A stretch of DNA of 64,000 bases, taken from positions 4,607,872 to 4,671,871 of the forward strand of contig CP121458.1 in assembly GCA_029690005.1 (NCBI GenBank), in the 5' to 3' direction. The notes beneath the pieces were generated by a model, which made no database searches, had not been told where the DNA came from, and worked only from the letters and a program-made list of their open reading frames with translations. This DNA is from Prescottella defluvii (lineage in GTDB: Bacteria; Actinomycetota; Actinomycetes; Mycobacteriales; Mycobacteriaceae). How positions within the stretch are numbered: position 1 is the stretch's first letter; each line of letters begins with the position of its first letter. Below, one piece after another: positions 1 through 64,000 of this stretch. The position numbers and the translations under genes were made by a program.

Positions 1-3000
1 CCAGCACCCGGCGCTGCCACAGCGCGTAGTCCGCGTACTGCACCGCGAGGGGCGCCCAGCCGGGCTCCTCGCCGCGGACGCGGCTCGTGTACGCGGTCAT
101 CACGTCCCGAGCCAGCGGCAGCGTCGAGACGCCGTCGGCGCTGATGTGATGCACGACGAGGACGAGCAAGACATCGTCGTCGGCCACCCGCAGCAGCCGG
201 CCCCGCACGGGACGTCCGCGGTGACGTCGAAGCCGCCGGCGACCACCTCGGCGACCGCGTCCTGCAGCGCGGCCTCCCCGGGCACGGTGACCGGGTCGAG
301 GTCGAGCGGAACCCGGTCCGCCGACACGATCACCTGGTGCGGCCCGTCCTCCGACTGCGGGAAGAACGTGCGCAGCGACTCGTGGCGGCCGAGCACGTCG
401 CCGATCGCGGCCCGCAGCGCGGGGACGTCGAGACGGCCGGTCAGCCGCACCACGAGCGGAATGTTGTACGCGGGCGACGCCGGATCGAACTGGTTGAGGA
501 ACCGACATGCGCTGCTGCGCGAGCGAGAGCGGGAGCTCCGCCGGGCGCGGTCCGGCGATCAGCGCGGGACGGTCGTCCTCGTGGCGGGCCCGGTCCACTC
601 GCACCGACAGCGCGGCGACGGTGGGCGCGTCGAACAGTTCCCTGACACCGATCCTGGTGCGGCGCAGCTCGTTCACCCGGGCGACGACGCGGGTGGCACT
701 GAGCGAGTTGCCGCCGAGGTCGAAGAAGTCGTCCTCGGCTCCGACACCGACGATGCCGAGGACGTCGGCGAACACGTCGGCGACGATCGCTTCGGTCCGG
801 GTGCGCGGCTGGACGAACTCACGGGTCGGGAACACCGGTTCGGGCAGCGCCCGGGTGTCCACCTTCCCGGACGGCGTCAGCGGGAGGGCGTCGACCACCG
901 TGACGACCGACGGCACCATGTATTCGGGAAGCCGGCCACGTGCGTGGACGACGACGTCTCTCGGGTCGACGGCCTGCCCGGACGTCGGCACGATGTACGA
1001 GACCAGCGCGTCGGCGCCACCGCCGCGGTGCCCGACCGTGACCGCGACGTCGACATCGGGATGCGACGCCAGGACCGCGTCGACCTCCCGCAGCTCGATC
1101 CGGTGTCCGCGCACCTTGACCTGGAAGTCGGTGCGGCCGAGGTATTCGAGTGAGCACTCGAGTCCGTTCGGCTGCCAGCGCACCAGGTCGCCGGTGCGGT
1201 ACATCCGGCTGCCGTCGGAGGCGTACGGGTCGGCCACGAACCGCTCCGCCGTGAGCGCCGCGCGATGGTGGTAGCCCCGCGCCAGGCCCTGCCCGGTCAC
1301 GTACAGCTCCCCCGCGACCCCGACCGGGACCGGGTGCAGCCGCCGGTCGAGGACCCGGACGCCGGTGCCGCGCACGGGTGCGCCGATCGACACGGTCTCG
1401 TCCGGGACCATCGGTCCGTAGTGGGTGGCCATGATGGTCGACTCGGTGGGTCCGTACGCGTTGAACATCGCGCGTCCCGGTGCCCAACGTCGTACCAGCG
1501 CAGCGTCGCACGCGTCACCACCGACGACGACCACGCGGACGTGCTCGAGCCCCGCCGGTTCGACGGTTGCCAGCGCGCCGGGCGTCACGAACGCGTGGGT
1601 CACCCGCTGTGCGCGGAGGACCTGCGCGAGTTCCTCGCCGCCGTACACACCGACCGGAACGACGACCGTCGTCGCCGCTCCCCCGACGGCCATGAGCAGC
1701 TCGAGGATCGAGGCATCGAAGCTGGGCGACGCGAAATGCAGTACCCGCGAGGAGGAGTCGACACCGTAGTGGCTCTGCTGTTCGGCCACGAACGCAGCCA
1801 GTCCGACGTGTGTGACCACCACGCCCTCGGGCACACCGGTGGAGCCGGATGTGTCAGATCATGTACGCCGGGTGCTCGGGGCGCAGCGGCCGCAGACGGT
1901 CGGCATCCGTGATCAGGGCCCCGGAATGCTCGGAGAGCCCGGACAGGACGTCGCCGTCGAGGACGGTCCACGCCACCGTGTCGGGCAGCGCGTCCCGGTG
2001 TTCGCCGACGGTGATGCCGACGCGCACACCGGAATCGGTGAGCATGTGGGCGATCCGCTCGGCGGGATAGGTGGGATCGACCGGTAGGAAGGCCGCACCG
2101 GTCTTGGCGACAGCCCACACCGCGGACACCGACTCGACCGAACGCGCCAGCGCGAGCGCGACGAACGACTCGGGTCCGACCCCACGATCGATCAGCGCCC
2201 GCGCCAACCGGTTCGAGCGATCGTCGAGTTCGGCGTAGGTCACCGCCCGGTCGCCCTCGATCAGGGCGGTCGTGCCGGGGTCGGCGGCGGCGTCGGCGAG
2301 CAGGTCCGGCAGCAACCGCACCGGCACCGGGTCCGCTGCCGCGGACAGGCGCGCCGATCGCTCGGCGGCGCCGAGCATTTCGATGTCGCCGACCGGTACG
2401 CCGGGTCCGAGACCGCGGCGGTGAGAAGCCGCACGAACCGATCCGCGAATCCCCGGGCGGTGGACGCGTCGAACAGGTCGCACGCGTAGGTGAAGGTCAC
2501 CCGCGCTCCCGCACCGGCCCCGTTCGTGTCCACCCGTTCGGCGACCTCGACCTGGAGGTCGAACTTGGCAATGCCGAAATCGAGTTCCTCCGAGGAGATC
2601 TCGACGTCGGGAAGCGAGATCGAGTGCGGCTTCGGGCCCTCGAACGCGAGGACCACCTGGAACAGCGGGTGATGCGCGGTCGACCGCGCCGGACTGATGA
2701 CCTCGACCAACTGCTCGAACGGCACGTCCGCGTGCGCGTACGCGGCAAGGTCGGTGCCGCGGACCTCGTCCATCAGATCGGCGAAGGACGCCGACGGCTC
2801 GAGCTCGGTGCGCAGGACCAGCGTGTTGACGAACATGCCGACCACATCGTCCAGCTCGCGTTCGCCACGACCGGCGACCGGTGTGCCGATCGAGACGTCG
2901 TCGGATCCGCTGAGCCGCGCGAGGAGCACCGCGAGCGCCGCGTGCAGCACCATGAAGGGTGTGGCGTTGGCGGCGCGGGCGAGGGCACACACCGCGTCGT

Positions 3001-6000
3001 AGACGTCCGCGCCGATCTCGGTGTCGACCTTGCCACCGACGTGGCTCGGGATCGCGGGCCGGATCCGGTCGGCGGGCAGCTCGAGCACCTCGGGCGCGCC
3101 GGCCAGTTCGGCGGACCAGTAAGAGATCTGCCGAGCGACCGTCGACTGCGGATCGTCCTCGGCGCCCAGCACCTGACGCTTCCACAGGGCGTAGTCGGCG
3201 TACTGCACCGGCAGCGGCTTCCATGCCGGCGCCTCGCCGCGAACCCGCGCCGAGTAGGCCTGCACCAGGTCGGCGGCGAGCACGTCCATCGACCACCCGT
3301 CGATGCTGATGTGGTGCACCACGACGACCAACACGTGGCTGTCCGCGCTCTCGCGCAGCAGCGTCACCTCGATCGGGATCTCGGCGGTGACGTCGAATCC
3401 CGAGGACACAGCCTCTCGAATGCGGTCGGTGAGGTCGGACCCGACGGCTTCACCGTGACCGAGTTCGTCGAGCGCCAACTCGTCGAGCGCCTCGCCCGTC
3501 GGCAGGATCCGCTGGTGCGGGCCGTCCACCGAGTCGGGGTAGACCGTGCGCAGCGACTCGTGCCGGTCGAGGATGTCGGCAACCGCGGCGACGAGCGCCT
3601 CGTGGTCGAGCGCACCGGTCATCCGCAGCGCCACTGCAACGTTGTACGCGGGTGATGCGGGATCGAACCGGTTGAGGAACCACATGCGAGACTGCGCCGG
3701 CGACAACGGGATCCGCGCGGGACGCGGTGCCGCCTCGAAGTGCCGGAACGGGCCCGCCCGCCCGGGACGTGTCGACCGCGGATGCGAGTCCGGCGACCGT
3801 GGGCGCGTCGAACAGCTCGCGCACCCCGAGGTGCACCCCGAACTCGGCGTTGACCCGGGCGAGCAGCCGGGTGGCCACCAGCGAGTTGCCGCCGAGGTCG
3901 AAGAAGTTGTCGGAAACGCCGATCGGCGCTTCGTGCCCGAGGACCTCCCGAACACCGCGGCCAGCGTGTACTCGGTGGGCGTGCCGGGCGCGATGTACTC
4001 GGACGTGCTCGCGAACTCGGGGACGGGCAGGGCCCGGCGATCGAGCTTGCCGTTCGCCGTCACCGGCAGCGCATCGAGCACGACCAGCGTGGACGGCACC
4101 ATGTACCGGGGCAGGACGGCGCCGACGGCGTCCAGCAGGTCAGCCTCACGCACCTCGGTGCCGTCGTGCGGGACGACGTACCCGGCGAGGTACTCCCCCG
4201 CGATCTCGTGGACGAGCAGCAGCACGACGGCTTGCGCGACGCCGGGCTGCGCGAGCAGTGCCGCCTCGATCTCGCCGAGCTCGATGCGCTGGCCGCGCAG
4301 CTTCACCTGGAAGTCGCTGCGCCCGATGTAGTCGAGTTCCCCGGCCGCGGTCCAGCGCACCACGTCACCGGTCCGGTACATGCGGGTGCCGGCCGTGCCG
4401 TACGGCGAGGCCACGAACCGGTCGGAGGTCAGATCGGGCCGACCGACGTAGCCGCGCGCCAGTTGTGCTCCGGCGAGGTACAACTCGCCGTCGACGCCCA
4501 CCGGGACCGGTCGCAGACGCGAGTCCAGGACGTAGACAGCGGTGTTCCAGACCGGCGCACCGATCGGAACCGTCGTCTCGCCGGCGCGGGTCTCGTGGTA
4601 GGTCACGTCCACCGACGCCTCGGTGGGTCCGTACAGGTTGTGCAGTTCGACGTCCGAGCGCTCGTGCACGCGGCCGACGGTGGTGGCCTGCAACGCCTCG
4701 CCGCTGGTGAAGATCCGGCGCAGCGACGGGCACCGACCGAGATCTGCGCCCGCGAGGAACGCGTCGAGCATCGACGGGACGAAGTGGATCGTCGTGACCG
4801 CGTGGTCGCGCACCACCCGCTCGAGATACTGCGGGTCGCGATGCCCGTCCGGCTCGGCGATAACCAGGTGGGCACCGACCTGCAACGGCCAGAACAGTTC
4901 CCACACCGACACGTCGAAGGTGACCGGCGTCTTCTGCAGCACCACGTCCGACGAGTCCAGCGGATACCGGCCCTGCATCCACAGCAGCCGGTTCACGATG
5001 CCGGCGTGCGGGACGGCGACCCCCTTGGGCCGGCCGGTCGAGCCGGACGTGAAGATCACGTACGCGGTGTTCCGGGGGCGCAGCGCGCCGCGTTCCTCCG
5101 CCGTCAGCGGTGCCGAATCGACGTGGTCGAGCACGAGGGTGTCCACCGCGATCACCGGCGCGGTGGCCGGCAGCGTGATCGCGGTCACCGAATCCGCCAG
5201 GACCAGAACGGGTTCCGACTGGAAGAGCACGTACCCCACGCGTTCCGCCGGCTGCGACGGGTCGATCGGCACGTACGCGCCGCCCGCGGCGACCACCGCG
5301 TGGATCGACACGAGCAGGTCGATCGAACGCGGCAGCGCGATGCCCACCGACGTCTCCGGGCCGACGCCGGCCGCGGCGAGGTACCGGGCCAGACGGTTCA
5401 CCCGTGCGTCGAAGTCCGCGTAGGACAGTGTGACGTCACCGAAGGACACGGCCGGCGCATCCGGGGTGCGCGCGACCTGTGCGCCGAACAACTCGACCAG
5501 TGTCGTCTCGGGGACCGGATGCTGCGTCGCGTTCCACTTCTCGACGACAGTGGCGTGCTCGTCGGCCGTCAGGACATCGATGTCGCCCACGGGCAGCGAC
5601 GGGTCGGCGACGATCGCGTCCAGGATCCGCACGAGCCGTGCGGCCAGCGTCGTCGCCTCGTCCGCCGTGAACGAGGACGGCCGATACCGCAGCGTCATGC
5701 GCATGTCCGGCAACGTCATCAGCGTGATCGGGTAGTGCGTGGCGTCGAGGCCCTGCAGGCCGCGCACCCGCATCCCGGCGATGTCGGTGTTCTCGTCGAG
5801 CCCGGCCCGCTCGATCGGGTACGACTCGAACACGGTCAGCGTGTCGAACAGGTTGCCGATCCCCGCGATCGCCTGGATCTCCGCGAGCCCGACGTGATGG
5901 TGGTCGAGCACCTCTGCCTGCTCACCCTGCAGCCGGGACAGCATCGCCCCGATCGGCTCCGTCGAGTCGGTGCACAGGCGCACGGGAATCGTGTCGATGA

Positions 6001-9000
6001 ACAGCCCGAGCGTCTCCTCGGCCCCGTCCAGCTGCGGGGGCCGTCCCGAGACGGTCGCACCGAACACGACGTCGTCTCGGGAGGTGGTGCGGGACAGCAG
6101 GATCCCCACGCCGCCTGGACCACGGTGTTGACCGTGACGCCGAGGGAGTGGGCGAGATCGGTGATCGTGTCGATCAGCGACGGCGCCGCGGGGACATCGA
6201 CCTCGATCGGAGCGTCGTCCGCTGCCGCGTCCGCCGTGGCGCCAGCGAGCAGGGTGGGCTCGGTGAACCCGTCGAGCGCGGTGCGCCACGCCTGCCGGGA
6301 CCGCTCGGTGTCCCGTGCGGCGAGCCACTGCAGGAAGTCGCGGTACGGCCGCGGTTCGGGCACGGCAGCAGCCGCGTCACTGGAGGCGTAGCGGACCAGG
6401 AGCTCGCGCACCAGCAGCGGCATCGACCATCCGTCGAGCACGATGTGGTGGTTGGTCACCGCGAACGCGTACTCGTCGGCGGCGAGCCGGACCAGCGTCG
6501 CCCGCAGCAGCGGCGGGCGGTCGAGTTCGAACCGGGCCGTCCGCTCCTCGTCGAAGATCCGGGACAGCTCACGGTCGCGCTCGGCGTCCGGCAGCTGTCG
6601 GAGATCGACCTCGTTCCAGGGAACCTCGCCGTGCGCGAGGACCAGCTGGACGGGCGCGCCGGAGTCGTCGTAGACGAACGCGGTCCGCAGGTTCGCATGC
6701 AGCTCGACCACCGCGTCGAGCGCCAACCGTAGGCGGGCCGCGTCGACGCGTCCGACCAGGTCCATCCGCAGTTGCGCGGTGTACACGTCCACGCCGTCCG
6801 CGACGAGACGCGCGTGGAAGAGCAGTCCCGCCTGCAGCGGCGAGAGGGACCACACGTCGCGCACCGCCGGATAGCGATGCTCCCACCGGTCGATCTCCGC
6901 CTGGGACACCGCGACCAGCGGAACGTCCGACGGGGCGAGCCCGCCGGCGCCCGGCAGGTCGGTGTGCGCGGCCAGGCCCTCGAGGGCCCGGCGCCACAGG
7001 TCGGCCAGCTCGGCCACGTCGGCGTCACCGAGTACGGCCGTCGGATAGGCGAACGTAGCGCTCAGGCGCGGCCCGTCGGGGCCGTCGGTGACCATCGCGT
7101 TGATGTCGACGGCAGCGCCGACGGCCATCGCGGACCCGCTGCGGGCAACGAGGTCCGGGGCCGAGGGATCCGGCAACCAACCAGTGGTGGCATCGATCGA
7201 CTGCCCGACACCCAGCCGGCCGAGGTAGTTGAAGCTGATCTGTGGACGCGGCCGGCCCGCGAGTTCGTCCCGCGTGTGCGGGTCGAGGTGCCGCAGCACG
7301 CCGAAACCCATGCCGCGGCTCGGAACCGCGAGCGTCTGTTCCTTGACGGCCTTGATCACCGCGCCGGCGTCCGGCCCGCCCGCGAAGGCGTCGCCGAGAT
7401 CGACGTCGGGCAGGGCCAGCCGCACGGGGAACGTGCTGGTGAACCAGCCCACGGTGCGGGCCAGGTCCGCGCCCGGCACCACATCCTCCTCGCGACCGTG
7501 CCCCTCGAGGGTGAGCAGGACCGACCGTTCGGGGACGCCGTGCTCGTGGCGCCAGTGCACGATCGCCATCGTCAACGCGGCGAGCAGTCCGTCGGCGGCA
7601 CCGCACCCGAACGCGTCGGGAAGGCGTCCGAGGACCGTATCCGTCACCGCCGCACCGAGTTCCACGTGGACGCGCGCGGTCGTTGCGATGGTATCGATGC
7701 GCGGGTCGAGCGGTCGCGCACCCACCAGGCGGTCGGGCCCGGCGAGGATCTCGCACCACCGGTCGAGTTCGTCGCGGTAGGCGCCGTCGACGCCCGCCTC
7801 CCGCAGTCCGTGGGCCCATCGCCGGAACGAGGTGCCCACCGCAGGCAGCTCGACCGGCGTGCCCGCGCAAACCTGTAGCCACGCCACCACGAAGTCCGGC
7901 ACGAGGACGCGCCACGAGACGCCGTCGACGACGAGGTGGTGTGCCACGACGAGCAGCCTGGCGCCGAGATCGCCGGCGTCGAGCCACACCACCTGCAGCA
8001 TCACCCCGGATCGGGGATCGAGACGCTTTGCGGCACGGTCACATTCGTCGATCACCGCGGACTCGAATGCTCGGGTACCCGGCGCGCTCGTCACCGTCAC
8101 CCGGGTGACCAGGTCCGCCGGATCGACGGCGCCGGGAGCCCGACGGTGAGCATCGGCTCGCCCTGCAGGTCCGACTCCAGGCGGCTGCGCAACATGTCGT
8201 GCCGGTCCACGACCGCGCGGACGGTGTCCGCCAGGCGTCGGTCGTCGATGTCGCCGGGGGCCGTGAGGAGCACCGACTGGTGGAAGTCGTCGAACGGCCC
8301 GCGGGCCGCCATCTCGTACATCACGGGCGTCAGCGGAACCTGTCCGATTCCGCCCCCCGGGAGCTCTTCCAACAGGTCCTGCGGCACGCTGTCGATCGGC
8401 ACGGACACCCGCGCGATCTCGGCCACGGTCTTGTGCTCGAACACTTCCCGCGCGGTGAATCCGAGCCCGGCGGCCCGCGCCCGGGAGACCAGCTGCATCG
8501 CCACGATGCTGTCGCCGCCGAGCGCGAACAGCGAGTCGTGCACGCCGACGCGGTCGAGGCCGAGCACCTCGGCGACGATGTCGGCGATGGCCTGCTCGGC
8601 GGGCGTCGACGGTGCGCAGTACTCCTCGGAATCGCTGCCGAACTCGGGCAGCGGCAACGCGCGACGATCCAGCTTTCCGGCGGGGGTCGCCGGGACGTGG
8701 TCGAGGCGCACGACGGCGGCCGGCACCATGTGCGACGGCACGATCCGCGCCACGCCCGCGACGACTGCGGCCGCATCGAACTCCGCGCCGGGTCCATCCG
8801 GACGTAGGAGACCAGCACCGGGCCAGCGGCCCGCTCGTGTGCGACGGTCGCCGCGAAGTTCACGCCGTCCTGATCGAGCAGCGCCGCGTCGATCTCCCCA
8901 GCTCGATCCGGAAACCACGGATCTTGACCTGGAAGTCGGACCGGCCCACGTACTCGAGTTCGTGCGCGGCCGTCCACCGCACCTCGTCGCCCGTGCGGTA

Positions 9001-11516
9001 CATACGGGTTCCGGGTTCGCCGAACGGATCCGCGACGAACCGGTCGGCCGTGAGCGCGCCGCGACGATGGTAGCCCGGGCCAGACCGGGGCCGGTGAGAT
9101 ACAGCTCGCCCACGACGCCGACGGGGACCGGACGCAGTTTGCGGTCGAGGACGAGTGCGCCGGCGCCCTGGATCGGACGCCCGATCGTGATCGGATCGCC
9201 CGGTGCGATTGGATCACCGGCGGTGATGACGATCGTCGTCTCGGTGGGACCGTAGCTGTTGGTGAACCGGCAGACGTCACCGAACCGCTCGACGAGGTCC
9301 GGCGTGCACACGTCGCCGCCGACGACGACGGCTTCGAGGTCGGTCAGTCCCCGCGGATCGACCGTGTTCATCAGCGTGGGTGCGGAGATGATGTGCGAAA
9401 CCCGCTGCCGACGAAGCAGATCCACGAGGTCGAGGCCGCCGTAGACGTCGGGCGGTGCCACGACCATCGTCGCCCCGGAGCTGAAGGCCTGGAGCATCTC
9501 GAACACGGAGGCGTCGAAACTGGCCGACGAGAACCGCAGCACTCGGGACTGCGGGCCGATGTTCAGTTCCGGGCGCGCGCCGGAGGCGAACGCGGACAGT
9601 CCTGCGTGCGTCACCAGGACGCCCTTCGGCAGTCCGGTAGAGCCCGACGTGTAGATCATGTAGGCGGTGTTCGCGATCCCGACAGGCGCGAGCCGGTCCG
9701 CGTCGGTGACCGGATCCTGCGAGAAGTGCTCGGCGGCAACACGGGTCACGTCATCGTCGACGACGATCCAGTCGGTGTCGTCGGGCAGTCCCGGCCGTTC
9801 GGAGGCGCACGTGAGTCCGATCGCGGCCCGCGAATCGGTGAGCATGTGGACGATGCGATCCGTCGGCAGCCCCGGATCGATCGGCACGAACGCCGCACCG
9901 GTCTTGGCGACCGCCCACATCGCGATCAACGCGTCCGTCGAACGGGGCATGCTGATCGCGACGAACGTCTCGGGACCGGCGCCACGCTCGATCAGCAACC
10001 GCGCCAACCGATTCGATGTCGTATCGAGGTCGCGATAGGTGAGCTCCCCGGTGACCGCCGCGATCGCGACGCTGTCGGGGTGGTTCTCGGCGCCGCGACG
10101 CAGCAGATGTGGCAGCAGCTGCGGCGGACAGGCGGCCGGGCCGAGGAGCGGCACCAGCGCGTCACGCTCATCGGCGTGCATCACGTCGAGGCCGGCGACC
10201 GCGGTGTCGGCGGACTCGGCGAAGGCAGCGAGGAATTCGAGGAAGCGCGCATGGTGAGCGTGCAGTTCCTCCGGTGCATAGAGATTGGGGTTCGCCTCGA
10301 AGTCGACGTGCGCTCCCTCGCCCGCGAGTGCGGGGTAGATGTTCACCGCGAGGTCTTCGACGGGGCCGGTGGTGAGGACGTGCAGCGTGCCGATGTCGTG
10401 CCCGAGGCGGATCTCCCCGTGGAACATCATGATGTTGACGGCGGGGCCGAAGAACCCTCGACGACCGCCGCCGACGCCGGCGTCACGCCGGATGTCCTCG
10501 TGCCGGTACCGCTGGTGGCGCAGGACGCCGGTCAGTTCCACCTGGACCCGACGCGCCAGCTCCGCACACGTGACACCCCCGCCGGTGTCGAGACGGATGG
10601 GCACGACGTTGGAGACCATTCCGCCCGAGCGGCGCAGTTTGGCGGTGGTCCGAGCCGAGACCGGCAGGCTGAGGACGACGTCGTCCTCGCCCGTCAGGCG
10701 GGACATGAATGCACCGACCGCGGCGACCACGATCGCGGCGAACGTGATGCCGTCGGACTCGGCCACCATCCGCCGCATCGCGGACTCCACGGCGGCCGGA
10801 AGCGGACCCGTCGCCCGCTGCGAGTGCGGCCCGACGTCGGCCGATCGACCCGCCAGGCTGATCGGGTGCGGCAGGTCCCGGGTGCGCTCGGCCCAGTACC
10901 CGCGGTCCGTCTCGAACCGCGACGACGTGCGGTATCTCGCCTCGTCCTCGCTGATCTCGCGGAGACCGTAGGCCTTCCACTCCGGAAGCTCCGCGCCCGT
11001 AACCGCAGTGGTGTACCGCTCCGCGGTCCGGTTCAGGAACGTCATGGCCCCGAACCCGTCGAGGGCGATGTGGTGGATGCGGGCGTACCAGTAGTAGTGC
11101 GAGTCACCGATCCGCAGGGTGGCGGATTCCACCAGCCTGTCCGTCAGGAGGTTCACCGGGGTGCTGTACTCGCGCCGCATCCACACCTGCGCTGCCGCAA
11201 CGGGATCGGGCTCGGAACGGAAGTCGAGATGCGTCGTCCGGTCGTTCACCGCGTAGTCGAGGGCCTGGTAGGGCTCACCGTCGATCTCCACGATCCGCAA
11301 CATGCCGGTGCCCAACTCGCGGGCCGCAGTCGCGCACGCCTCCGAAAGAGCATGGACGTCGAGATCGCCGACGATCTCGATGTACTGCGCGATCGCGATC
11401 GGGACGTCCTCGATCAGGTGCTGCGCGAACCAGATCCCGCGTTGTGCCGCGGACAGTGGTAACACGTCGCCGTCGGAAGCGATGACACCAGCGCCCGAAG
11501 CTCCAGCTCCGGTCAC
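1..11516 (-). CDS. Non-ribosomal peptide synthetase, 3' end outside the window
   Basis: Multimodular NRPS of which about 3,840 codons are visible. Reading from the start, the domains are C (residues 20-460, HHIALDG), A (475-925, YTSGSTG), T (LGGDS near 1002), E (1055-1505, with [15 protein letters not shown] and FNYLGR motifs), C (1555-1985, NHHIVLDG), A (1995-2500), T (LGGNS near 2542), C (2610-3040, HHISIDG), A (3080-3550), T (near 3600), and a C domain cut by the window edge (HHISADG). The second A domain gives the specificity residues DVWHFSLVDK by eye, which matches the known serine code. The first and third (about DAFIVGSIV and DALFVGAIM) I cannot assign. The E domain predicts a D-residue at position 1, and the next C domain should be of DCL type. 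The GTG at 11516 is chosen because TAGTAT lies 7 bases upstream (leaderless start). Frame breaks lie near 9068, 8893, 8790, 8105, 6112, 3945, 3755, 2405, 1855, 503 and 208; those checked at 9068 and 8893 are lost G/C-run bases. The product is unknown. Confidence 0.93.
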
Positions 11517-11523
11517 GGATCCG

Positions 11524-11529
11524 ATACTA
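11524..11529 (-). promoter_or_regulatory. -10 element of the NRPS promoter (leaderless start)
   Basis: TAGTAT on the minus strand fits the actinobacterial TAnnnT -10 consensus and ends 7 bases before the GTG at 11516. No good ribosome binding site lies between, so transcription probably begins at the start codon. No clear -35 is visible. Confidence 0.45.
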
Positions 11530-11775
11530 GTTCCATCCAATCCTGCGAAAACCGAGTTCGCAGAAATTCGTTCCGACCCCACGCAAAACGACCCTTCACG
11601 TCCAACCTCAGAGAGCAAAAACAAGCGACCGAAGAGCGGGAAGATCTCCAATGCCGGACGTGAGAGTATCGCGTCGGGAGCATCCACTCAGCGCGAATGC
11701 TCGTACTGGGCGAAATGCACGGTATGCGTGGACCTGGGAAGGGTGGCCGAGCCCGGTCCGAACAGTGTAGGACGC

Positions 11776-11808
11776 ACTGGACCCGGTCGCACGGCGACCA
11801 GGTCCAGT
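11776..11808 (-). terminator. Hairpin after the FadD15-like ligase
   Basis: ACTGGACC and GGTCCAGT form an 8-bp outer stem. After a single mismatch, GGTCGC and GCGACC extend it by 6 bp around a 3-base loop. It begins 8 bases past the ligase stop (11816, minus strand). There is no T-tract, as is usual in actinobacteria. The rest of the 11517-11815 gap holds only the NRPS promoter region. Confidence 0.6.
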
Positions 11809-11815
11809 GGGCGGC

Positions 11816-13608
11816 TCAGTGCCCCCGGTAGATCGACTCGATCTGGTCGGCGAAGTGTTCGGACACCACGTTCCGCTTGATCTTCAAGGTCGCGGTGAGC
11901 TCGCCGGCTTCCTCGCTGAGGTCGACGGGAAGGATCTCGAAGCGCTTGATCGCCTCGGAGTGGGACACCGTCGAGTTCGCATCGTCGACCAGGGCCTGCA
12001 GCGCGGCGCGCAGATCCGGGTCGGTGCGGAGGTCGGCGACGGTGGCCGACACGGGCTTGCCGTTGGACACCTTCCAGTTCTCGAACGGCTCGGGATCGAG
12101 CGTGAGCAACGCGCCGATGAACGGCCGGCCGTCGCCGACCACCACCGCCTGCGAGATCAGGGCGTGTGAACGCAACCGGTCCTCGAGAGGACCCGGCGAG
12201 ACGTTCTTGCCGCCGGCGGTGACGAGCAGGTCCTTCTTCCGGCCCGTGATCGTCAAGTATCCGTCGCCGTCGAGTTCGCCTAGGTCCCCGGTCCGGAGCC
12301 AGCCGTCGTGAAGCGTTGCGGCAGTGGCACTCTCATTTCCCCAGTAGCCGTCGAACACGACGCCACCGCTGAGCTCGATCTCGCCGTCGTCCGCGATCCT
12401 GACGGCGTTGCCGCCCATGGGCCTACCGACCGACCCGATCTTTTGCTGCCCGGGCACGTTGACGCAGTGGGCGGCAGTCGATTCCGTCAGCCCGTAGCCC
12501 TCGTAGATGGGAATGCCGGCACCGCGGAAGAAGTGCCCGAGCCGCGGCATGAGAGCGCCGCCGCCGGAGATCGCCCACCAGCACTCGTCGCCGATCGCGG
12601 ACCGCAGCTTCTTGTAGACGAGGCGGTCCGCGACGGCGTGGTACAGCTTCAACCGCAACGACGGGCCACCTGTGTCGAGCGCCTCGCTGTACGCGACCGC
12701 GGTGGCCTCGGCGAACGCGAAGACGGCCTGCGGAACTCGGCCGCCCTTCTCCGCGGCGTGTGCGGCGCTGTCGCGCACCTTCTCGAACACGCGCGGCACA
12801 CCGAGGATCACGTGCGGGCGGAACCGCTGGAACTGTGCGGCCACGGTGCCGAAGTTCGACCAGTGTGCCTGCATCCCACCGGCCTCGAACATCGCGAGCG
12901 ACACCGCGCGCGCCAGCACGTGCGCGAGCGGCAGGAAGGTCAGCATCCGGCGACCGGGGCGGGCCACGTCACCGATGGACGCCGAGAGGATTCCACGGAC
13001 CTCGGACAGGAAGTTCCGATGCGTGAGGATGCAGCCCTTGGGGCGTCCGGTCGTGCCGGACGTGTAGACCAGCGACGCGAGATCGTCGACCCGGATGTCG
13101 GACAGTCGTCCCCGGATCACGGCGTCGTCCAGCCCGGCGCCCTCCGCGACCAGCTTCTCGACGGCGCGGTCCTCGATCTGCAGCAGCCGCGAGAGCTGCG
13201 CACCCACACCGTCGAATCCGGCGGCGTGCGTTGCGGTCTCGACGATCGCGACCGCCGCTCCGGAGTCCTCCATGATCCACTGGATCTGTTCGGGCGACGA
13301 GGAGTCGTAGATCGGCACCGACACGGCCCCGGCCGCCCAGATCGCGAAGTCGAACAGCGACCACTCGAACCGAGTCGCCGACAGCAGCGCCACTCGGTCC
13401 CCCGGCTGCACTCCCGCTGCAACGAGTCCCTTCGCGACGCCCGTCACCAGGTCGGCAAACTCCGTCGCGGTGACGTCCACCCACTCGTCACCGCGAGGCC
13501 GAGAGAGAGCACGAGATCCGGCGTGCGGCGCGCGTGCTCGAAGACGGTGTGGACGATCGAGTCGTCCTCGGCGACGGTGAAGCGGGCAGGGGTGCCGTAC
13601 TCACGCAT
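11816..13608 (-). CDS. FadD15-like long-chain acyl-CoA ligase (AMP-forming)
   Basis: AMP-dependent synthetase that activates a fatty acid to acyl-CoA through an acyl-adenylate. Visible family motifs are the P-loop [11 protein letters not shown], the YEGYGLTES core, the GWLRTGDLG hinge region and the [18 protein letters not shown]-terminal lysine segment. About 597 residues matches the FadD15 subfamily of mycobacteria and rhodococci. The ATG at 13608 is chosen because GGAG lies 9 bases upstream and it overlaps the stop of the MarR gene (13601) by 8 bases, implying translational coupling. One frame break near 13498 separates MREYGTPARF from the body. A paralog with the same N-terminus lies at 55960-57745. 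The physiological chain length cannot be read from the sequence. Confidence 0.9.
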
Positions 13609-14082
13609 GTGCGTCATCTCCAACTCGAGCGGGGGCGTCGTGGTCGTCCGCCGGAACCGATGGGTCACGGAACCGGCGCAGAGTGCGAGCGAACTGGGCT
13701 ATCTCGTCGGGCGACCATCCGCGCACTCGCTCCCGGACCTCGTCGAATCGTTTCCGGTCCGCGTCCGCGAGCACCGCGGCGCCCTGCGTGGTCACCTGCA
13801 GCGGGTAGCCGTTGCGCACCGAGCCGGGTTCGGTGCGCACCCATCCGGCCTCGAGACATCCTCGCAGCTGACGGGAAACGGTCGACCGGTTGACCCCGAA
13901 TGCGTCGGAGATGTCGGTGGCACGGCACCCCGGGTGCCGGGCGACGAACGAGAGCACCGAGTGCTGCGCAAACGACGGCCCGCCCTGGGCGTCGCGACCT
14001 CCGGCGACCAACTCGCGCGCCAACTGGACCAGCTCGGCGTGCACCGCCGCCACATGGTCGACCGCCAGTTCGTGTTGCACAG
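13601..14082 (-). CDS. MarR-family transcriptional regulator
   Basis: Winged-helix regulator of about 160 residues. The HTH core reads ATDISDAFGVNRSTVSRQL, followed by a wing (RTEPGSVRNGYPLQVT). The GTG at 14082 is chosen because TATAGT (14090-14095) sits 6 bases upstream, giving a leaderless transcript; longer upstream starts would add Arg-rich sequence that is not MarR-like. The gene overlaps the acyl-CoA ligase start, so the two form an operon and the regulator probably controls that ligase. A perfect palindrome over its own start codon suggests autorepression. The ligand is unknown; an acyl or aromatic CoA or acid is plausible from context only. Confidence 0.85.
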
Positions 14083-14090
14083 TGCAACTA
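14076..14090. promoter_or_regulatory. Palindromic MarR operator candidate
   Basis: GTTGCAC-A-GTGCAAC is a perfect 7-bp inverted repeat with a 1-base spacer. It lies across the GTG start and abuts the -10 hexamer TATAGT (14090-14095, minus strand). A regulator bound here would block transcription of the marR-ligase operon. The site also lies upstream of the divergent gene at 14213. Confidence 0.6.
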
Positions 14091-14212
14091 TACGCCGCCG
14101 AACGAAGTCGGCGACTTTTGCGTACCGGACGTAACGTGTAGCCCGCTGCTGCGACTAACCATGAGACGGCGTCGCAATCGCGGCGTTGCCGCCCGAGACT
14201 CGAGGAGACGAT

Positions 14213-14485
14213 GTGACCGTTCAGACCGAATCGTTCGCCGTCCACGCCGCTGGTTCGTCCCGGGATGCCGACGCAGCCACGCTCGACCGGCTCGAGCAGG
14301 AGATCGTCGACCTGGATGCGCTGATCCTGGCCGCTGTGCGTCGTCGCAGCGACCTGGCCCGCAGCCTGGCATCGACGGAGTCGATCGGCTCGGATGCGAG
14401 CGCGTCACGCTTCGGTGACCTGGGTGCCGACGGCCCGGCCTTCGACCGCATGCTCACCCGCCTGGGTACGGTCGATCCGGTGTAA
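14213..14485 (+). CDS. Small chorismate-mutase-like protein
   Basis: 90 residues. The middle part (DRLEQEIVDLDALILAAVRRRSDLARSL) resembles helix 1 of the AroQ chorismate mutases of mycobacteria, and the end (LGADGPAFDRMLTRLG) resembles their C-terminus. The second-helix segment that carries the Arg and Glu catalytic residues in that family is not recognisable; a Ser/Ala-rich stretch takes its place. The protein may therefore be catalytically dead or need a partner, but I only see similarity, not proof. GTG at 14213 follows AGGAG at 6 bases. It is divergent from the marR operon. Confidence 0.7.
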   Translation: MTVQTESFAVHAAGSSRDADAATLDRLEQEIVDLDALILAAVRRRSDLARSLASTESIGSDASASRFGDLGADGPAFDRMLTRLGTVDPV

Positions 14486-14508
14486 CCGGTCACACACCGG
14501 GACGATGC

Positions 14509-14555
14509 GAGCCGCCTCCGCTCCGTGACATCCGTCACGCGAACGAAGGCGGCTC
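14509..14555. terminator. Bidirectional hairpin between convergent genes
   Basis: GAGCCGCCT pairs with AGGCGGCTC (9 bp), enclosing a second small hairpin GTGAC-ATCC-GTCAC. It lies between the chorismate-mutase-like gene and the GntR remnant, which converge. Confidence 0.55.
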
Positions 14556-14582
14556 GACTGGTTCGCGGGTCCGCGACCGTGA

Positions 14583-14898
14583 TCAGCGCCGCCCGTGCAA
14601 CGCGTGCGCGGTGAGCGCCTGCACCGCCCGCTGCTCGACGACCTCCAGGGACTCGCCGACGGCGGTCGACAGGTCCAGGTGGAACTGCTGGTCCAACTGG
14701 ACGATGTCAGGCGACGGGATCGGCGGGTCGGACTTCAGGCTTCGCGCAACGGAGTCCGCGACACGCCCAGCGTCTCGCACAGCCGTCCCCCACGAGTCTC
14801 GCCTGCGCCGAAACCTGTCCGCTCATGATCCGTTCCCGCAGATCCAGATAGACCTTCTCGCGCAGGCCGACACCGATTCCTTCACCGGCGGTGTCCAT
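14583..14898 (-). pseudogene. GntR/FCD-family regulator remnant
   Basis: The ATG at 14898 opens a winged-helix start (VGLREKVYLDLRERIMSGQ). The recognition helix continues in another frame (GRLCETLGVSRTPLREA), and a third frame carries an FCD-domain piece (DIVQLDQQFHLDLSTAVG) and stops at 14583. Besides two frame changes, roughly 50 residues between the HTH and the FCD piece are missing, and the FCD domain ends early. This exceeds the single-base errors seen elsewhere, so I read it as a real pseudogene. It starts 31 bases after the allophanate hydrolase stop, so the intact ancestor probably regulated that gene. Confidence 0.7.
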
Positions 14899-14928
14899 CT
14901 CGCGCGCGCCTTCCCCGCGTCCCGACCG

Positions 14929-16648
14929 TCACGCCACAGTTCCGACGAGAAACGAACGCCAACCACCGAATTCGGTGATGTCCACGCCGGACGCCGCCGC
15001 CTCGGGGGTGCAGGTGAACCCGACGGCCGCGGTGCCGTCGGCAAGGGTCATGGCGGTGAGCGCCATCGGCTCCGGCAGCGCCGCCAGGAAGGTACCGAGG
15101 CCGGCCGGCGAGATGCGGTACAGCTCGCCCGGCAGGGACCGTCCCCGCCGCCCGGCACGTGCACCAGACCCGGCTTGGGCGGCTGCGAGTCCAGGCGCAC
15201 CATCAGATAGTCGTCCGTGGTCGACACCGTCCGCTCGAATCGCGCTCCCAACGCCTCCAGCTGGTGGTGCAGCGGCTGACCGCGCAGATGCGCCCCGAAC
15301 ACCGCGAGCAGCACGCCCACGTCGGGAGCCAGGGCCGCGGAGCCGCTCCCCGCGATGCGGGCCGCGACATCGAGGGCAACCTGGTCACCGAACGCCGGGG
15401 CCACGGCCATGACCCCGAACGACTCGCCGGGCGCGCCGGCCGCGGGCACCGCGACCGAGGCCATGTCCAGCAGGTTGCAGAAGTTCGTGAACGTGCCCAG
15501 TCGGCGGTTGATCTCCACCGGGTCGGCCAGCACGTCGGATACCAGCGGGTGCTCGGTCGTCGTCGGCAGCAGCAGCGCGTCGACCTCCGCGAACAGCCCA
15601 GCGGCGTAGTGCTTGGCGGCCACGAGAGTGCCGGTGTCGCGGACGAATTCGTGCGCCGCCTTCTCGGCGGCGGCGCGGACGATGGCAGCGACGGTGGGAT
15701 CGAGTGCGGCATCGGGATGGGCGACCACGAAGTCTCCGACGGCATCGAACCGTTCGGCGACGAGGGCGCCGTCGTAGAGCAGCCGCGCGGCCTCCAGCAG
15801 CGGTGCGATGTCCACACGCACCACCTCCATGCCGGACTCCCCCGCCCGGACGACCGCCGCGGCGAAACTGTCCCGGTAGCTGTCCGAGAGCACCTCCAGC
15901 TGCGCCTCCAGCGGAACCCCGACCCGGGGGACACTCGGGGCGGACAGCGTCACGTCCGCCGGCCACACCCGGCTGCGCGGGTCCGCCGCGTCGGGGCCGA
16001 CCATGATCGATGTCACGCGTGCGGCCAGGGCCACGGTGGGCGCCATGACCGTGACGCAGTCGAAGTCGGCGCACGCCGGCACGACGCCGAGCGTGGGCAC
16101 GAGGCCGACGGTCGGCTTGATTCCGACGACGCCGTTGAACGCCGCCGGGACGCGGCCCGAGCCCGCGGTGTCGGTGCCGAGCGCGAAGTCGACGAGCCCC
16201 AGACCGACCGCCACCCCGGAGCCGGAACTGGACCCGCCGGACACTCGCTCGGGATGCTGTGCCGCACGGACGATTCCGTACGGACTGCGGGTTCCGACCA
16301 GCCCCGTGGCGAACTGGTCGAGATTGGTCTTGCCGAGCAGCACGGCACCGGCGGCGAGCAGTCGCGTCACCGCCGGCGCGGACGCCTCGGGCACGTAGGC
16401 GAACTCCGGACAGGCCGCCGTGGTCGGCAACCCCGCAACGTCGATGTTGTCCTTGACCGCGAACACCGTTCCGGCGAGCGGCAGCTCCTCGCCCGCGGCG
16501 AGCCGAGCCTCGACCGTGGCCGCGTCCGCGAGCACGTCGACCTCGGCGCGCACGCAGTCCAGACCTCCGGACGACCGCACGCGGCGATCCGGGCGAAGGC
16601 GGTGCGCACGCTGTCGGTCGGGGTGGGGGTCTCGAGTGTCGTCGTCAT
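14929..16648 (-). CDS. atzF: Allophanate hydrolase (amidase signature family)
   Basis: Hydrolyses allophanate to ammonia and CO2, the second step of the urea amidolyase route. The amidase signature is clear: the catalytic Lys in VFAVKDNID, the Gly/Ser-rich GGSSSGSGVAV with the cis-Ser, and the nucleophilic Ser in GTDTAGSGRVPAAF. The C-terminal region (LYRISPAGLGTFLAALPEPM, then GVDITEFGGW) is the extra domain typical of AtzF rather than other amidases. ATG at 16648 with GAGAAAG upstream. Two frame breaks, near 16562 and 15138, split the frame; the reconstructed length of about 573 residues fits the family. No urea carboxylase is in the window, and it is followed by a GntR remnant. Confidence 0.87.
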
Positions 16649-16693
16649 CGTCGACCGCTTTCTCGCATGGACCGCAGACGACGGCCCAACCGT

Positions 16694-16711
16694 GTATACC
16701 TCGGCGTATAC
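16694..16711. promoter_or_regulatory. Tandem GTATAC operator candidate upstream of atzF
   Basis: Two GTATAC palindromes (16694-16699 and 16706-16711) are centred 12 bases apart, about one helical turn, 46 bases upstream of the atzF start. GTATAC-cored sites are known for several GntR/FCD regulators, which fits the GntR remnant downstream of atzF. Confidence 0.4.
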
Positions 16712-16870
16712 GCTATGTGACCTGGTGTTACGTGCGGGCTACGCGGCGTGACGATCTCGTGTCGACCGACCAGGACGAACTGGCCCTCCCGCGGCGAGCC
16801 GGGCTGCGGCCCCGGGCGGGCCGTGCGATATTCGCGGGGAACCTGCTGCCGATCCCGGGGAGTACCCGCC

Positions 16871-17501
16871 ATGCAACGACAGTCACTCGTGTTCCGCGGT
16901 CTCGGGCTGCTCGGAGTAGCCGTCGTACTGGCTGCGGCGGGCTGCAGCACGAACGAGGACGGAACCCCGGAGCCGTCCCCGCCGCCACCTCGGCCCCGTC
17001 GGCCACCACGACGGCCGCGCCGGCGGCGGCGACCACCACCACGGCGCCGACCTCCACGTTCGCGCCCGCCGCTCATCCTGACGGCTGCGCGGTGAACGAG
17101 CTTCGACTCACCCTCGGCCAGACACGGGGGCGGCGGGATCCACCGAACTTCCGTTGGTGTTCACGAACGTCGGCGGGCGGACCTGTGTGCTCGACGGCTT
17201 CCCCGGTGTCTCCTACGTCCAGGGTGGCGCCGACGGTGCCCAGATCGGCTCTGCCGCAACTCGATCCGGTGAGTCCAACGGCGCCGTGTCCCTGGCGCCG
17301 AACGGCACGGCCACCGCGATGGTTCGTGCCGTCCACGTCGAGAACTACCCGGCCGAGACGTGTGCACCGACCGACGTCGCGGGCCTGCGCGTCTACCCGC
17401 CCAACGACACCGGCTCGATGTTCGTGCCGTACGCGACCAAGGGCTGCTCGGGAACGGGCGACAACCTCGATCAGCTGTCCGTCCAGGCCGTCACCGCCTG
17501 A
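16871..17501 (+). CDS. DUF4232-type secreted lipoprotein
   Basis: The N-terminus has a hydrophobic signal segment and a lipobox ending AAAGC, predicting a lipid-anchored exported protein. A Thr/Ala/Pro-rich linker follows, then a DUF4232-like beta domain with conserved cysteines (DGCAVNELRLTLG, LVFTNVGGRTCVLDGFPGVSY, ending VPYATKGCSG...LDQLSVQAV). Function is unknown; the family is common in actinobacteria. ATG at 16871. Frame breaks near 16985 and 17130 lie in GC-rich sequence. It is divergent from atzF. Confidence 0.8.
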
Positions 17502-17607
17502 TCGTCGGGAGACACCGAGGGCTTGCTCGGGCACAGCCGTCGGGTCCGAACAGGTGCGTTCAGCGAGATCGTGGACCGCCTCTGCCAGGATGCCCCCACC
17601 GGCGCGA

Positions 17608-17613
17608 TACCGT
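17608..17613 (+). promoter_or_regulatory. -10 element (leaderless start)
   Basis: TACCGT ends 7 bases before the GTG at 17621. The same hexamer and spacing occur in front of the gene that starts at 39344. Confidence 0.35.
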
Positions 17614-17620
17614 ATATGGC

Positions 17621-18769
17621 GTGTCCGAGTTCTCCAGCAGGTCCGCCCGAGGCGATTTCGATCAGGCGGTCGACGACGCCTGGGGTGCCTACCGGGCCCG
17701 CCTAGCCGACCGGATCGCGGCGATCGCCGCAGACGACCAACTGGTTGTCGAGACGACGTGCGAAACCGACGAGGCGGACGGTCGCGTGCCGTTCGTACAG
17801 TGCCAGGTGGTCGCCGGACCCGACGGCCCCGTCGTCCGCTGCGAGATTCCGACGGAGCTGCACCTGCCCCCGCGCCGACGGCTGTCCGACGCCGACCGCG
17901 CGCGGCTGTTGGAGCAGGGCTGGACGCCCCCGCCGCCGGTCGACGAGCCTCCCCTGTTCGCTGAGTTCGGCGAGGAAGACGAGCCCGCGCTCGTCGTCGA
18001 GAAGGCACCTCGCTGGGCGGACCAACTCGCGGCGATGACGATCTCGGTGTTCCGCGACACGTGGGACGTCCCGCACCCCAGCTTCCTCGCGCTCCACCAC
18101 CTCGGCGCCGACGGCGACATCGACCCCGCCCAGCCCGGAGAGGGAGCACCTCGACCGATCACGCTCGACCGGCACGTCGCGATCAGGCCGCGCGACACCG
18201 AGCACCTCCGCGAGGTGATCGCCCTGACGCTGGCCGACATCTACGGCCAGATGCCGGAACGGGACTCCGACGGCGACATCGTCCTGCGGTTCGGTTCCGC
18301 CCTCGCGCTCGTGATCGCGAACGAGAGCACCCCCGAGGTGCAGTTGTGGGCACCCCTGGTGCGCGACATCAGCGGTCGCACGCGGGCGTCCGAGTTGATC
18401 ACCGACCTCAACCGGCGCTGGCCGTACCTGCGATTCGGACTCTACGAGGATCGGCTGCGCGTCATGATCGACATGCTCGCCGACCCGTTCGTACCCCAGC
18501 ACCTCGCCGACATGGTCGAGCACCTGGGCGATTTCCTCAGCGGGGTGGACGCAGAGTTCGCGGCCCACTTCGGCGGGCAGCTGCACTTCCCGCCCGCACC
18601 TCCGGCCACCATCGGTGACGCACCGGCCACACCGCCGGCGCCGGCGGAGACCACGCCCGAGAAGCTCGAATCCGATCGAGATACCGCGCCCGACAACCGG
18701 TCCGCGCAACCGGCCCCGGTCGAGGAGCCCATCCAGCCGTCGCTCTTCGACGATCTCGACGACCAGTAA
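17621..18769 (+). CDS. YbjN/CesT-like chaperone-domain protein
   Basis: 382 residues, intact. The N-terminal part (to about 110) is mixed alpha/beta with a Pro-rich stretch (LLEQGWTPPPPVDEPPLF). The central and C-terminal parts resemble the actinobacterial proteins with T3SS-chaperone/YbjN-like (TY-Chap) folds: IVLRFGSALALVIANES, then WPYLRFGLYEDRLRVMIDM and FVPQHLADMVEHLGDF. The tail is Pro/Ala-rich and ends in the acidic PSLFDDLDDQ. No signal peptide, so cytoplasmic. Family assignment is from pattern resemblance and the partner is unknown. The GTG start is chosen for its -10 hexamer 7 bases upstream. It converges with the PASTA gene. Confidence 0.7.
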   Translation: MSEFSSRSARGDFDQAVDDAWGAYRARLADRIAAIAADDQLVVETTCETDEADGRVPFVQCQVVAGPDGPVVRCEIPTELHLPPRRRLSDADRARLLEQGWTPPPPVDEPPLFAEFGEEDEPALVVEKAPRWADQLAAMTISVFRDTWDVPHPSFLALHHLGADGDIDPAQPGEGAPRPITLDRHVAIRPRDTEHLREVIALTLADIYGQMPERDSDGDIVLRFGSALALVIANESTPEVQLWAPLVRDISGRTRASELITDLNRRWPYLRFGLYEDRLRVMIDMLADPFVPQHLADMVEHLGDFLSGVDAEFAAHFGGQLHFPPAPPATIGDAPATPPAPAETTPEKLESDRDTAPDNRSAQPAPVEEPIQPSLFDDLDDQ

Positions 18770-18782
18770 GCCCGCCGCCCGA

Positions 18783-19277
18783 TCAGCAGGGGTTCGGTTC
18801 GCCGATCTTCACGACGGAGAGCACAGCATCTCCCTCACCGATCAGCGCACCCACGCCAGGGGTCTGACCTACGACGATCCAGTTCGAGTCGACGACCTGG
18901 TGGCGCCCCTTGCCCGTGGCGTCCGAGCTGCGGGAGAAGAAGACGCCGTTCTCCTGGATTAGGTCCTGCGCAGCCTGCAGATTCATGCACATCACGTTCG
19001 GCATGGGCACCAGTGCCGGTGCCGACGCGGAGGACACGACAGGCACCGTGGCGAGCGGGACCGCATCCGGAGTCGGCGCGGGTGCCGCAAACGAAGTTGC
19101 AGGTGCCGCAACGGTCGTCGTGACCGGCGGGGTCGTCGACGAAGGGGCCGCCGAGGACGAGGTGTCTGACGCGCCACAGCCGGTCAGCGCTGCAGTGAGC
19201 GCCAGGCTTGCGCCCACGCCGACCGCAACTCGAACCCGACTGGCTCCGTGCACATCCCGGACACCGAACATCATCAT
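18783..19277 (-). CDS. PASTA-like lipoprotein
   Basis: 164 residues. A signal peptide ends in the lipobox ALTGC, followed by a Ser/Thr/Pro/Ala linker of about 50 residues. The C-terminal domain resembles a single PASTA repeat (VPMPNVMCMNLQAAQDLIQ, then VVGQTPGVGALIGEGDAV), a fold found in peptidoglycan-sensing kinases and penicillin-binding proteins. Its two Cys residues (MCMN and the terminal NPC) could form a disulfide outside the membrane. The first ATG of three in a row (19277) has GGGAG 5 bases upstream. Confidence 0.8.
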   Translation of the reverse strand: MMMFGVRDVHGASRVRVAVGVGASLALTAALTGCGASDTSSSAAPSSTTPPVTTTVAAPATSFAAPAPTPDAVPLATVPVVSSASAPALVPMPNVMCMNLQAAQDLIQENGVFFSRSSDATGKGRHQVVDSNWIVVGQTPGVGALIGEGDAVLSVVKIGEPNPC

Positions 19278-19472
19278 GGAAGCTCCCCCTGATACCGCCA
19301 CCGATCCCAGTGGCCTCGTTTGGTCAACCGGCCGCAGTTATACCGCAACGTCGTGGGAGCTAATTCCGACACCCCAGACAAACCGACTGCAAGGTTTCGT
19401 GTAAGTCTTCCCTGTTCCCACAAGCACGCGAGGTCCTGCTGGTCCGCAGCCTCGTAGACGAATCGAGGATTC

Positions 19473-19955
19473 ATGCGAGTTCGCAGTTTCACACTGGCAC
19501 TCGTCGGCTGCGCGGCGGTGACCGTCGCCGCGCCGACAATCGCGACGGCGTCGACCGTTCACGATTTCCTGCCTCCGGCGGTCGCCAATGCACTTCCGCA
19601 ATTTGTCGCGGATGCGGTCCAGCCGCTGCTTCCCTCTGCCCCGGGAACGCCGATGCGCCCCGGAACGATCCAGGACTTCCTCCCGTTCGAGATCGCCAAT
19701 CTGATCCCCACCGGTTCGGCCGACGCCCTCGGTTCGATGCTTCCGCCGGTCGCGGCGCCGCCCGTTGTCGCTCCTGCCCCGGCCCCCGCCCCGGCCCCGG
19801 CCCCGGCGCCGCAGGCCGCTCCGGCGCCCCGCCCGCAGACCGGATACAAGAACTGCACCGAGGCCCGTAATGCCGGAGTCACTCCGATCTACCGGGGTCA
19901 GGCCGGGTACGCACCGCACCTGGATCGAGACGACGACGGAATCGCCTGCGAGTAG
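19473..19955 (+). CDS. Secreted excalibur calcium-binding-domain protein
   Basis: 160 residues. A Sec signal peptide (MRVRSFTLALVG...TIATA) is followed by two related segments, TVHDFLPPAVANALPQFV and TIQDFLPFEIANLIP. A Pro/Ala low-complexity linker follows, then the C-terminal excalibur domain (YKNCTEARNAG, then HLDRDDDGIACE), whose DxDxDG-like loop is the predicted calcium site. ATG preceded by GAGGATTC. Probably exported to the cell envelope; a role in wall metabolism is only inferred from the family. It is followed by a palindrome cluster. Confidence 0.85.
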   Translation: MRVRSFTLALVGCAAVTVAAPTIATASTVHDFLPPAVANALPQFVADAVQPLLPSAPGTPMRPGTIQDFLPFEIANLIPTGSADALGSMLPPVAAPPVVAPAPAPAPAPAPAPQAAPAPRPQTGYKNCTEARNAGVTPIYRGQAGYAPHLDRDDDGIACE

Positions 19956-19964
19956 GACTTGCTC

Positions 19965-20032
19965 GTCCCGCGCGCACAATCGCGTCCCGCGCGCACAATC
20001 GTGCGCGCGGGACATCGATTCGCGCGCGGGAC
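19965..20032. repeat. Nested palindromic repeat cluster
   Basis: GTCCCGCGCGCAC occurs twice (19965 and 19984). The second copy pairs perfectly with GTGCGCGCGGGAC (20001-20013) across a 4-base AATC loop, giving a 13-bp stem. A third, near-complementary arm ends at 20032, so an outer hairpin is also possible. It lies 10 bases past the excalibur stop and could serve as a terminator, but the duplicated arm looks like a REP-type element. Confidence 0.7.
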
Positions 20033-20058
20033 CTAGAGTGACGAGCGGTCGGGGCGTC

Positions 20059-20087
20059 GATTGCAGCCCCCGCGCACGGCTGCAATC
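20059..20087. repeat. 10-bp inverted repeat
   Basis: GATTGCAGCC and GGCTGCAATC are perfect complements with a 9-base spacer. It follows the palindrome cluster closely and may terminate transcription or be an operator for the SDR downstream. Confidence 0.5.
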
Positions 20088-20099
20088 ATGTACGAAGCA

Positions 20100-20238
20100 T
20101 CAGGAACCAGCGCATGCGCACGAGTGCGACCTCAACGTCGACGGTGTCAAGCTCGCCGACGAGTTCGTCGACTTCCTCTTCAACGGTTGGGTCGCATCCG
20201 AGAACCGCTCAGCCGACCCCGCGAAGGACACATCGAAA
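20100..20238 (+). other. Open stretch upstream of the SDR, possible gene remnant
   Basis: In frame with the SDR start, about 46 codons read through to 20239. The sequence (ECDLNVDGVKLADEFVDFLF) looks protein-like and resembles the C-terminus of TetR regulators. It has no start of its own with a ribosome binding site. It could be a remnant or a real N-terminal extension; I cannot decide. Confidence 0.3.
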
Positions 20239-20925
20239 ATGACTGGAACCGTATTCGTGACCGGTGGCACGGGCGCCCTCGGCGTACACGTCACGAACCA
20301 TCTTCTGTCCCTGGGGTGGCGGGTGGTCGTGCCGTTCATCCACGAGTCCGAGGCCGCGCGACTCGACGCCCAGGACCGACTCGAACTGGTCCGGTGCAAC
20401 GTGGCGGTATCGGCGGAACTCACCGACGCAGTGGCGGTGGCCGCAGGTGATCCCGGCGCACCGCTGACGGCGCTCGTCAACCTGGTCGGCGGATTCGAGT
20501 CGGGCCCCCGCACCGACGAGGCCGACGCGGAGGCCATCGACCGCCAATTGGATCTCAACGTGCGCACGACATACGCGGTCCTGCGCGAATGCCTGCCGCA
20601 TCTCGTCGCGAACGGCGGCGGCTCGATCGTGTCGATGTCGTCCGGCGCGGCCCTGAAGCCGTTCCCGGGCGGCACCGCGTACAGCACGTCCAAGGCCGCG
20701 GTTCTCGCGCTGGCCGAGTCGATCGCCGTCGAGTACAAGAAGGACCGCATCCGGTCGAACGCCCTGCTGCCCGGGGTGATCGACACACCGGCCAACCGCG
20801 CCGCGATGCCGAACTCAGACCGGGCGAACTGGGTCGACCCCGCCGACATCGCGAAGGTGATCGCGTTCCTGCTCTCGGACGACTCCACCCCGATCTCGGG
20901 CGCCGCGATCCCCCTCGGACTCTGA
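20239..20925 (+). CDS. Short-chain dehydrogenase/reductase
   Basis: 228 residues, intact. NAD(P)-binding motif TGGTGALG near the N-terminus, NLVGG in place of the usual NNAG, catalytic Ser in SMSSGAALK and YSTSK (Tyr and Lys). The NLVGG variant and the short C-terminus (GAAIPLGL) set it apart from classical SDRs, so it may be a less common subgroup. ATG at 20239 with GAAGGA 11 bases upstream. It converges with the TetR gene. Substrate unknown. Confidence 0.85.
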   Translation: MTGTVFVTGGTGALGVHVTNHLLSLGWRVVVPFIHESEAARLDAQDRLELVRCNVAVSAELTDAVAVAAGDPGAPLTALVNLVGGFESGPRTDEADAEAIDRQLDLNVRTTYAVLRECLPHLVANGGGSIVSMSSGAALKPFPGGTAYSTSKAAVLALAESIAVEYKKDRIRSNALLPGVIDTPANRAAMPNSDRANWVDPADIAKVIAFLLSDDSTPISGAAIPLGL

Positions 20926-20946
20926 CGAGCCCGGTTACGTGTTCGG

Positions 20947-21566
20947 TTACGCGTAGTCCCCGAGCACCAGCCGCGACACGTCCTGCACGTTGCGCAGGGC
21001 CTCTGGGTACCCGATGCGCCCGGTGGTCCACAGGACCAGCGAATTGAGCATCGTGCTGCCGATCGACAGCGACGCGAGCCGTGCCAGTTCGGCGGGGACG
21101 CCCTCCATCAACTCGAACAGCGCCGTCCGATTGGCCGCCGACCGCTCGTCGAGCGTGTCCCGGACGTACGGATCGTCGGACGTCTGCAACTCCACCTCGA
21201 GCCGAGCGAAGTTCGGCCCGCGCTGGAACGCCTTCATCTGCCGGGTGTACAGGTCGACGACCCGATCGAGGACCGAGGCGTGCGCCCGGCTGCGCCGTCC
21301 GGTCGCCCGCTCCTCCGCGAGCCGAGCGGCGAGAATCTCGTTCCACGCGACCATCGAGGCAGCCAGCAGGTGCTGCTTCGCCGGGAAGTAGCGATACAGC
21401 GTGCCGAGGGCGACCCCGACCGCTCGGAGACCTCGCGCATCTGAATCCCGTCGGGCCCCGTCTCGGCGAGCATCGCGATCACGGTGTCCGTCAGGTGCCG
21501 CCGACGCTCTCGTTGTGCATCGGTCATGTCGTCTGGGCTCATCGGCACGGCAACGGATTCGGTCAC
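20947..21566 (-). CDS. TetR-family regulator, KstR-like
   Basis: About 206 residues. The HTH reads GIQMREVSERSG then VALGTLYRYFPAKQHLL, close to the KstR type (QMRAVAERADVAVGTLYRYF) of mycobacterial sterol regulators. The C-terminal ligand domain ends SLVLWTTGRIGY...VSRLVLGDYA. A single lost G in the run at about 21417 breaks the frame between SG and VALG. GTG at 21566 has TAGGCT 6 bases upstream (possible leaderless start). It is the last gene after the dehydrogenase operon, with which it is probably co-regulated. It may bind the paired TGRAAC-N3-GTTCTA sites at 26818-26909. The inducer is unknown, probably an acyl-CoA. Confidence 0.85.
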
Positions 21567-21571
21567 CGGTG

Positions 21572-21577
21572 CAGCCT
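21572..21577 (-). promoter_or_regulatory. -10 element before the tetR gene
   Basis: TAGGCT on the minus strand ends 6 bases before the GTG at 21566. The same hexamer serves the second tetR at 28602. It may let the regulator be transcribed apart from the operon upstream. Confidence 0.35.
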
Positions 21578-21621
21578 AACTGTCGTCGACCTGCGTCCAC
21601 TCGGCCCGTTGCCTACGGTGG

Positions 21622-23829
21622 TCACGAGGTTCGCGGTTCCCTGGGCAGACCCAGAATCTGCTCCGAAATGACATTGAGCTGGATCTCTAGTGTGCCGCCG
21701 CCGATGAGTAGCGACGGCGTCGACAGGTACGCCTTGGCCGCCCGTCCGCCCCCGGACACGTCCGGGCCGAGGCTGCCGATCGCGGCCTCCGGCCCGAACC
21801 ACTCGAGGACCTGCGCGGTGGCGTCGGTGATGTGTCGGGCCGATGCGGCCTTGAGTGCGCTCGCCTCGACCCCGGGGTTCAGGCCCGAAAGCCTTTTGAG
21901 GACACTGCGGTGCGCGAGCGCGTCGAGCGCGCCGGTGATCGAGGTGATCCGTCCGAGTGCCGGCAGCGCGTCCTGTTGCCTGTGTGGGTCCAGGGCGCGG
22001 GCCACCTCGACCGGGTCGAAGCGGTGACCGCCCGAAACCGGGGTGGTGCCCATCGCGACCCGCTCGTTCGCGAGCGTCGTGCGCGCCACCTTCCAGCCCT
22101 CCCCCGGCGCCCCGACCAGGTCGGCGTCGGACACGAAGACGCCGTCCAGGATCACCTCGTTGAACATCTTGTCGCCGTTGGCCTCCCGCAGCGGCCGCAC
22201 GTCCACGCCGGGCGCACTCATGTCGACGAGGAAGAAGCTGATACCGCGGTGCTTGGGCACGTCGCGGTCGGTGCGGGCCAGGCAGATTCCCCAATGTGCC
22301 TCATGCGCCTTGGAATTCCACACCTTGCTTCCGTCTATGCGCCAGCCGCCGTCGACCTTGGTGGCGAACGTCGTCAGCGACGCCAGGTCCGAGCCGGCGC
22401 CGGGCTCGGAGAAGAGCTGGCACCACACGATCTCGCCGCGCAGGGTGGGCGAGACGAGCCGCTCCATCTGATCCTCGGTGCCGTACTGGAGGATCGACGG
22501 CAGCGCCCACTCGCCGATCACGGTTGTCGGCTGCGGCATCCCGGCGCGCTCGAACTCCTCGGCGATGATGAGCTGACCCGCGGTGTCGGCACCCACACCG
22601 TACGGTTCCGGATAGTGCGGCGAGACAAGTCCCCGATCGGCCAGCAGCACGCGCGCCGCCTGCGGGTCCAGTTGCGCGGCCTCCGCGATGGTCGCGGCGA
22701 CTCGCGCCCGGAACTCGGGTCGGTCCTCGACGCCGAGAGCTGCGTGCCGCTCGGTGGTCAGCGCCAGTTTGCCTGCACGCCGCGCCCACTCGTCCTGCGA
22801 TCCGCCCAGCGCGAGCAGGCTCACCGCCCGCCGCCAGTACAAGTGGATGTCGTGCTCCCACGTATTGCCGATGCCGCCGAGCAGCGTCAGGCAGTCCAGG
22901 ACCACGTCCACGGCCTCACGTCGGCACACCGTGGCGGCCCGCACCGCGGCCAGCGCCGCCTGCTGCGGATAGTCGCCGTCCGCGGCCGTGGCGGCGTCCC
23001 ATACGGCGCTGGTCATCACCTCGACACGGATGAACAGCTGCGCGCACTTGTGCTTGATCGCCTGGAAGGAGCCGATCGGCCGGCCGAACTGCTCGCGGAT
23101 CTTCGCGTACGCGAGGCTGGTCTCCTGCGCCCAGCGCGCGATGCCGACGGCTTCGGCGCACTGCAGCACCGCCGCGAGTGCCCCGACCTCCGCCGGCAGT
23201 GCCCCGAGGATGTGGTCGGCGGGAATCCGCGCTTCGGACAGGTGGATCCGACCGATGTCGCGGGTCAGGTCGACACCCTCCTCCGCAGAGCACGTGACAC
23301 CCTCCGCGTCGGATGGAACGACGAACCAGACCGGCTTCTCACCGCACTGACCCGCCAGGACCAGGACGTCGGCGCCGAGCGCACCGAGGACCGGCACCGT
23401 GGTGCCCGACGCGACGATCTCGTCGCCGTCGCCCTCGAGGGTGACGGTCCCGGGTTCGAGCCCGCACGCGCCGATCGCGCCCGCCGCGAAGCGGGGCAGC
23501 AGCGCCTTGCGCGCGGCGTCGGTGCCGTGAGCCTGGATCACCGCACTCGCTGTCACCGTCGCGAGCAGCGGGCCAGGAATCAGACCGTGGCCCGACTGTT
23601 CCAGCGCGACGGCCAGTTCCAGCAGTCCCGCGCCGGCGCCACCGTACTCCTCGTCGATGTGCAGCGACGGAATCCCCATGGCGACCAGTTGTTCCCAGTG
23701 GTCCGGCCGCTCACCGCGGCCGAGTTCCTCGAACCGGGTGCGGGTGCGCTCCACCGGGGTCTCCCGCGCGGCGAACCGGGCGAGCGCGTCGGCGAGCGCG
23801 TCGTGGTCTGCTCCGATACCGATCGGCAT
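21622..23829 (-). CDS. Two-domain acyl-CoA dehydrogenase, FadE34-like
   Basis: 735 residues, intact, about twice the usual acyl-CoA dehydrogenase length. It is a fusion of two such domains. The first half (to about 360) keeps the fold (SLHIDEEYGGAGAGLLEL, REQFGRPIGSFQAIKHK, LTLLGGIGNTWEHD). The second half has the classic FAD/substrate motifs (WCQLFSEPGAGSDLASL, IDGSKVWNSKAHEAHW) and ends LEIQLNVISEQILGLP. Fused FadE34-type enzymes act on steroid side-chain CoA thioesters in mycobacteria; by family this gene could do likewise, but the neighbours do not prove a sterol substrate. It starts 7 bases after the amidohydrolase stop, within the operon. Confidence 0.9.
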   Translation of the reverse strand: MPIGIGADHDALADALARFAARETPVERTRTRFEELGRGERPDHWEQLVAMGIPSLHIDEEYGGAGAGLLELAVALEQSGHGLIPGPLLATVTASAVIQAHGTDAARKALLPRFAAGAIGACGLEPGTVTLEGDGDEIVASGTTVPVLGALGADVLVLAGQCGEKPVWFVVPSDAEGVTCSAEEGVDLTRDIGRIHLSEARIPADHILGALPAEVGALAAVLQCAEAVGIARWAQETSLAYAKIREQFGRPIGSFQAIKHKCAQLFIRVEVMTSAVWDAATAADGDYPQQAALAAVRAATVCRREAVDVVLDCLTLLGGIGNTWEHDIHLYWRRAVSLLALGGSQDEWARRAGKLALTTERHAALGVEDRPEFRARVAATIAEAAQLDPQAARVLLADRGLVSPHYPEPYGVGADTAGQLIIAEEFERAGMPQPTTVIGEWALPSILQYGTEDQMERLVSPTLRGEIVWCQLFSEPGAGSDLASLTTFATKVDGGWRIDGSKVWNSKAHEAHWGICLARTDRDVPKHRGISFFLVDMSAPGVDVRPLREANGDKMFNEVILDGVFVSDADLVGAPGEGWKVARTTLANERVAMGTTPVSGGHRFDPVEVARALDPHRQQDALPALGRITSITGALDALAHRSVLKRLSGLNPGVEASALKAASARHITDATAQVLEWFGPEAAIGSLGPDVSGGGRAAKAYLSTPSLLIGGGTLEIQLNVISEQILGLPREPRTS

Positions 23830-23835
23830 GTCCGA

Positions 23836-24699
23836 TCAACCTTTCAGTTTCAGCACCCTGCGGGCGTTCTCGTGGAGGAACTTGGGCCACACCTCGTCCT
23901 TGAACGGCACGTGCGGCATGTCCCCGAAGATGCGGTCCAGAGTCAGCCCCGCCGGGAAGTAGCCCGCATAGATGATCTTGTCGGCACCACGGGTGTTCGC
24001 GTAGTCGACGATCGCCTTCGGATAGTGCTTGGGGGCGAACGCCGACGTCGAGTAGTACAGGTTGGGCCACTTGAGCATCAGCTTGATCGCCAGGTCCTCC
24101 CACGGCTCACACCCGTGCCGGGTCACGAACACCAGATCCGGGAAGTCGAACATCACGTCGTCGATGAGTTCGACGTGCTGGACCGCGGACTTGACCCGAG
24201 GTCCCGCGATCCCGGCGCAAGCGAAGATCGGGATGTCCAGCTCGACGCACTTGGCGTAGATGGGATACATCTGCGGTGCATTGAGAGCCACCTGCGGGAA
24301 CGTCCCCGCCGCAAACGAACTCACCGAGACGATGCCGAACTCCTCGTACTCCCGCGTCATCCGGTTCAGCGTGCCCATGATGTCGTTGGGGTCGACCGCG
24401 GAGCCCTGCGGCACGAAGCGGTCCGGGAACATCCGGACGGCGCGCTGCCCGGACTCCTTGGCCATGCTCACCATGCCGATCTCGATGCCGTGCTTGTCCA
24501 TCTCGTGCAACGTCACCGAGATCGGATCGTCCGTGGCCAGGTCCGGCACGCCCTTGAACATGTACTGCGCGGGCATGCTGAACTCGTCGCGACTCTGCCG
24601 GTCCTTTGTCTGACGCGTGATGAAGGCGTACTCGTCGTAGCCGGATTCGCGGAAACCGATGTGCGTGTCGATGATCGGGATGCCGTCGTAGGCCGTCAT
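23836..24699 (-). CDS. Amidohydrolase-2-family protein with degraded metal site
   Basis: 287 residues, TIM-barrel amidohydrolase family (as in ACMSD-type decarboxylases). The N-terminal strand-1 motif is DTHIGF, so the second His of the usual HxH is missing. The strand-8 Asp, normally in a GSDYP-like loop, is replaced (IIYAGYFPAG). RHGCEPWED still marks the central part. It may bind metal differently or be non-catalytic, for example a partner of the larger amidohydrolase encoded two genes upstream. Its ATG at 24699 overlaps the SDR stop by 4 bases (ATGA). Confidence 0.8.
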   Translation of the reverse strand: MTAYDGIPIIDTHIGFRESGYDEYAFITRQTKDRQSRDEFSMPAQYMFKGVPDLATDDPISVTLHEMDKHGIEIGMVSMAKESGQRAVRMFPDRFVPQGSAVDPNDIMGTLNRMTREYEEFGIVSVSSFAAGTFPQVALNAPQMYPIYAKCVELDIPIFACAGIAGPRVKSAVQHVELIDDVMFDFPDLVFVTRHGCEPWEDLAIKLMLKWPNLYYSTSAFAPKHYPKAIVDYANTRGADKIIYAGYFPAGLTLDRIFGDMPHVPFKDEVWPKFLHENARRVLKLKG

Positions 24700-25555
24700 A
24701 CGTTCTGCTCCTTCGCGATCGGCCTGCCATCCAGACCGTGAACCGTGACCTTCTCACGTTCGAGGATGTCCAGGCTCGCCTCGACGTTGCCGGTGTAGTG
24801 CGGCGCGCAGTCGCACAGCCACGTCACCGCCTCGACCATCTCCTCGAGCGACTCGGGAACGAACCATCGGGACCCGACCATGCTCGACGCCACCGTCAGA
24901 GCTCCGGCCGTCGCGACCGCAGAGCGCGGGCGCACCGCATTGACCCGGATCCCGGTGCCGTTCAGCTCCGCCGCCAACCCCGCGGTCATCCTGTCCTGCG
25001 CGGCCTTGCTCATGCCGTACAGGCTCGTGCCGTGGACGTCGGCGTCCAGGTCGGTTGTGCCTTCCGGGAGCGGCTCGACGGACCGCAGCCGGGCGGTGCC
25101 ACTGGTGATGTTGACGATCCAGCCCTCGCCGCGCTCACGCATCGCGGGAATTACCCGCTGCGCCAGGTCCAGCGACGCATGCACGTTCACCTCGAACACC
25201 AGATGCGCCCGCTTGGCCGGATACTCCCGCAGCGGCTGGAAGATCGCGGCCGCCGCGTTGTTGACGAGGATGTCGATCGGGCCACCCAGGGCCCGCTCGG
25301 CCTCCTCCACGATCCGCCCACGCGACTCGGGATCCTCGAGGGCGGCCGGCACGATCGCGACCGCGCCACCCGCCGAACGGATCGCCTCCGCAGTCTCGGC
25401 GAGCGTGCCCTCGAACCCGCGATCGGGCTCGTCGACGGTACGGGCCACGATCGCGACCGCGGCGCCCTCCGCCGCCAGCCGCTGTGCGATGCCCGCACCG
25501 ATCCCCGGCTGGCACCCGTGACGATCGCGCGCCGTCCGCGCAGCCTGCCCGTCAC
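24696..25555 (-). CDS. Short-chain dehydrogenase/reductase
   Basis: About 286 residues after repair of one lost base near 25508. The N-terminus reads GRRAIVTGASRG then IGAGIAQRL in the next frame, the cofactor site; NNAAAA, a Ser in VNITSGTARL, and YGMSK (Tyr, Lys) complete the catalytic set. The GTG at 25555 overlaps the preceding stop (GTGA), so it is translationally coupled to the amidohydrolase upstream. The C-terminus is longer than the minimal SDR (LDILEREKVTVHGLDG). It probably oxidises a hydroxyl of the pathway intermediate; the substrate is not known. Confidence 0.87.
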
Positions 25556-26787
25556 GCGCTGAGCTCCGCCTCGAGCTGCTTCGCGAAGGACTCGCGCAGC
25601 AGGACGTCGTTCGGGTTCTCGGGAAGTTCGGTGAGCGGCCGGGCGACCTCGGACGGCGTGGGGCCGTACTTCGCCGCCAGCGGGGCGAGCGCGTCCAGGT
25701 CGAAGTCGTAGAGTTCGGCGGCGTTCTCGGCGAACAACTTCCGCAGCTCGGCCTCGTCGACGTCGTGCATGACCTGCCGGATGCACTCGCGCGTGAACGG
25801 GTAGGTGCCCTCGTTGTGCGGGTAGTCGCTGCCCCACATGAACTTGCCGTCGCCGAGGGTGTCGCGTGAGGCCATGTCCTGCGCCGACGGCATCGTCGCG
25901 CCGACCCACACGTTGCGCCGGAAGTACTCGCTCGGACGCAGCGGCAACTGCTCGTCCTCGCTGTAGAACAGCTCGCCGATCCGGCCGGTGCGCTTGACCC
26001 GCAGGTCGACCGTGTCGAGCTGACGCATGAGGTCCGGCGCCCACGAGCAGCCCTGCTCCGACACCGCGAACTTCAGCTTCGGGAAGCGCTCGAAGACACC
26101 CGAGAGGATCATCTGCACGAGCGGACGCACCGAGTAGAACCCGACCTCGTTGATGTAGAGCAGCGAGGACGTCTTGTAGCGTCCGTAGTCCGGGAGCCCC
26201 GTGCCGGCATGGCTGTTCACCGGGACGCCGAGGTCCTCGCACACCTTCCACAGCCGGTCGTACTGCGGGTCGTACAGCGGCTTGACCCACTTGATGTCGG
26301 GCGCCAGGTTCGGCAGCAGAATGCCGCCACGCAGCCCGCGCTCCTTGATCCACTCGACGTCCTTGATCGCCTCGTCGACGTCGTTGAGGAACACCTGCCC
26401 CACACCGGCGCGCTGGGCGGGGGCCTCGTTGCAGAAATCCTGGAGCCAGCGGTTGTGGGCGCGGATGCCGGCGAGTCGCTTCTCGAAGTCCTCCGCCCGC
26501 GGCGGGCCGGCGAGGACGGCCGCACTCGGGAAGAAGGGAGGCACCGTGTTGGGGAACAGCACCTCGCCGACCGCGCCGTCGCCCTGCGTCTCGCGCCGGC
26601 GGCGCTCGTTGTCCCAGTTGCGGGTTCGCCCGTCGTCGACCAGGTCGCGGTAGGGGTTCTTGTAATCACCGCGCCAGGCGTCGAACTCGTCGTGCCACTT
26701 CGATTCGAGGTACGACCGGTAGGTGGCGTGGTCGGCACCGGCGTGGCTGTCCGCGGAGATGAGGATGTACGGCTTTTCGTTCGTCAC
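25552..26787 (-). CDS. Amidohydrolase-2-family enzyme
   Basis: 411 residues. It begins YILISADSHAG, the strand-1 metal site as found in the mycobacterial/rhodococcal amidohydrolase subgroup. Later motifs are the His in VNSHAGTG, SEQGCSWAPDLM, and the catalytic Asp loop MWGSDYPHNEGTYPF. It therefore looks catalytically complete, unlike its shorter partner at 23836. GTG at 26787 is chosen because GGGAG lies 8 bases upstream; GTG at 26796 would touch that site. First gene of the operon amidohydrolase-SDR-amidohydrolase-acyl-CoA dehydrogenase-tetR. The reaction (hydrolysis or decarboxylation) cannot be told from sequence. Confidence 0.88.
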   Translation of the reverse strand: MTNEKPYILISADSHAGADHATYRSYLESKWHDEFDAWRGDYKNPYRDLVDDGRTRNWDNERRRRETQGDGAVGEVLFPNTVPPFFPSAAVLAGPPRAEDFEKRLAGIRAHNRWLQDFCNEAPAQRAGVGQVFLNDVDEAIKDVEWIKERGLRGGILLPNLAPDIKWVKPLYDPQYDRLWKVCEDLGVPVNSHAGTGLPDYGRYKTSSLLYINEVGFYSVRPLVQMILSGVFERFPKLKFAVSEQGCSWAPDLMRQLDTVDLRVKRTGRIGELFYSEDEQLPLRPSEYFRRNVWVGATMPSAQDMASRDTLGDGKFMWGSDYPHNEGTYPFTRECIRQVMHDVDEAELRKLFAENAAELYDFDLDALAPLAAKYGPTPSEVARPLTELPENPNDVLLRESFAKQLEAELSA

Positions 26788-26817
26788 GATGGACACTCCC
26801 GACTGAAGGGTTCAATA

Positions 26818-26832
26818 TGAAACCGTGTTCTA
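26818..26832. promoter_or_regulatory. Operator-like repeat A
   Basis: TGAAACCGTGTTCTA: half-sites TGAAAC and GTTCTA around 3 bases. It lies just downstream of the predicted transcription start of the operon. It shares TGRAAC-N3-GTTCTA with repeat B and resembles TetR/KstR-type sites. Confidence 0.6.
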
Positions 26833-26846
26833 TCGAATCACCTTCG

Positions 26847-26874
26847 AGATTAGCCAGCCACTGCCGAAAGTCAA
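26847..26874 (-). promoter_or_regulatory. Promoter of the amidohydrolase-dehydrogenase operon
   Basis: On the minus strand TTGACT (26869-26874) and TAATCT (26847-26852) are 16 bases apart. The predicted start of transcription is near 26840, about 50 bases before the gene. Operator-like repeats lie on both sides. Confidence 0.6.
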
Positions 26875-26894
26875 GAGGTAGCACCGGGTTAATG

Positions 26895-26909
26895 TAGAAC
26901 CAGGTTCCA
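26895..26909. promoter_or_regulatory. Operator-like repeat B
   Basis: TAGAACCAGGTTCCA: the reverse complement reads TGGAAC-CTG-GTTCTA, the same pattern as repeat A, 77 bases away. It sits about 20 bases upstream of the -35 hexamer. Confidence 0.6.
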
Positions 26910-26950
26910 CACATGGCGACTTCAGTCGTCGGCAACCAGCCGAGAACGCC

Positions 26951-26982
26951 GTGAGCCCCCGACTCGGAAGTCGGGGGCTCAC
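26951..26982 (-). terminator. Hairpin terminator of the DegT-like gene
   Basis: A perfect 14-bp stem (GTGAGCCCCCGACT with AGTCGGGGGCTCAC) closes on a CGGA tetraloop, 34 bases past the stop at 27016. No T-tract. Confidence 0.75.
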
Positions 26983-27015
26983 GGACGGGGGCCGGGCGCG
27001 ACGCGCCCGCAGGTT

Positions 27016-28233
27016 CTACGACTGCGGGGTCGCGAACCTCGACGCGAAGGCGTGGATGCTCGCGACGACGTGGTCGAGTTCCTCGTCGCTCATCCCGTGG
27101 CTCATGCCGAGCGACATCCCGCGCTCGAAGACCTCGTCCGCGTTGGGCAGACCACCCTCGGGAACCCGGTACTCGACATTGCGCATCATCGGATGACGAG
27201 TGACGTTGCCACTCCACACCGTTCGCGTGTCGATACCCGCCCCCTCGAGCGACTCCTGCAGGTCCGAACGGGCGAAGCCGGCATCTTCACGCACCGTCAC
27301 CGGGTAGCACAGCCACGCGGTATGGAAGCCCTCGAGCTGCTTCGGCAGGCGGAACAGCGACGGATACGCCCCGAACGCGGCGGAGAACGCCTCGAAGATC
27401 TGGGCCCGACGCTTGTAGTTCGCGTCGAGCTTGCTCAACTGCACCAGACCGAACGCCGACCCCAACTCGGACGGCTCGAAGTTCCACGGCAGCACATCGA
27501 AGATGAAGTCGTTGTCGTAGGCCACACCGTCGAGGTCCTCCCGGAAGACCCGCCCTGTGTTCTCGGAACCGAACAGGTGCGGCTCCGAGCGACGGCCCCA
27601 CCGGCGCAGCATCAGGCCCTTGTCGCGGAGCTTCTCGTCGTCGAGGCACACCATGCCGCCCTGGCCGGCGCACGTGATGATGTGGGCCATCGCGAAACTC
27701 GTCACGGTGATGTCCGACCGGGACCCGGTCTTGGTGCCCCGCAACGTCGTCCCGATGCAGTCGCACGAATCCTCGATCACCTTCAGGCCGTGGCGGTCGG
27801 CGATCTCCCGGATCGCGTCCCAGTCCGGCGCGTTCCCCGCAAGGTTCGGGACCAGAATCGCCCCGGTCTTCTCGGTGATCAACTCCTCGATCTTCGTGAC
27901 GTCGACGTTGTAGGTGTCGGGCTCGACATCGACGAACACCGGGATCCACCCGCCACGCACGATCGGCGACACGTCGGTCGAGAACGTGAGCGGCGAGGTG
28001 ATGACCTCGGAACCCTTGGGCAGGTCGAGCAATTCGAGCGCCAGGTACAGCGCCGACGAGCCGGAGTTGCACATCAGCCCCAGCTTCTTGCCGTACAGGT
28101 CGGCAACCCGGCGCTCCATCTCCGCGACGTTCTTGCCGATCTTCAAGGCGAACGGACCACCCCGCAGCACCTCGAGGCACGCATCGATCTCGGCATCGTC
28201 GTGAACACTTCGGGCATAGACAACCCTGGTCAT
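27016..28233 (-). CDS. DegT/RfbH-type PLP enzyme with His in place of the catalytic Lys
   Basis: 405 residues, intact. The fold is that of DegT/DnrJ/EryC1 aminotransferases (CNSGSSALYLALELL, VFVDVEPDTYNVDV, IEDSCDCIG). The residue that normally forms the PLP Schiff base is His: SFAMAHIITCAGQGG aligns with SFYPAHHxTMGEGG of the sugar 3-dehydratases RfbH and ColD. The C-terminal motif (GNVTRHP, YRVPEGGLPNADEV) also matches that group. Those enzymes remove a 3-hydroxyl with bound PMP or PLP rather than transaminate. ATG at 28233 has GAGGAG upstream. No sugar-nucleotide genes are near; the context is catabolic. It could still act on a sugar. Confidence 0.87.
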   Translation of the reverse strand: MTRVVYARSVHDDAEIDACLEVLRGGPFALKIGKNVAEMERRVADLYGKKLGLMCNSGSSALYLALELLDLPKGSEVITSPLTFSTDVSPIVRGGWIPVFVDVEPDTYNVDVTKIEELITEKTGAILVPNLAGNAPDWDAIREIADRHGLKVIEDSCDCIGTTLRGTKTGSRSDITVTSFAMAHIITCAGQGGMVCLDDEKLRDKGLMLRRWGRRSEPHLFGSENTGRVFREDLDGVAYDNDFIFDVLPWNFEPSELGSAFGLVQLSKLDANYKRRAQIFEAFSAAFGAYPSLFRLPKQLEGFHTAWLCYPVTVREDAGFARSDLQESLEGAGIDTRTVWSGNVTRHPMMRNVEYRVPEGGLPNADEVFERGMSLGMSHGMSDEELDHVVASIHAFASRFATPQS

Positions 28234-28390
28234 GGGATCTCCTCGGTTGATATCTCGGAAGGCGCCGGTGGGCGCCGATCGGCCATGGCGGCAACCTGTG
28301 CGTGCCAACCCTGTTCGAGCGGGTCCGGCGAAATCGACGGCGGCGGTTCAGACCCGCGCAGGGTCCGTCTCCACACCTGAATGAAGTGCA

Positions 28391-28406
28391 TTGAACGTTC
28401 ATTCAA
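28391..28406. promoter_or_regulatory. TetR operator candidate 1
   Basis: TTGAACG-TTC-ATTCAA, matching candidate 2 at all 13 fixed positions. It lies about 160 bases upstream of the DegT-like gene and could control that gene. Confidence 0.6.
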
Positions 28407-28539
28407 ATTCGAATATAGATCGGGGTATCGATGCCGTCAAGACGGGAAATGGATATATCGAGCGGGCTGCGCCCGCGGGAGGTCACCGCGGCAACGCAGC
28501 AGCCGAACTCACATGAAGCCTCTTGCCGACGCCCCCTCT

Positions 28540-28569
28540 TTGACTTCGACTCAACCCCGGCCCTAGGCT
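28540..28569 (+). promoter_or_regulatory. Promoter of the KstR2-like tetR
   Basis: TTGACT (28540-28545) and TAGGCT (28564-28569) with an 18-base spacer. Transcription should start within operator candidate 2. Apart from this promoter and the two operators, the 28234-28601 divergent gap shows nothing I can name. Confidence 0.5.
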
Positions 28570-28570
28570 G

Positions 28571-28586
28571 TTGAACGAATATTCAA
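28571..28586. promoter_or_regulatory. TetR operator candidate 2
   Basis: TTGAACG-AAT-ATTCAA starts directly after the -10 hexamer of the tetR promoter. Its start is exactly 180 bases from that of candidate 1. The position fits autorepression. Confidence 0.65.
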
Positions 28587-28601
28587 TACGGAAGGGCTGA
28601 C

Positions 28602-29182
28602 GTGTCAGAACCTCACGACAGGAAGTCCGAAATCCTCGATGCCGCGGCGGCCTTGTTCGCGGTGCAGGGGATCGCGGGTACGTCGATGCGCGAGATCGGC
28701 GACGCGGTCGGACTGAACGCCGGCGCGCTCTACCACTACTTCCGGTCGAAGGGCGCGATCGTCAACGAACTGGTCACCGGATTTCTCGCCGATCTGCTCA
28801 CGCACTATCGCGCGATGGATCTCGACCGACTCGAGCCCGCGCCCGGCTGAAGGCGATCGTCGATGTCTCCCTGACGACCGGCGCCGCGCGTCCCAACGCG
28901 ACCAAGGTCTACCACGCGGAATTCGCGAACCTGCGCAAGCTGCGTGACTACGCCGAGGCCCGCGCACTCGCGGACGAGATCCAGAAGATCTGGCTCGACG
29001 CGATCGAGGCCGGCAAGGACACCGGCGTCCTCCGAAAGGACGTCCCTTCCAAGGTGTTCCACCGGTTCCTTCGTGACTCGGTGTGGTTCACCGTCTACTG
29101 GCGCAAGCCCGACGACCCGTACACCCTCGAGGAACTGTCCGCCGACTGCATCTCGGCGTTCCTCGACGGGATGGCCGTCTGA
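28602..29182 (+). CDS. TetR-family regulator, KstR2-like
   Basis: About 193 residues. The HTH reads TSMREIGDAVGLNAGALYHYFRSKGAIV, very like KstR2 (VRDIADGAGILSGSLYHHFASKEEMV). The C-terminal domain (FLRDSVWFTVYWRKPDDPYTLEELSAD) also resembles KstR2, whose ligand is an acyl-CoA. One C lost from a run near 28845 breaks the frame. GTG at 28602 has GGAAGGG 5 bases upstream. It is divergent from the DegT-like gene, and a matching operator pair lies between. It probably represses both itself and the neighbour until a CoA intermediate binds; the ligand identity is unknown. Confidence 0.87.
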
Positions 29183-29200
29183 CTCGAACCTCTCCGAAAC

Positions 29201-30376
29201 CTACTGCGCCCCACGCGCGGTCAGCGCTGCGATGTCGACGCCCAGGGTGTTGCGGAAGGTGCCGATCAGCTCCTCGACCCCACCGAGCTGATCGCCCACC
29301 TGGTGGGTGTCTCGGCCGACAGCTCCCGGTTTCCCGACCGTGCGATGAGCTCGTCGATTCGGCTGTCGAGGCTCGTCGCCCACCGCATCGACTCCATCGC
29401 ACGGAGCTGGATCTCGGCCTGCGCCAACAGGTCCCCGATCCGGGCGAGGGCGGCCACCCGTTCCACCAACTGGTCCCACACCGGTGCGAGTGCGTCGCGG
29501 CGGGATTCCACGTGCTCACGGGCCTCCGGTGTGGACTCGAGCGCGTTGTCGAGTTCACCGACGATCCCGTACAGCGCAACCGTGTCGACGGCGATCTGGG
29601 CTCAGCTCCTCGGCGAGGTCCAGCTGTGCCCGCTGCACCGCGAAGTACTCGGAGCGCCACGCCGCCGAGCCCTCGATCCGGTCGTACAGCGTGCCGGCCA
29701 GGAAGAGCAGGGTGTCGTAGCGGTCCGCGAACCGGTCGTCGTCGGGTTCCACCGCACGCTCCAATGCGTCGGCGGCGCGGCGGCCCACGTCCTGCGCTCT
29801 CGTCTGCTCGGACACCCGCGTCACCCTCGACGCCGTACCCTCGAGCATCGCGTTGCGCAGTTCGTGCAGGTGCCGTCGCCCCACCGGCAGCGGCGCCGGG
29901 GTCCGCGTCAACGCGACGAACAGCGCATCGCGCTGCCCCGGATCGAGGTGTACCCCGTCGCGGCGGTCCCTGCGAATGGCGCGCACGCCACCGGCGTAGT
30001 GCGCGTTCGACATCGTCGTCGCCGATCGCAGGCCGTCCAGTCGCTTGCCGAGTTCCGCGGCCCGGTACCGGTACGCCAACTGCACCGGTCCCGGGCGCAT
30101 CGACGCGGCCTTACGCACGATCCGGGCGTGCTCGTCGGCCAGCAGGCGCAGGTCCCCGAAACCGCCGGTCGACGGCAGGGTCCGCCCCGCGCGGCGCCGT
30201 GTCGCCAGGATCCCGCGGGTGGCCGCGTCGACGCGCCCGGCTGCAATCAGCAGGGACGCGGTGTCCGACAGCGGCGGGTGACGGCCGTCGAGACGCGCGC
30301 GCTCGCACCAGTAGCGGACCTGCTCGTTGATGCGTGCGCGGCGCTCGACCGCCGCGGACTGGTCGGGTGCGGGCAT
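29201..30376 (-). CDS. Hypothetical helical protein
   Basis: About 392 residues after joining three frames (breaks near 29600 and 29320). I do not recognise the family. It is rich in Arg and Ala, mostly helical, with no signal peptide or membrane segment. The N-terminus reads NEQVRYWCERARLDGRHPP. The C-terminal third looks coiled-coil-like (ALARIGDLLAQAEIQL, then IGTFRNTLGVDIAALTARG). ATG at 30376 has GGAGGAGG upstream, a strong site, and the coding bias supports a real gene. It converges with the KstR2-like gene at a distance of 18 bases. Confidence 0.65.
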
Positions 30377-30431
30377 GATGCCTCCTCCAGGAGCCCGATG
30401 CCCACCACTGTTCCAGAATCCGCGCACGCCG

Positions 30432-31298
30432 TCAGTCGATGACGGCGTCGGAGAACACCGGAGGATTGCCGAGGAACGGGCGGTGCGACGGCGGCTGCTT
30501 CCCCTCGAGGTCCGTGACGCCCAGTTCCTGGGCGACCTCGGCGCCGACCAGCACCTGACCGCTGCGCTTCATCAGCTCAGGATCCTTCGCGAGGGCGTCG
30601 ATGACGCGGCCGGGGAACTCCGCCGATTCCGCGGTCGCGGCCAGCCCGTCGTACGCGCCGGGGTTCGCATCGAATCCGGCCTTGGTGCGCTCGGTCAGGA
30701 GCAGACCCATCCAGAGCGAGACCACCGCGACGTTGAACGGGCGGAAGTCGACGGCCATGTCGTGCGCCATCTTGTCCACCGCCGCCTTGCCGGCACCGTA
30801 GGCGGGACCGTGCATGTAGCACGTGCCGCCGAACGACGACGTGTTGACGACCAGGCCCTCACCGTTGGCGGCGAGCAGCGGCGCGGCGTAGTAGCTCGAG
30901 ACGTAGCTGGACCGCATGCCGACGTCCAGCACGTCGAGCAGCGATAGCGACTTCTCCCAGAACGGGCCCTTCTTGGTCAGCTCGTCCGGCACCGTCAGCG
31001 CGTTGTTGACCAGGATGTCCAGTCGGCCGTGCTCCTCGCGCAACCGCTCGAAGAACGCCTCGACCTGGGCGTCGTCGCTGTGGTCGAGGACCACCGGCAC
31101 CCCGGTGCCACCGCGTCGAGTGATCTCCTCGGCAGTCGCGAACACCGTGCCGGGCAGCGGGGCGTCACCCTCGGTCTTGGTCCGCCCGGTCACGTACACT
31201 TTCGCACCGGTCTCGCCGAGGGCGAGGGCGATTCCCTTGCCGGCTCCCCGGCTCGCTCCGGTGACCACCACGATCCGATCCGAACTCAGACCCACCAT
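30432..31298 (-). CDS. Short-chain dehydrogenase/reductase, DHRS1-like
   Basis: 288 residues, intact. TGASRGAGKGIA cofactor motif, NNALT, catalytic Ser in VNTSSFGG and YGAGK (Tyr, Lys). The long C-terminal half (PGRVIDALAKDPELMKRSGQVLVGAEVAQELGV) matches the DHRS1-type SDRs. Start: ATG at 31298; an upstream ATG at 31307 is possible. It is divergent from the CoA-transferase gene, with two palindromes between them. A role in the same catabolic route is inferred from position only. Confidence 0.85.
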   Translation of the reverse strand: MVGLSSDRIVVVTGASRGAGKGIALALGETGAKVYVTGRTKTEGDAPLPGTVFATAEEITRRGGTGVPVVLDHSDDAQVEAFFERLREEHGRLDILVNNALTVPDELTKKGPFWEKSLSLLDVLDVGMRSSYVSSYYAAPLLAANGEGLVVNTSSFGGTCYMHGPAYGAGKAAVDKMAHDMAVDFRPFNVAVVSLWMGLLLTERTKAGFDANPGAYDGLAATAESAEFPGRVIDALAKDPELMKRSGQVLVGAEVAQELGVTDLEGKQPPSHRPFLGNPPVFSDAVID

Positions 31299-31319
31299 GC
31301 ACTCCATCCGTCGTCGGGC

Positions 31320-31338
31320 GACCACGAGAAATGTGGTC
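31320..31338. promoter_or_regulatory. Inverted repeat in divergent intergenic region
   Basis: GACCAC-N7-GTGGTC, a perfect 6-bp inverted repeat, 22 bases upstream of the SDR start. A possible operator. Confidence 0.35.
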
Positions 31339-31385
31339 CACGTCTCATCCAGCACACCGTAGGTGCCGGGGTCCGTGCATGTCAC

Positions 31386-31402
31386 TTCCCGATGGTCGGG
31401 AA
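31386..31402. promoter_or_regulatory. Palindromic operator candidate before the CoA-transferase
   Basis: TTCCCGA-TGG-TCGGGAA, a perfect 7-bp inverted repeat with a 3-base spacer, 34 bases upstream of the CoA-transferase start. Confidence 0.55.
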
Positions 31403-31435
31403 ACACGACGGTGCCGAAGCTGCTTGAATCGAGGC

Positions 31436-32669
31436 ATGGCGCAGGACATCCCGACGCGGCCGCTCGACGGCGTGCGTGTACTCGAGCTCGGCGACTACAT
31501 CGCCGCCCCCACCGCGGGCCGACTGCTCGCCGACTTCGGGGCCGAGGTGATCAAGGTCGAACGGCCCCGTACCGGTGACGAGCTGCGCAATTGGCGCCTG
31601 TATTCGGGTTCCACGTCGATGCTGTACCGCACGATCAACCGGAACAAGAAGTCGATCGTGCTGGATCTGCGCTCCGACGAGGGCCGACAGCTCGTGCTCG
31701 ACCTCGCCGCCGAGTGCGACATCGTGCTCGAGAACTTCCGGCCGGGACCCTGGAGAAGTGGGGCATCGGTCCCGAGCAGCTGAACGCGGTGAACCCCGAA
31801 CTGGTGATCACGCGGATCTCGGCGTTCGGACAGACCGGCCCGCTCGCCGAGCGGCCCGGCTTCGCCGCCGTCGCCGAGGCGCTCGGCGGCTTCCGGGAAC
31901 TCGTCGGGGACCCGGACCGGCCGCCGGTGCGGGTGGGCGTGTCCATCGGCGACTCGATCGCGGGCCTGTACGCCGCGTTCGGTTCGGTGATGGCGCTGTA
32001 CCAGCGCAAGGCGCGCGCCGGTGAGCCGCTCGCGCTGTCGCAGCGGATCATCGACGTCGCGCTCAACGAGTCGATCATGTCGATGATGGAGTCGCTGATC
32101 CCCGACTACCTCGCGTACGGCATCAAGCGCGAGCGGGTCGGCGGCCGCATGGAGGGCATCGCGCCGTCCAACGCGTACCCGTGCAGCGACGGCACCAGCA
32201 TCATCATCTCGGGCAACGGGGACGCGATCTTCCAGCGCTACATGGAAACCATCGAACGCCCCGACCTCGCGACGGACGAGGAACTGCAGACGAACGCCGG
32301 CCGGTGGGCGCGCCGCGACGAACTCGACGCCGCGATCGGGGCCTGGACGTCGCGGCACACCCGCGACGACGCGCTGCGGATCCTCGACGCGGCGAACGTC
32401 CCGTCGGGACCGATCTACACCGCCGCCGACATCGTCGAGGACGAACAGTACAACGCCCGCAACATGATTCAGACGTTCGACGTCGACACCGGTGCCGACA
32501 CCCCGCAGCCGGTGGGCTTCCCGGGATCGTGCCGGTGATCGGCGGCGAGTCGCTGCCGATCGACCACGTCGGCCCTGACCTCGGCGAGCACACCCGCGAG
32601 GTGCTCGCGTCGGTGCTGGGCAAGTCCGCCGCCGACATCGATCGGATCATCGCCGAGACGGAGTCGTGA
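31436..32669 (+). CDS. CaiB/BaiF family III CoA-transferase
   Basis: About 411 residues. Transfers CoA between carboxylic acids through an aspartyl-CoA intermediate. The N-terminus has the family core LDGVRVLELGDYIAAPTAGRLLADFGAEVIKVE; NRNKKSIVLDLR and VLENFRPG follow, then ITRISAFGQTGP. The catalytic Asp, normally about 170 residues in, lies in the SIGDSIAGLYAAFG stretch. Two lost run bases near 31746 and 32524 break the frame. Its stop overlaps the next gene (TGATG). It probably activates the acid whose CoA ester the lyase downstream cleaves. Confidence 0.9.
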
Positions 32670-33606
32670 TGACCTATTCCTTTGCACCGCAGTCGATTCT
32701 GCGCGACGTCACGTTGCGCGACGGGCTTCAGCTCACCGGCAAGCCGCTCTCGACCGACCGCAAGCTCGAGATCGCCCGTGGCCTGCTGGCGCTGGGCGTG
32801 CCGGAACTCGAGATCGGCTCGATGGCCCGCCCGGACCTGGTGCCGCCCATGGCGAACACGCTCGAGGTGATCGGGAACTCACCCCCGAGGAACTGGACCG
32901 GTGCTGGGTGTGGGTGGCCACCCCGCGCCACGTCGAGAAGGCCGCGGCGGCCGGCGCCCGGAACTTCCAGTACTGCTTCTCGGCGTCCGAGTCGCACAAC
33001 CGCGCCAACATCGGGCGCTCCACCGACGACAGCCTCGCCGCGATGCCGGCCGCGATCGAGCTGACCCGCGCGGTCGGCGGACGTATCCAGCTGTGCATCG
33101 CGACGTCGTTCACGTGCCCGTTCGAGGGCGCGGTCCCGGCCGATCGGGTGCTGTCGATCGCGAACGACCCGCGCGCCGACGGCGCGGACGACATCGTGCT
33201 CGCGGACACGCTCGGACAGGCGGTCCCGGCGCAGGTGGCCGCGCTGATCTCGCGGGTGAAGGCGGAATCCCCCCAGCGCCGCATCGTCTTCCACGGTCAC
33301 GACACGTGGGGTCTCGGCGTCGCCAACACACTCGCCGCGATCACCGCCGGTGCGACCGTCGTCGACGGCTCGCTCGGCGGGCTCGGCGGCTGCCCGTTCG
33401 CACCGGGAGCCAGCGGCAACACCTCCACCGAGGACATCGCGTTCGCGACGCGGCCCGGCTGGCTCACGCCGGAGACGCTGACCGGGCTCGTCGACATCGC
33501 GGCACCGATGCTCGCGGAACTCGGCGAGCCCAACCGGTCCCGCACCGCCGAGGGAACCCGTTCCGAGGCACACGCTTTCGAGTGGGTGCGGCCGAAGGGT
33601 CAGTGA
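32669..33606 (+). CDS. HMG-CoA-lyase-like carbon-carbon lyase
   Basis: About 312 residues of the HMGL-like TIM-barrel family, which cleaves 3-hydroxyacyl-CoA esters to acetyl-CoA and a ketone or keto acid. DVTLRDGLQ is the active-site entry (Arg, Asp), FHGHDTWGLGVAN supplies the HxH metal ligands, and GGLGGCPFAPGASGN carries the conserved Cys loop. One lost base near 32873 breaks the frame. ATG at 32669 overlaps the CoA-transferase stop. The pair resembles CoA-transferase plus lyase modules for branched dicarboxylates, but the substrate is not determined. The stop overlaps the convergent SARP gene by 7 bases. Confidence 0.88.
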
Positions 33607-36465
33607 GGTTCGACGACCGGCCCCTCGACCAGTTCGCCGACCAACCGGTTGACCTGCTCGCGGGTGAGGTGGGCGCCCTGGGCGGCGTACTGCTCGTACT
33701 CCTCGTCGTCGAGGGCGCCGTGGACGACGGCAGCCTCGATCGGACCGTCCACCGCGTCGATCCACGCCGGCAGGAATCCGGCCTGCGCGCCGAGCGTGTC
33801 CACCGCACCCATGAGCACGGCACCGTCCGCCGGGCGTCCCGCCGAGGCCAGGACGGCGGCGGTCGAATGGATCATCACCAGCCAGGAGATGGCGTCGGGT
33901 TCCTCGTCGAGGTCGGCCCGCAGCACACGCATCGTCGCCAGCGCACCCTCGACGTCCCCGGCATCGGCCGCTGCCTTCATCAACGCCCATGTCGACGACG
34001 TCACGGCCCAGCGGTGCCCGTACCGCTCACCGGCACGGATTGCGTCCCGTAGTTCGGCGCGGGCCTCCTCGGCCTCGCCGACCGACCGCAGCAGCATGCC
34101 CAGCACCATCCGCGCTTCGGCCGCGATCCATCCCGCGTCGTGATCGACGGCCAGCGCGACGGCATGACGGGCAAGCTCGACTGCCTCTGTGGACCGCCCC
34201 TGCATCGCCACGAAGTGCGCGCGCCACGCCTCGTCCCGGGCCACTTCGCCGATGTCGCCGATCGACGACCACAACTGCCCACCCCGCCGGACCGCGTCCT
34301 CCGCGCTGGCGGCGTCGCCCGTCAGATAGGTCAGCGACGCCAAACCGTCCAGAGCCCGCGCCATCACACGAGGCTCGGGCGGCCGCCAGTCCCCGCCACC
34401 AGATCCAAGGCGGTCCGCAGGAACTGCAGGCCCTCGCCGATGTTCCCGGTCCGGTACCAGAACCAGGCGAGGCGACCCGCCAGGTCGAGCGCGTACTGGC
34501 CGTCGTCGACCGCGAACGCCGACTCGAGCGCCGCCCGATGCTCCGCCTGATCTGCGGCGAGCAGCCTGATTGCTTGCCTACCGCGGGAGGTGTGCAGCGC
34601 CGCCGACACGGCCTCGACCCGCGCGAGGACGAAGTCGCGGTGGGTCGCACGGATCGCGATCGACTCGGCGTCGTCGGCCTGATCGCGCGCGAACTGGCGG
34701 ATCGTCGCCAACATCCGATAACGGGTGGGCGAGGACCCGGCACCACCCGGAGCAGTCCCCGCCGTACCAGCGAGGTGAGCACCGCGGAAACCTCCGACGT
34801 CGACCCCAACACGCACATCGCCGTTGCACCGTCGACGTCGAACGAACCCGCGAATACCGAGATCCGGCGCAACAGGCGAGCCTCCCCGCCAGACATGAGA
34901 CGGTTGGCCCAGTCGATGGTGTCCCACATCCGCCCGCGGGGCCGATCGCCGGCGCCGGTTCTCCGTGCAGGAGCGTGAACCTGTCTGCGAGACCGTCGGC
35001 GATCGCCTCCTCGTTCAGGTAACGCAGCTGGGCCGCCGCCAGCTCGAGGCCGAGCGGCAGGCACTCGACCTCCTCGCAGATGGCCTGTACCGCACGCTGG
35101 TTCCTCTCATCGAGCGTCCACGTGGCGGAGACCCTGCGGCACGTTCGGAGAAGAGTTCGAGGGCAGCCCCGTCCACGGACAGCGGGGCGACCTCGTGGAC
35201 GCCTTCGCCCGCGACACCGAGCGGCGCCCAACCCGTGACGATCAGCCGGACGTCGGGGCAGCGCGCGAGGACCGCCCGGGCGACGTCCGCGGTGTAGTCG
35301 GGGATGTGCTTGCAGTTGTCCAGCACGAGGACACAGGACCTGGCCGCCATGGTCTCCGCGAGATGCGTCGGGGATCCGACGCCCGGTAACGCCAACAGCG
35401 TCGCGATCGTCGACGGAATCAGCGCGCCGTCACTGACTTTCGTGAGATCGACGATCCACGGCCCGTCAGGAGCCTCGAATCTCCGGCACACTTCGACCGC
35501 CAGTCGCGTCTTGCCCACTCCACTCGGACCGATGAGTGTGACCAACCGACGCTCGTCGAGCAGCTGCATGATCGACGAGACGTCCCGCTCACGGTCGACC
35601 AGTCGGGTCCTCGGCTGGATCAGATTCGAGTTCGACACCTGGAGCGGAGGCGACAGTTGCGCCGATTCCAGATAGACGCCGTCGTGGGTCATCAGGGCCA
35701 GCTCCATACGCCGCAGACCCGCGCCGATCTCGCACCCGAGGCGGTCGTCGAAGGTGGCGCGGCAGCGCCGGAGTGCGGCCAGCGCTTGGGCCTGCTGACC
35801 GGAGCGGCTGAGCCCCAGCACCAACAACTCCCACGCGCGTTCGTCGAGGGGATGATCCGCCACGACGGCCTCCGCCTCCACCGCGGCCGACGCCGGGGAT
35901 CCCGCGTCGAGTTCCGCTCGGGCCAACGAGATCCGCGCCTCGAACCGGCGTTCAGTCAGGCGCGCCACCTCCGACTCGATGAAGACGGTGTCGGCGAACG
36001 CCGGTACCGGGAGGCCCTCGTACGCGAGGCCGCGCCATTGGCGCAGACCCTCACGGTAGGCATCCGCGGCCGTGTCCGGGGCGTGCGCCAGCATCGCGTC
36101 ACCCCGGCGGACCTCGTCGACGAACCGCGCCGCGTCCACCGCGTCGCGAGGCACCGCCAACTGGTACCGCGTGCCGTCCCGCACCAGGACGCTGCCCGCG
36201 GTGCCCCCGTCGTCCAGCCGACCGCGAAGCCCCTCGAGCGCCTGCGCGAGGGGGTCGGGTCCACCCCTGCCTGACCGTTCCCGGCCGCGGCGGCACGCGT
36301 GTACCGGACCTGGGCACGCAACCGCTCGATGTCGACCGAGTGTGGGAAGGCCACCAGCAGTGCGGCGAGCAATGCCCTCTGCTGCTGGTCGAGGACGATC
36401 TGCCGGCCACCCTGCGTGGCCGCGACGGGACCCAGGACCGTGAACTCGATTCCGCTCGCCACCAC
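33600..36465 (-). CDS. SARP/BTAD-type ATPase transcriptional regulator
   Basis: About 955 residues. The N-terminal winged helix (EFTVLGPVAATQGGRQIVL, QQQRALLAALLVAF) and bacterial transcriptional activation domain (RFVDEVRRGDAMLAH, DERAWELLVLGLSRSGQQAQAL) are those of AfsR/DnrI-like regulators. An NB-ARC-like ATPase follows, with P-loop LIGPSGVGKTRLAVEV and Walker-B VLVLDNCKH. A helical TPR-like C-terminal half ends it. Such proteins sense a signal through the ATPase and activate nearby operons. Frame breaks near 36247, 35140, 34945, 34735 and 34377. GTG at 36465 has GGGAG upstream. It follows the two acyl-CoA dehydrogenase genes on the same strand and may control them. Confidence 0.87.
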
Positions 36466-36496
36466 CTTGCTCCCTTCACCCGTCCCGCGGGCACGG

Positions 36497-37628
36497 CTAG
36501 TCCGCGACCTCGACCATGTCGTGCCCGGCGACGTCGGCGGCGAGTACCCGCAGATGGTCGTCGGCCGAGCCGAGTGTGTGTTCGATCGCGGTCAGCCGGG
36601 ACACGTAGTGGCCCACCGCATATTCGGCGGTCATGCCGATACCGCCGTGCATCTGGATCGCCTCCTGCCCGATGTGCCGCGCCGACCTGCCGATCCGCAG
36701 CTTCGCACGCGACGCGACGACCGGATCGACCACGCCGTCCGCGAGCGACATCGTCACGTACAGGCTCATGCTCCGCGCCAACTCCAGCGACACGTACATG
36801 TCCGCGGCGCGCTGTGTCAGGGTCTGGAAGCTGGCCAACGGAACCCCGAACTGCTTACGGGTGCGGAGGTATTCGGTGGTCAGCCGCAACGCCTGCTCCA
36901 TCGCTCCGACGGCCTCGGCACACAGCGCGGCCTGCGCCCGAACCTGTGCTGCGCGGATCGCGACGACGGCGTCTCCACCGTCACCCAGCGGTTCCGCCGC
37001 GACGTCGCGCAACTCGATCTGCGCGGCCCGTAGACCGTCGTGCGTGGCATACCGTCGCCGGACCGCGCCCGGGGCGTCCGCGTCCACCAGGAACAGACCG
37101 ACCCCACCGTCCGCGAGCGCCGCCGAGACCACGACCGTGTCGGCGCAGTCTCCGTGTGGGACCGGGTTCTTGGTCCCGGTGATCGTCCACGAATCCCCTT
37201 GCCGGACAGCATGAGTGCCCACATCGACCGCGGGCCAGCGGGATCCCGGCTCGGAGTGCGCGAAGGCTAGCAACAGGCCGCCGTCGGCGACGACGGGCAG
37301 GATCTTCCGGCGCTGCGCCTCACTGCCCACATCCGCGATCACACCGCCGGGCACCACGACCGCGTCGAGAACGGGTTCGGGGCCAGCCGCCGCCCAGCTC
37401 CGTCATCACCAGGCCTACCTCGACCGGTCCGGCACCCGAGCCGCCGTCCTCGTCGTCGAATCCGAGTCCGAGCAGTCCGGTCTCGGCCAGCCGACGCCAC
37501 ACGTCCGCGCTCCATCCGCGCGGCGACGCCTTCACCGAGGCAAGGGTCTCCGCGTCGTAGCTGCGCTCGAGCAGGCCTCTCGTAGTGTCCCGCAACAGCT
37601 TCTGTTCGTTGTCGAGTTCGAAGTCCAT
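36497..37628 (-). CDS. Acyl-CoA dehydrogenase subunit
   Basis: About 377 residues. Starts MDFELDNEQKLLRDTTRGLL. A middle section (AFAHSEPGSRWPAVDV, ITGTKNPVPHGDCADTVVV) replaces the strict family motif, and the end (IQMHGGIGMTAEYAVGHYVSRL, LGSADDHL) keeps the C-terminal helix fold. It lies directly after a second acyl-CoA dehydrogenase gene, as in the heteromeric ChsE-type (FadE28/FadE29) pairs of mycobacteria, so an alpha2-beta2 enzyme is likely. One lost C in a run near 37385 breaks the frame. ATG at 37628 is 9 bases past the upstream stop. Confidence 0.87.
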
Positions 37629-37636
37629 GCCCCGCC

Positions 37637-38811
37637 TCACAGTCCGAGGATCGAGGAGGCGATGATACTGCGCTGCACCTCGCTCGACCCGCTGTAGATG
37701 GACACCTTCCGGTAGTTGAGGTAGGTCGGGGCCGCGCGCTGCGCCCACAGCGGCGTCTCGATGTCGGGCCCGGCGTCGAACGGCAACGAGTCCGGTCCCG
37801 CCACGTCCACCAGAAGTTCGGTCACGGCCTGCTGCAGTTCCGAACCCCGCAGCTTCAGCAACGACGACGCTGGGTCGGGTTTGCCATGCGCCGAGGCAGC
37901 CACGACGCGCAGCTGCGTCAGTTCGAGCGCGAGCAGTTCGTTCTCGAGTTCGGCGACGCGGGCCGCGAACAGCGGATCGTCGAGGAGGCTGCCCGACCCG
38001 AGGGGTGTGCGCGCCGCGTGTTCCTTCGCCCGCGCCAGCCGGATCTTGGCGCGGCCCACTCCCGTGACGCCCGTACGTTCGTTGCCGAGCAGGAACTTCG
38101 CGTAACTCCAGCCGGCGTTCTCCTCGCCGACGAGGTTCTCGGCGGGAACGCGGACATCGTCGAAGAACACCTCGTTGACCTCGTAGCTGCCGTCGATCAG
38201 CTGGATCGGCCGGACGGTGACGCCCGGCGACGTGAGGTCGATGAGCAGGAACGAGATGCCTGCCTGCTTCTTCGGTGCGTTCGGGTCGGTGCGGACGAGG
38301 CAGAAGATCCAGTCGGCGTACTGGGCCAGCGTCGTCCACGTCTTCTGCCCGTTGACGACGTAGTGGTCACCGTCGCGCACCGCACGCGTCTGCAACGACG
38401 CCAGGTCCGACCCGGATCCCGGCTCGGAAAACCCCTGACACCACCAGATGTCGAGATTCGCGGTCGGTGCCAGGAAACGTTCCTTCTGCTCCTGCGATCC
38501 GAACGTCGCGATCACCGGGCCGACCATGTTGACGTTGAACGCGAGCGGTTCCGGCACCGCGGCCAACTGCATCTCGTCGAGCCAGATGTGTCGCTGCACC
38601 ACCGTCCAGTCCCGGCCGCCCCACCGGACCGGCCAGTGCGGGACCGCGAGCCCCGCCGCGTTGAGGATGCGCTGTGTCGCGACGAAGTCGTCGCGGCCGA
38701 CCTGTGCTCCCGACGCCACCCGCTCGCGGATCTCGCCGGGGATCTCGGTGCGGAAGAGGTCCGCATCTCCTCCCGGAACGCGCGCTCTTCCGCGGTCAGG
38801 GCCAGGTTCAT
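37637..38811 (-). CDS. Acyl-CoA dehydrogenase subunit
   Basis: About 391 residues. MNLALTAEERAFREEMR, then the FAD and substrate motif WWCQGFSEPGSGSDLASL and VNGQKTWTTLAQYADWI. The C-terminal motif is YSGSSEVQRSIIASSILGL, where many short-chain enzymes have Glu (YEGT); the base must lie elsewhere, as in FadE29-type subunits, or in the partner. One break near 38765 separates the N-terminal 20 residues. It forms an operon with the subunit gene downstream and perhaps the SARP gene. Large or branched CoA substrates are typical of such pairs; the substrate here is unknown. Confidence 0.88.
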
Positions 38812-38901
38812 CGATGATTCCCTCCACACGCGCGGATCTCAGTGCACCTCGATGCGAACGCTACTCCCTCCGGCGCGGCGAACGGCGGCTTTGCGGGGCT
38901 G

Positions 38902-39344
38902 CTAGCGCGTCTCCAGGACCAGGAGATATCCCCGCCGCCGGCGTCCACCCGGGTCGTCAGCGCCAGATCGGGCGCGAGCCGGGAGAGCCGATCGAGGAGC
39001 CACTCCCCGGCGGCCGTCGCGTCCGATTCCCCGGGGCAACGGGCCACCGCGACCCGCCCGCCCTTGCGGCTCAGTTGCTCGACGACGCCGATGATCGGCG
39101 CCGGGTCGACGACGAAGAGGTCCTCGGACCACGGCACGACAGGTTTGATCGCGCCCTTCTTCGTGTTGCAAGCGCGGTGCGCGAGGCGCTCCTGAACCGA
39201 CTTGCCCTTGCTCTTCTTCGCGGTGCTGATGCCGTCGACGCTCGGCCCACGCGGATCGTTCACCGACATGTCCGGATCGACGGGCTCGTCGCACAGCCAG
39301 CAGCGCCAGCCGTCTCGTTCACCGATGTCCTGCAGGTTGCTCAC
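38902..39344 (-). CDS. HNH-like zinc-finger protein, degenerate
   Basis: About 147 residues. The N-terminus has CWLC, then GPSVDGISTAKKSKGK and LAHRACNTKKG, the layout of an HNH nuclease. The first catalytic His is Gly (VDGI rather than VDHI), so nuclease activity is doubtful while Cys-based zinc binding may remain. The C-terminal half (VVDPAPIIGVVEQLSRKGGRVAVA, ending YLLVLETR) is unlike known HNH proteins. One break near 38930. GTG at 39344 has TACCGT 7 bases upstream, within a large hairpin. Function unknown. Confidence 0.65.
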
Positions 39345-39350
39345 CGTGAA

Positions 39351-39389
39351 GACGGTACCGCCGCGGCGGGGCGCCGCGGCGGTACCGTC
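39351..39389. terminator. 17-bp perfect hairpin, overlapping a promoter
   Basis: GACGGTACCGCCGCGGC (39351-39367) pairs fully with GCCGCGGCGGTACCGTC (39373-39389) around a 5-base loop. It lies 15 bases past the permease stop, so it should terminate the ABC exporter operon. It also contains the -10 hexamer of the HNH-like gene. Confidence 0.75.
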
Positions 39390-39404
39390 CTCGGGCAGCT
39401 GCTC

Positions 39405-41929
39405 CTACATGTCGGCGATGGCCTCGAGGGGCTTGGTTCGAGCGGCCCGGCTCGCCGGCCAGAGGGCCGCGAGGACGCCGACCACCGCGGACCCGATCAG
39501 CATCGCGAGGACCTGCACCCACGGAACCGAGACCTGATCCAGGCCCTGATCGGCGAGCGTCCGCACGAAGCCCCAACCGAAGACCACGCCGAGCACGACG
39601 CCGACGAGGGCACCGAACACCGCGATCAGCACCGACTCGAGATAGATGGTGCGGCGCACCTGCGCCCGCTGCATCCCGACCGCCCGCAGCATGCCGATCT
39701 CACGTCGTCGTTCGACGACCGAGAGGGCGAGCGTGTTGACGATGCCGAGGATCGCGATGACGACTGCGAGTGCGAGCAGGCCGTACAGCACCGCGAGCAG
39801 CGTGTCGATCTGCTGCCCCTGAGCGCCCTTGAACTGCTCCCGGTCCTGGACCTGCACCACGACGAACGGGTCGGTCGCGGTCACGAGATCGGACGCCATC
39901 ATCGTCATGTTCGTGCCCGGCGCCGTCTTGACCAGCACGGCCCATTCGGTGCGCATGTTGAGCGGGGTCACCTGCTGGTAGACCTGGTCCGAGACGACCC
40001 ACGGACCGAGCAGCTGGTTGTCGGCGTAGATGCCGGTGACCGTCGTGGTGACCTGCTCGCCGTCGCGGTCGGTGAGGGTGACCGGCGTGCCGATCTTCCA
40101 GCCGTGATCGGTGGCCTCGGAATCGCTGGCCAGCATGTCGGTGCCGGTGATCGAGGCGGCGCCTTCCTTCATCGTGTAGTCGAGCACGCCGGCGGGGGAA
40201 CCACTGAGCGCCGTGCCGAACACGTCCTTGTCGTCGATCTTCACCGCGACGCCGTGGAGCGAGACGGCTTCCTCGACCCCCGTCACCTTCGCGGCGGCCG
40301 CGGCGGCCCCCGCCGGGACGCCGATGCCCTGCGGTCCGGTGAGCACGAAGTCGGCCTGGACGCCCTTGTCGACGAGCGCGTTCACGCTCGATTTGGCGGA
40401 CGCACCGAAGACTCCGATCACCGACACGAGCATCAGGCCGAGGGTCAGCGCGAACGCTGTCGCGGCCGTGCGCTTGGGGTTGCGCACCGCGTTGGTGCGG
40501 GCCAGTCGTCCGACCGGGCCGAACGGCTTGGCGAACACCGCGCCGAGGGCACCGACGACCGGCCGGGACAGCGCCGGCGCGGCCAGCAGGACCGCGAGGA
40601 CCAGGGCGAGCGCCCCGAGCCCGACGAGGGCCGCCGCACCGCCACCGGTGGACTGGGCGCCGACGACCAATGCGAGAACACCCAGCACCGCGGCGATCGC
40701 ACCGATCAGGGTGCGCACCTTCAGGGTGTCGCCGGTGGACGCGAACTCCTCGCGCATGGCCGCGACCGGAGGCACCTTCGATGCCCGGCGTGCCGGCGCG
40801 TAGGCGCTGACGACGGTGACGATCAGGCCGAGCACGAGCGCGACGATGATCGTGCGCGGCTCGATCTGCAGCGGACCCTGGGCAGGCCCAGGTCGAAGGC
40901 GTTGAGCAGCGCGCGCAGGCCGTAGGCGAGTCCGACACCGCCCGCGATGCCGAGCGCGCTGCCGATCACACCGACGACGATGGCCTCGAAGACCACCGAC
41001 CGGCCCACCTGCTTGCGGCTGGCGCCGATCGCGCGCAGCAGCGCGAGTTCACGCAGACGCTGCGCGACGATCATCGAGAAGGTGTTGTAGATGATGAAGG
41101 TGCCGACCAGCAGCGCGATCGCGCCGAACGCCAGCAGGAAGTAGTTGACGAAGCTGAGCGCCTTGCCCACCTCGTCCTTGGTCTCCTCGCGGACCTGGTC
41201 GGCGGTCTGGACCTTGGTGTCGGGCACCGCGGCCGCGATCCGGTCACGCAGCACGTCCTGCGAGACACCGGTACCGGCGACGTCGATGTAGCCGACGTGG
41301 CTGCCGTCGGTGAACAACTCGCGAGCCTGCGCGTCGGTGAACAGCGCGCCGACGTACCCGCCGGTGTCGGTCTCGGGGGCGTAGATGCCCGACAGCGTCA
41401 CATCGTTCCAGCCGCTCATCGTCAACACGCGCGTGTGGTCGCCGACCGCGAGGCCGGCCCGGTTCGCGGCGCTCTCGTTGAGCGCGATCTGACCGGCCTG
41501 CTGCGGCGGAGTGCCGCCGACGAACTTGGCCGGTTCGCCGAGCTGCTGGTCCGGCGGCAGGTACGACGTACCGATGCTCGGCGCACCGCCGTTCTGCAGG
41601 GGCTTGCCGGCCGAGTTGAGAACCACGATCTGCCCGCCCACGGACGGTGCGACGGCGCGGACGCCGTCGACGGCGCGGAGGGTGTCGACGTCCGCGATCG
41701 GGACGCCGCTCGAGCCCTGCTCGACGGGGCTCACCCGCACGTCGACGCCCTTGGCGCCGCCGTCCATGATGCTGTCGAACGTCTTCTGCAGGGTGTCGGT
41801 GAAGACGAAGGATCCGGCGACGAACGCCGTGCCGAGCACCACCGACAACACGGTCAGCACGAGCCGCACCTTGTGCGCGGCGAGGTTGCGCAGGGACACC
41901 TTGCGCATCGGGGAATTTGTCACGGCCAT
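39405..41929 (-). CDS. FtsX-like (MacB-type) ABC transporter permease
   Basis: About 841 residues. N-terminal transmembrane segment (VRLVLTVLSVVLGTAFVAGSFVF), then a large extracytoplasmic domain, then three FtsX helices near 260-370 (FLLAFGAIALLVGTFIIYNTFSMI, with LRELALLRAIGASRKQV). This is repeated in the second half (NTLALSVVERRREIGMLRAVGMQRAQVRR), giving the duplicated architecture of long MacB-type permeases. It works with the ATPase encoded 4 bases upstream, probably exporting lipid or peptide or transmitting force across the membrane. One break near 40887. Confidence 0.9.
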
Positions 41930-41933
41930 GGCG

Positions 41934-42692
41934 TCAGACCGTCTCAAGGTTCTTCATGCGGTCCAGGACCGACTCCGCGGTGGGCTCGCGCAACTCGTCG
42001 ACGATCTGACCGTCGGCGAGGAACACCACGCGATCGGCGAAGCTCGCGGCCCGCGGATCGTGCGTGACGATCACGACGGTCTGGTCGAACTCGTCGACTG
42101 CGGCCCGCAGGATCGACAGCACCTCACCGGACGAGCGCGAATCCAGGTTGCCCGTCGGCTCGTCACCGAAGATGATCTCCGGCTGCCCGGCGAGGGCACG
42201 CGCGCACGCGACACGCTGCTGCTGGCCACCGGAGAGCTCCCCGGGACGATGGTCGAGGCGATCGCGCAGCCCCAACCGGTCGATCACGGTGTCGAGCCAC
42301 TGCTGATCGGCCTTGCGGCCGGCGATGTCGAGCGGCAGCGTGATGTTCTCGAGCGCCGTGAGGGTCGGCACCAGGTTGAACGCCTGGAAGACGAACCCGA
42401 TGCGGTCCCGGCGTAGCTGCGTCATCTGCTTGTCCGAGAGGGTGGTCAGGTCCGTGGCACCGGATCAGCACCGAACCCGACGTCGCCGCGTCGAGACCGG
42501 CCAGGCAGTGCATGAGCGTCGACTTGCCGGAGCCGGACGGCCCCATGATGGCGGTGAACTCCCCCGCGCGAACTCCGCGGACACGCCCGCGAGGGCGTGG
42601 ACCTGGGCGTCCCCCGACCCGTATACCTTCGTCAGGTTGACCGCGCGGGCGGCAACGGTGGTCTCGGTGGGCATCTCGGTTTCGGTTGGCAT
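41934..42692 (-). CDS. ABC transporter ATP-binding protein (MacB/LolD type)
   Basis: About 252 residues. Walker A in [19 protein letters not shown]-loop in [18 protein letters not shown], signature [15 protein letters not shown], Walker [13 protein letters not shown], and H-loop VTHDPR. It couples ATP hydrolysis to the FtsX-like permease just downstream. Frame breaks near 42570 and 42467 flank Walker A. The start at 42692 (MPTETEM) is the first of two possible ATGs; the second lies 18 bases in. Confidence 0.9.
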
Positions 42693-42773
42693 GCCCAACA
42701 TCCTCACCCGCCGGGGTGACGGAAAACCATCGGGGACTTCCCTGATCTTGTACCCCGACCCAGGGATGGTTCG

Positions 42774-45127
42774 TCAGTCGTGGGAGAAGGCGCGGGCGAT
42801 CTCCCGCTCGAGGTCGAGGTACGGGGTGCCCGAGACGTCCGCAGTCACCTTCCGGACGGTTCCCCCACGGAACCGGAACGGTGCCCGGTAGAGCCGCGAA
42901 ACCGACTGGCCGGTGTCGCGTCCGACCCGGATTCCCTCCCCCACTCCGGAGAACATCGCCGGCTGGACCCGCACGCCGCCGAGTGAACCGACGTCGCGGT
43001 CGTCGATGTGCAGGGTCACGTCCCCGATCGGTGTGAACCCGTCGGCAGCCGCCCCCGTCCTGTCGAAGCGCACCCCGAGGACGTGGGCACCGGTCGTGGG
43101 GACAGACTCGATCGAGACGACGACCTGCTCGTCCTCACCGAGGAAGTTGTACACGTACTTCAGGTCCCGTCCTGCACGAACAGGCTGTGGCCACCGAGCC
43201 GGCCGCCGTGGGCGAACAGCACACCCTCGACTTCGTCGGATTCGATCCGCACGTCCGCGAGCACCGAGAACGACCGACCCCGCATCTCGAGCGCGGCGCC
43301 CGGCCCCACCTCGGCCGCGTCCGGGTAGTAGACGAACGACTCGCGTGTACCCGTCAGGTACGGCCGGAAGCGCAGGAACGCGGACAGCACATCGAGGTCG
43401 TTGAGAGGCAGCCCGTCGTACTTCGCGGCCTGGTCGAACCACAGCGCGCGCATCTCGTCGAGCTTGTCCGGTCGCGCCGACGCGAGGTCACGAACCTGGC
43501 TGCGGTCCCGCTCGATGTGGAACAGCTCCCAGCGGTCGTCGTCGAAATGCCCCCAGTTCGACGGGGCCGCCGGGTGCACGGTGTTCGCGAACCACCCGTC
43601 ATGCCAGATCCCGCGGGTACCGAGCATCGAGTAGAACTGCGTCGTCTTGCCGGTCGCCGCCTCCGGGTCCGCGAGGACGGGTCGGAAGCTCACCCCCTCG
43701 AGCGGCCGCTGCGGCACCCCACCGACCAGCAGCGGCGGATCGACACCGAGCAGTTCGTACACGGTGGGCGTGACGTCACAGACGTTGATGTAGTTGTCGC
43801 GGACCTCTCCGCGGGCGGAGATGCCGTCCGGCCACGAGATCACGCACGGGTCCGCGATCCCGCCCTCGTGCGACGCGTACCGCTTGAACAGCTTGTACGG
43901 GGTGTTGAACGCCATGGCCCAGCCGGTGCAGTAGTGGTTGTACGTCTCCGGGCCGCCCAGGTCGTCGATCTGCGCCAGACCGTCCTCGATTCGGTCCGGG
44001 TAGCCGTTGAAGAACTTGTACTCGTTGACCGAGCCGTTGGGGCCGCCCTCACCGCTGGCGCCGTTGTCGGACAGCAGCACGACGATCGTGTTGTCGAGCT
44101 GGCCCGAATCCTCGAGATAGTCGAGCAGGCGGCCGATCTGGGCGTCGGTGTAGCTCTGGAACCCGGCGAACACCTCCGCCATCCGGCAGAACAGGCGCTG
44201 CTCGCCGTCGTCGAGCGACTCCCACGGACGGACGGTGTCCCCACCGGCCACGCCGCCCCGTCCGCGCTCACCTCGTCGGTGTACGGATTCATCTGCGACA
44301 GTTCGGTGTCCGCGGGAACCAGGCCGAGCCGCTTCTGGTTGTCGAGGACGATCTCGCGGTACCGCTCGTACCCCATGTCGAACCGGCCGGCGTACCGATC
44401 GGCCCATTCCTTCGAAACATGATGCGGCGCATGCCCGCAGCCCGGACACAGGTACAGGAACCACGGCTTGTCCGGCGCGATGACCTTGGCGTCGCGGATG
44501 AACTCGATCGACTTGTCGGCCAGATCCTTCGACAGGTGGTAGCCGTCCTCCGGCGCAGACGGCGGATCGACCGGATGGTTGTCGTAGACCAGGTTGGGAT
44601 ACCACTGGTCGGCCTCACCACCGAGGAATCCGTAGAAGCGCTCGAATCCTCGCGAAAGCGGCCAATTCCGTTTGGTGGCTGCCAGATTCGACTCCTCCAA
44701 CGGAGTCAGATGCCACTTGCCGACGGCGTAGGTGTTCCAGCCGCGATCGCTCAGCACCTCCGACAGCAGCGCCGCGTCGGTCGGTATCCGTCCACTTCGA
44801 GTTCGCGAACCCGTCGGTGAACTCCTCGATGGTCGCCATCCCCACCGATGTCGGGTTGCGTCCCGTCAGCAGCGCGGCCCGCGTCGGCGAGCACAGCGCG
44901 GTGGTGTGGAACTGGCTGAGCAACACCCCACGCTCGGCGATGCGCCGGAGGTTCGGCATCTCGACCAGGCCGCCGTAGAAGTCCGACGTGCCGATCCCCG
45001 TGTCGTCCCACACCAGGTACAGGACATTCGGGGCACCTTCCGGCGCACGGGGTTCCGCGAACGGCGCCCAGTCCGGCGTCGAATCCCGGATGTCGACCGA
45101 TACCTTGCCCGTGAACTCCGCAGCCAT
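42774..45127 (-). CDS. Arylsulfatase (type I, formylglycine)
   Basis: About 784 residues. The N-terminal alkaline-phosphatase-like fold starts [12 protein letters not shown] (metal ligands D, D). [16 protein letters not shown] contains C-x-P-x-R, the signal for conversion of Cys to formylglycine. GKWHL and the [10 protein letters not shown] metal site follow. The roughly 200-residue C-terminal extension is beta-rich ([30 protein letters not shown]). No signal peptide, so it is probably cytoplasmic, taking sulfate from sulfate esters. It needs a formylglycine-generating enzyme, not in the window. Frame breaks near 44785, 44250 and 43165. ATG has GGAGGA 8 bases upstream. Confidence 0.92.
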
Positions 45128-45209
45128 GGCCGGGTCCTCCCGATGCGTGGTACCCCATCATCACACGCGCCGAGAGGCGTCCGGACCGGTTCGTCGAACT
45201 ACGCGGGAC

Positions 45210-45970
45210 TCACGACCAGCGGGCCTGACCGCCGTCGAGGGGAATCGTCGCGCCGGTCAGGTACCCGGAGTCCGGCCCGACGAGGAACGCGACCGCGTTG
45301 CCGATGTCGGTCTCGGGGTCGCCGATCCGGCGCATCGGGATACTCGCGACGAACGCGGCAGCCTCCTCCGGACGCGCCTCGGTCCAACGCTGCAGCCCCG
45401 GCGACATCGCATGCGGTGCAACCGCATTGACGCGAATGTTGTCGACACCCCACTCGCAGGCCGCAGCCCTCGTCAGCGCGCGGACCGCCTCCTTGACGGA
45501 CGCGTACCCGCCGTAGCCGCTGGCGTCCCACCGGACCGCCACCGACGACACCATGTTCACGATCGCGCCGCCGCCACGCTCCTTCATGTGCGGGTAGCAG
45601 GCCTGCATCGTCCGCAGCGCCGCGACGGGACCGGAGGTGTAGGCCCGCTCGAGCAGATCCGGCTTCAGGTCGTTGATCGGGCCGAGCGGGTTGAGGCTGG
45701 CGTTGTTGACCAGGATGTCGATTCCGCCGAACAGCGAGGCAGTGGTGTCGACGGCGCGCGTGATGTCCTCGGCGTCCGACACGTCCGCGACGACCGGTTC
45801 GGCAACGCCGCCGAATGCGGCAATCGCCTCACAAGTGTCGATCAGCTTGGACTCGGTGCGCCCGACACCGCGATCCGCGCGCCCTCCTTCGCGAGCGCGA
45901 ACGCGATGCCCTGACCGACACCCTGGCCTGCGCCAGTGATGAGCGCGACCTTTCCCTCCAACTTGCCCAT
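45210..45970 (-). CDS. Short-chain dehydrogenase/reductase
   Basis: About 253 residues. GKVALITGAGQGVGQGIAFALA cofactor site, NNASLNPLGP, a Ser in VNMVSSVAVRW, YASVK (Tyr, Lys), and an ending DSGYLTGATIPLDGG typical of classical FabG-type SDRs. One break near 45868. It lies upstream of the arylsulfatase on the same strand, separated by 82 bases, and may be co-transcribed. Substrate unknown. Confidence 0.87.
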
Positions 45971-46085
45971 GTGGTTTCAATCTCCCGCATCGATCGACGT
46001 GTCGAGGCACACACAACCAGGTCCGGCCGACCGCCACGCCGCGTTTCCCATTGATCGGGACCGGTTCGCCGCTACGCTCGACGTC

Positions 46086-46861
46086 ATGCGGATCGGAGCC
46101 CATGTCCGGCAGGACGCGGACCCCATCGGGGCCGGCGAGCGCCTCGGCGCGGAGATCGTCCAACTGTTCCTCACCGACCCCCAGAAGTGGGACAAGCCCG
46201 AACCGCATCCACAGACGGAACGGATCCTGCAGAGCCCGATCGACGTCGTCGTGCACTCGTCGTACGTCATCAACGTCGCCAGCCTCAACAACCGACTCCG
46301 GATGCCGTCCCGCAAGGCGGTCGCCGATCAGGCCGCGGCGGCCGCGGACATCGGCGCGGTCGGCCTCGTGGTCCACGGCGGCCACGTGCGCGACGGCGAG
46401 GATCCCGCCGCGGGTGTCGCGAACTGGCGCAAGCTCTTCGAACGTCAGCAGGACAAGGGCGGATTCCCCGTGCCGATCCTCATCGAGAACACCGCCGGCG
46501 GCGACTTCGCGATGGCCCGGCACCTCGATGCGATCGCGCGGCTGTGGGACGCCGTCGGCGAGTTCGGCGCCGGCTTCTGCCTCGACACATGTCACGCCTG
46601 GGCTGGGGGTGAGGAGCTGCTCGGCATCGTCGAGCGCGTCAAGGCGATCACCGGCCGGATCGACCTGGTGCACCTGAACAACTCGCGTGACGAGTTCGAC
46701 TCCGCCCGCGACCGGCACGCGAACCTGGTCACCGGCATGATCGACCCCGCGATGCTCACCGCCGTCGTCTCCGCGGCCGACGCCCCCGTGATCCTCGAGA
46801 CCCCGCCGACGGGATCGCCGACGATCTCGCCTACCTGCGCGACGCGCTGGCCGGAGACTGA
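46086..46861 (+). CDS. nfo: Endonuclease IV family AP endonuclease
   Basis: About 258 residues of the AP endonuclease 2 family (Xylose-isomerase-like TIM barrel with three zinc ions). Motifs: GAHVRQ at the start, VHSSYVINVAS and VVHGGHV (His ligands), ILIENTAGG (Glu), FCLDTCHAWAGG (Asp, His) and LVHLNNSRDEFDSARDRHANL (His, Asp). It nicks DNA at abasic sites in base-excision repair. Near 46807 one C is lost from CCC, which breaks the last 15 codons; the corrected end reads DDLAYLRDALAGD. Confidence 0.88.
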
Positions 46862-46947
46862 CGAGTCTCCGACATCACATACCGAATCGGCTACGACGCC
46901 GCGTCGAAGGCGGGCGGACCCACCACCGGCACCTACCATCCCGAGAC

Positions 46948-47586
46948 ATGACGCACTTCCGGTCCCGCCGCACCCTCGCCATGTCGTCCGTCGCTGTCGC
47001 CGCACTCGCCCTCGCCGGCTGCACCAGCGCCGAATCCGAGCCGGCCGCATCGACCACGTCGATGACCTCCTCGTCCGCCGCCTCCGACGACTCGAGCCGC
47101 GAGACGAAGGCGCCCGCGGCAGCGGTCGACGGCACGCTGACCGCGGCACCGACCGGGCAGGCCCCGCAGACCGCCGCGGCGTCGCCGGACGCCGCGCTCA
47201 CGATCAGAGACATCCGCGTCGGCAAGCACGACGGCTTCGACCGCGTGGTCTACGAGTTCGGCGGCACCGGAACCCCCGGCTGGCGCGCCGAGATCGTGTC
47301 CACCGCGACCCAGCAGGGCAGCGGCAAGCCGCTCGCGGTCGCCGGTCAGGGCATTCTGCAGGTCCTCGTCGACGGCTCCTCGATGCCGTTCATGACCAAC
47401 GTCGAGCCGTACTCGGGCCCAAACCCGCTCGAGGTCGAGAACCCCGTCGTCGTGACCGAGGTCCGGGACGCCGGGATCTTCGAGGGCACCGACCAGACGC
47501 TCATCGGGCTCTCCGACCGCAACGTCTCCTACCGCGTCTACACGCTCACCGAGCCGACGCGCCTGGTCGTCGACATCTCGCGCTGA
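46948..47586 (+). CDS. AMIN-like-domain lipoprotein
   Basis: 212 residues, intact. Signal peptide ending in the lipobox ALAGC, then a Ser/Thr/Ala linker of about 60 residues. The folded part (IRDIRVGKHDGFDRVVYEFGG, PLAVAGQGILQVLVDG, YTLTEPTRLVVDISR) has the beta pattern of the AMIN-like domain, thought to bind cell wall. It is likely anchored on the outer face of the membrane. It stands between the endonuclease and an ABC exporter, each with its own spacing. Confidence 0.82.
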   Translation: MTHFRSRRTLAMSSVAVAALALAGCTSAESEPAASTTSMTSSSAASDDSSRETKAPAAAVDGTLTAAPTGQAPQTAAASPDAALTIRDIRVGKHDGFDRVVYEFGGTGTPGWRAEIVSTATQQGSGKPLAVAGQGILQVLVDGSSMPFMTNVEPYSGPNPLEVENPVVVTEVRDAGIFEGTDQTLIGLSDRNVSYRVYTLTEPTRLVVDISR

Positions 47587-47681
47587 CACACCGTCGAATT
47601 TGACCTCAACCATTCTCGAGGTTCTACCTTCGTTGTCGTACCCCCGTCCTACCGTGACGGGACCGACGAGAGGGGCGACGG

Positions 47682-49574
47682 ATGAGTATGGACGTGACCG
47701 CGTGGAACACGATGTACAACGCGATGCACGCGCAACAGGACCGTCGGCCCTTCTCCCGGGCCACGCTGCGCCGCGTGGCCGGGTACGCGCGACCGCACCG
47801 TAGCCACATCCTCTGGTACGTGCTGCTCAGCGTCGTCACCGCCGCACTCGCGGTGGCGACCCCGTGCTCGCCGGCCGTGTCGTCGACGCGATCGTCGCCG
47901 GCGACGACGTCCGCGTCGTGGTGGTGCTGGCGTCCGCGATCGCGGCCATCGCACTCTTCGAGGCGGGCATGGCGGTACTCACCCGATGGCTGTCGGCGAG
48001 CATCGGCGAGGACCTGATCCTCGACCTGCGCACCACGGTGTTCGATCACGTGCAGCGGATGCCGATCGCGTTCTTCACCCGCACCCGCACCGGTGCGCTC
48101 GTCAGCCGTCTCAACAACGACGTCATCGGTGCGCAGCGGGCGTTCAGCGACACCCTCTCCGGCGTGGTCGGAAACCTGGTGACGCTGGCGATCACCCTGG
48201 TCGTCATGGTGAGCATCTCGTGGCAGATCACGCTGCTGTCGCTGCTGCTCCTGCCGGTGTTCGTGATCCCCGCCCGCCGCATGGGCACCCGATTGGCCCG
48301 GCTCAGCCGCGAAGCCGCAAACCACAACTCGGTGATGAGCACCCAGATGACCGAGCGGTTCTCCGCGCCCGGCGCAACCCTGGTGAAACTGTTCGGCCGC
48401 CCCTCGATGGAGTCCGCCGAGTTCGCGGTGCGCGCCCGCCGCGTCCGCGACATCGGCGTCCGCACCGCGATGCTGCAGTCGGTGTTCGTCACCGCACTCA
48501 CCCTCGTCTCGGCCCTCGCCCTCGCCCTCGTCTACGGTCTGGGCGGCTACTACGCGCTCCGCGGGCAGCTCGAGGCCGGCGCCGTCGTCTCGCTCGCACT
48601 GCTGCTCACCCGGCTGTACTCGCCGCTTACCTCGTTGGCGAGTGCCCGCGTCGACGTCATGAGCGCGATGGTCAGCTTCGAGCGGGTCTTCGAGATCCTC
48701 GACCTGAAGCCGCTCATCGCGGAGAAGCCCGACGCCGTCGACGTCCCCGAGGGACCCGCGTCCGTCGAGTTCCGATCGGTCGACTTCGCCTACCCCTCCG
48801 CCGACAAGGTCTCGCTCGCCTCGCTCGAGGAGGTGGCCGGCCTTGACACCCGCGGCGGCGCGACCGTGCTGCACAACGTCTCGTTCCGCGTGGAACCGGG
48901 CCGGATGGTCGCGCTGGTCGGGTCGTCCGGTGCGGGCAAATCGACCATCGCGCAACTACTTCCGCGTCTGTACGACGTCGATTCCGGTGCCGTCCTGGTC
49001 GGCGGCGTCGACGTGCGCGACCTGACGGCCGATTCGATCCGTGCGACCGTAGGCATGGTCACGCAGGACGGACACCTGTTTCACGAGTCCGTCCGGGCGA
49101 ACCTCCTCCTCGCTCGCCCCGAGGCGACCGAGGCGGACCTGTGGGACGTGCTGCGCCGCGCCAACCTAGCGTCGCTGATCGAGTCGCTGCCCGACGGCCT
49201 CGACACCGTCGTCGGCGAACGCGGATACCGCCTGTCCGGCGGTGAGCGGCAACGTCTCACGATCGCACGACTGCTGCTGGCCCAGCCACGCGTCGTGATC
49301 CTCGACGAAGCCACCGCGCACCTCGACTCGACCTCCGAGGCCGCGGTGCAGGACGCGCTCGGCGAAGCCCTCGAAGGGAGGACAGCGGTGGTCGATTGCC
49401 CACCGGCTGTCCACCATTCGCGCCGCCGACCAGATCCTCGTCGTCGAGGACGGCCGAATCGTCGAGCGCGGCAACCACTCCGAGCTGCTCGCCGCCGGCG
49501 GACGCTACACCGAGCTGTACCGGACACAATTCGACACCGGCACGGCTCCCGTGCTCACCGAGGTACTGCGCTGA
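47682..49574 (+). CDS. ABC exporter, fused membrane and ATPase domains
   Basis: About 630 residues. Six-helix type I exporter domain (to about 330; first helix [18 protein letters not shown], later [31 protein letters not shown]). The ATPase domain has Walker [18 protein letters not shown], signature [17 protein letters not shown], Walker [12 protein letters not shown] and the IAHRLSTI H-loop. Half-transporters of this kind form dimers and export lipids or drugs. ATG has AGAGGGG upstream. Frame breaks near 47862 and 49394. It converges with the NlpC/P60 gene. Confidence 0.9.
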
Positions 49575-49587
49575 CCACCGAACGCCG

Positions 49588-50189
49588 TCAGAAGTAGCGG
49601 CGGATGTTGTGAATGTCGAAGTCCGACAACGGTGTCAACCCGATCGGGACGCCCGAGCTGTAGGCGTTGAACACCATGCCGTTGCCGGCGTAGATGCCGA
49701 CGTGCCCGGCGATGTCGTACGTGTCCATCGTGATGACGTCGCCGGGCTGCAGCGCCGACAGCGGCACCAGCATGCCGGCGGTGTCGCGCGCCATCTCCTG
49801 GCTGGTGCGCGGCAGGTTGATCCCCACCGTCCGGAACGCCCACTGGACCAGACCGGAGCAGTCCCACACATCCGGTCCGTTACCGCCCCACACGTACTGC
49901 TTCCCGGCCTGCGTGGTGGCCGCCGTGAGCGCGGCCATCGCGCGGGGGCTCGGAATCGGTAGCGGGATGGCGATGTCGCCGCTGCCGGCGAACAGACTGG
50001 CGCTCCCGTTCCCCCGCTACTGCCGGAGCTACCGGACGACAGGACGTCGGTGAGACCGTTGGCGATATCGGTTGCGCTGGTGATCGAACCGACGATGTCG
50101 GGTTGCGCGGCGGCGGGTGCGGCCGATCCGACGGCACCCCCGGCGATGAGTCCTGCTGCGATCAAACCTCTACGAATTACGTGGGCCAC
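49588..50189 (-). CDS. Secreted NlpC/P60 peptidoglycan hydrolase
   Basis: About 200 residues. The signal peptide (VIRRGLIAAGLIAGGAVGSAAPAAA) is followed by a Gly/Ser linker. The C-terminal NlpC/P60 domain has the catalytic Cys in VWDCSGLVQWAF, His in AGHVGIYAG, and a QYVWGGNGPDVWDCSGL entry motif shared with RipA/RipB-type hydrolases. It cuts D-Glu-mDAP peptide bonds in the wall. GTG at 50189 has AAGGAGG upstream. One break near 50005 in the linker. Confidence 0.88.
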
Positions 50190-50298
50190 GCTCGTGCCTC
50201 CTTGCTCGGAAATGCGCGGATCCCCCCGACCACAAACTGTGAGGCACATTACAGAGCAGGAATCACTCCTGTCACAGAATCCGGGGCATCGACGGAAA

Positions 50299-50333
50299 GG
50301 GGCACCGGCGGGTTCGACACCCACCGGCACCCC
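50299..50333 (-). terminator. Hairpin after the DEAD-box helicase
   Basis: Arms GGGGCACCGGCGGGT and ACCCACCGGCACCCC pair at 12 of 15 positions around a 5-base loop, 29 bases past the helicase stop (minus strand). Confidence 0.5.
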
Positions 50334-50361
50334 TTCGGAAGCCGTTCGCCCTGGTCAGGCG

Positions 50362-52152
50362 TCAGTCACGCGGCCGACGCTTGCCGAACTTGTCGCCTTT
50401 GCCGCGGCCGAACTTGCCACCGGCCCGATCGTCCCGGCCACCCCGAGACGACGGGCGACCCGACGGCGCACCCTGGTCCGGCTGCAGCTGGATCAGCACA
50501 CCGGAGATCCGGGTAGCGCGCAGCGCCTCGACGGTCTCGCGGGGCAGGTTCGCCGGCAGCTCGACCAGGCTGTGATCGGGGCGGATGCTGATGTGCCCGA
50601 AGTCGCTGCGGCGCAGGCCGCCCTCGTTCGCGATGGCGCCGACGATGGCACCGGGAACAACCTTGTGCCGCTTGCCGACCGCGATCCGGTACGTCGCGAA
50701 CTCCTGGCCGTCGCGACCGACGCGCGGACCGCTCGGACCGCCCTCGTCGAATCGGCGGGCCGGCCGCTCCCGCGGCTCGCGCTCGCGGCGCGGCGGGGCC
50801 GGCGGCTCCGGCGCCATGAGGAACGATTCACCGTCGCGCGACTGCACGGCCAGCGCAGCGGCGATGTCGGCCAGCGGGACGTCGTGCTCGCGCTCGTAAT
50901 CCTCGATCAGCTTGCGGAACAGCGCGAGGTTGTCCGAGTTCAGGCTCGCGGTGATCGAGTCACCGAACTTCGCGACACGCTGCGCGTTCACGTCGTCGAC
51001 GGTGGGCAGCTGGATCTCGGTGAGCGGCTGCCGGGTGGTCCGCTCGATCGCCTTGAGCAGGTGCCGCTCGCGCGGTGCGACGAACAGCAGCGCGTCACCG
51101 GTGCGGCCCGCGCGACCGGTGCGGCCGATGCGGTGGATGTACGACTCGGTGTCGTGCGGGATGTCGTAGTTGACGACGTGCGAGATGCGGTCGACGTCCA
51201 GACCGCGGGCCGCGACGTCGGTGGCGACGAGGATGTCGAGGGCACCCGACTTGAGCTGGCCGATCGTGCGCTCACGCTGCGCCTGCACGATGTCGCCGTT
51301 GATGGCGGCGGCGGAGAACCCGCGGGCCCGCAGACGCTCGGCGAGGTCCTCGGTGGCCTGCTTCGTGCGGACGAAGATGATCATCGCCTCGAAGGTCTCG
51401 ACCTCGAGGATCCGGGTGAGCGCGTCGAGCTTGCGCTGGTGCGCCACCTGCACCCACCGCTGCGTGATGTTCGAGGCGGTCTGGGTCTTCGCCTTGACCG
51501 TGATCTCGATCGGATCGTGCAGGTACTGCTTGGAGATCTTGCGGATCGCCGGCGGCATCGTCGCCGAGAACAGCGCCACCTGCTTGTACTCAGGGGTGTC
51601 CGCGAGGATGCGTTCGACATCGTCCTGGAAGCCCATCTTGAGCATCTCGTCGGCCTCGTCGAGGACGAGGTACTCGAGATTCGACAGGTCGAGCGTGCCC
51701 TTCTCCAGGTGATCGATCACGCGCCCGGGAGTGCCGACGATGATCTGCGCGCCGCGGCGCAGGCCCGACAGCTGCACGCCGTACGCCTGACCGCCGTAGA
51801 TCGGCAGCACGTGCAGGCCGGGGATGTGCGCCGAGTACTTGCCGAACGCCTCGGCGACCTGCAGCGCCAGCTCACGCGTCGGCGCCAGGATCAGCGCCTG
51901 CGGAACCTTCCGGTCGACGTCGAGGCGGGAGAGGATCGGGATCGCGAACGCGGCCGTCTTGCCGGTGCCGGTCTGCGCGAGGCCCACGACGTCGCTGCCG
52001 GCGAGCAGCGGCGGGATGGTCGCGGCCTGGATCGGCGAGGGCGACTCGTATCCGACGTCGGAGAGGGCCTTCAGCACACGTTCGTCGATGTCGAGCTCGG
52101 CGAAGGTGGTGGGATTGTCGTCGGTCTGCGGGTCGCGCTCGGTGTCACTCAT
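50362..52152 (-). CDS. deaD: DEAD-box RNA helicase (CsdA/DeaD type)
   Basis: 596 residues, intact. Q motif near YESPSPIQ, AQTGTGKT (I), PTRELA (Ia), TPGRV (Ib), DEAD (II), SAT (III), HRIGRTGR (VI) and VATDVAARGLD. Past residue 450 a DbpA-type RNA-binding domain (KHKVVPGAIVGAIANEGGLRRSDFGHI), then a Gly/Arg/Lys tail. It unwinds RNA in ribosome assembly and mRNA turnover, often at low temperature. ATG at 52152. It is divergent from trpB2, and a paired palindrome lies between. Confidence 0.95.
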   Translation of the reverse strand: MSDTERDPQTDDNPTTFAELDIDERVLKALSDVGYESPSPIQAATIPPLLAGSDVVGLAQTGTGKTAAFAIPILSRLDVDRKVPQALILAPTRELALQVAEAFGKYSAHIPGLHVLPIYGGQAYGVQLSGLRRGAQIIVGTPGRVIDHLEKGTLDLSNLEYLVLDEADEMLKMGFQDDVERILADTPEYKQVALFSATMPPAIRKISKQYLHDPIEITVKAKTQTASNITQRWVQVAHQRKLDALTRILEVETFEAMIIFVRTKQATEDLAERLRARGFSAAAINGDIVQAQRERTIGQLKSGALDILVATDVAARGLDVDRISHVVNYDIPHDTESYIHRIGRTGRAGRTGDALLFVAPRERHLLKAIERTTRQPLTEIQLPTVDDVNAQRVAKFGDSITASLNSDNLALFRKLIEDYEREHDVPLADIAAALAVQSRDGESFLMAPEPPAPPRREREPRERPARRFDEGGPSGPRVGRDGQEFATYRIAVGKRHKVVPGAIVGAIANEGGLRRSDFGHISIRPDHSLVELPANLPRETVEALRATRISGVLIQLQPDQGAPSGRPSSRGGRDDRAGGKFGRGKGDKFGKRRPRD

Positions 52153-52212
52153 TTGACCAGTGAGTTTAGTCGATGCGTGGTATGGCCCCGCCGCCCTCCT
52201 CCCCTCCCAACC

Positions 52213-52273
52213 CCTGAACGGGAATTCACCTACCACTTTCGGGCCCGATCCGTATCGTGAACTCCCGTTCAGG
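52213..52273. promoter_or_regulatory. Paired palindromes between deaD and trpB2
   Basis: Two 17-base arms, 52213-52229 and 52257-52273, are inverted copies with one mismatch and a 27-base spacer. Each arm also holds its own palindrome: TGAA-N6-TTCA (TGAACGGGAATTCA and TGAACTCCCGTTCA). It could be two operator sites, or a stem in the leader RNA. Confidence 0.6.
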
Positions 52274-52373
52274 GCTTCGGGACGGAACCGGAGCAGGGAC
52301 GACCCCGCCGACGTGCCCGGAATGACCGGGATCACAATGTGGACAATCCGACGTCACCTCGAGAGGAACCGCA

Positions 52374-53656
52374 GTGTCCGATACGACACCCATCCCCACC
52401 CACTGGTACAACATCGTCGCGGACCTGCCGGTCGCCCCGCCGCCTCACCTGCACCCGGGCACCAAGGAGCCGGTTCAGGCCGCTGACCTGGCCGCACTGT
52501 TCCCCAGCGCGCTGATCGCGCAGGAGGTCACCACCGACCAGTACGTGGAGATCCCCGAACCGATCCGTGAGGCGTACCGGACGTGGCGGCCCGCGCCGCT
52601 GATCCGCGCGCGGGAGTTCGAGAAGGCGCTCGGCACCCCGGCCCGCATCTACGTCAAGTACGAGGGTGTGAGCCCGGTCGGCAGCCACAAGACCAACACC
52701 GCGGTCGCGCAGGCGTACTACAACGCGCAGGACGGCGTGAAGAAGATCACCACCGAGACCGGCGCCGGCCAGTGGGGCAGCGCGCTGTCGTTCGCGTGCG
52801 CCAAGTTCGGTATCGACCTCGAGGTGTGGCAGGTGCGCGCGTCGTACGAGTCGAAGCCGTACCGCCGCCACCTGATGGAGACCTACGGCGGCACCGTGCA
52901 CCCGAGCCCGTCCGATCTCACCGAGTCGGGCCGCAGGATGCTGGCCGAGTTCCCCGACACCCCGGGCTCGCTGGGCATGGCTGTCACCGAGGCCGTCGAG
53001 GTCGCCGCGAACGACCCCGACGCGCGCTACGCGCTCGGCAGCGTGCTCAACCACGTGGTGCTGCACCAGACGGTGATCGGCCTCGAGGCCGTCGAGCAGT
53101 TGCGTAACGCCGGCGAGGCCAACGCCGACGTCGTGTTCGGTTGCGCCGGTGGCGGTTCCAACCTCGCCGGGCTGGCGTTCCCGTTCATCCGCGAGGTGCT
53201 GCACGGCAAGGCGCAGACGCGGATCGTCGCCGCCGAGCCGGCCGCGTGCCCGTCGATCACCAAGGGCGAGTACCGCTACGACCACGGCGACGTCGCCGGT
53301 CTGACGCCGCTGCTGAAGATGCACACGCTCGGCCAGGACTTCGTGCCGGATCCGATCCACGCCGGTGGCCTGCGCTACCACGGCATGGCGCCGCTGCTGA
53401 GCCACACCGTCGAACTCGGCTACGTCACCGGCCAGGCCGTCGACCAGCGCGACTCGTTCGACGCCGGCGTGCTGTTCGCGCGCACCCAGGGCATCGTCCC
53501 GCCCCGGAGTCGGCGCACGCGATCGCCGCGGCCGCCGAGTACGCCCGCGGCCTGACCGAGCCCGAGGTCCTCGTGATCGGCCTGTCCGGCCACGGCATGC
53601 TCGACCTGCCCGCCTACCAGTCGCACATCGACGGCAACCTCGTCTCGACGGCCTAG
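52374..53656 (+). CDS. trpB2: TrpB2-type tryptophan synthase beta chain
   Basis: About 427 residues. The PLP Lys is in [12 protein letters not shown]; the phosphate loop is [17 protein letters not shown] carries the Glu of the active site. The extended N-terminus ([24 protein letters not shown]) and length identify the TrpB2 group rather than the TrpA-partnered TrpB1, which makes tryptophan from indole and serine without TrpA. GTG at 52374. One lost G near 53503 breaks the C-terminal 50 residues. No trpA or other trp gene is near. Confidence 0.92.
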
Positions 53657-53667
53657 TCGACACGGGC

Positions 53668-53701
53668 GCGGGCCGCGGCGGAGTGTTCCGCCGCGGCCCG
53701 C
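53668..53701. terminator. Bidirectional hairpin after trpB2
   Basis: A perfect 15-bp stem (GCGGGCCGCGGCGGA with TCCGCCGCGGCCCGC) on a GTGT loop, between the convergent trpB2 gene and the gene at 53710. Confidence 0.75.
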
Positions 53702-53709
53702 GGTCGTTC

Positions 53710-54237
53710 TCAGCGGCGATTGCCGCGCAGCAGCTCGGCGACGGGCGCGATGCCCGGCTCGACCTCGGACCACCGGGCCCGGACATCCGCGGCCAGCACG
53801 TCGGCTCCGGCATGCTCGAGCATCTCGGGCAGCCGCTCGGAGATCCGCGCCAGCGCCCACCCGACCGGATCCGCCTCGGCGACGTTGTCGATGCGCACCA
53901 CCGTGTTCACCCCGTTGTCGTGGTCGACGTAGTGGTAGTGCGGTTCGCTCTCGAAGCAGTCGAACCGCAGGTACTCGCGGCCGTCGTCGAACCCGAAGAC
54001 GTGCAACGACATTCCGGAGTCGTCGAGGTTCAGTCGGGCCACGTAGTCCGCATCGGGCGTCGCCATGCCCGCGTCCGCGAGGCCCCTCATCATGATCTCG
54101 TTGGTGAGGGTCCGGGACTCGACCGTGAAGCGGATCGGGCCGGCATCGATCGACACGCAGTGCTCGGGCACGACCGGCACCGGCATGACGTCGAACGGTA
54201 TCCCCAGTCGGTAGGGGTGCACGTGGTCGTCGGACAT
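53710..54237 (-). CDS. Hypothetical cytoplasmic protein
   Basis: 175 residues, intact. I do not recognise the family. It is acidic, His-rich at the start (MSDDHVHPYRLGIPF), with a likely beta-rich centre (FVESE... motifs such as LHVFGFDDGREYLRFDCFESEPHYHYVDHDNG) and a helical C-terminus. The cluster EPHYHYVDH resembles a metal-binding site but this is not shown. No signal peptide. A perfect palindrome lies 36 bases upstream of its ATG (54237), between it and the divergent phosphoribosyltransferase. Confidence 0.7.
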   Translation of the reverse strand: MSDDHVHPYRLGIPFDVMPVPVVPEHCVSIDAGPIRFTVESRTLTNEIMMRGLADAGMATPDADYVARLNLDDSGMSLHVFGFDDGREYLRFDCFESEPHYHYVDHDNGVNTVVRIDNVAEADPVGWALARISERLPEMLEHAGADVLAADVRARWSEVEPGIAPVAELLRGNRR

Positions 54238-54272
54238 CGATTCTCCGCTCGTCGGCCTGCAGGTTCGCCACT

Positions 54273-54286
54273 CAATCAATTGATTG
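54273..54286. promoter_or_regulatory. Palindromic operator candidate
   Basis: CAATCAATTGATTG, a perfect 14-base palindrome in the divergent gap between 54237 and 54364, unusually A/T-rich for this genome. Confidence 0.5.
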
Positions 54287-54363
54287 GTTGACCGAAACTG
54301 TATCCACGCATGCCCGGACCTGCGAGCGTATCGTCGGAATCGAGAGCGAAACGGAGCACGCGC

Positions 54364-55006
54364 ATGCACTATGCGACGCGCGCGAGAGCCGGTCGCGCGC
54401 TGGCCAAGTCGCTGAGCCACCTCCGTGGGGCCGACCTGGTCGTACTCGGACTCCCCGCGGCGGCGTCCCGGTCGCATTCGAGGTTGCACATGCGCTCGGC
54501 GCCCCCTCGACATCATCCTGGTTCGCAAGCTCGGCGTGCCGTGGCAGCCGGAACTCGCGATGGGCGCGATCGGCGAGGGTGACGCGGAGGTGATCAACGA
54601 CGACGTCGTCCGCCTGGGTCACGTATCGCACCAGTCGGTGGACGCGGTGCGGGCCAGGGAGCGGCAGGAACTGATCCGGCGAGCCGACACACTGCGGGGC
54701 GGCCATCCGCGGACACCGCTGACCGGGCGGACCGCCGTCCTCGTCGACGACGGAATGGCCACCGGCGCCACGGCCGCGGTCGCCTGCCAGGTGGCCCGAG
54801 CCCAGGGCGCGAGTCGCGTCGTGGTCGCCGTGCCGGTCGCGTCCCCCGAGGCCATGTCGAGGCTGAGGATCACCGCGGACGAGGTGGTGTGCCCGTTCGT
54901 CCCCGCGAATCTGGGCGGCGTCGGCGGGGCCTACATCGACTTCCACCAGCTCGACGACCGCGAAGTGACGGATCTGCTGGCGCGGGCGTGCGAACCCGGC
55001 CCGTGA
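54364..55006 (+). CDS. Phosphoribosyltransferase-domain protein
   Basis: About 214 residues. The PRPP loop is TAVLVDDGMATGATAAVA, and LDIILVRKLGVPWQPELAMGAI plus LPRGGVPVAFEVA match the small actinobacterial proteins of the phosphoribosyltransferase fold. The true substrate of this subgroup is unclear. Two lost C bases, near 54458 and 54508, break the N-terminal third. It is followed at 68 bases by an unknown gene. Confidence 0.85.
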
Positions 55007-55074
55007 CGGGTGCAACACCCGGCGCCTCGGCGCCGATACACGTTTCGGAGGCACCACGCAGTCAGGGAGGATCC

Positions 55075-55795
55075 GTGAGCGTCTCGGAGCAGCAAGTACA
55101 GGCAGTGACACAGGCGTGCCGCGACAGGCTGGGCGACCCGGCCGGGTGGGCGCCACCCGACGAGTACCGACACAGCCTGGCGCTGTGCATCATCGAATCG
55201 GTCCAGGCCGCCGGAACCCGGTTCGCGGACGCCGGAACCGTCGTCGACCGGTACCTCGCGTACCGACGCGCCCACGAGTCCGGTCCGATCACCGACGGCG
55301 CCCGCGCGCTGTTGCGCACGTTCGAGGAGGCCGGCAGCGCCGATCAGTGGGCCGGCAAGATCGGCAACTACAAGCGCCGCTACTCCGAGTCGACCGCACC
55401 GCTGCGCGCCAGTGAGATTCAGCGCACCGCGGAACGCCTCCACACGCTGCAGATCGACTCCGTCGGGGACCTGGTGGGGGCGACCCGCACCGCCGGGACC
55501 CGGCACCGCGTGCGCGCCGCGTGGGACGAGTCCAGCGGCGCCCGCGACGACACCACGTGGCAGCACCTGCTGGTGCTCGCGGGTGTTCCGGCCGCCGACG
55601 ACACCGCCCTCGCCATCGCCGAGTTCGTGCAATCGGCCCTCGCGAACACGGCCGAAGGCCCCACCCGCGACGCCCAGCCGTCGGCAATCCTCGCCGCGGC
55701 GGCCGACCGGCTCGACGTCCCGCCGGCCGCGCTTCGAGCACGCCGTGCGGCGGTGGAGCTGCACCCGCGAGGACCACTCTGTGCCCGTCGCGTGA
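55075..55795 (+). CDS. Hypothetical helical protein
   Basis: About 240 residues; family not recognised. Visible features: helical throughout, HSLALCIIESVQAAGTRFAD, QWAGKIGNYKRRYSEST, and a central WQHLLVLAGVPAADDT. The layout recalls helix-hairpin DNA-binding proteins but I cannot prove it. GTG at 55075 has GGGAGG upstream. One break near 55729; the corrected end reads FEHAVRRWSCTREDHSVPVA. No signal peptide. The 55796-55959 gap after it shows only the leader of the ligase. Confidence 0.6.
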
Positions 55796-55959
55796 CACCG
55801 TAGGGCCCCTACCTGCAGAAACTTAGCAGGACTTACGGTTACACTTATTTCCCCAGGTCGCGGCGCGGAATGCCGCAAATCGGGCGTTTGATTTGGTGCA
55901 ATGAATCTCCAAGTGTGATGCAATGCACATCCGTCATGTCATTTCTTGGAGGGGTCAAA

Positions 55960-57745
55960 GTGCGTGAGTATTCGGTTCCACAGTCGTTCGCAATCCCGGA
56001 AGACGCGTCGATGGCCGACACGGTCTTTCGTTACGAAGCCGAATGCCCGAACCTCGTGCCCTTCAAGAAGCCCGGCAACGGCGGCTGGGTAGACGTCACC
56101 GCGGCCCAGTTCGCCGCGGAGGTCAAGGCCGTCGCGAAGGGCCTGATGGCCTCCGGCATCGAACTCGGTGATCGCGTCGCGATCCTGTCGGCCACGCGTT
56201 ACGAATGGGTGGTTCTCGACTACGCGATCTGGACCGCGGGCGGCTGCACGGTCGCGATCTACGACACGTCGTCCGCCGATCAGGCCCAATGGATCCTCGA
56301 GGACTCCGCCACGTCCTTACTCGTGGTCGAGACGCCGTCCCATGCCGAGACCGTCAAAGACGTCGCCGAGGCCGCCCCCGCACTGCGCGAGGTCCTCCAG
56401 ATCGAGGCCGGCGCCATCGACGAGCTGGTCACCCGCGGTGCGAGCATCAGCGACGACGACCTCCACGAGCGCCGTCACCAGGTGCGCGCGTCGTCACCGG
56501 CGACGCTGATCTACACCTCCGGCACCACCGGCCGACCCAAGGGTGTGCAGCTGACCCACTCGAACTTCTACGCCGAGTCGGCCGCCGTGCGGATCGCGCT
56601 GGGCGACGCGCTGGAGGAGGGCAAGCGCACGCTGATGTTCCTGCCGCTCGCGCACGTGTTCGCGCGGGCCATCTCGTTCGGCGCGTTCGACGCGAAGGTC
56701 ACCGTCGCACACACCTCGGATCTGACCACGCTGCTCGACCAGTTCGGCGTGTTCAAGCCGAACTTCATCCTGTCGGTCCCCGCGTGTTCGAGAAGGTCTA
56801 CAACTCGGCCAAGCAGAAGGCCGAGGACGGCGGCAAGGGCAAGATCTTCGCCACGGCGGCCGAGACCGCGATCGCGTGGAGCAAGGCGCAGGAGACCGGT
56901 GGCGCCGGACTCGGCCTGCGACTGCGTCACGCCCTGTTCGACCGGCTCGTCTACTCGAAGCTACGGTCGGCCCTGGGCGGTGAATGCGACCGCGCGGTGT
57001 CCGGCGGTGCCGCGCTCGGCGCCCGCCTCGGCCACTTCTTCCGCGGCGTCGGCATCCCCGTGTACGAGGGCTACGGTCTCACCGAGTCCAGCGCGGCCGT
57101 CACCGTGAACACCACCCGCGACCAGAAGGTCGGGACGGTCGGCAAGCCGATCGACGGCCACGCCGCGAAGATCGCCGAGGACGGCGAACTGCTGATCCGC
57201 GGCCCGGTCGTGTTCGGCGGCTACTGGCACAACGACGCGGCCACCGCCGAGGCGATCCGCGACGGCTGGTTCCACACCGGGGATCTCGGATCGATCGACA
57301 CGGAGGGCTACGTCTCGATCACCGGCCGCAAGAAGGAGATCATCGTGACGGCCGGCGGCAAGAACGTCGCCCGGCCGTGCTCGAGGACGCCCTGCGCGCC
57401 CACGCGCTGATCAGCCAGTGCCTCGTCGTGGGCGACGCGAAGCCCTTCATCGGCGCGCTCATCACGCTCGACCCCGAGGCCCTGCCCGGCTGGAAGGAGC
57501 GGCACGGCCTGGCCGCCGACACCCCCATTGCGGAACTCGTGAAGCACCCCGACCTGGTCGCCGAGATCGACGCGGCGATCTCCGAGGGCAACAAGAAGGT
57601 CTCCAACCCGGAGCAGATCAAGAAGTACCGCATCCTCGAAGTCGACTTCACCGTCGACTCGGGCGAGCTGACCCCGACGCTCAAGCTCAAGCGCAACATC
57701 ATCCACGAGCAGCACGCGGAGGCCATCGCGCGCATCTACACGTAA
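55960..57745 (+). CDS. FadD15-like long-chain acyl-CoA ligase (AMP-forming)
   Basis: About 595 residues, a paralog of the ligase at 11816-13608 with the same MREY-type start and domain order. P-loop [51 protein letters not shown] and [17 protein letters not shown]. It makes acyl-CoA for lipid synthesis or degradation. GTG at 55960 has GGAGGGG 6 bases upstream. Frame breaks near 56785 and 57372. A terminator hairpin follows. Confidence 0.92.
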
Positions 57746-57760
57746 GCGCGAGAAGATGAT

Positions 57761-57795
57761 TCGGGGCCCGGACGCCGACGGCGTCCGGGCCCCGA
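57761..57795. terminator. Bidirectional hairpin after the ligase
   Basis: TCGGGGCCCGGACGCC and GGCGTCCGGGCCCCGA form a perfect 16-bp stem on a GAC loop, between the ligase and the convergent MDMPI gene. Confidence 0.78.
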
Positions 57796-57807
57796 GCCAT
57801 CCGGAAC

Positions 57808-58562
57808 CTACAACGCCGCCGACTCGAGCAGGTCACGCGCGACGGTCACGTCCCGACCGCGTCGAGGCGTGAGAGCGGACGCCGCCGCCACATGGTGAGC
57901 AACAGGTCCTGCGCGCGACCGCGCAGCGCGACGTCGCCCTTGCGGTGTTCGCGCGTCACCGTCACCGCACCGGGCTCGAACCCGAGGTGCCATTCCGCCG
58001 ACTCGGTGTCCGTCCCGTGCAGGTGGATGGTCCGGCCGTCGAGTGAGTCCGGCAGTCGGCCGTCCCGGGCGAGACGACCCAGGAAGACGTGCGCCCACTC
58101 GTCCACCCCGTCGGCCGCGACCTCCGGGTCGAGTTCGGGAACGCTCGGACCGCCGGCGGCCCGAAGAGTGTCGGACACGTCGATCCGGTGAACCGACACC
58201 TCGTGGGTCTGCCGCCGCAACCACCAGGACGCCGTGCCCGGTCCGACCATCGTCGGCACCGGGTGATCGGGGTCCAGGCGGGTAAAGGTCTCCACGAGCG
58301 AATCGAACGCGAGTCGGTACGCGGCAACGCATTCCGGCCCCCTCGGCATGTCGCCGACGCGAACGATCTCCGGCAGCGGCGTATCGGCCGAGGCCTGCAG
58401 CGCCGCGAGCACCCACTGGTGCACCTTGCCGGTGTGTCGCACCACGTGTTCGACGGTCCAACCGGGAACCGTCGGCACGGGTTCGGACAACGCTACGACC
58501 GGCGTCGCGGCCAGCATCTCGCCCTGCTCGCGGAGCGCGGACAGCAGACTTGTGGAATCCAT
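57808..58562 (-). CDS. Maleylpyruvate-isomerase/DinB-like family protein
   Basis: About 252 residues. N-terminal four-helix bundle of the MDMPI/DinB type (VPGWTVEHVVRHTGKVHQW, with His residues at the metal site, and SVHRIDVSD), and a C-terminal SCP2-like part (IHLHGTDTESAEWHLGFEPGAV, LRGRAQDLLLTMWRRRP). Family members are thiol-dependent transferases or isomerases, often using mycothiol. A lost G near 57852 would extend the end to DVTVARDLLESAAL. Its ATG shares one base with the hydrolase stop (TGATG). Confidence 0.82.
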
Positions 58563-59197
58563 CAGGTAACGGTAGCGCCGAGCACGAACTCGGCGACGTC
58601 GTTCGTCACCGTCCGGTGAGTCTTCTCGTGCAGCAGGTCGTGTCCGACGTCCGGGTACTCCCGCAACGTCACGCCCGCGAGCCCCGACGTCCAGGTCCGC
58701 ACACCGTCGATCGGCGCCAGCCGGTCGTCGACGCCGTGGATCGCGAGCACGGGGAACCCGGGATCCGCGAAGTCCGCCGTCTCAGGGTGCTGCACAACCG
58801 ATTTGGGGGTGCCGCAGAGGACGGCGGCGTGGAAGGGAGCGCGTCCGTGACGGAGCAGGGTGACGGACACCGCGGCACCGAGCGAATGACCCATGAGCAC
58901 CAGGGGCAGACCCGGTCGGTCGCCGGCGGCGACGGCCGTGAGCCGCGCGGCGTCGTCGGCCAGGTCGGTGAGCGCGCCGGGCGCGCCGGGGGTTCCCTCG
59001 GACAGCCCGTGCCCGGCCTGATCGATGCCCCACAGCTCGATGTCGTGGGCGGCGAGGCCGGCGGCGAACCGGTGGTAGTGACCGGTGTGCTGCCCCATCC
59101 CGTGCAGGAAGACGAGCCCGGCGCGGGGCCGCCCCTGCCCGTCGAGCGGCCAGCGGCGGTAGTGGATCTGTCCGGTGGCACCGGCGAAGAACGGCAT
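58562..59197 (-). CDS. Alpha/beta hydrolase (monoacylglycerol-lipase-like)
   Basis: 211 residues, intact. LVFLHGMGQHTGHYHRFAAGL (oxyanion region), nucleophile Ser in LVLMGHSLGAAVS, Asp in AIHGVDDRLAP and His in YPDVGHDLLHE. This is the pattern of monoacylglycerol lipases such as Rv0183. It has no signal peptide and is short for the family. It forms a two-gene operon with the MDMPI-like gene and is divergent from the nuclease-helicase gene. Confidence 0.87.
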   Translation of the reverse strand: MPFFAGATGQIHYRRWPLDGQGRPRAGLVFLHGMGQHTGHYHRFAAGLAAHDIELWGIDQAGHGLSEGTPGAPGALTDLADDAARLTAVAAGDRPGLPLVLMGHSLGAAVSVTLLRHGRAPFHAAVLCGTPKSVVQHPETADFADPGFPVLAIHGVDDRLAPIDGVRTWTSGLAGVTLREYPDVGHDLLHEKTHRTVTNDVAEFVLGATVT

Positions 59198-59298
59198 GCC
59201 TCCATTGTGCGGAACACGACCGACACGTCGCGCGACGGCACCCGTGTTGTCGGCGGCCGGTGGCACAATCGGCCGGAACCGACCCGGAAAGGGGTGCG

Positions 59299-62200
59299 AT
59301 GTTCCTCCTCGACGACGTCGTGGTCTACAGCTCCGGTGACCTGACGCTCGCGGCGACGTGCGAGTTCGCACTGCTCCGGCGCCTCGACGAACTCCTCGGG
59401 TTCGCTCCTGCCACAGCCGGATCCGCGACCGACCCCATGCTCGAACGGGCGTCCCGGCTCGGCGCGGCACACGAGCGCGGCGTCCGCGAGGACTTCGAAC
59501 GCCGCTTCGGCAGGGTCGAGACGATCGCCCGTCCCGAGTACACGGCGACCGGCCTGCACGACGCGCACCGGACGACCGTCGACGCGGCACACGCGGGCGT
59601 CCCGGTGATCTACCAGGGCACGTTCTTCGACGGACGCTTCCTCGGGTTCTGCGATTTCCTCGTCCGCGACGACGACGCGTACGCGGTGTACGACACCAAA
59701 CTCGCCCGCCACGCCGAGGTTCCGGCACTGCTGCAACTGGCGGCGTACGCGGACGCGCTCTCCGCCTCGGGTATCCGTCCGGCACCGCTGGTGCACCTCC
59801 TGCTCGGCGACGGTTCCGATTCGGTCCACGCCCTCGCCGACCTCGCCCCGGTGTACGCGTCGCGCCGGGTCGCCCTGCAGCGAGTCCTCGACGAGCACCG
59901 GACCGCCGGCGTTCCCGTGGCGTGGGGCGACGAGCGGTACCTCGCGTGCGGTCGCTGCGAGACGTGCACACCGGAGGTCGAGACGCATCGAGACCTGCTG
60001 CTGGTGGCCGGGATTCGTACGACCAGTCGCCAGAGACTGATCGCGGGCGGCGTCTCGACCATCGACGTCCTCGCCGAGCACACCGCCCCCGTCGCAGATC
60101 TGTCCGGCCGGACCCTCTCGGCCCTGCAGGCGCAGGCCGCCATCCAGCTGCGCCGGGAACGAGAGGGCGGCAACACCTTCGAGGTGTTCGACGCCGGCGC
60201 ACTCACGGCCCTACCCGAGCCCGACCCGGGTGACGTCTACTTCGACTTCGAGGGCGATCCGCTGTGGTCCGAGGCGGGTTCGAGCGACTGGGGTCTCGAA
60301 TACCTCTTCGGCGTGGTCGAGGAGCCGAGGCCGGGGTCGACCGATCCGGTGTTCCGGCCGTTCTGGGCCCACGATCGCCGGCAGGAGCGGCGAGCACTGG
60401 TCGACTTCCTCGAGTACGTCCGCGACCGGCGCACCGAACATCCGGGCATGCACATCTACCACTACGCCGCCTACGAGAAGTCCGCCCTGCTGCGCCTGGC
60501 CGGACGTCACGGTGTCGGCGAGGACGCCGTCGACGACCTGCTGCGCGCCGGCGTGCTGGTGGACCTGTACCCGATCGTCCGCGCGTCGCTGCGGATCGGG
60601 GAACGCTCGTACAGCATCAAGAAGCTCGAGCCCCTCTACATGGGCGACCGCCTGCGCGCAGGTGACGTCACGAACGCCGCCGATTCCGTGGTGGCCTACT
60701 CCGACTACTGCGATCTCCGCGACAGCGGACGGACCGAGGCCGCGGACGACGTGCTCCGCGGCATCGCCGACTACAACGAGTACGACTGCGTTTCCACGCG
60801 CGAGCTGCGGAACTGGTTGCTGGCCCGGGCCGCCGAGCACGGCGTGTCCCGCACCGACGGGCGCCCGCCGCTCCGGCGGCCGACGACGACACGGCTGGGC
60901 ACACCGAACGCGCGCTGCGACGCTTCGCCGGCGACGGCCCCCGCGAGGCCCGGTCGGCCGACCAGCAGGCGGCTGCACTCATGGCCGCGGCGATCGGATA
61001 CCACGGCCGGGAACGGAAGCCGTTCTGGTGGGCACACTTCGACAGGCTCACACAGCCGGTGGACGACTGGTCCGACACCCGCGACGTGCTCCAGGTGGAA
61101 CACGTCGAGGTACTGCAGGACTGGCACAAGAGCAGCCCGAAACAGCGAAAGCTGCGCCGACACCTCCGGCTGACCGGCAGATTCGGCACCGGCAGCACGG
61201 TCGTGCCGGGTGCCGAGGTGTTCACGCTCTACGAACCTCCGGTCCCGACGCGCTGGCCGGCGAGAAGCCCACCGAGCGAGGAACGTCGACCGCGGTCGTG
61301 CTGTCCGTGGGCTCCGACGCCAACTTCGACGACGTCGTCGTGGTCGAAGAATTGCTCACCGGCACGGTCGAATACGTCGACCGTCCGATCGCGACCGCCC
61401 CCGGGCATCCGATCGCGACGGTTCGGATCGAGAAGGCCATCGAGGCCGCCGGCGACGAGATGGCGGAGGCGCTACCCGCGTTGCCACCCCACGCCGCGGT
61501 CGATGTCCTGCGACGGATCCCGCCACGCACCCGCAGCGGCCGCCCGCTCCCCGACCTCGGGCGCGGTGACGATCCGGTCGCGATCATCGCCGCAGCGTTG
61601 CTGGACCTGGACGACTCCTATGTGGCCGTGCAGGGACCGCCCGGCACCGGCAAGACCTACACCGGTGCGCGGGTGATCGCCGAGCTCGTCGGTCGGCACC
61701 GGTGGCGGATCGGTGTGGTGGCCCAGTCGCATTCGGTGGTCGAGAACATGCTCGACGCGGTCGTCGCGGCCGGGCTCGACGGTGGACTCGTCGCCAAGAA
61801 GGACGGGCGGGCGCAGGAGCGCCGGTGGACCGCGATCACCGCCAACGCATACCCGGAGTTCCTCGACGCCGCCGCCCCGACCGGCGGCGTCATCGGCGGC
61901 ACCGCGTGGGACTTCGCGCACGCCGACCGGATTCCGCCCGGCAGCCTCGACCTGCTGGTGATCGACGAGGCCGGACAGTTCGCGCTCGCGAATACCGTGG
62001 CGGTCGGCGCCGCGGCCCGGAACCTGCTGCTACTCGGCGATCCGCAACAACTGCCGCAGGTCAGCCAGGGCACCCACCCCGAGCCCGTCGACGAGTCCGC
62101 GTTGGGCTGGCTGGCACGGGTCACGACTCGCTGCCGCCCGACCGCGGCTACTTCCTCGAACGCACCTGGCGGATGCATCCCGCGCTGTGCGCCCCGGTGT

Positions 62201-62764
62201 CCGCGCTGTCGTACGACGGCAGGCTGCGTTCGGAGGAACCGGTGACGACGGCCCGCCACCTCGACGGCGTCGAACCGGGGGTGCACACAGCGATGCTCGA
62301 CCATCGCGGCAACGCCACGACATCGGCCGAGGAGGCCCGGGAGATCGTCGCCCGGATCGGCGAGCTCCTGGGACGGCCGTGGACCGACCCGGCGCGTTCG
62401 ACGGGACCCGGCCGCTGGGCCAGTCCGACGTCCTCGTCGTCGCGCCCTACAACGCGCAGGTCGGTTTGATCCGACAGCACCTCGCGGCAGCCGGTTTCAC
62501 CGATGTCCTCGTCGGGACCGTCGACAAGTTCCAGGGGCGTCAGGCCGCGGTGGTGTTCGTGTCGATGACGGCGTCGTCGGTCGACGACGTCCCTGCGGCA
62601 TGTCGTTCCTGCTCTCCCGCAACCGGTTGAACGTCGCGGTGTCGCGGGGCAAGTGGTGTGCGGTGATCGTGCGATCGCGCGCTCTCACCCACTACCTGCC
62701 CGCGACGCCCGCCGGGCTGGCCGAACTGGGGGCCTTCATGCGGTTGGCCGGCGAGGGACGGTGA
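59299..62764 (+). CDS. TM0106-family RecB-like nuclease fused to SF1 helicase
   Basis: About 1,155 residues. The N-terminal third is a RecB-like nuclease (GFCDFLVRDDDAYAVYDTKLA, with the Asp and Lys of the PD-(D/E)xK site) ending at CGRCETC, a cysteine cluster that may hold a metal or Fe-S cluster. Next comes an RNase-H-like exonuclease fold (DVYFDFEGDPLW, later YNEYDCVSTRELRNWL). The C-terminal third is a superfamily 1 helicase: GPPGTGKTYTGARV, LVIDEAGQFALANT, LLGDPQQLPQVS, TVDKFQGRQAAVVFVS and RLNVAVSRGK. It probably processes DNA ends or recombination intermediates. Frame breaks near 60890, 61245, 62118, 62385 and 62598. ATG has GGAAAGGGG upstream. Confidence 0.9.
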
Positions 62765-62773
62765 CCTGCGCGG

Positions 62774-63952
62774 TCACCCGAAGCAGCCGCCCTCCCCGCG
62801 ATAGGTGGGAGCCGACGTCGCCTTGCCGTCGCCGTCCACCAGATGCACCTCGGTGAAGCGCTCGCACAGCTCACCGGCCTTCGCGTGCCGGAACCAGACC
62901 CGGTCCCCCACAGCCAGTTCCGCGGCCGTGGCGCCCGTGACCGGCGTCTGGACCTCGCCCGCGCCCTCGTTGCGCAGCAGCTTCAGTCCGCGCGGCCACA
63001 CCGGCGCCGGAACCCGGGTGTCGCCCGCCGGACCGGAGGCGATGTAGCCGCCGCCGAACAGGGTCGTGACCTTCGACGTCGGCTTGCGGACCGCCGGCAG
63101 TGCGAAGAACATCGCCGGACGCGGCGTGAACGAGTGGTACCGATCGAACAGCGTCGGCACGTAGAGACCTGAGCCGGCGGTGACCTCCGTGACGGTCGAA
63201 TCGGCGGAGCTCACCTCGAGCGATCCGGTCCCACCGCTGTTGACGATCTCCAGCTTGCCGACCTCGTTGGTGACGGCGTCGACGACAGCCGTACGGCGCG
63301 TGGACAGCTCGGCCGCCGACGCCTTCTTCACCATCCGCACCGCGAAACTCGTGTCGGGCAGGCCCGCGATCTGGGCCTCGTAGAACATCACGCCGACCAC
63401 CGCGAATCCGCGGTCGCGTGCGAGTCGCGCCAGGCGGGCCACCTGGCCGGGCTCGCGCAGCGGCGACCGCCGGACACCGAGATGCGCCGGCCCGATCCGC
63501 AACGACGCGTCGACGTCGAGGCAGATCCGAGGATGCACGCGGTCGGAACCCACCGCGGCGCGGACGACGTCGAGCTGCGCGACGTCGTCGACCATGAGGG
63601 TGATCCGATCGAGCAACGTGGTGTCGGCGCCGAGTTCGGCGAGGGCCGCCCGGTCCACGGTGGGATAGCCCATCAGGACGTCCTCGGCGCCCTGGCGGGC
63701 GAGCCAGATCGCCTCCCGCAGCGAATACGACATGATGCCGCGGAAGCCGCCCGACGAGGTCAGGCCGGATCCGAGCGCGATCTCGAGGACCGCGCGGCAC
63801 CGCACCGACTTACTGGCGACCCGTACCGGCGTACCCTCCGCCCGCCGGACGAGATCCGCCGCATTCGTGTGCAGCGTCGGGAGATCCAGCGCCGCCAACG
63901 GCGGATCCAGATGGGCGGTGGCGGCTGTGAGTCGGTCGATCGTGGCAGTCAC
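62774..63952 (-). CDS. D-threonine-aldolase-like PLP enzyme
   Basis: 392 residues, intact. Fold-type III PLP barrel with the Lys in RVASKSVRC; the later IVNSGGTGS binds the cofactor phosphate. The C-terminal domain has RVWFRHAKAGELCERFTEVHLV, with His and Cys as possible metal ligands, as in D-threonine aldolases and D-serine dehydratases. It probably cleaves or deaminates a D-amino acid; the exact activity is not decided. GTG at 63952 has GGAA upstream. The final 48 bases of the window hold only upstream sequence. Confidence 0.87.
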   Translation of the reverse strand: MTATIDRLTAATAHLDPPLAALDLPTLHTNAADLVRRAEGTPVRVASKSVRCRAVLEIALGSGLTSSGGFRGIMSYSLREAIWLARQGAEDVLMGYPTVDRAALAELGADTTLLDRITLMVDDVAQLDVVRAAVGSDRVHPRICLDVDASLRIGPAHLGVRRSPLREPGQVARLARLARDRGFAVVGVMFYEAQIAGLPDTSFAVRMVKKASAAELSTRRTAVVDAVTNEVGKLEIVNSGGTGSLEVSSADSTVTEVTAGSGLYVPTLFDRYHSFTPRPAMFFALPAVRKPTSKVTTLFGGGYIASGPAGDTRVPAPVWPRGLKLLRNEGAGEVQTPVTGATAAELAVGDRVWFRHAKAGELCERFTEVHLVDGDGKATSAPTYRGEGGCFG

Positions 63953-64000
63953 ATCAGTTCCGTTCGTCAGTCCGAGAAGGCCGGCGTCCGGAACAGTCGA

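Follow-up and report, generated by a model that had tools for sequence, protein, structure and literature searches.

What does a DegT-family protein carrying His in place of the Schiff-base Lys, as deoxysugar 3-dehydratases do, accomplish in a locus of apparently catabolic genes? The question is raised by a putative PMP-type dehydratase with a His-for-Lys exchange (His184), assigned from Pfam, NCBIfam, PDB alignment and a tree, and encoded on the minus strand at positions 27016..28233 of the window, i.e., the whole 64 kb stretch of DNA analysed here. The reading frame runs from an ATG at 28233 to 27016 and encodes 405 amino acids; as relatives with 50-93% identity occur in many genomes, it is not a chance ORF. 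We consider, at a probability of roughly 0.55, that this protein is a PMP enzyme performing a ColD-type reductive dehydroxylation in steroid catabolism. The chemistry is a strong inference, and the pathway is probably that of steroid breakdown, as judged from gene neighbourhoods.

The protein belongs to the DegT/DnrJ/EryC1/StrS superfamily (PF01041), with a score of 281 bits versus a cutoff of 19.8. The best NCBIfam model was RfbH (NF011936), at 267 bits versus a cutoff of 423, under the equivalog threshold. The closest solved relative was E1 (3bcx), the E1/RfbH-type CDP-4-keto-6-deoxyglucose 3-dehydratase, with an E value of 5.6e-59 for the single sequence and 1.4e-85 with profile A1. Chains of ColD, the GDP-4-keto-6-deoxymannose 3-dehydratase of the same superfamily, also matched (3gr9, 2gms), the protein being nearer to E1 than to ColD in this PDB search. 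A sequence-only reading of the locus had proposed a fit to the RfbH/ColD type, which held as far as sequence similarity can tell, but the motif SFAMAHIITC, which it had placed at the C-terminus, sits mid-protein.

In the alignment to E1, His184 of this motif faces the position at which wild-type 3bcx (His) and the variant 3bb8 (Lys) differ, and it can thus be equated with the PLP-lysine position. This His was invariant in all 62 aligned clade rows, many of them near copies, and no Lys was found at the PLP site, which confirms the exchange that had been read from the sequence. Lys-type sugar aminotransferases, characterized by a Lys at that site, formed a separate tree branch. Alignment A1 (28 rows, 50-93% identity to the window protein) kept N56, S57, G58, E154, D155, D158, S179, and H184; NSGSS was conserved in the relatives besides E154/D155, D158, and S179, and the cysteine of IEDSC157 was kept in 61 of the 62 clade rows.

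Passages of PMC8987622 describe sugar 3-dehydratases as enzymes with a PMP cofactor in which His replaces Lys; E1 and SpnQ have four cysteines and a [2Fe-2S] cluster, whereas ColD has no cluster, regains PMP from glutamate and releases ammonia. The E1 loop DCYCAPGCDNTC aligned to RRSEPHLFGSENTG in the window protein, a stretch with zero cysteines. The C-x-C loop of the four-cysteine [2Fe-2S] motif was absent from the window protein and from the catabolic rows compared, L074 having a single Cys there. The window protein also differed from E1 by one residue inserted after HIIT. Because the cysteine loop of E1 is absent, a ColD-like chemistry using PMP and glutamate would be expected, and the dehydratase looks ColD-like in mechanism although its sequence is closer to E1; with ColD it shares His for Lys and the lack of an Fe-S motif, but no sugar markers were found around its clade. 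The clade (at least 95%) departed at 21 positions from every one of the four sugar-context rows and the six RfbH/E1 rows. Two of these positions (G26 and P358) are opposite gaps in most or all of the compared rows, and R211, R215, E217, and G222, in the former Fe-S region, are also among the 21.

The genes that follow on the minus strand encode two PF04909 proteins, AH1 (25552..26796) and AH2 (23836..24699), an SDR oxidoreductase located between them (24696..25517), a 735-aa fused double acyl-CoA dehydrogenase (21622..23829), and a KstR-like TetR regulator (20947..21600), while a divergent, c2-type TetR regulator is found on the plus strand (28602..29176). The SDR was assigned by Pfam, was 86% identical to its L018 counterpart over residues 14-285 (the first 13 residues lying outside the match), and gave no hit in a PDB sequence search at E 1e-25. 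The fused dehydrogenase was assigned by Pfam and by PDB relatives that include Tcur3483 (7e-33). With the KstR model NF033703, the window ORF scored 41 bits and an intact ortholog 75 bits, versus a cutoff of 280. The sequence-only reading had listed amidohydrolases, an SDR, an acyl-CoA dehydrogenase, and KstR/KstR2-like regulators; all were recovered except the KstR2 type, no KstR2 model being among the matches. Both TetR genes are split into two frames in the window (21566-21414 and 21417-20956; 28602-28838 and 28838-29176) and are single frames in genus mates, e.g., L018. Since the completeness is also 79%, these splits look like indel errors of the assembly, with pseudogenes as the alternative. 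Elsewhere in the window, an NRPS-like condensation/adenylation/carrier protein and an AMP-binding ligase were recognized by Pfam only (8097-13480).

A genome scan for relatives provided 77 loci, taken from 142 candidates encoding one. Clade loci are defined here as L017-L080 minus four sugar-context loci (n = 60, some with short flanks). The gene maps were made with a codon-usage gene finder, which detected no genes in L075 and L076 and may therefore miss genes. Three main neighbourhood types were observed in these maps, in which most neighbours, namely those with no cited match, were named by eye. Type A, that of the window, occurred in Prescottella/Rhodococcus and one Nocardia MAG, and comprises genes for TetR, dehydratase, AH1, SDR, AH2, fused acyl-CoA dehydrogenase, and KstR-like TetR. 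Type B, mostly at 66-71% identity, was found in Rhodococcus ruber, Nocardioides, Geodermatophilus, Actinomadura, Streptosporangium, and others, with genes for TetR, MaoC, DUF35, MaoC, Ltp2, dehydratase, often SDR, thiolase, and fused and single acyl-CoA dehydrogenases. Type C, at 81-91% identity, was observed in Nocardia, Saccharopolyspora, Amycolatopsis, and one Rhodococcus; it is more variable, often with TetR, VOC protein, SDR, and dehydratase genes, then AKR, LLM monooxygenase, and transporter genes. The conserved partnership of amidohydrolase, SDR, and acyl-CoA dehydrogenase that had been suggested for the window was therefore recovered in part: the SDR and the fused acyl-CoA dehydrogenase were each present in 27 of the 60 clade loci, but AH1 and AH2 in just 9 each. 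Two loci of Acidimicrobiia (L066 and L071) carry both AH1 and AH2.

Genes matching KshA, KstD, HsaA, Ltp2, and a steroid-type BVMO were identified next to relatives of the dehydratase, a context that goes beyond the sequence-only reading. In PDB searches, the L025 neighbours KshA and KstD matched 4qdf (E 1e-187) and 7p18 (E 5e-103), respectively, the L026 neighbour HsaA matched 2rfq (E 1e-130), and the Ltp2 of L040 matched 6ok1 (E 2e-172). The BVMO of L027 matched the steroid monooxygenase 4aos (E 2e-197), followed by a strong match to phenylacetone monooxygenase (1e-161). A window-type locus, L022, also has an Ltp2 homolog (68%). When six steroid markers were counted (KshA, KstD, HsaA, HsaD, BVMO, and Ltp2), at least one was present in 30 of the 42 clade loci that span 18 kb or more, Ltp2 alone in 20.

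The distance between the dehydratase gene and KshA or KstD was determined in two sets of genomes. KshA/KstD lay within 10, 20, and 40 kb in 3, 5, and 6 genomes of a 12-genome set, hand-chosen partly after loci had been viewed (0.23, 0.43, and 0.79 expected), and in 5, 7, and 7 of 14 further genomes, for some of which the nearer surroundings had already been viewed (0.33, 0.62, and 1.19 expected). These chance figures assume independent genomes and take no account of contig ends; they are too small because related genomes share synteny. In the Nocardia genome G062, three KshA genes, several KstD-like genes, and one BVMO-like gene, split at a fetch boundary, were found at 60-140 kb of contig C10. 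The AH1, SDR, AH2, fused FadE, and KstR-like genes of this genome, with 81-92% identity to the respective top match in the set, belong to the same steroid cluster and are located about 47-53 kb from the dehydratase gene. In G067, homologs of KshA, KstD, and HsaA lie on the same contig as the type B operon, as do further genes read by eye as HsaC, HsaD, HsaE-G, and KshB. Judging from these gene contents, the steroid context is well supported for the actinomycete relatives and lacking in the deeper branches.

Would another alicyclic compound, such as a diterpenoid, a hopanoid, or a cyclitol carboxylate, fit a catabolic dehydratase that has steroid neighbours in part of its clade? The six markers were absent from 12 of the 42 long loci (L020, L021, L023, L024, L030, L036, L038, L053, L059, L072, L073, and L074) and from all 14 loci of Acidimicrobiia and proteobacteria (L053, L062, L064-L074, and L077), several of which are short. 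KshA/KstD were not nearby in G063, G065, G066, G068, G069, G003, G005, G009, G013, G025, G029, and G152, some of whose contigs are short, and G152 has the dehydratase gene with neither KshA nor KstD at the thresholds used. In the genome of the window itself, the nearest KstD and KshA are 260 kb and 706 kb away from the dehydratase gene, respectively. A nonsteroidal substrate would agree with these gaps and with the similarity of AH1 to PtmU3, a diterpenoid hydroxylase. Against it stand the overrepresentation of KshA/KstD around the gene in both genome sets and, in G062 and G067, the ring-degradation genes located on the contig of the dehydratase; we regard such a substrate as rather unlikely. 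As a separate observation, the L073 locus (Acidimicrobiia), which has none of the six markers, contains a P450-like, an acyl-CoA dehydrogenase-like, and a further amidohydrolase-like gene near the dehydratase (L073:13845-21166; by eye).

The surroundings were also searched with five sugar-cluster queries, namely RfbF, RfbG, the TPP enzyme, and a glycosyltransferase from L075, and a second glycosyltransferase from L079 (E 1e-15, 30% identity, half of the length). None of the 60 clade loci was matched, nor was anything in the 64 kb window, and a Pfam scan of 18 other proteins of the window recognized no sugar-nucleotide family, in agreement with the earlier statement that the window has no sugar-nucleotide, glycosyltransferase, or LPS genes. 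The four sugar-context loci served as a control: every one was matched by at least one query, and L076 and L078 were not the sources of the queries matching them; RfbF and RfbG are of little reach, since they matched only L075, their source.

In a tree of 60 of the 80 rows (20 removed by hand, mostly near copies), 43 rows formed a single clade with a support of 100/99. Outward from this clade, the midpoint-rooted tree placed its sister L075/L076 (Gammaproteobacteria), then L078/L079 (Yanofskybacteria), then Fe-S-type RfbH, with the Lys aminotransferases farthest; some branches are long, and the tree program warns about joins there. The nearest outgroups are surrounded by sugar genes (names by eye): the L075 dehydratase adjoins glucose-1-phosphate cytidylyltransferase-like and CDP-glucose 4,6-dehydratase-like genes, that of L076 adjoins epimerase- and glycosyltransferase-like genes, and those of L078/L079 lie among glycosyltransferase-like and TPP-enzyme (YerE-like) genes. 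All four outgroup proteins share with the window protein the His, the one-residue insertion, and a loop stretch in which, as far as compared, there is no cysteine. Because these sugar-context proteins are Fe-S-free too, loss of the Fe-S cluster seems to have preceded the move out of sugar metabolism. The grouping of the relatives into one clade beside them suggests a single exit, which appears to have happened once. The clade is real, unusual, and coherent, and the gene is rare and patchy: 16 of 61 near genomes matched at E 1e-40, 4 of these 16 (L013-L016) being of the RfbH type with cysteines, and 9 of 397 genomes drawn from the order matched at E 1e-120, including that of the window.

That the enzyme has remained a sugar dehydratase, with the glycone of a plant glycoside or saponin as its target or with a deoxysugar of the cell envelope that is made elsewhere, would be in line with its nearest characterised enzyme, a sugar-nucleotide 3-dehydratase, and with the sugar genes around the nearest outgroups. 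This appears improbable given that RfbF, RfbG, glycosyltransferase, and YerE-like queries matched 0 of the 60 clade loci, that several of the 21 clade-distinguishing positions surround the old Fe-S loop, and that the partners are SDR, acyl-CoA dehydrogenase, and Ltp2 genes. Homologs are thus not confined to sugar-nucleotide clusters, even if the nearest outgroups do sit there, and the recruitment of a PMP-type dehydratase into catabolism, as first suggested for this locus, is supported by the invariant His184 and the absence of sugar matches, catalysis itself being predicted. Two side observations were made on these loci. The sugar clusters L075:7966-16862 and L079:6975-11188 combine an Fe-S-free His dehydratase with a YerE-like TPP enzyme gene (by eye), and dideoxy or branched sugars are perhaps made there in ColD style rather than by the E1/E3 pair. 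Moreover, the record of L067 is titled as a Bifidobacterium breve MAG, but its gene order is common to L068 and L070 (Acidimicrobiia/Actinomycetota), and the label is probably wrong.

Simple beta-elimination is not open to a hydroxyl alpha to a ketone; such a hydroxyl can depart when PMP forms a Schiff base on the ketone, as in ColD. In the proposed steroid reaction, the ketone of an intermediate would condense with PMP to a Schiff base, His184 would take the C4' proton, and the hydroxyl on the carbon next to the ketone would depart. Hydrolysis would then yield the deoxygenated ketone, ammonia, and PLP, and glutamate would restore PMP from PLP, so that an alpha-hydroxyketone would be converted into a ketone at the cost of one glutamate. 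In the window operon, the SDR might make the ketone, perhaps after hydroxylation by AH1/AH2 acting as an AibH1H2/PtmU3-like oxygenase, the order being hydroxylation, oxidation, and dehydroxylation. In other loci, the ketone could come from Ltp2 or from a BVMO, an esterase, and an SDR. A more comprehensive proposal remains tentative, its chances falling slightly short of even: the His-type PMP dehydratase clade would have left deoxysugar biosynthesis once and would now remove steroid hydroxyls alpha to a ketone in actinobacteria at the expense of glutamate, the PF04909 pair and the SDR of window-type operons installing the ketone and the dehydratase expelling the hydroxyl.

The same steroid context (KshA, KstD, HsaA, Ltp2, and steroid monooxygenase matches) could accommodate a transaminase-like enzyme for an amino-steroid, e.g., a steroidal alkaloid, in which PLP takes the amine, glutamate/2-oxoglutarate is the partner, and His stands for Lys. 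The superfamily is the same, and passages of PMC8987622 report aminotransferase activity for SpnQ, a His-type enzyme, without its reductase, but none for ColD and E1 under similar conditions. As the Lys-type aminotransferases also sit on a separate branch, and no amine-specific gene was noticed by eye in the loci, we give this activity little credence. A catalytically dead or regulatory DegT protein is hardly conceivable: the site is without Lys and some members of the family were first described as regulators, but His, Asp, and the phosphate-loop residues are invariant across the clade alignment.

AH1, a candidate catalytic subunit of an amidohydrolase-related dinuclear oxygenase according to Pfam, PDB matches, and residue conservation, has PtmU3 as its closest solved relative (3e-24); the decarboxylase 4icm also matches (7e-11). 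PF04909 also includes hydrolases, hydratases, and decarboxylases. The AH1 residues D13-x-H15, H193, E244, D321, and H324-x-E326 were invariant in 18 rows, so that an acidic residue lies two positions after the barrel His in 18 of 18. AH2, by alignment, carries AGYFP at the SDYPH of AH1, was without the H-x-E motif in 11 of 11 rows, and may correspond to an AibH1-like accessory subunit. One of the two window proteins first read as amidohydrolases thus bears the H-x-E motif, and an acidic residue at this H-x-E/D position is tied to binuclear centres in passages of PMC7782822; PtmU3 is described as a diterpenoid hydroxylase with a diiron centre. For this reason AH1/AH2 are read as a putative oxygenase pair, and an assignment to C-C hydrolases or thioesterases was rejected. 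Because AH1 is nearest to PtmU3 and has the H-x-E motif, AH1/AH2 are regarded as a candidate AibH1H2-like pair, on the strength of that motif and the 3e-24 match. AH1 resembles AibH1H2, PtmU3, and SfbO in its binuclear-centre acidic residue, and the pairing of two PF04909 genes in the operon, one lacking the motif, recalls AibH1H2 with its accessory AibH1; AH1/AH2 differ in that no small Rieske partner gene was noticed by eye beside them and in that a decarboxylase also matches AH1. Such a pair, one protein with the binuclear-oxygenase motif and one without, was observed from Prescottella to Acidimicrobiia (L066:2393-5657; L071), with the dehydratase between or beside the two genes.

Regarding the position attacked, our best guess, and a weak one, is a 16-OH beside a 17-ketone. 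The BVMO route leads to a 17-oxygenated product. Ltp2 yields a 17-ketone (passages of PMC6678751); the guess follows from both routes giving a 17-oxygenated steroid in which C13 has no leaving group. An 11-OH with a 9-ketone, a 20-OH with a 22-ketone, and a 17- or 21-OH with a 20-ketone are open alternatives, and a single common position is itself a guess because the clusters differ (Ltp2, BVMO, or window-type operon). The range of conceivable substrates includes abscisic acid, cyclitols, sapogenins, ecdysteroids, and corticosteroids, among which the data give no preference.

In passages of PMC8399759 and PMC13101464, a steroid 12-OH is removed by SteC/Hsh1 and SteD/Sor1 and a 7-OH by ScdH or Hsh2. 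These proteins resemble our proposal in the net loss of a steroid hydroxyl during catabolism, but belong to other families and are described there as dehydratases; the passages omit alpha-ketols, whether corticosteroid-, estriol-, sapogenin-, or ecdysteroid-derived. The terms "DegT" and "aminotransferase" are absent from the main texts of PMC8399759, PMC13101464, PMC6678751, PMC7807495, and PMC9782250, as is "pyridoxal" from that of PMC8399759, and no report of a DegT-family enzyme in steroid catabolism was found among the matches listed in the open-access literature. If true, a B6 enzyme for alpha-ketols would represent a type of reaction that is new to steroid breakdown, as well as a clean example of an enzyme shift from sugar biosynthesis to catabolism; its gene would be a marker for degraders of highly hydroxylated steroids, and the enzyme a possible biocatalyst for steroid dehydroxylation.

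A putative TetR-operator-like motif, ARCGNTYRYTCA (ATTGAACGTTCATTCAA in context), lies between the TetR gene and the dehydratase gene (28394..28405, plus strand) and is the sole copy in the 64 kb window. Among the 37 loci with a c2-type TetR, from types A, B, and C, 30 have this palindrome-like sequence no more than 460 bp upstream of the TetR gene; the 37 loci include several same-genome pairs or near copies, and the pattern was derived from the promoters on which it was counted. We found 33 copies in 17.8 kb of promoter DNA versus 13 in the other 593 kb, and several of these 13 also lie in promoters of the same clusters (e.g., L023, L059, and L042). Given how the motif was defined and the near-copy loci, only its rarity elsewhere is independent evidence. 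A wider regulon reaching G062 was rejected, as the motif is absent from all four stretches of this genome (L094-L097) and the gene maps show no c2-group TetR in L025. Genes for ABC importers of the oligopeptide type (by eye) were repeatedly encountered close to the dehydratase (L097:7805-13403, L098:3259-9244, and L042:2270-3868), and in L042 the operator-like motif was observed upstream of the ABC binding-protein gene (L042:4082).
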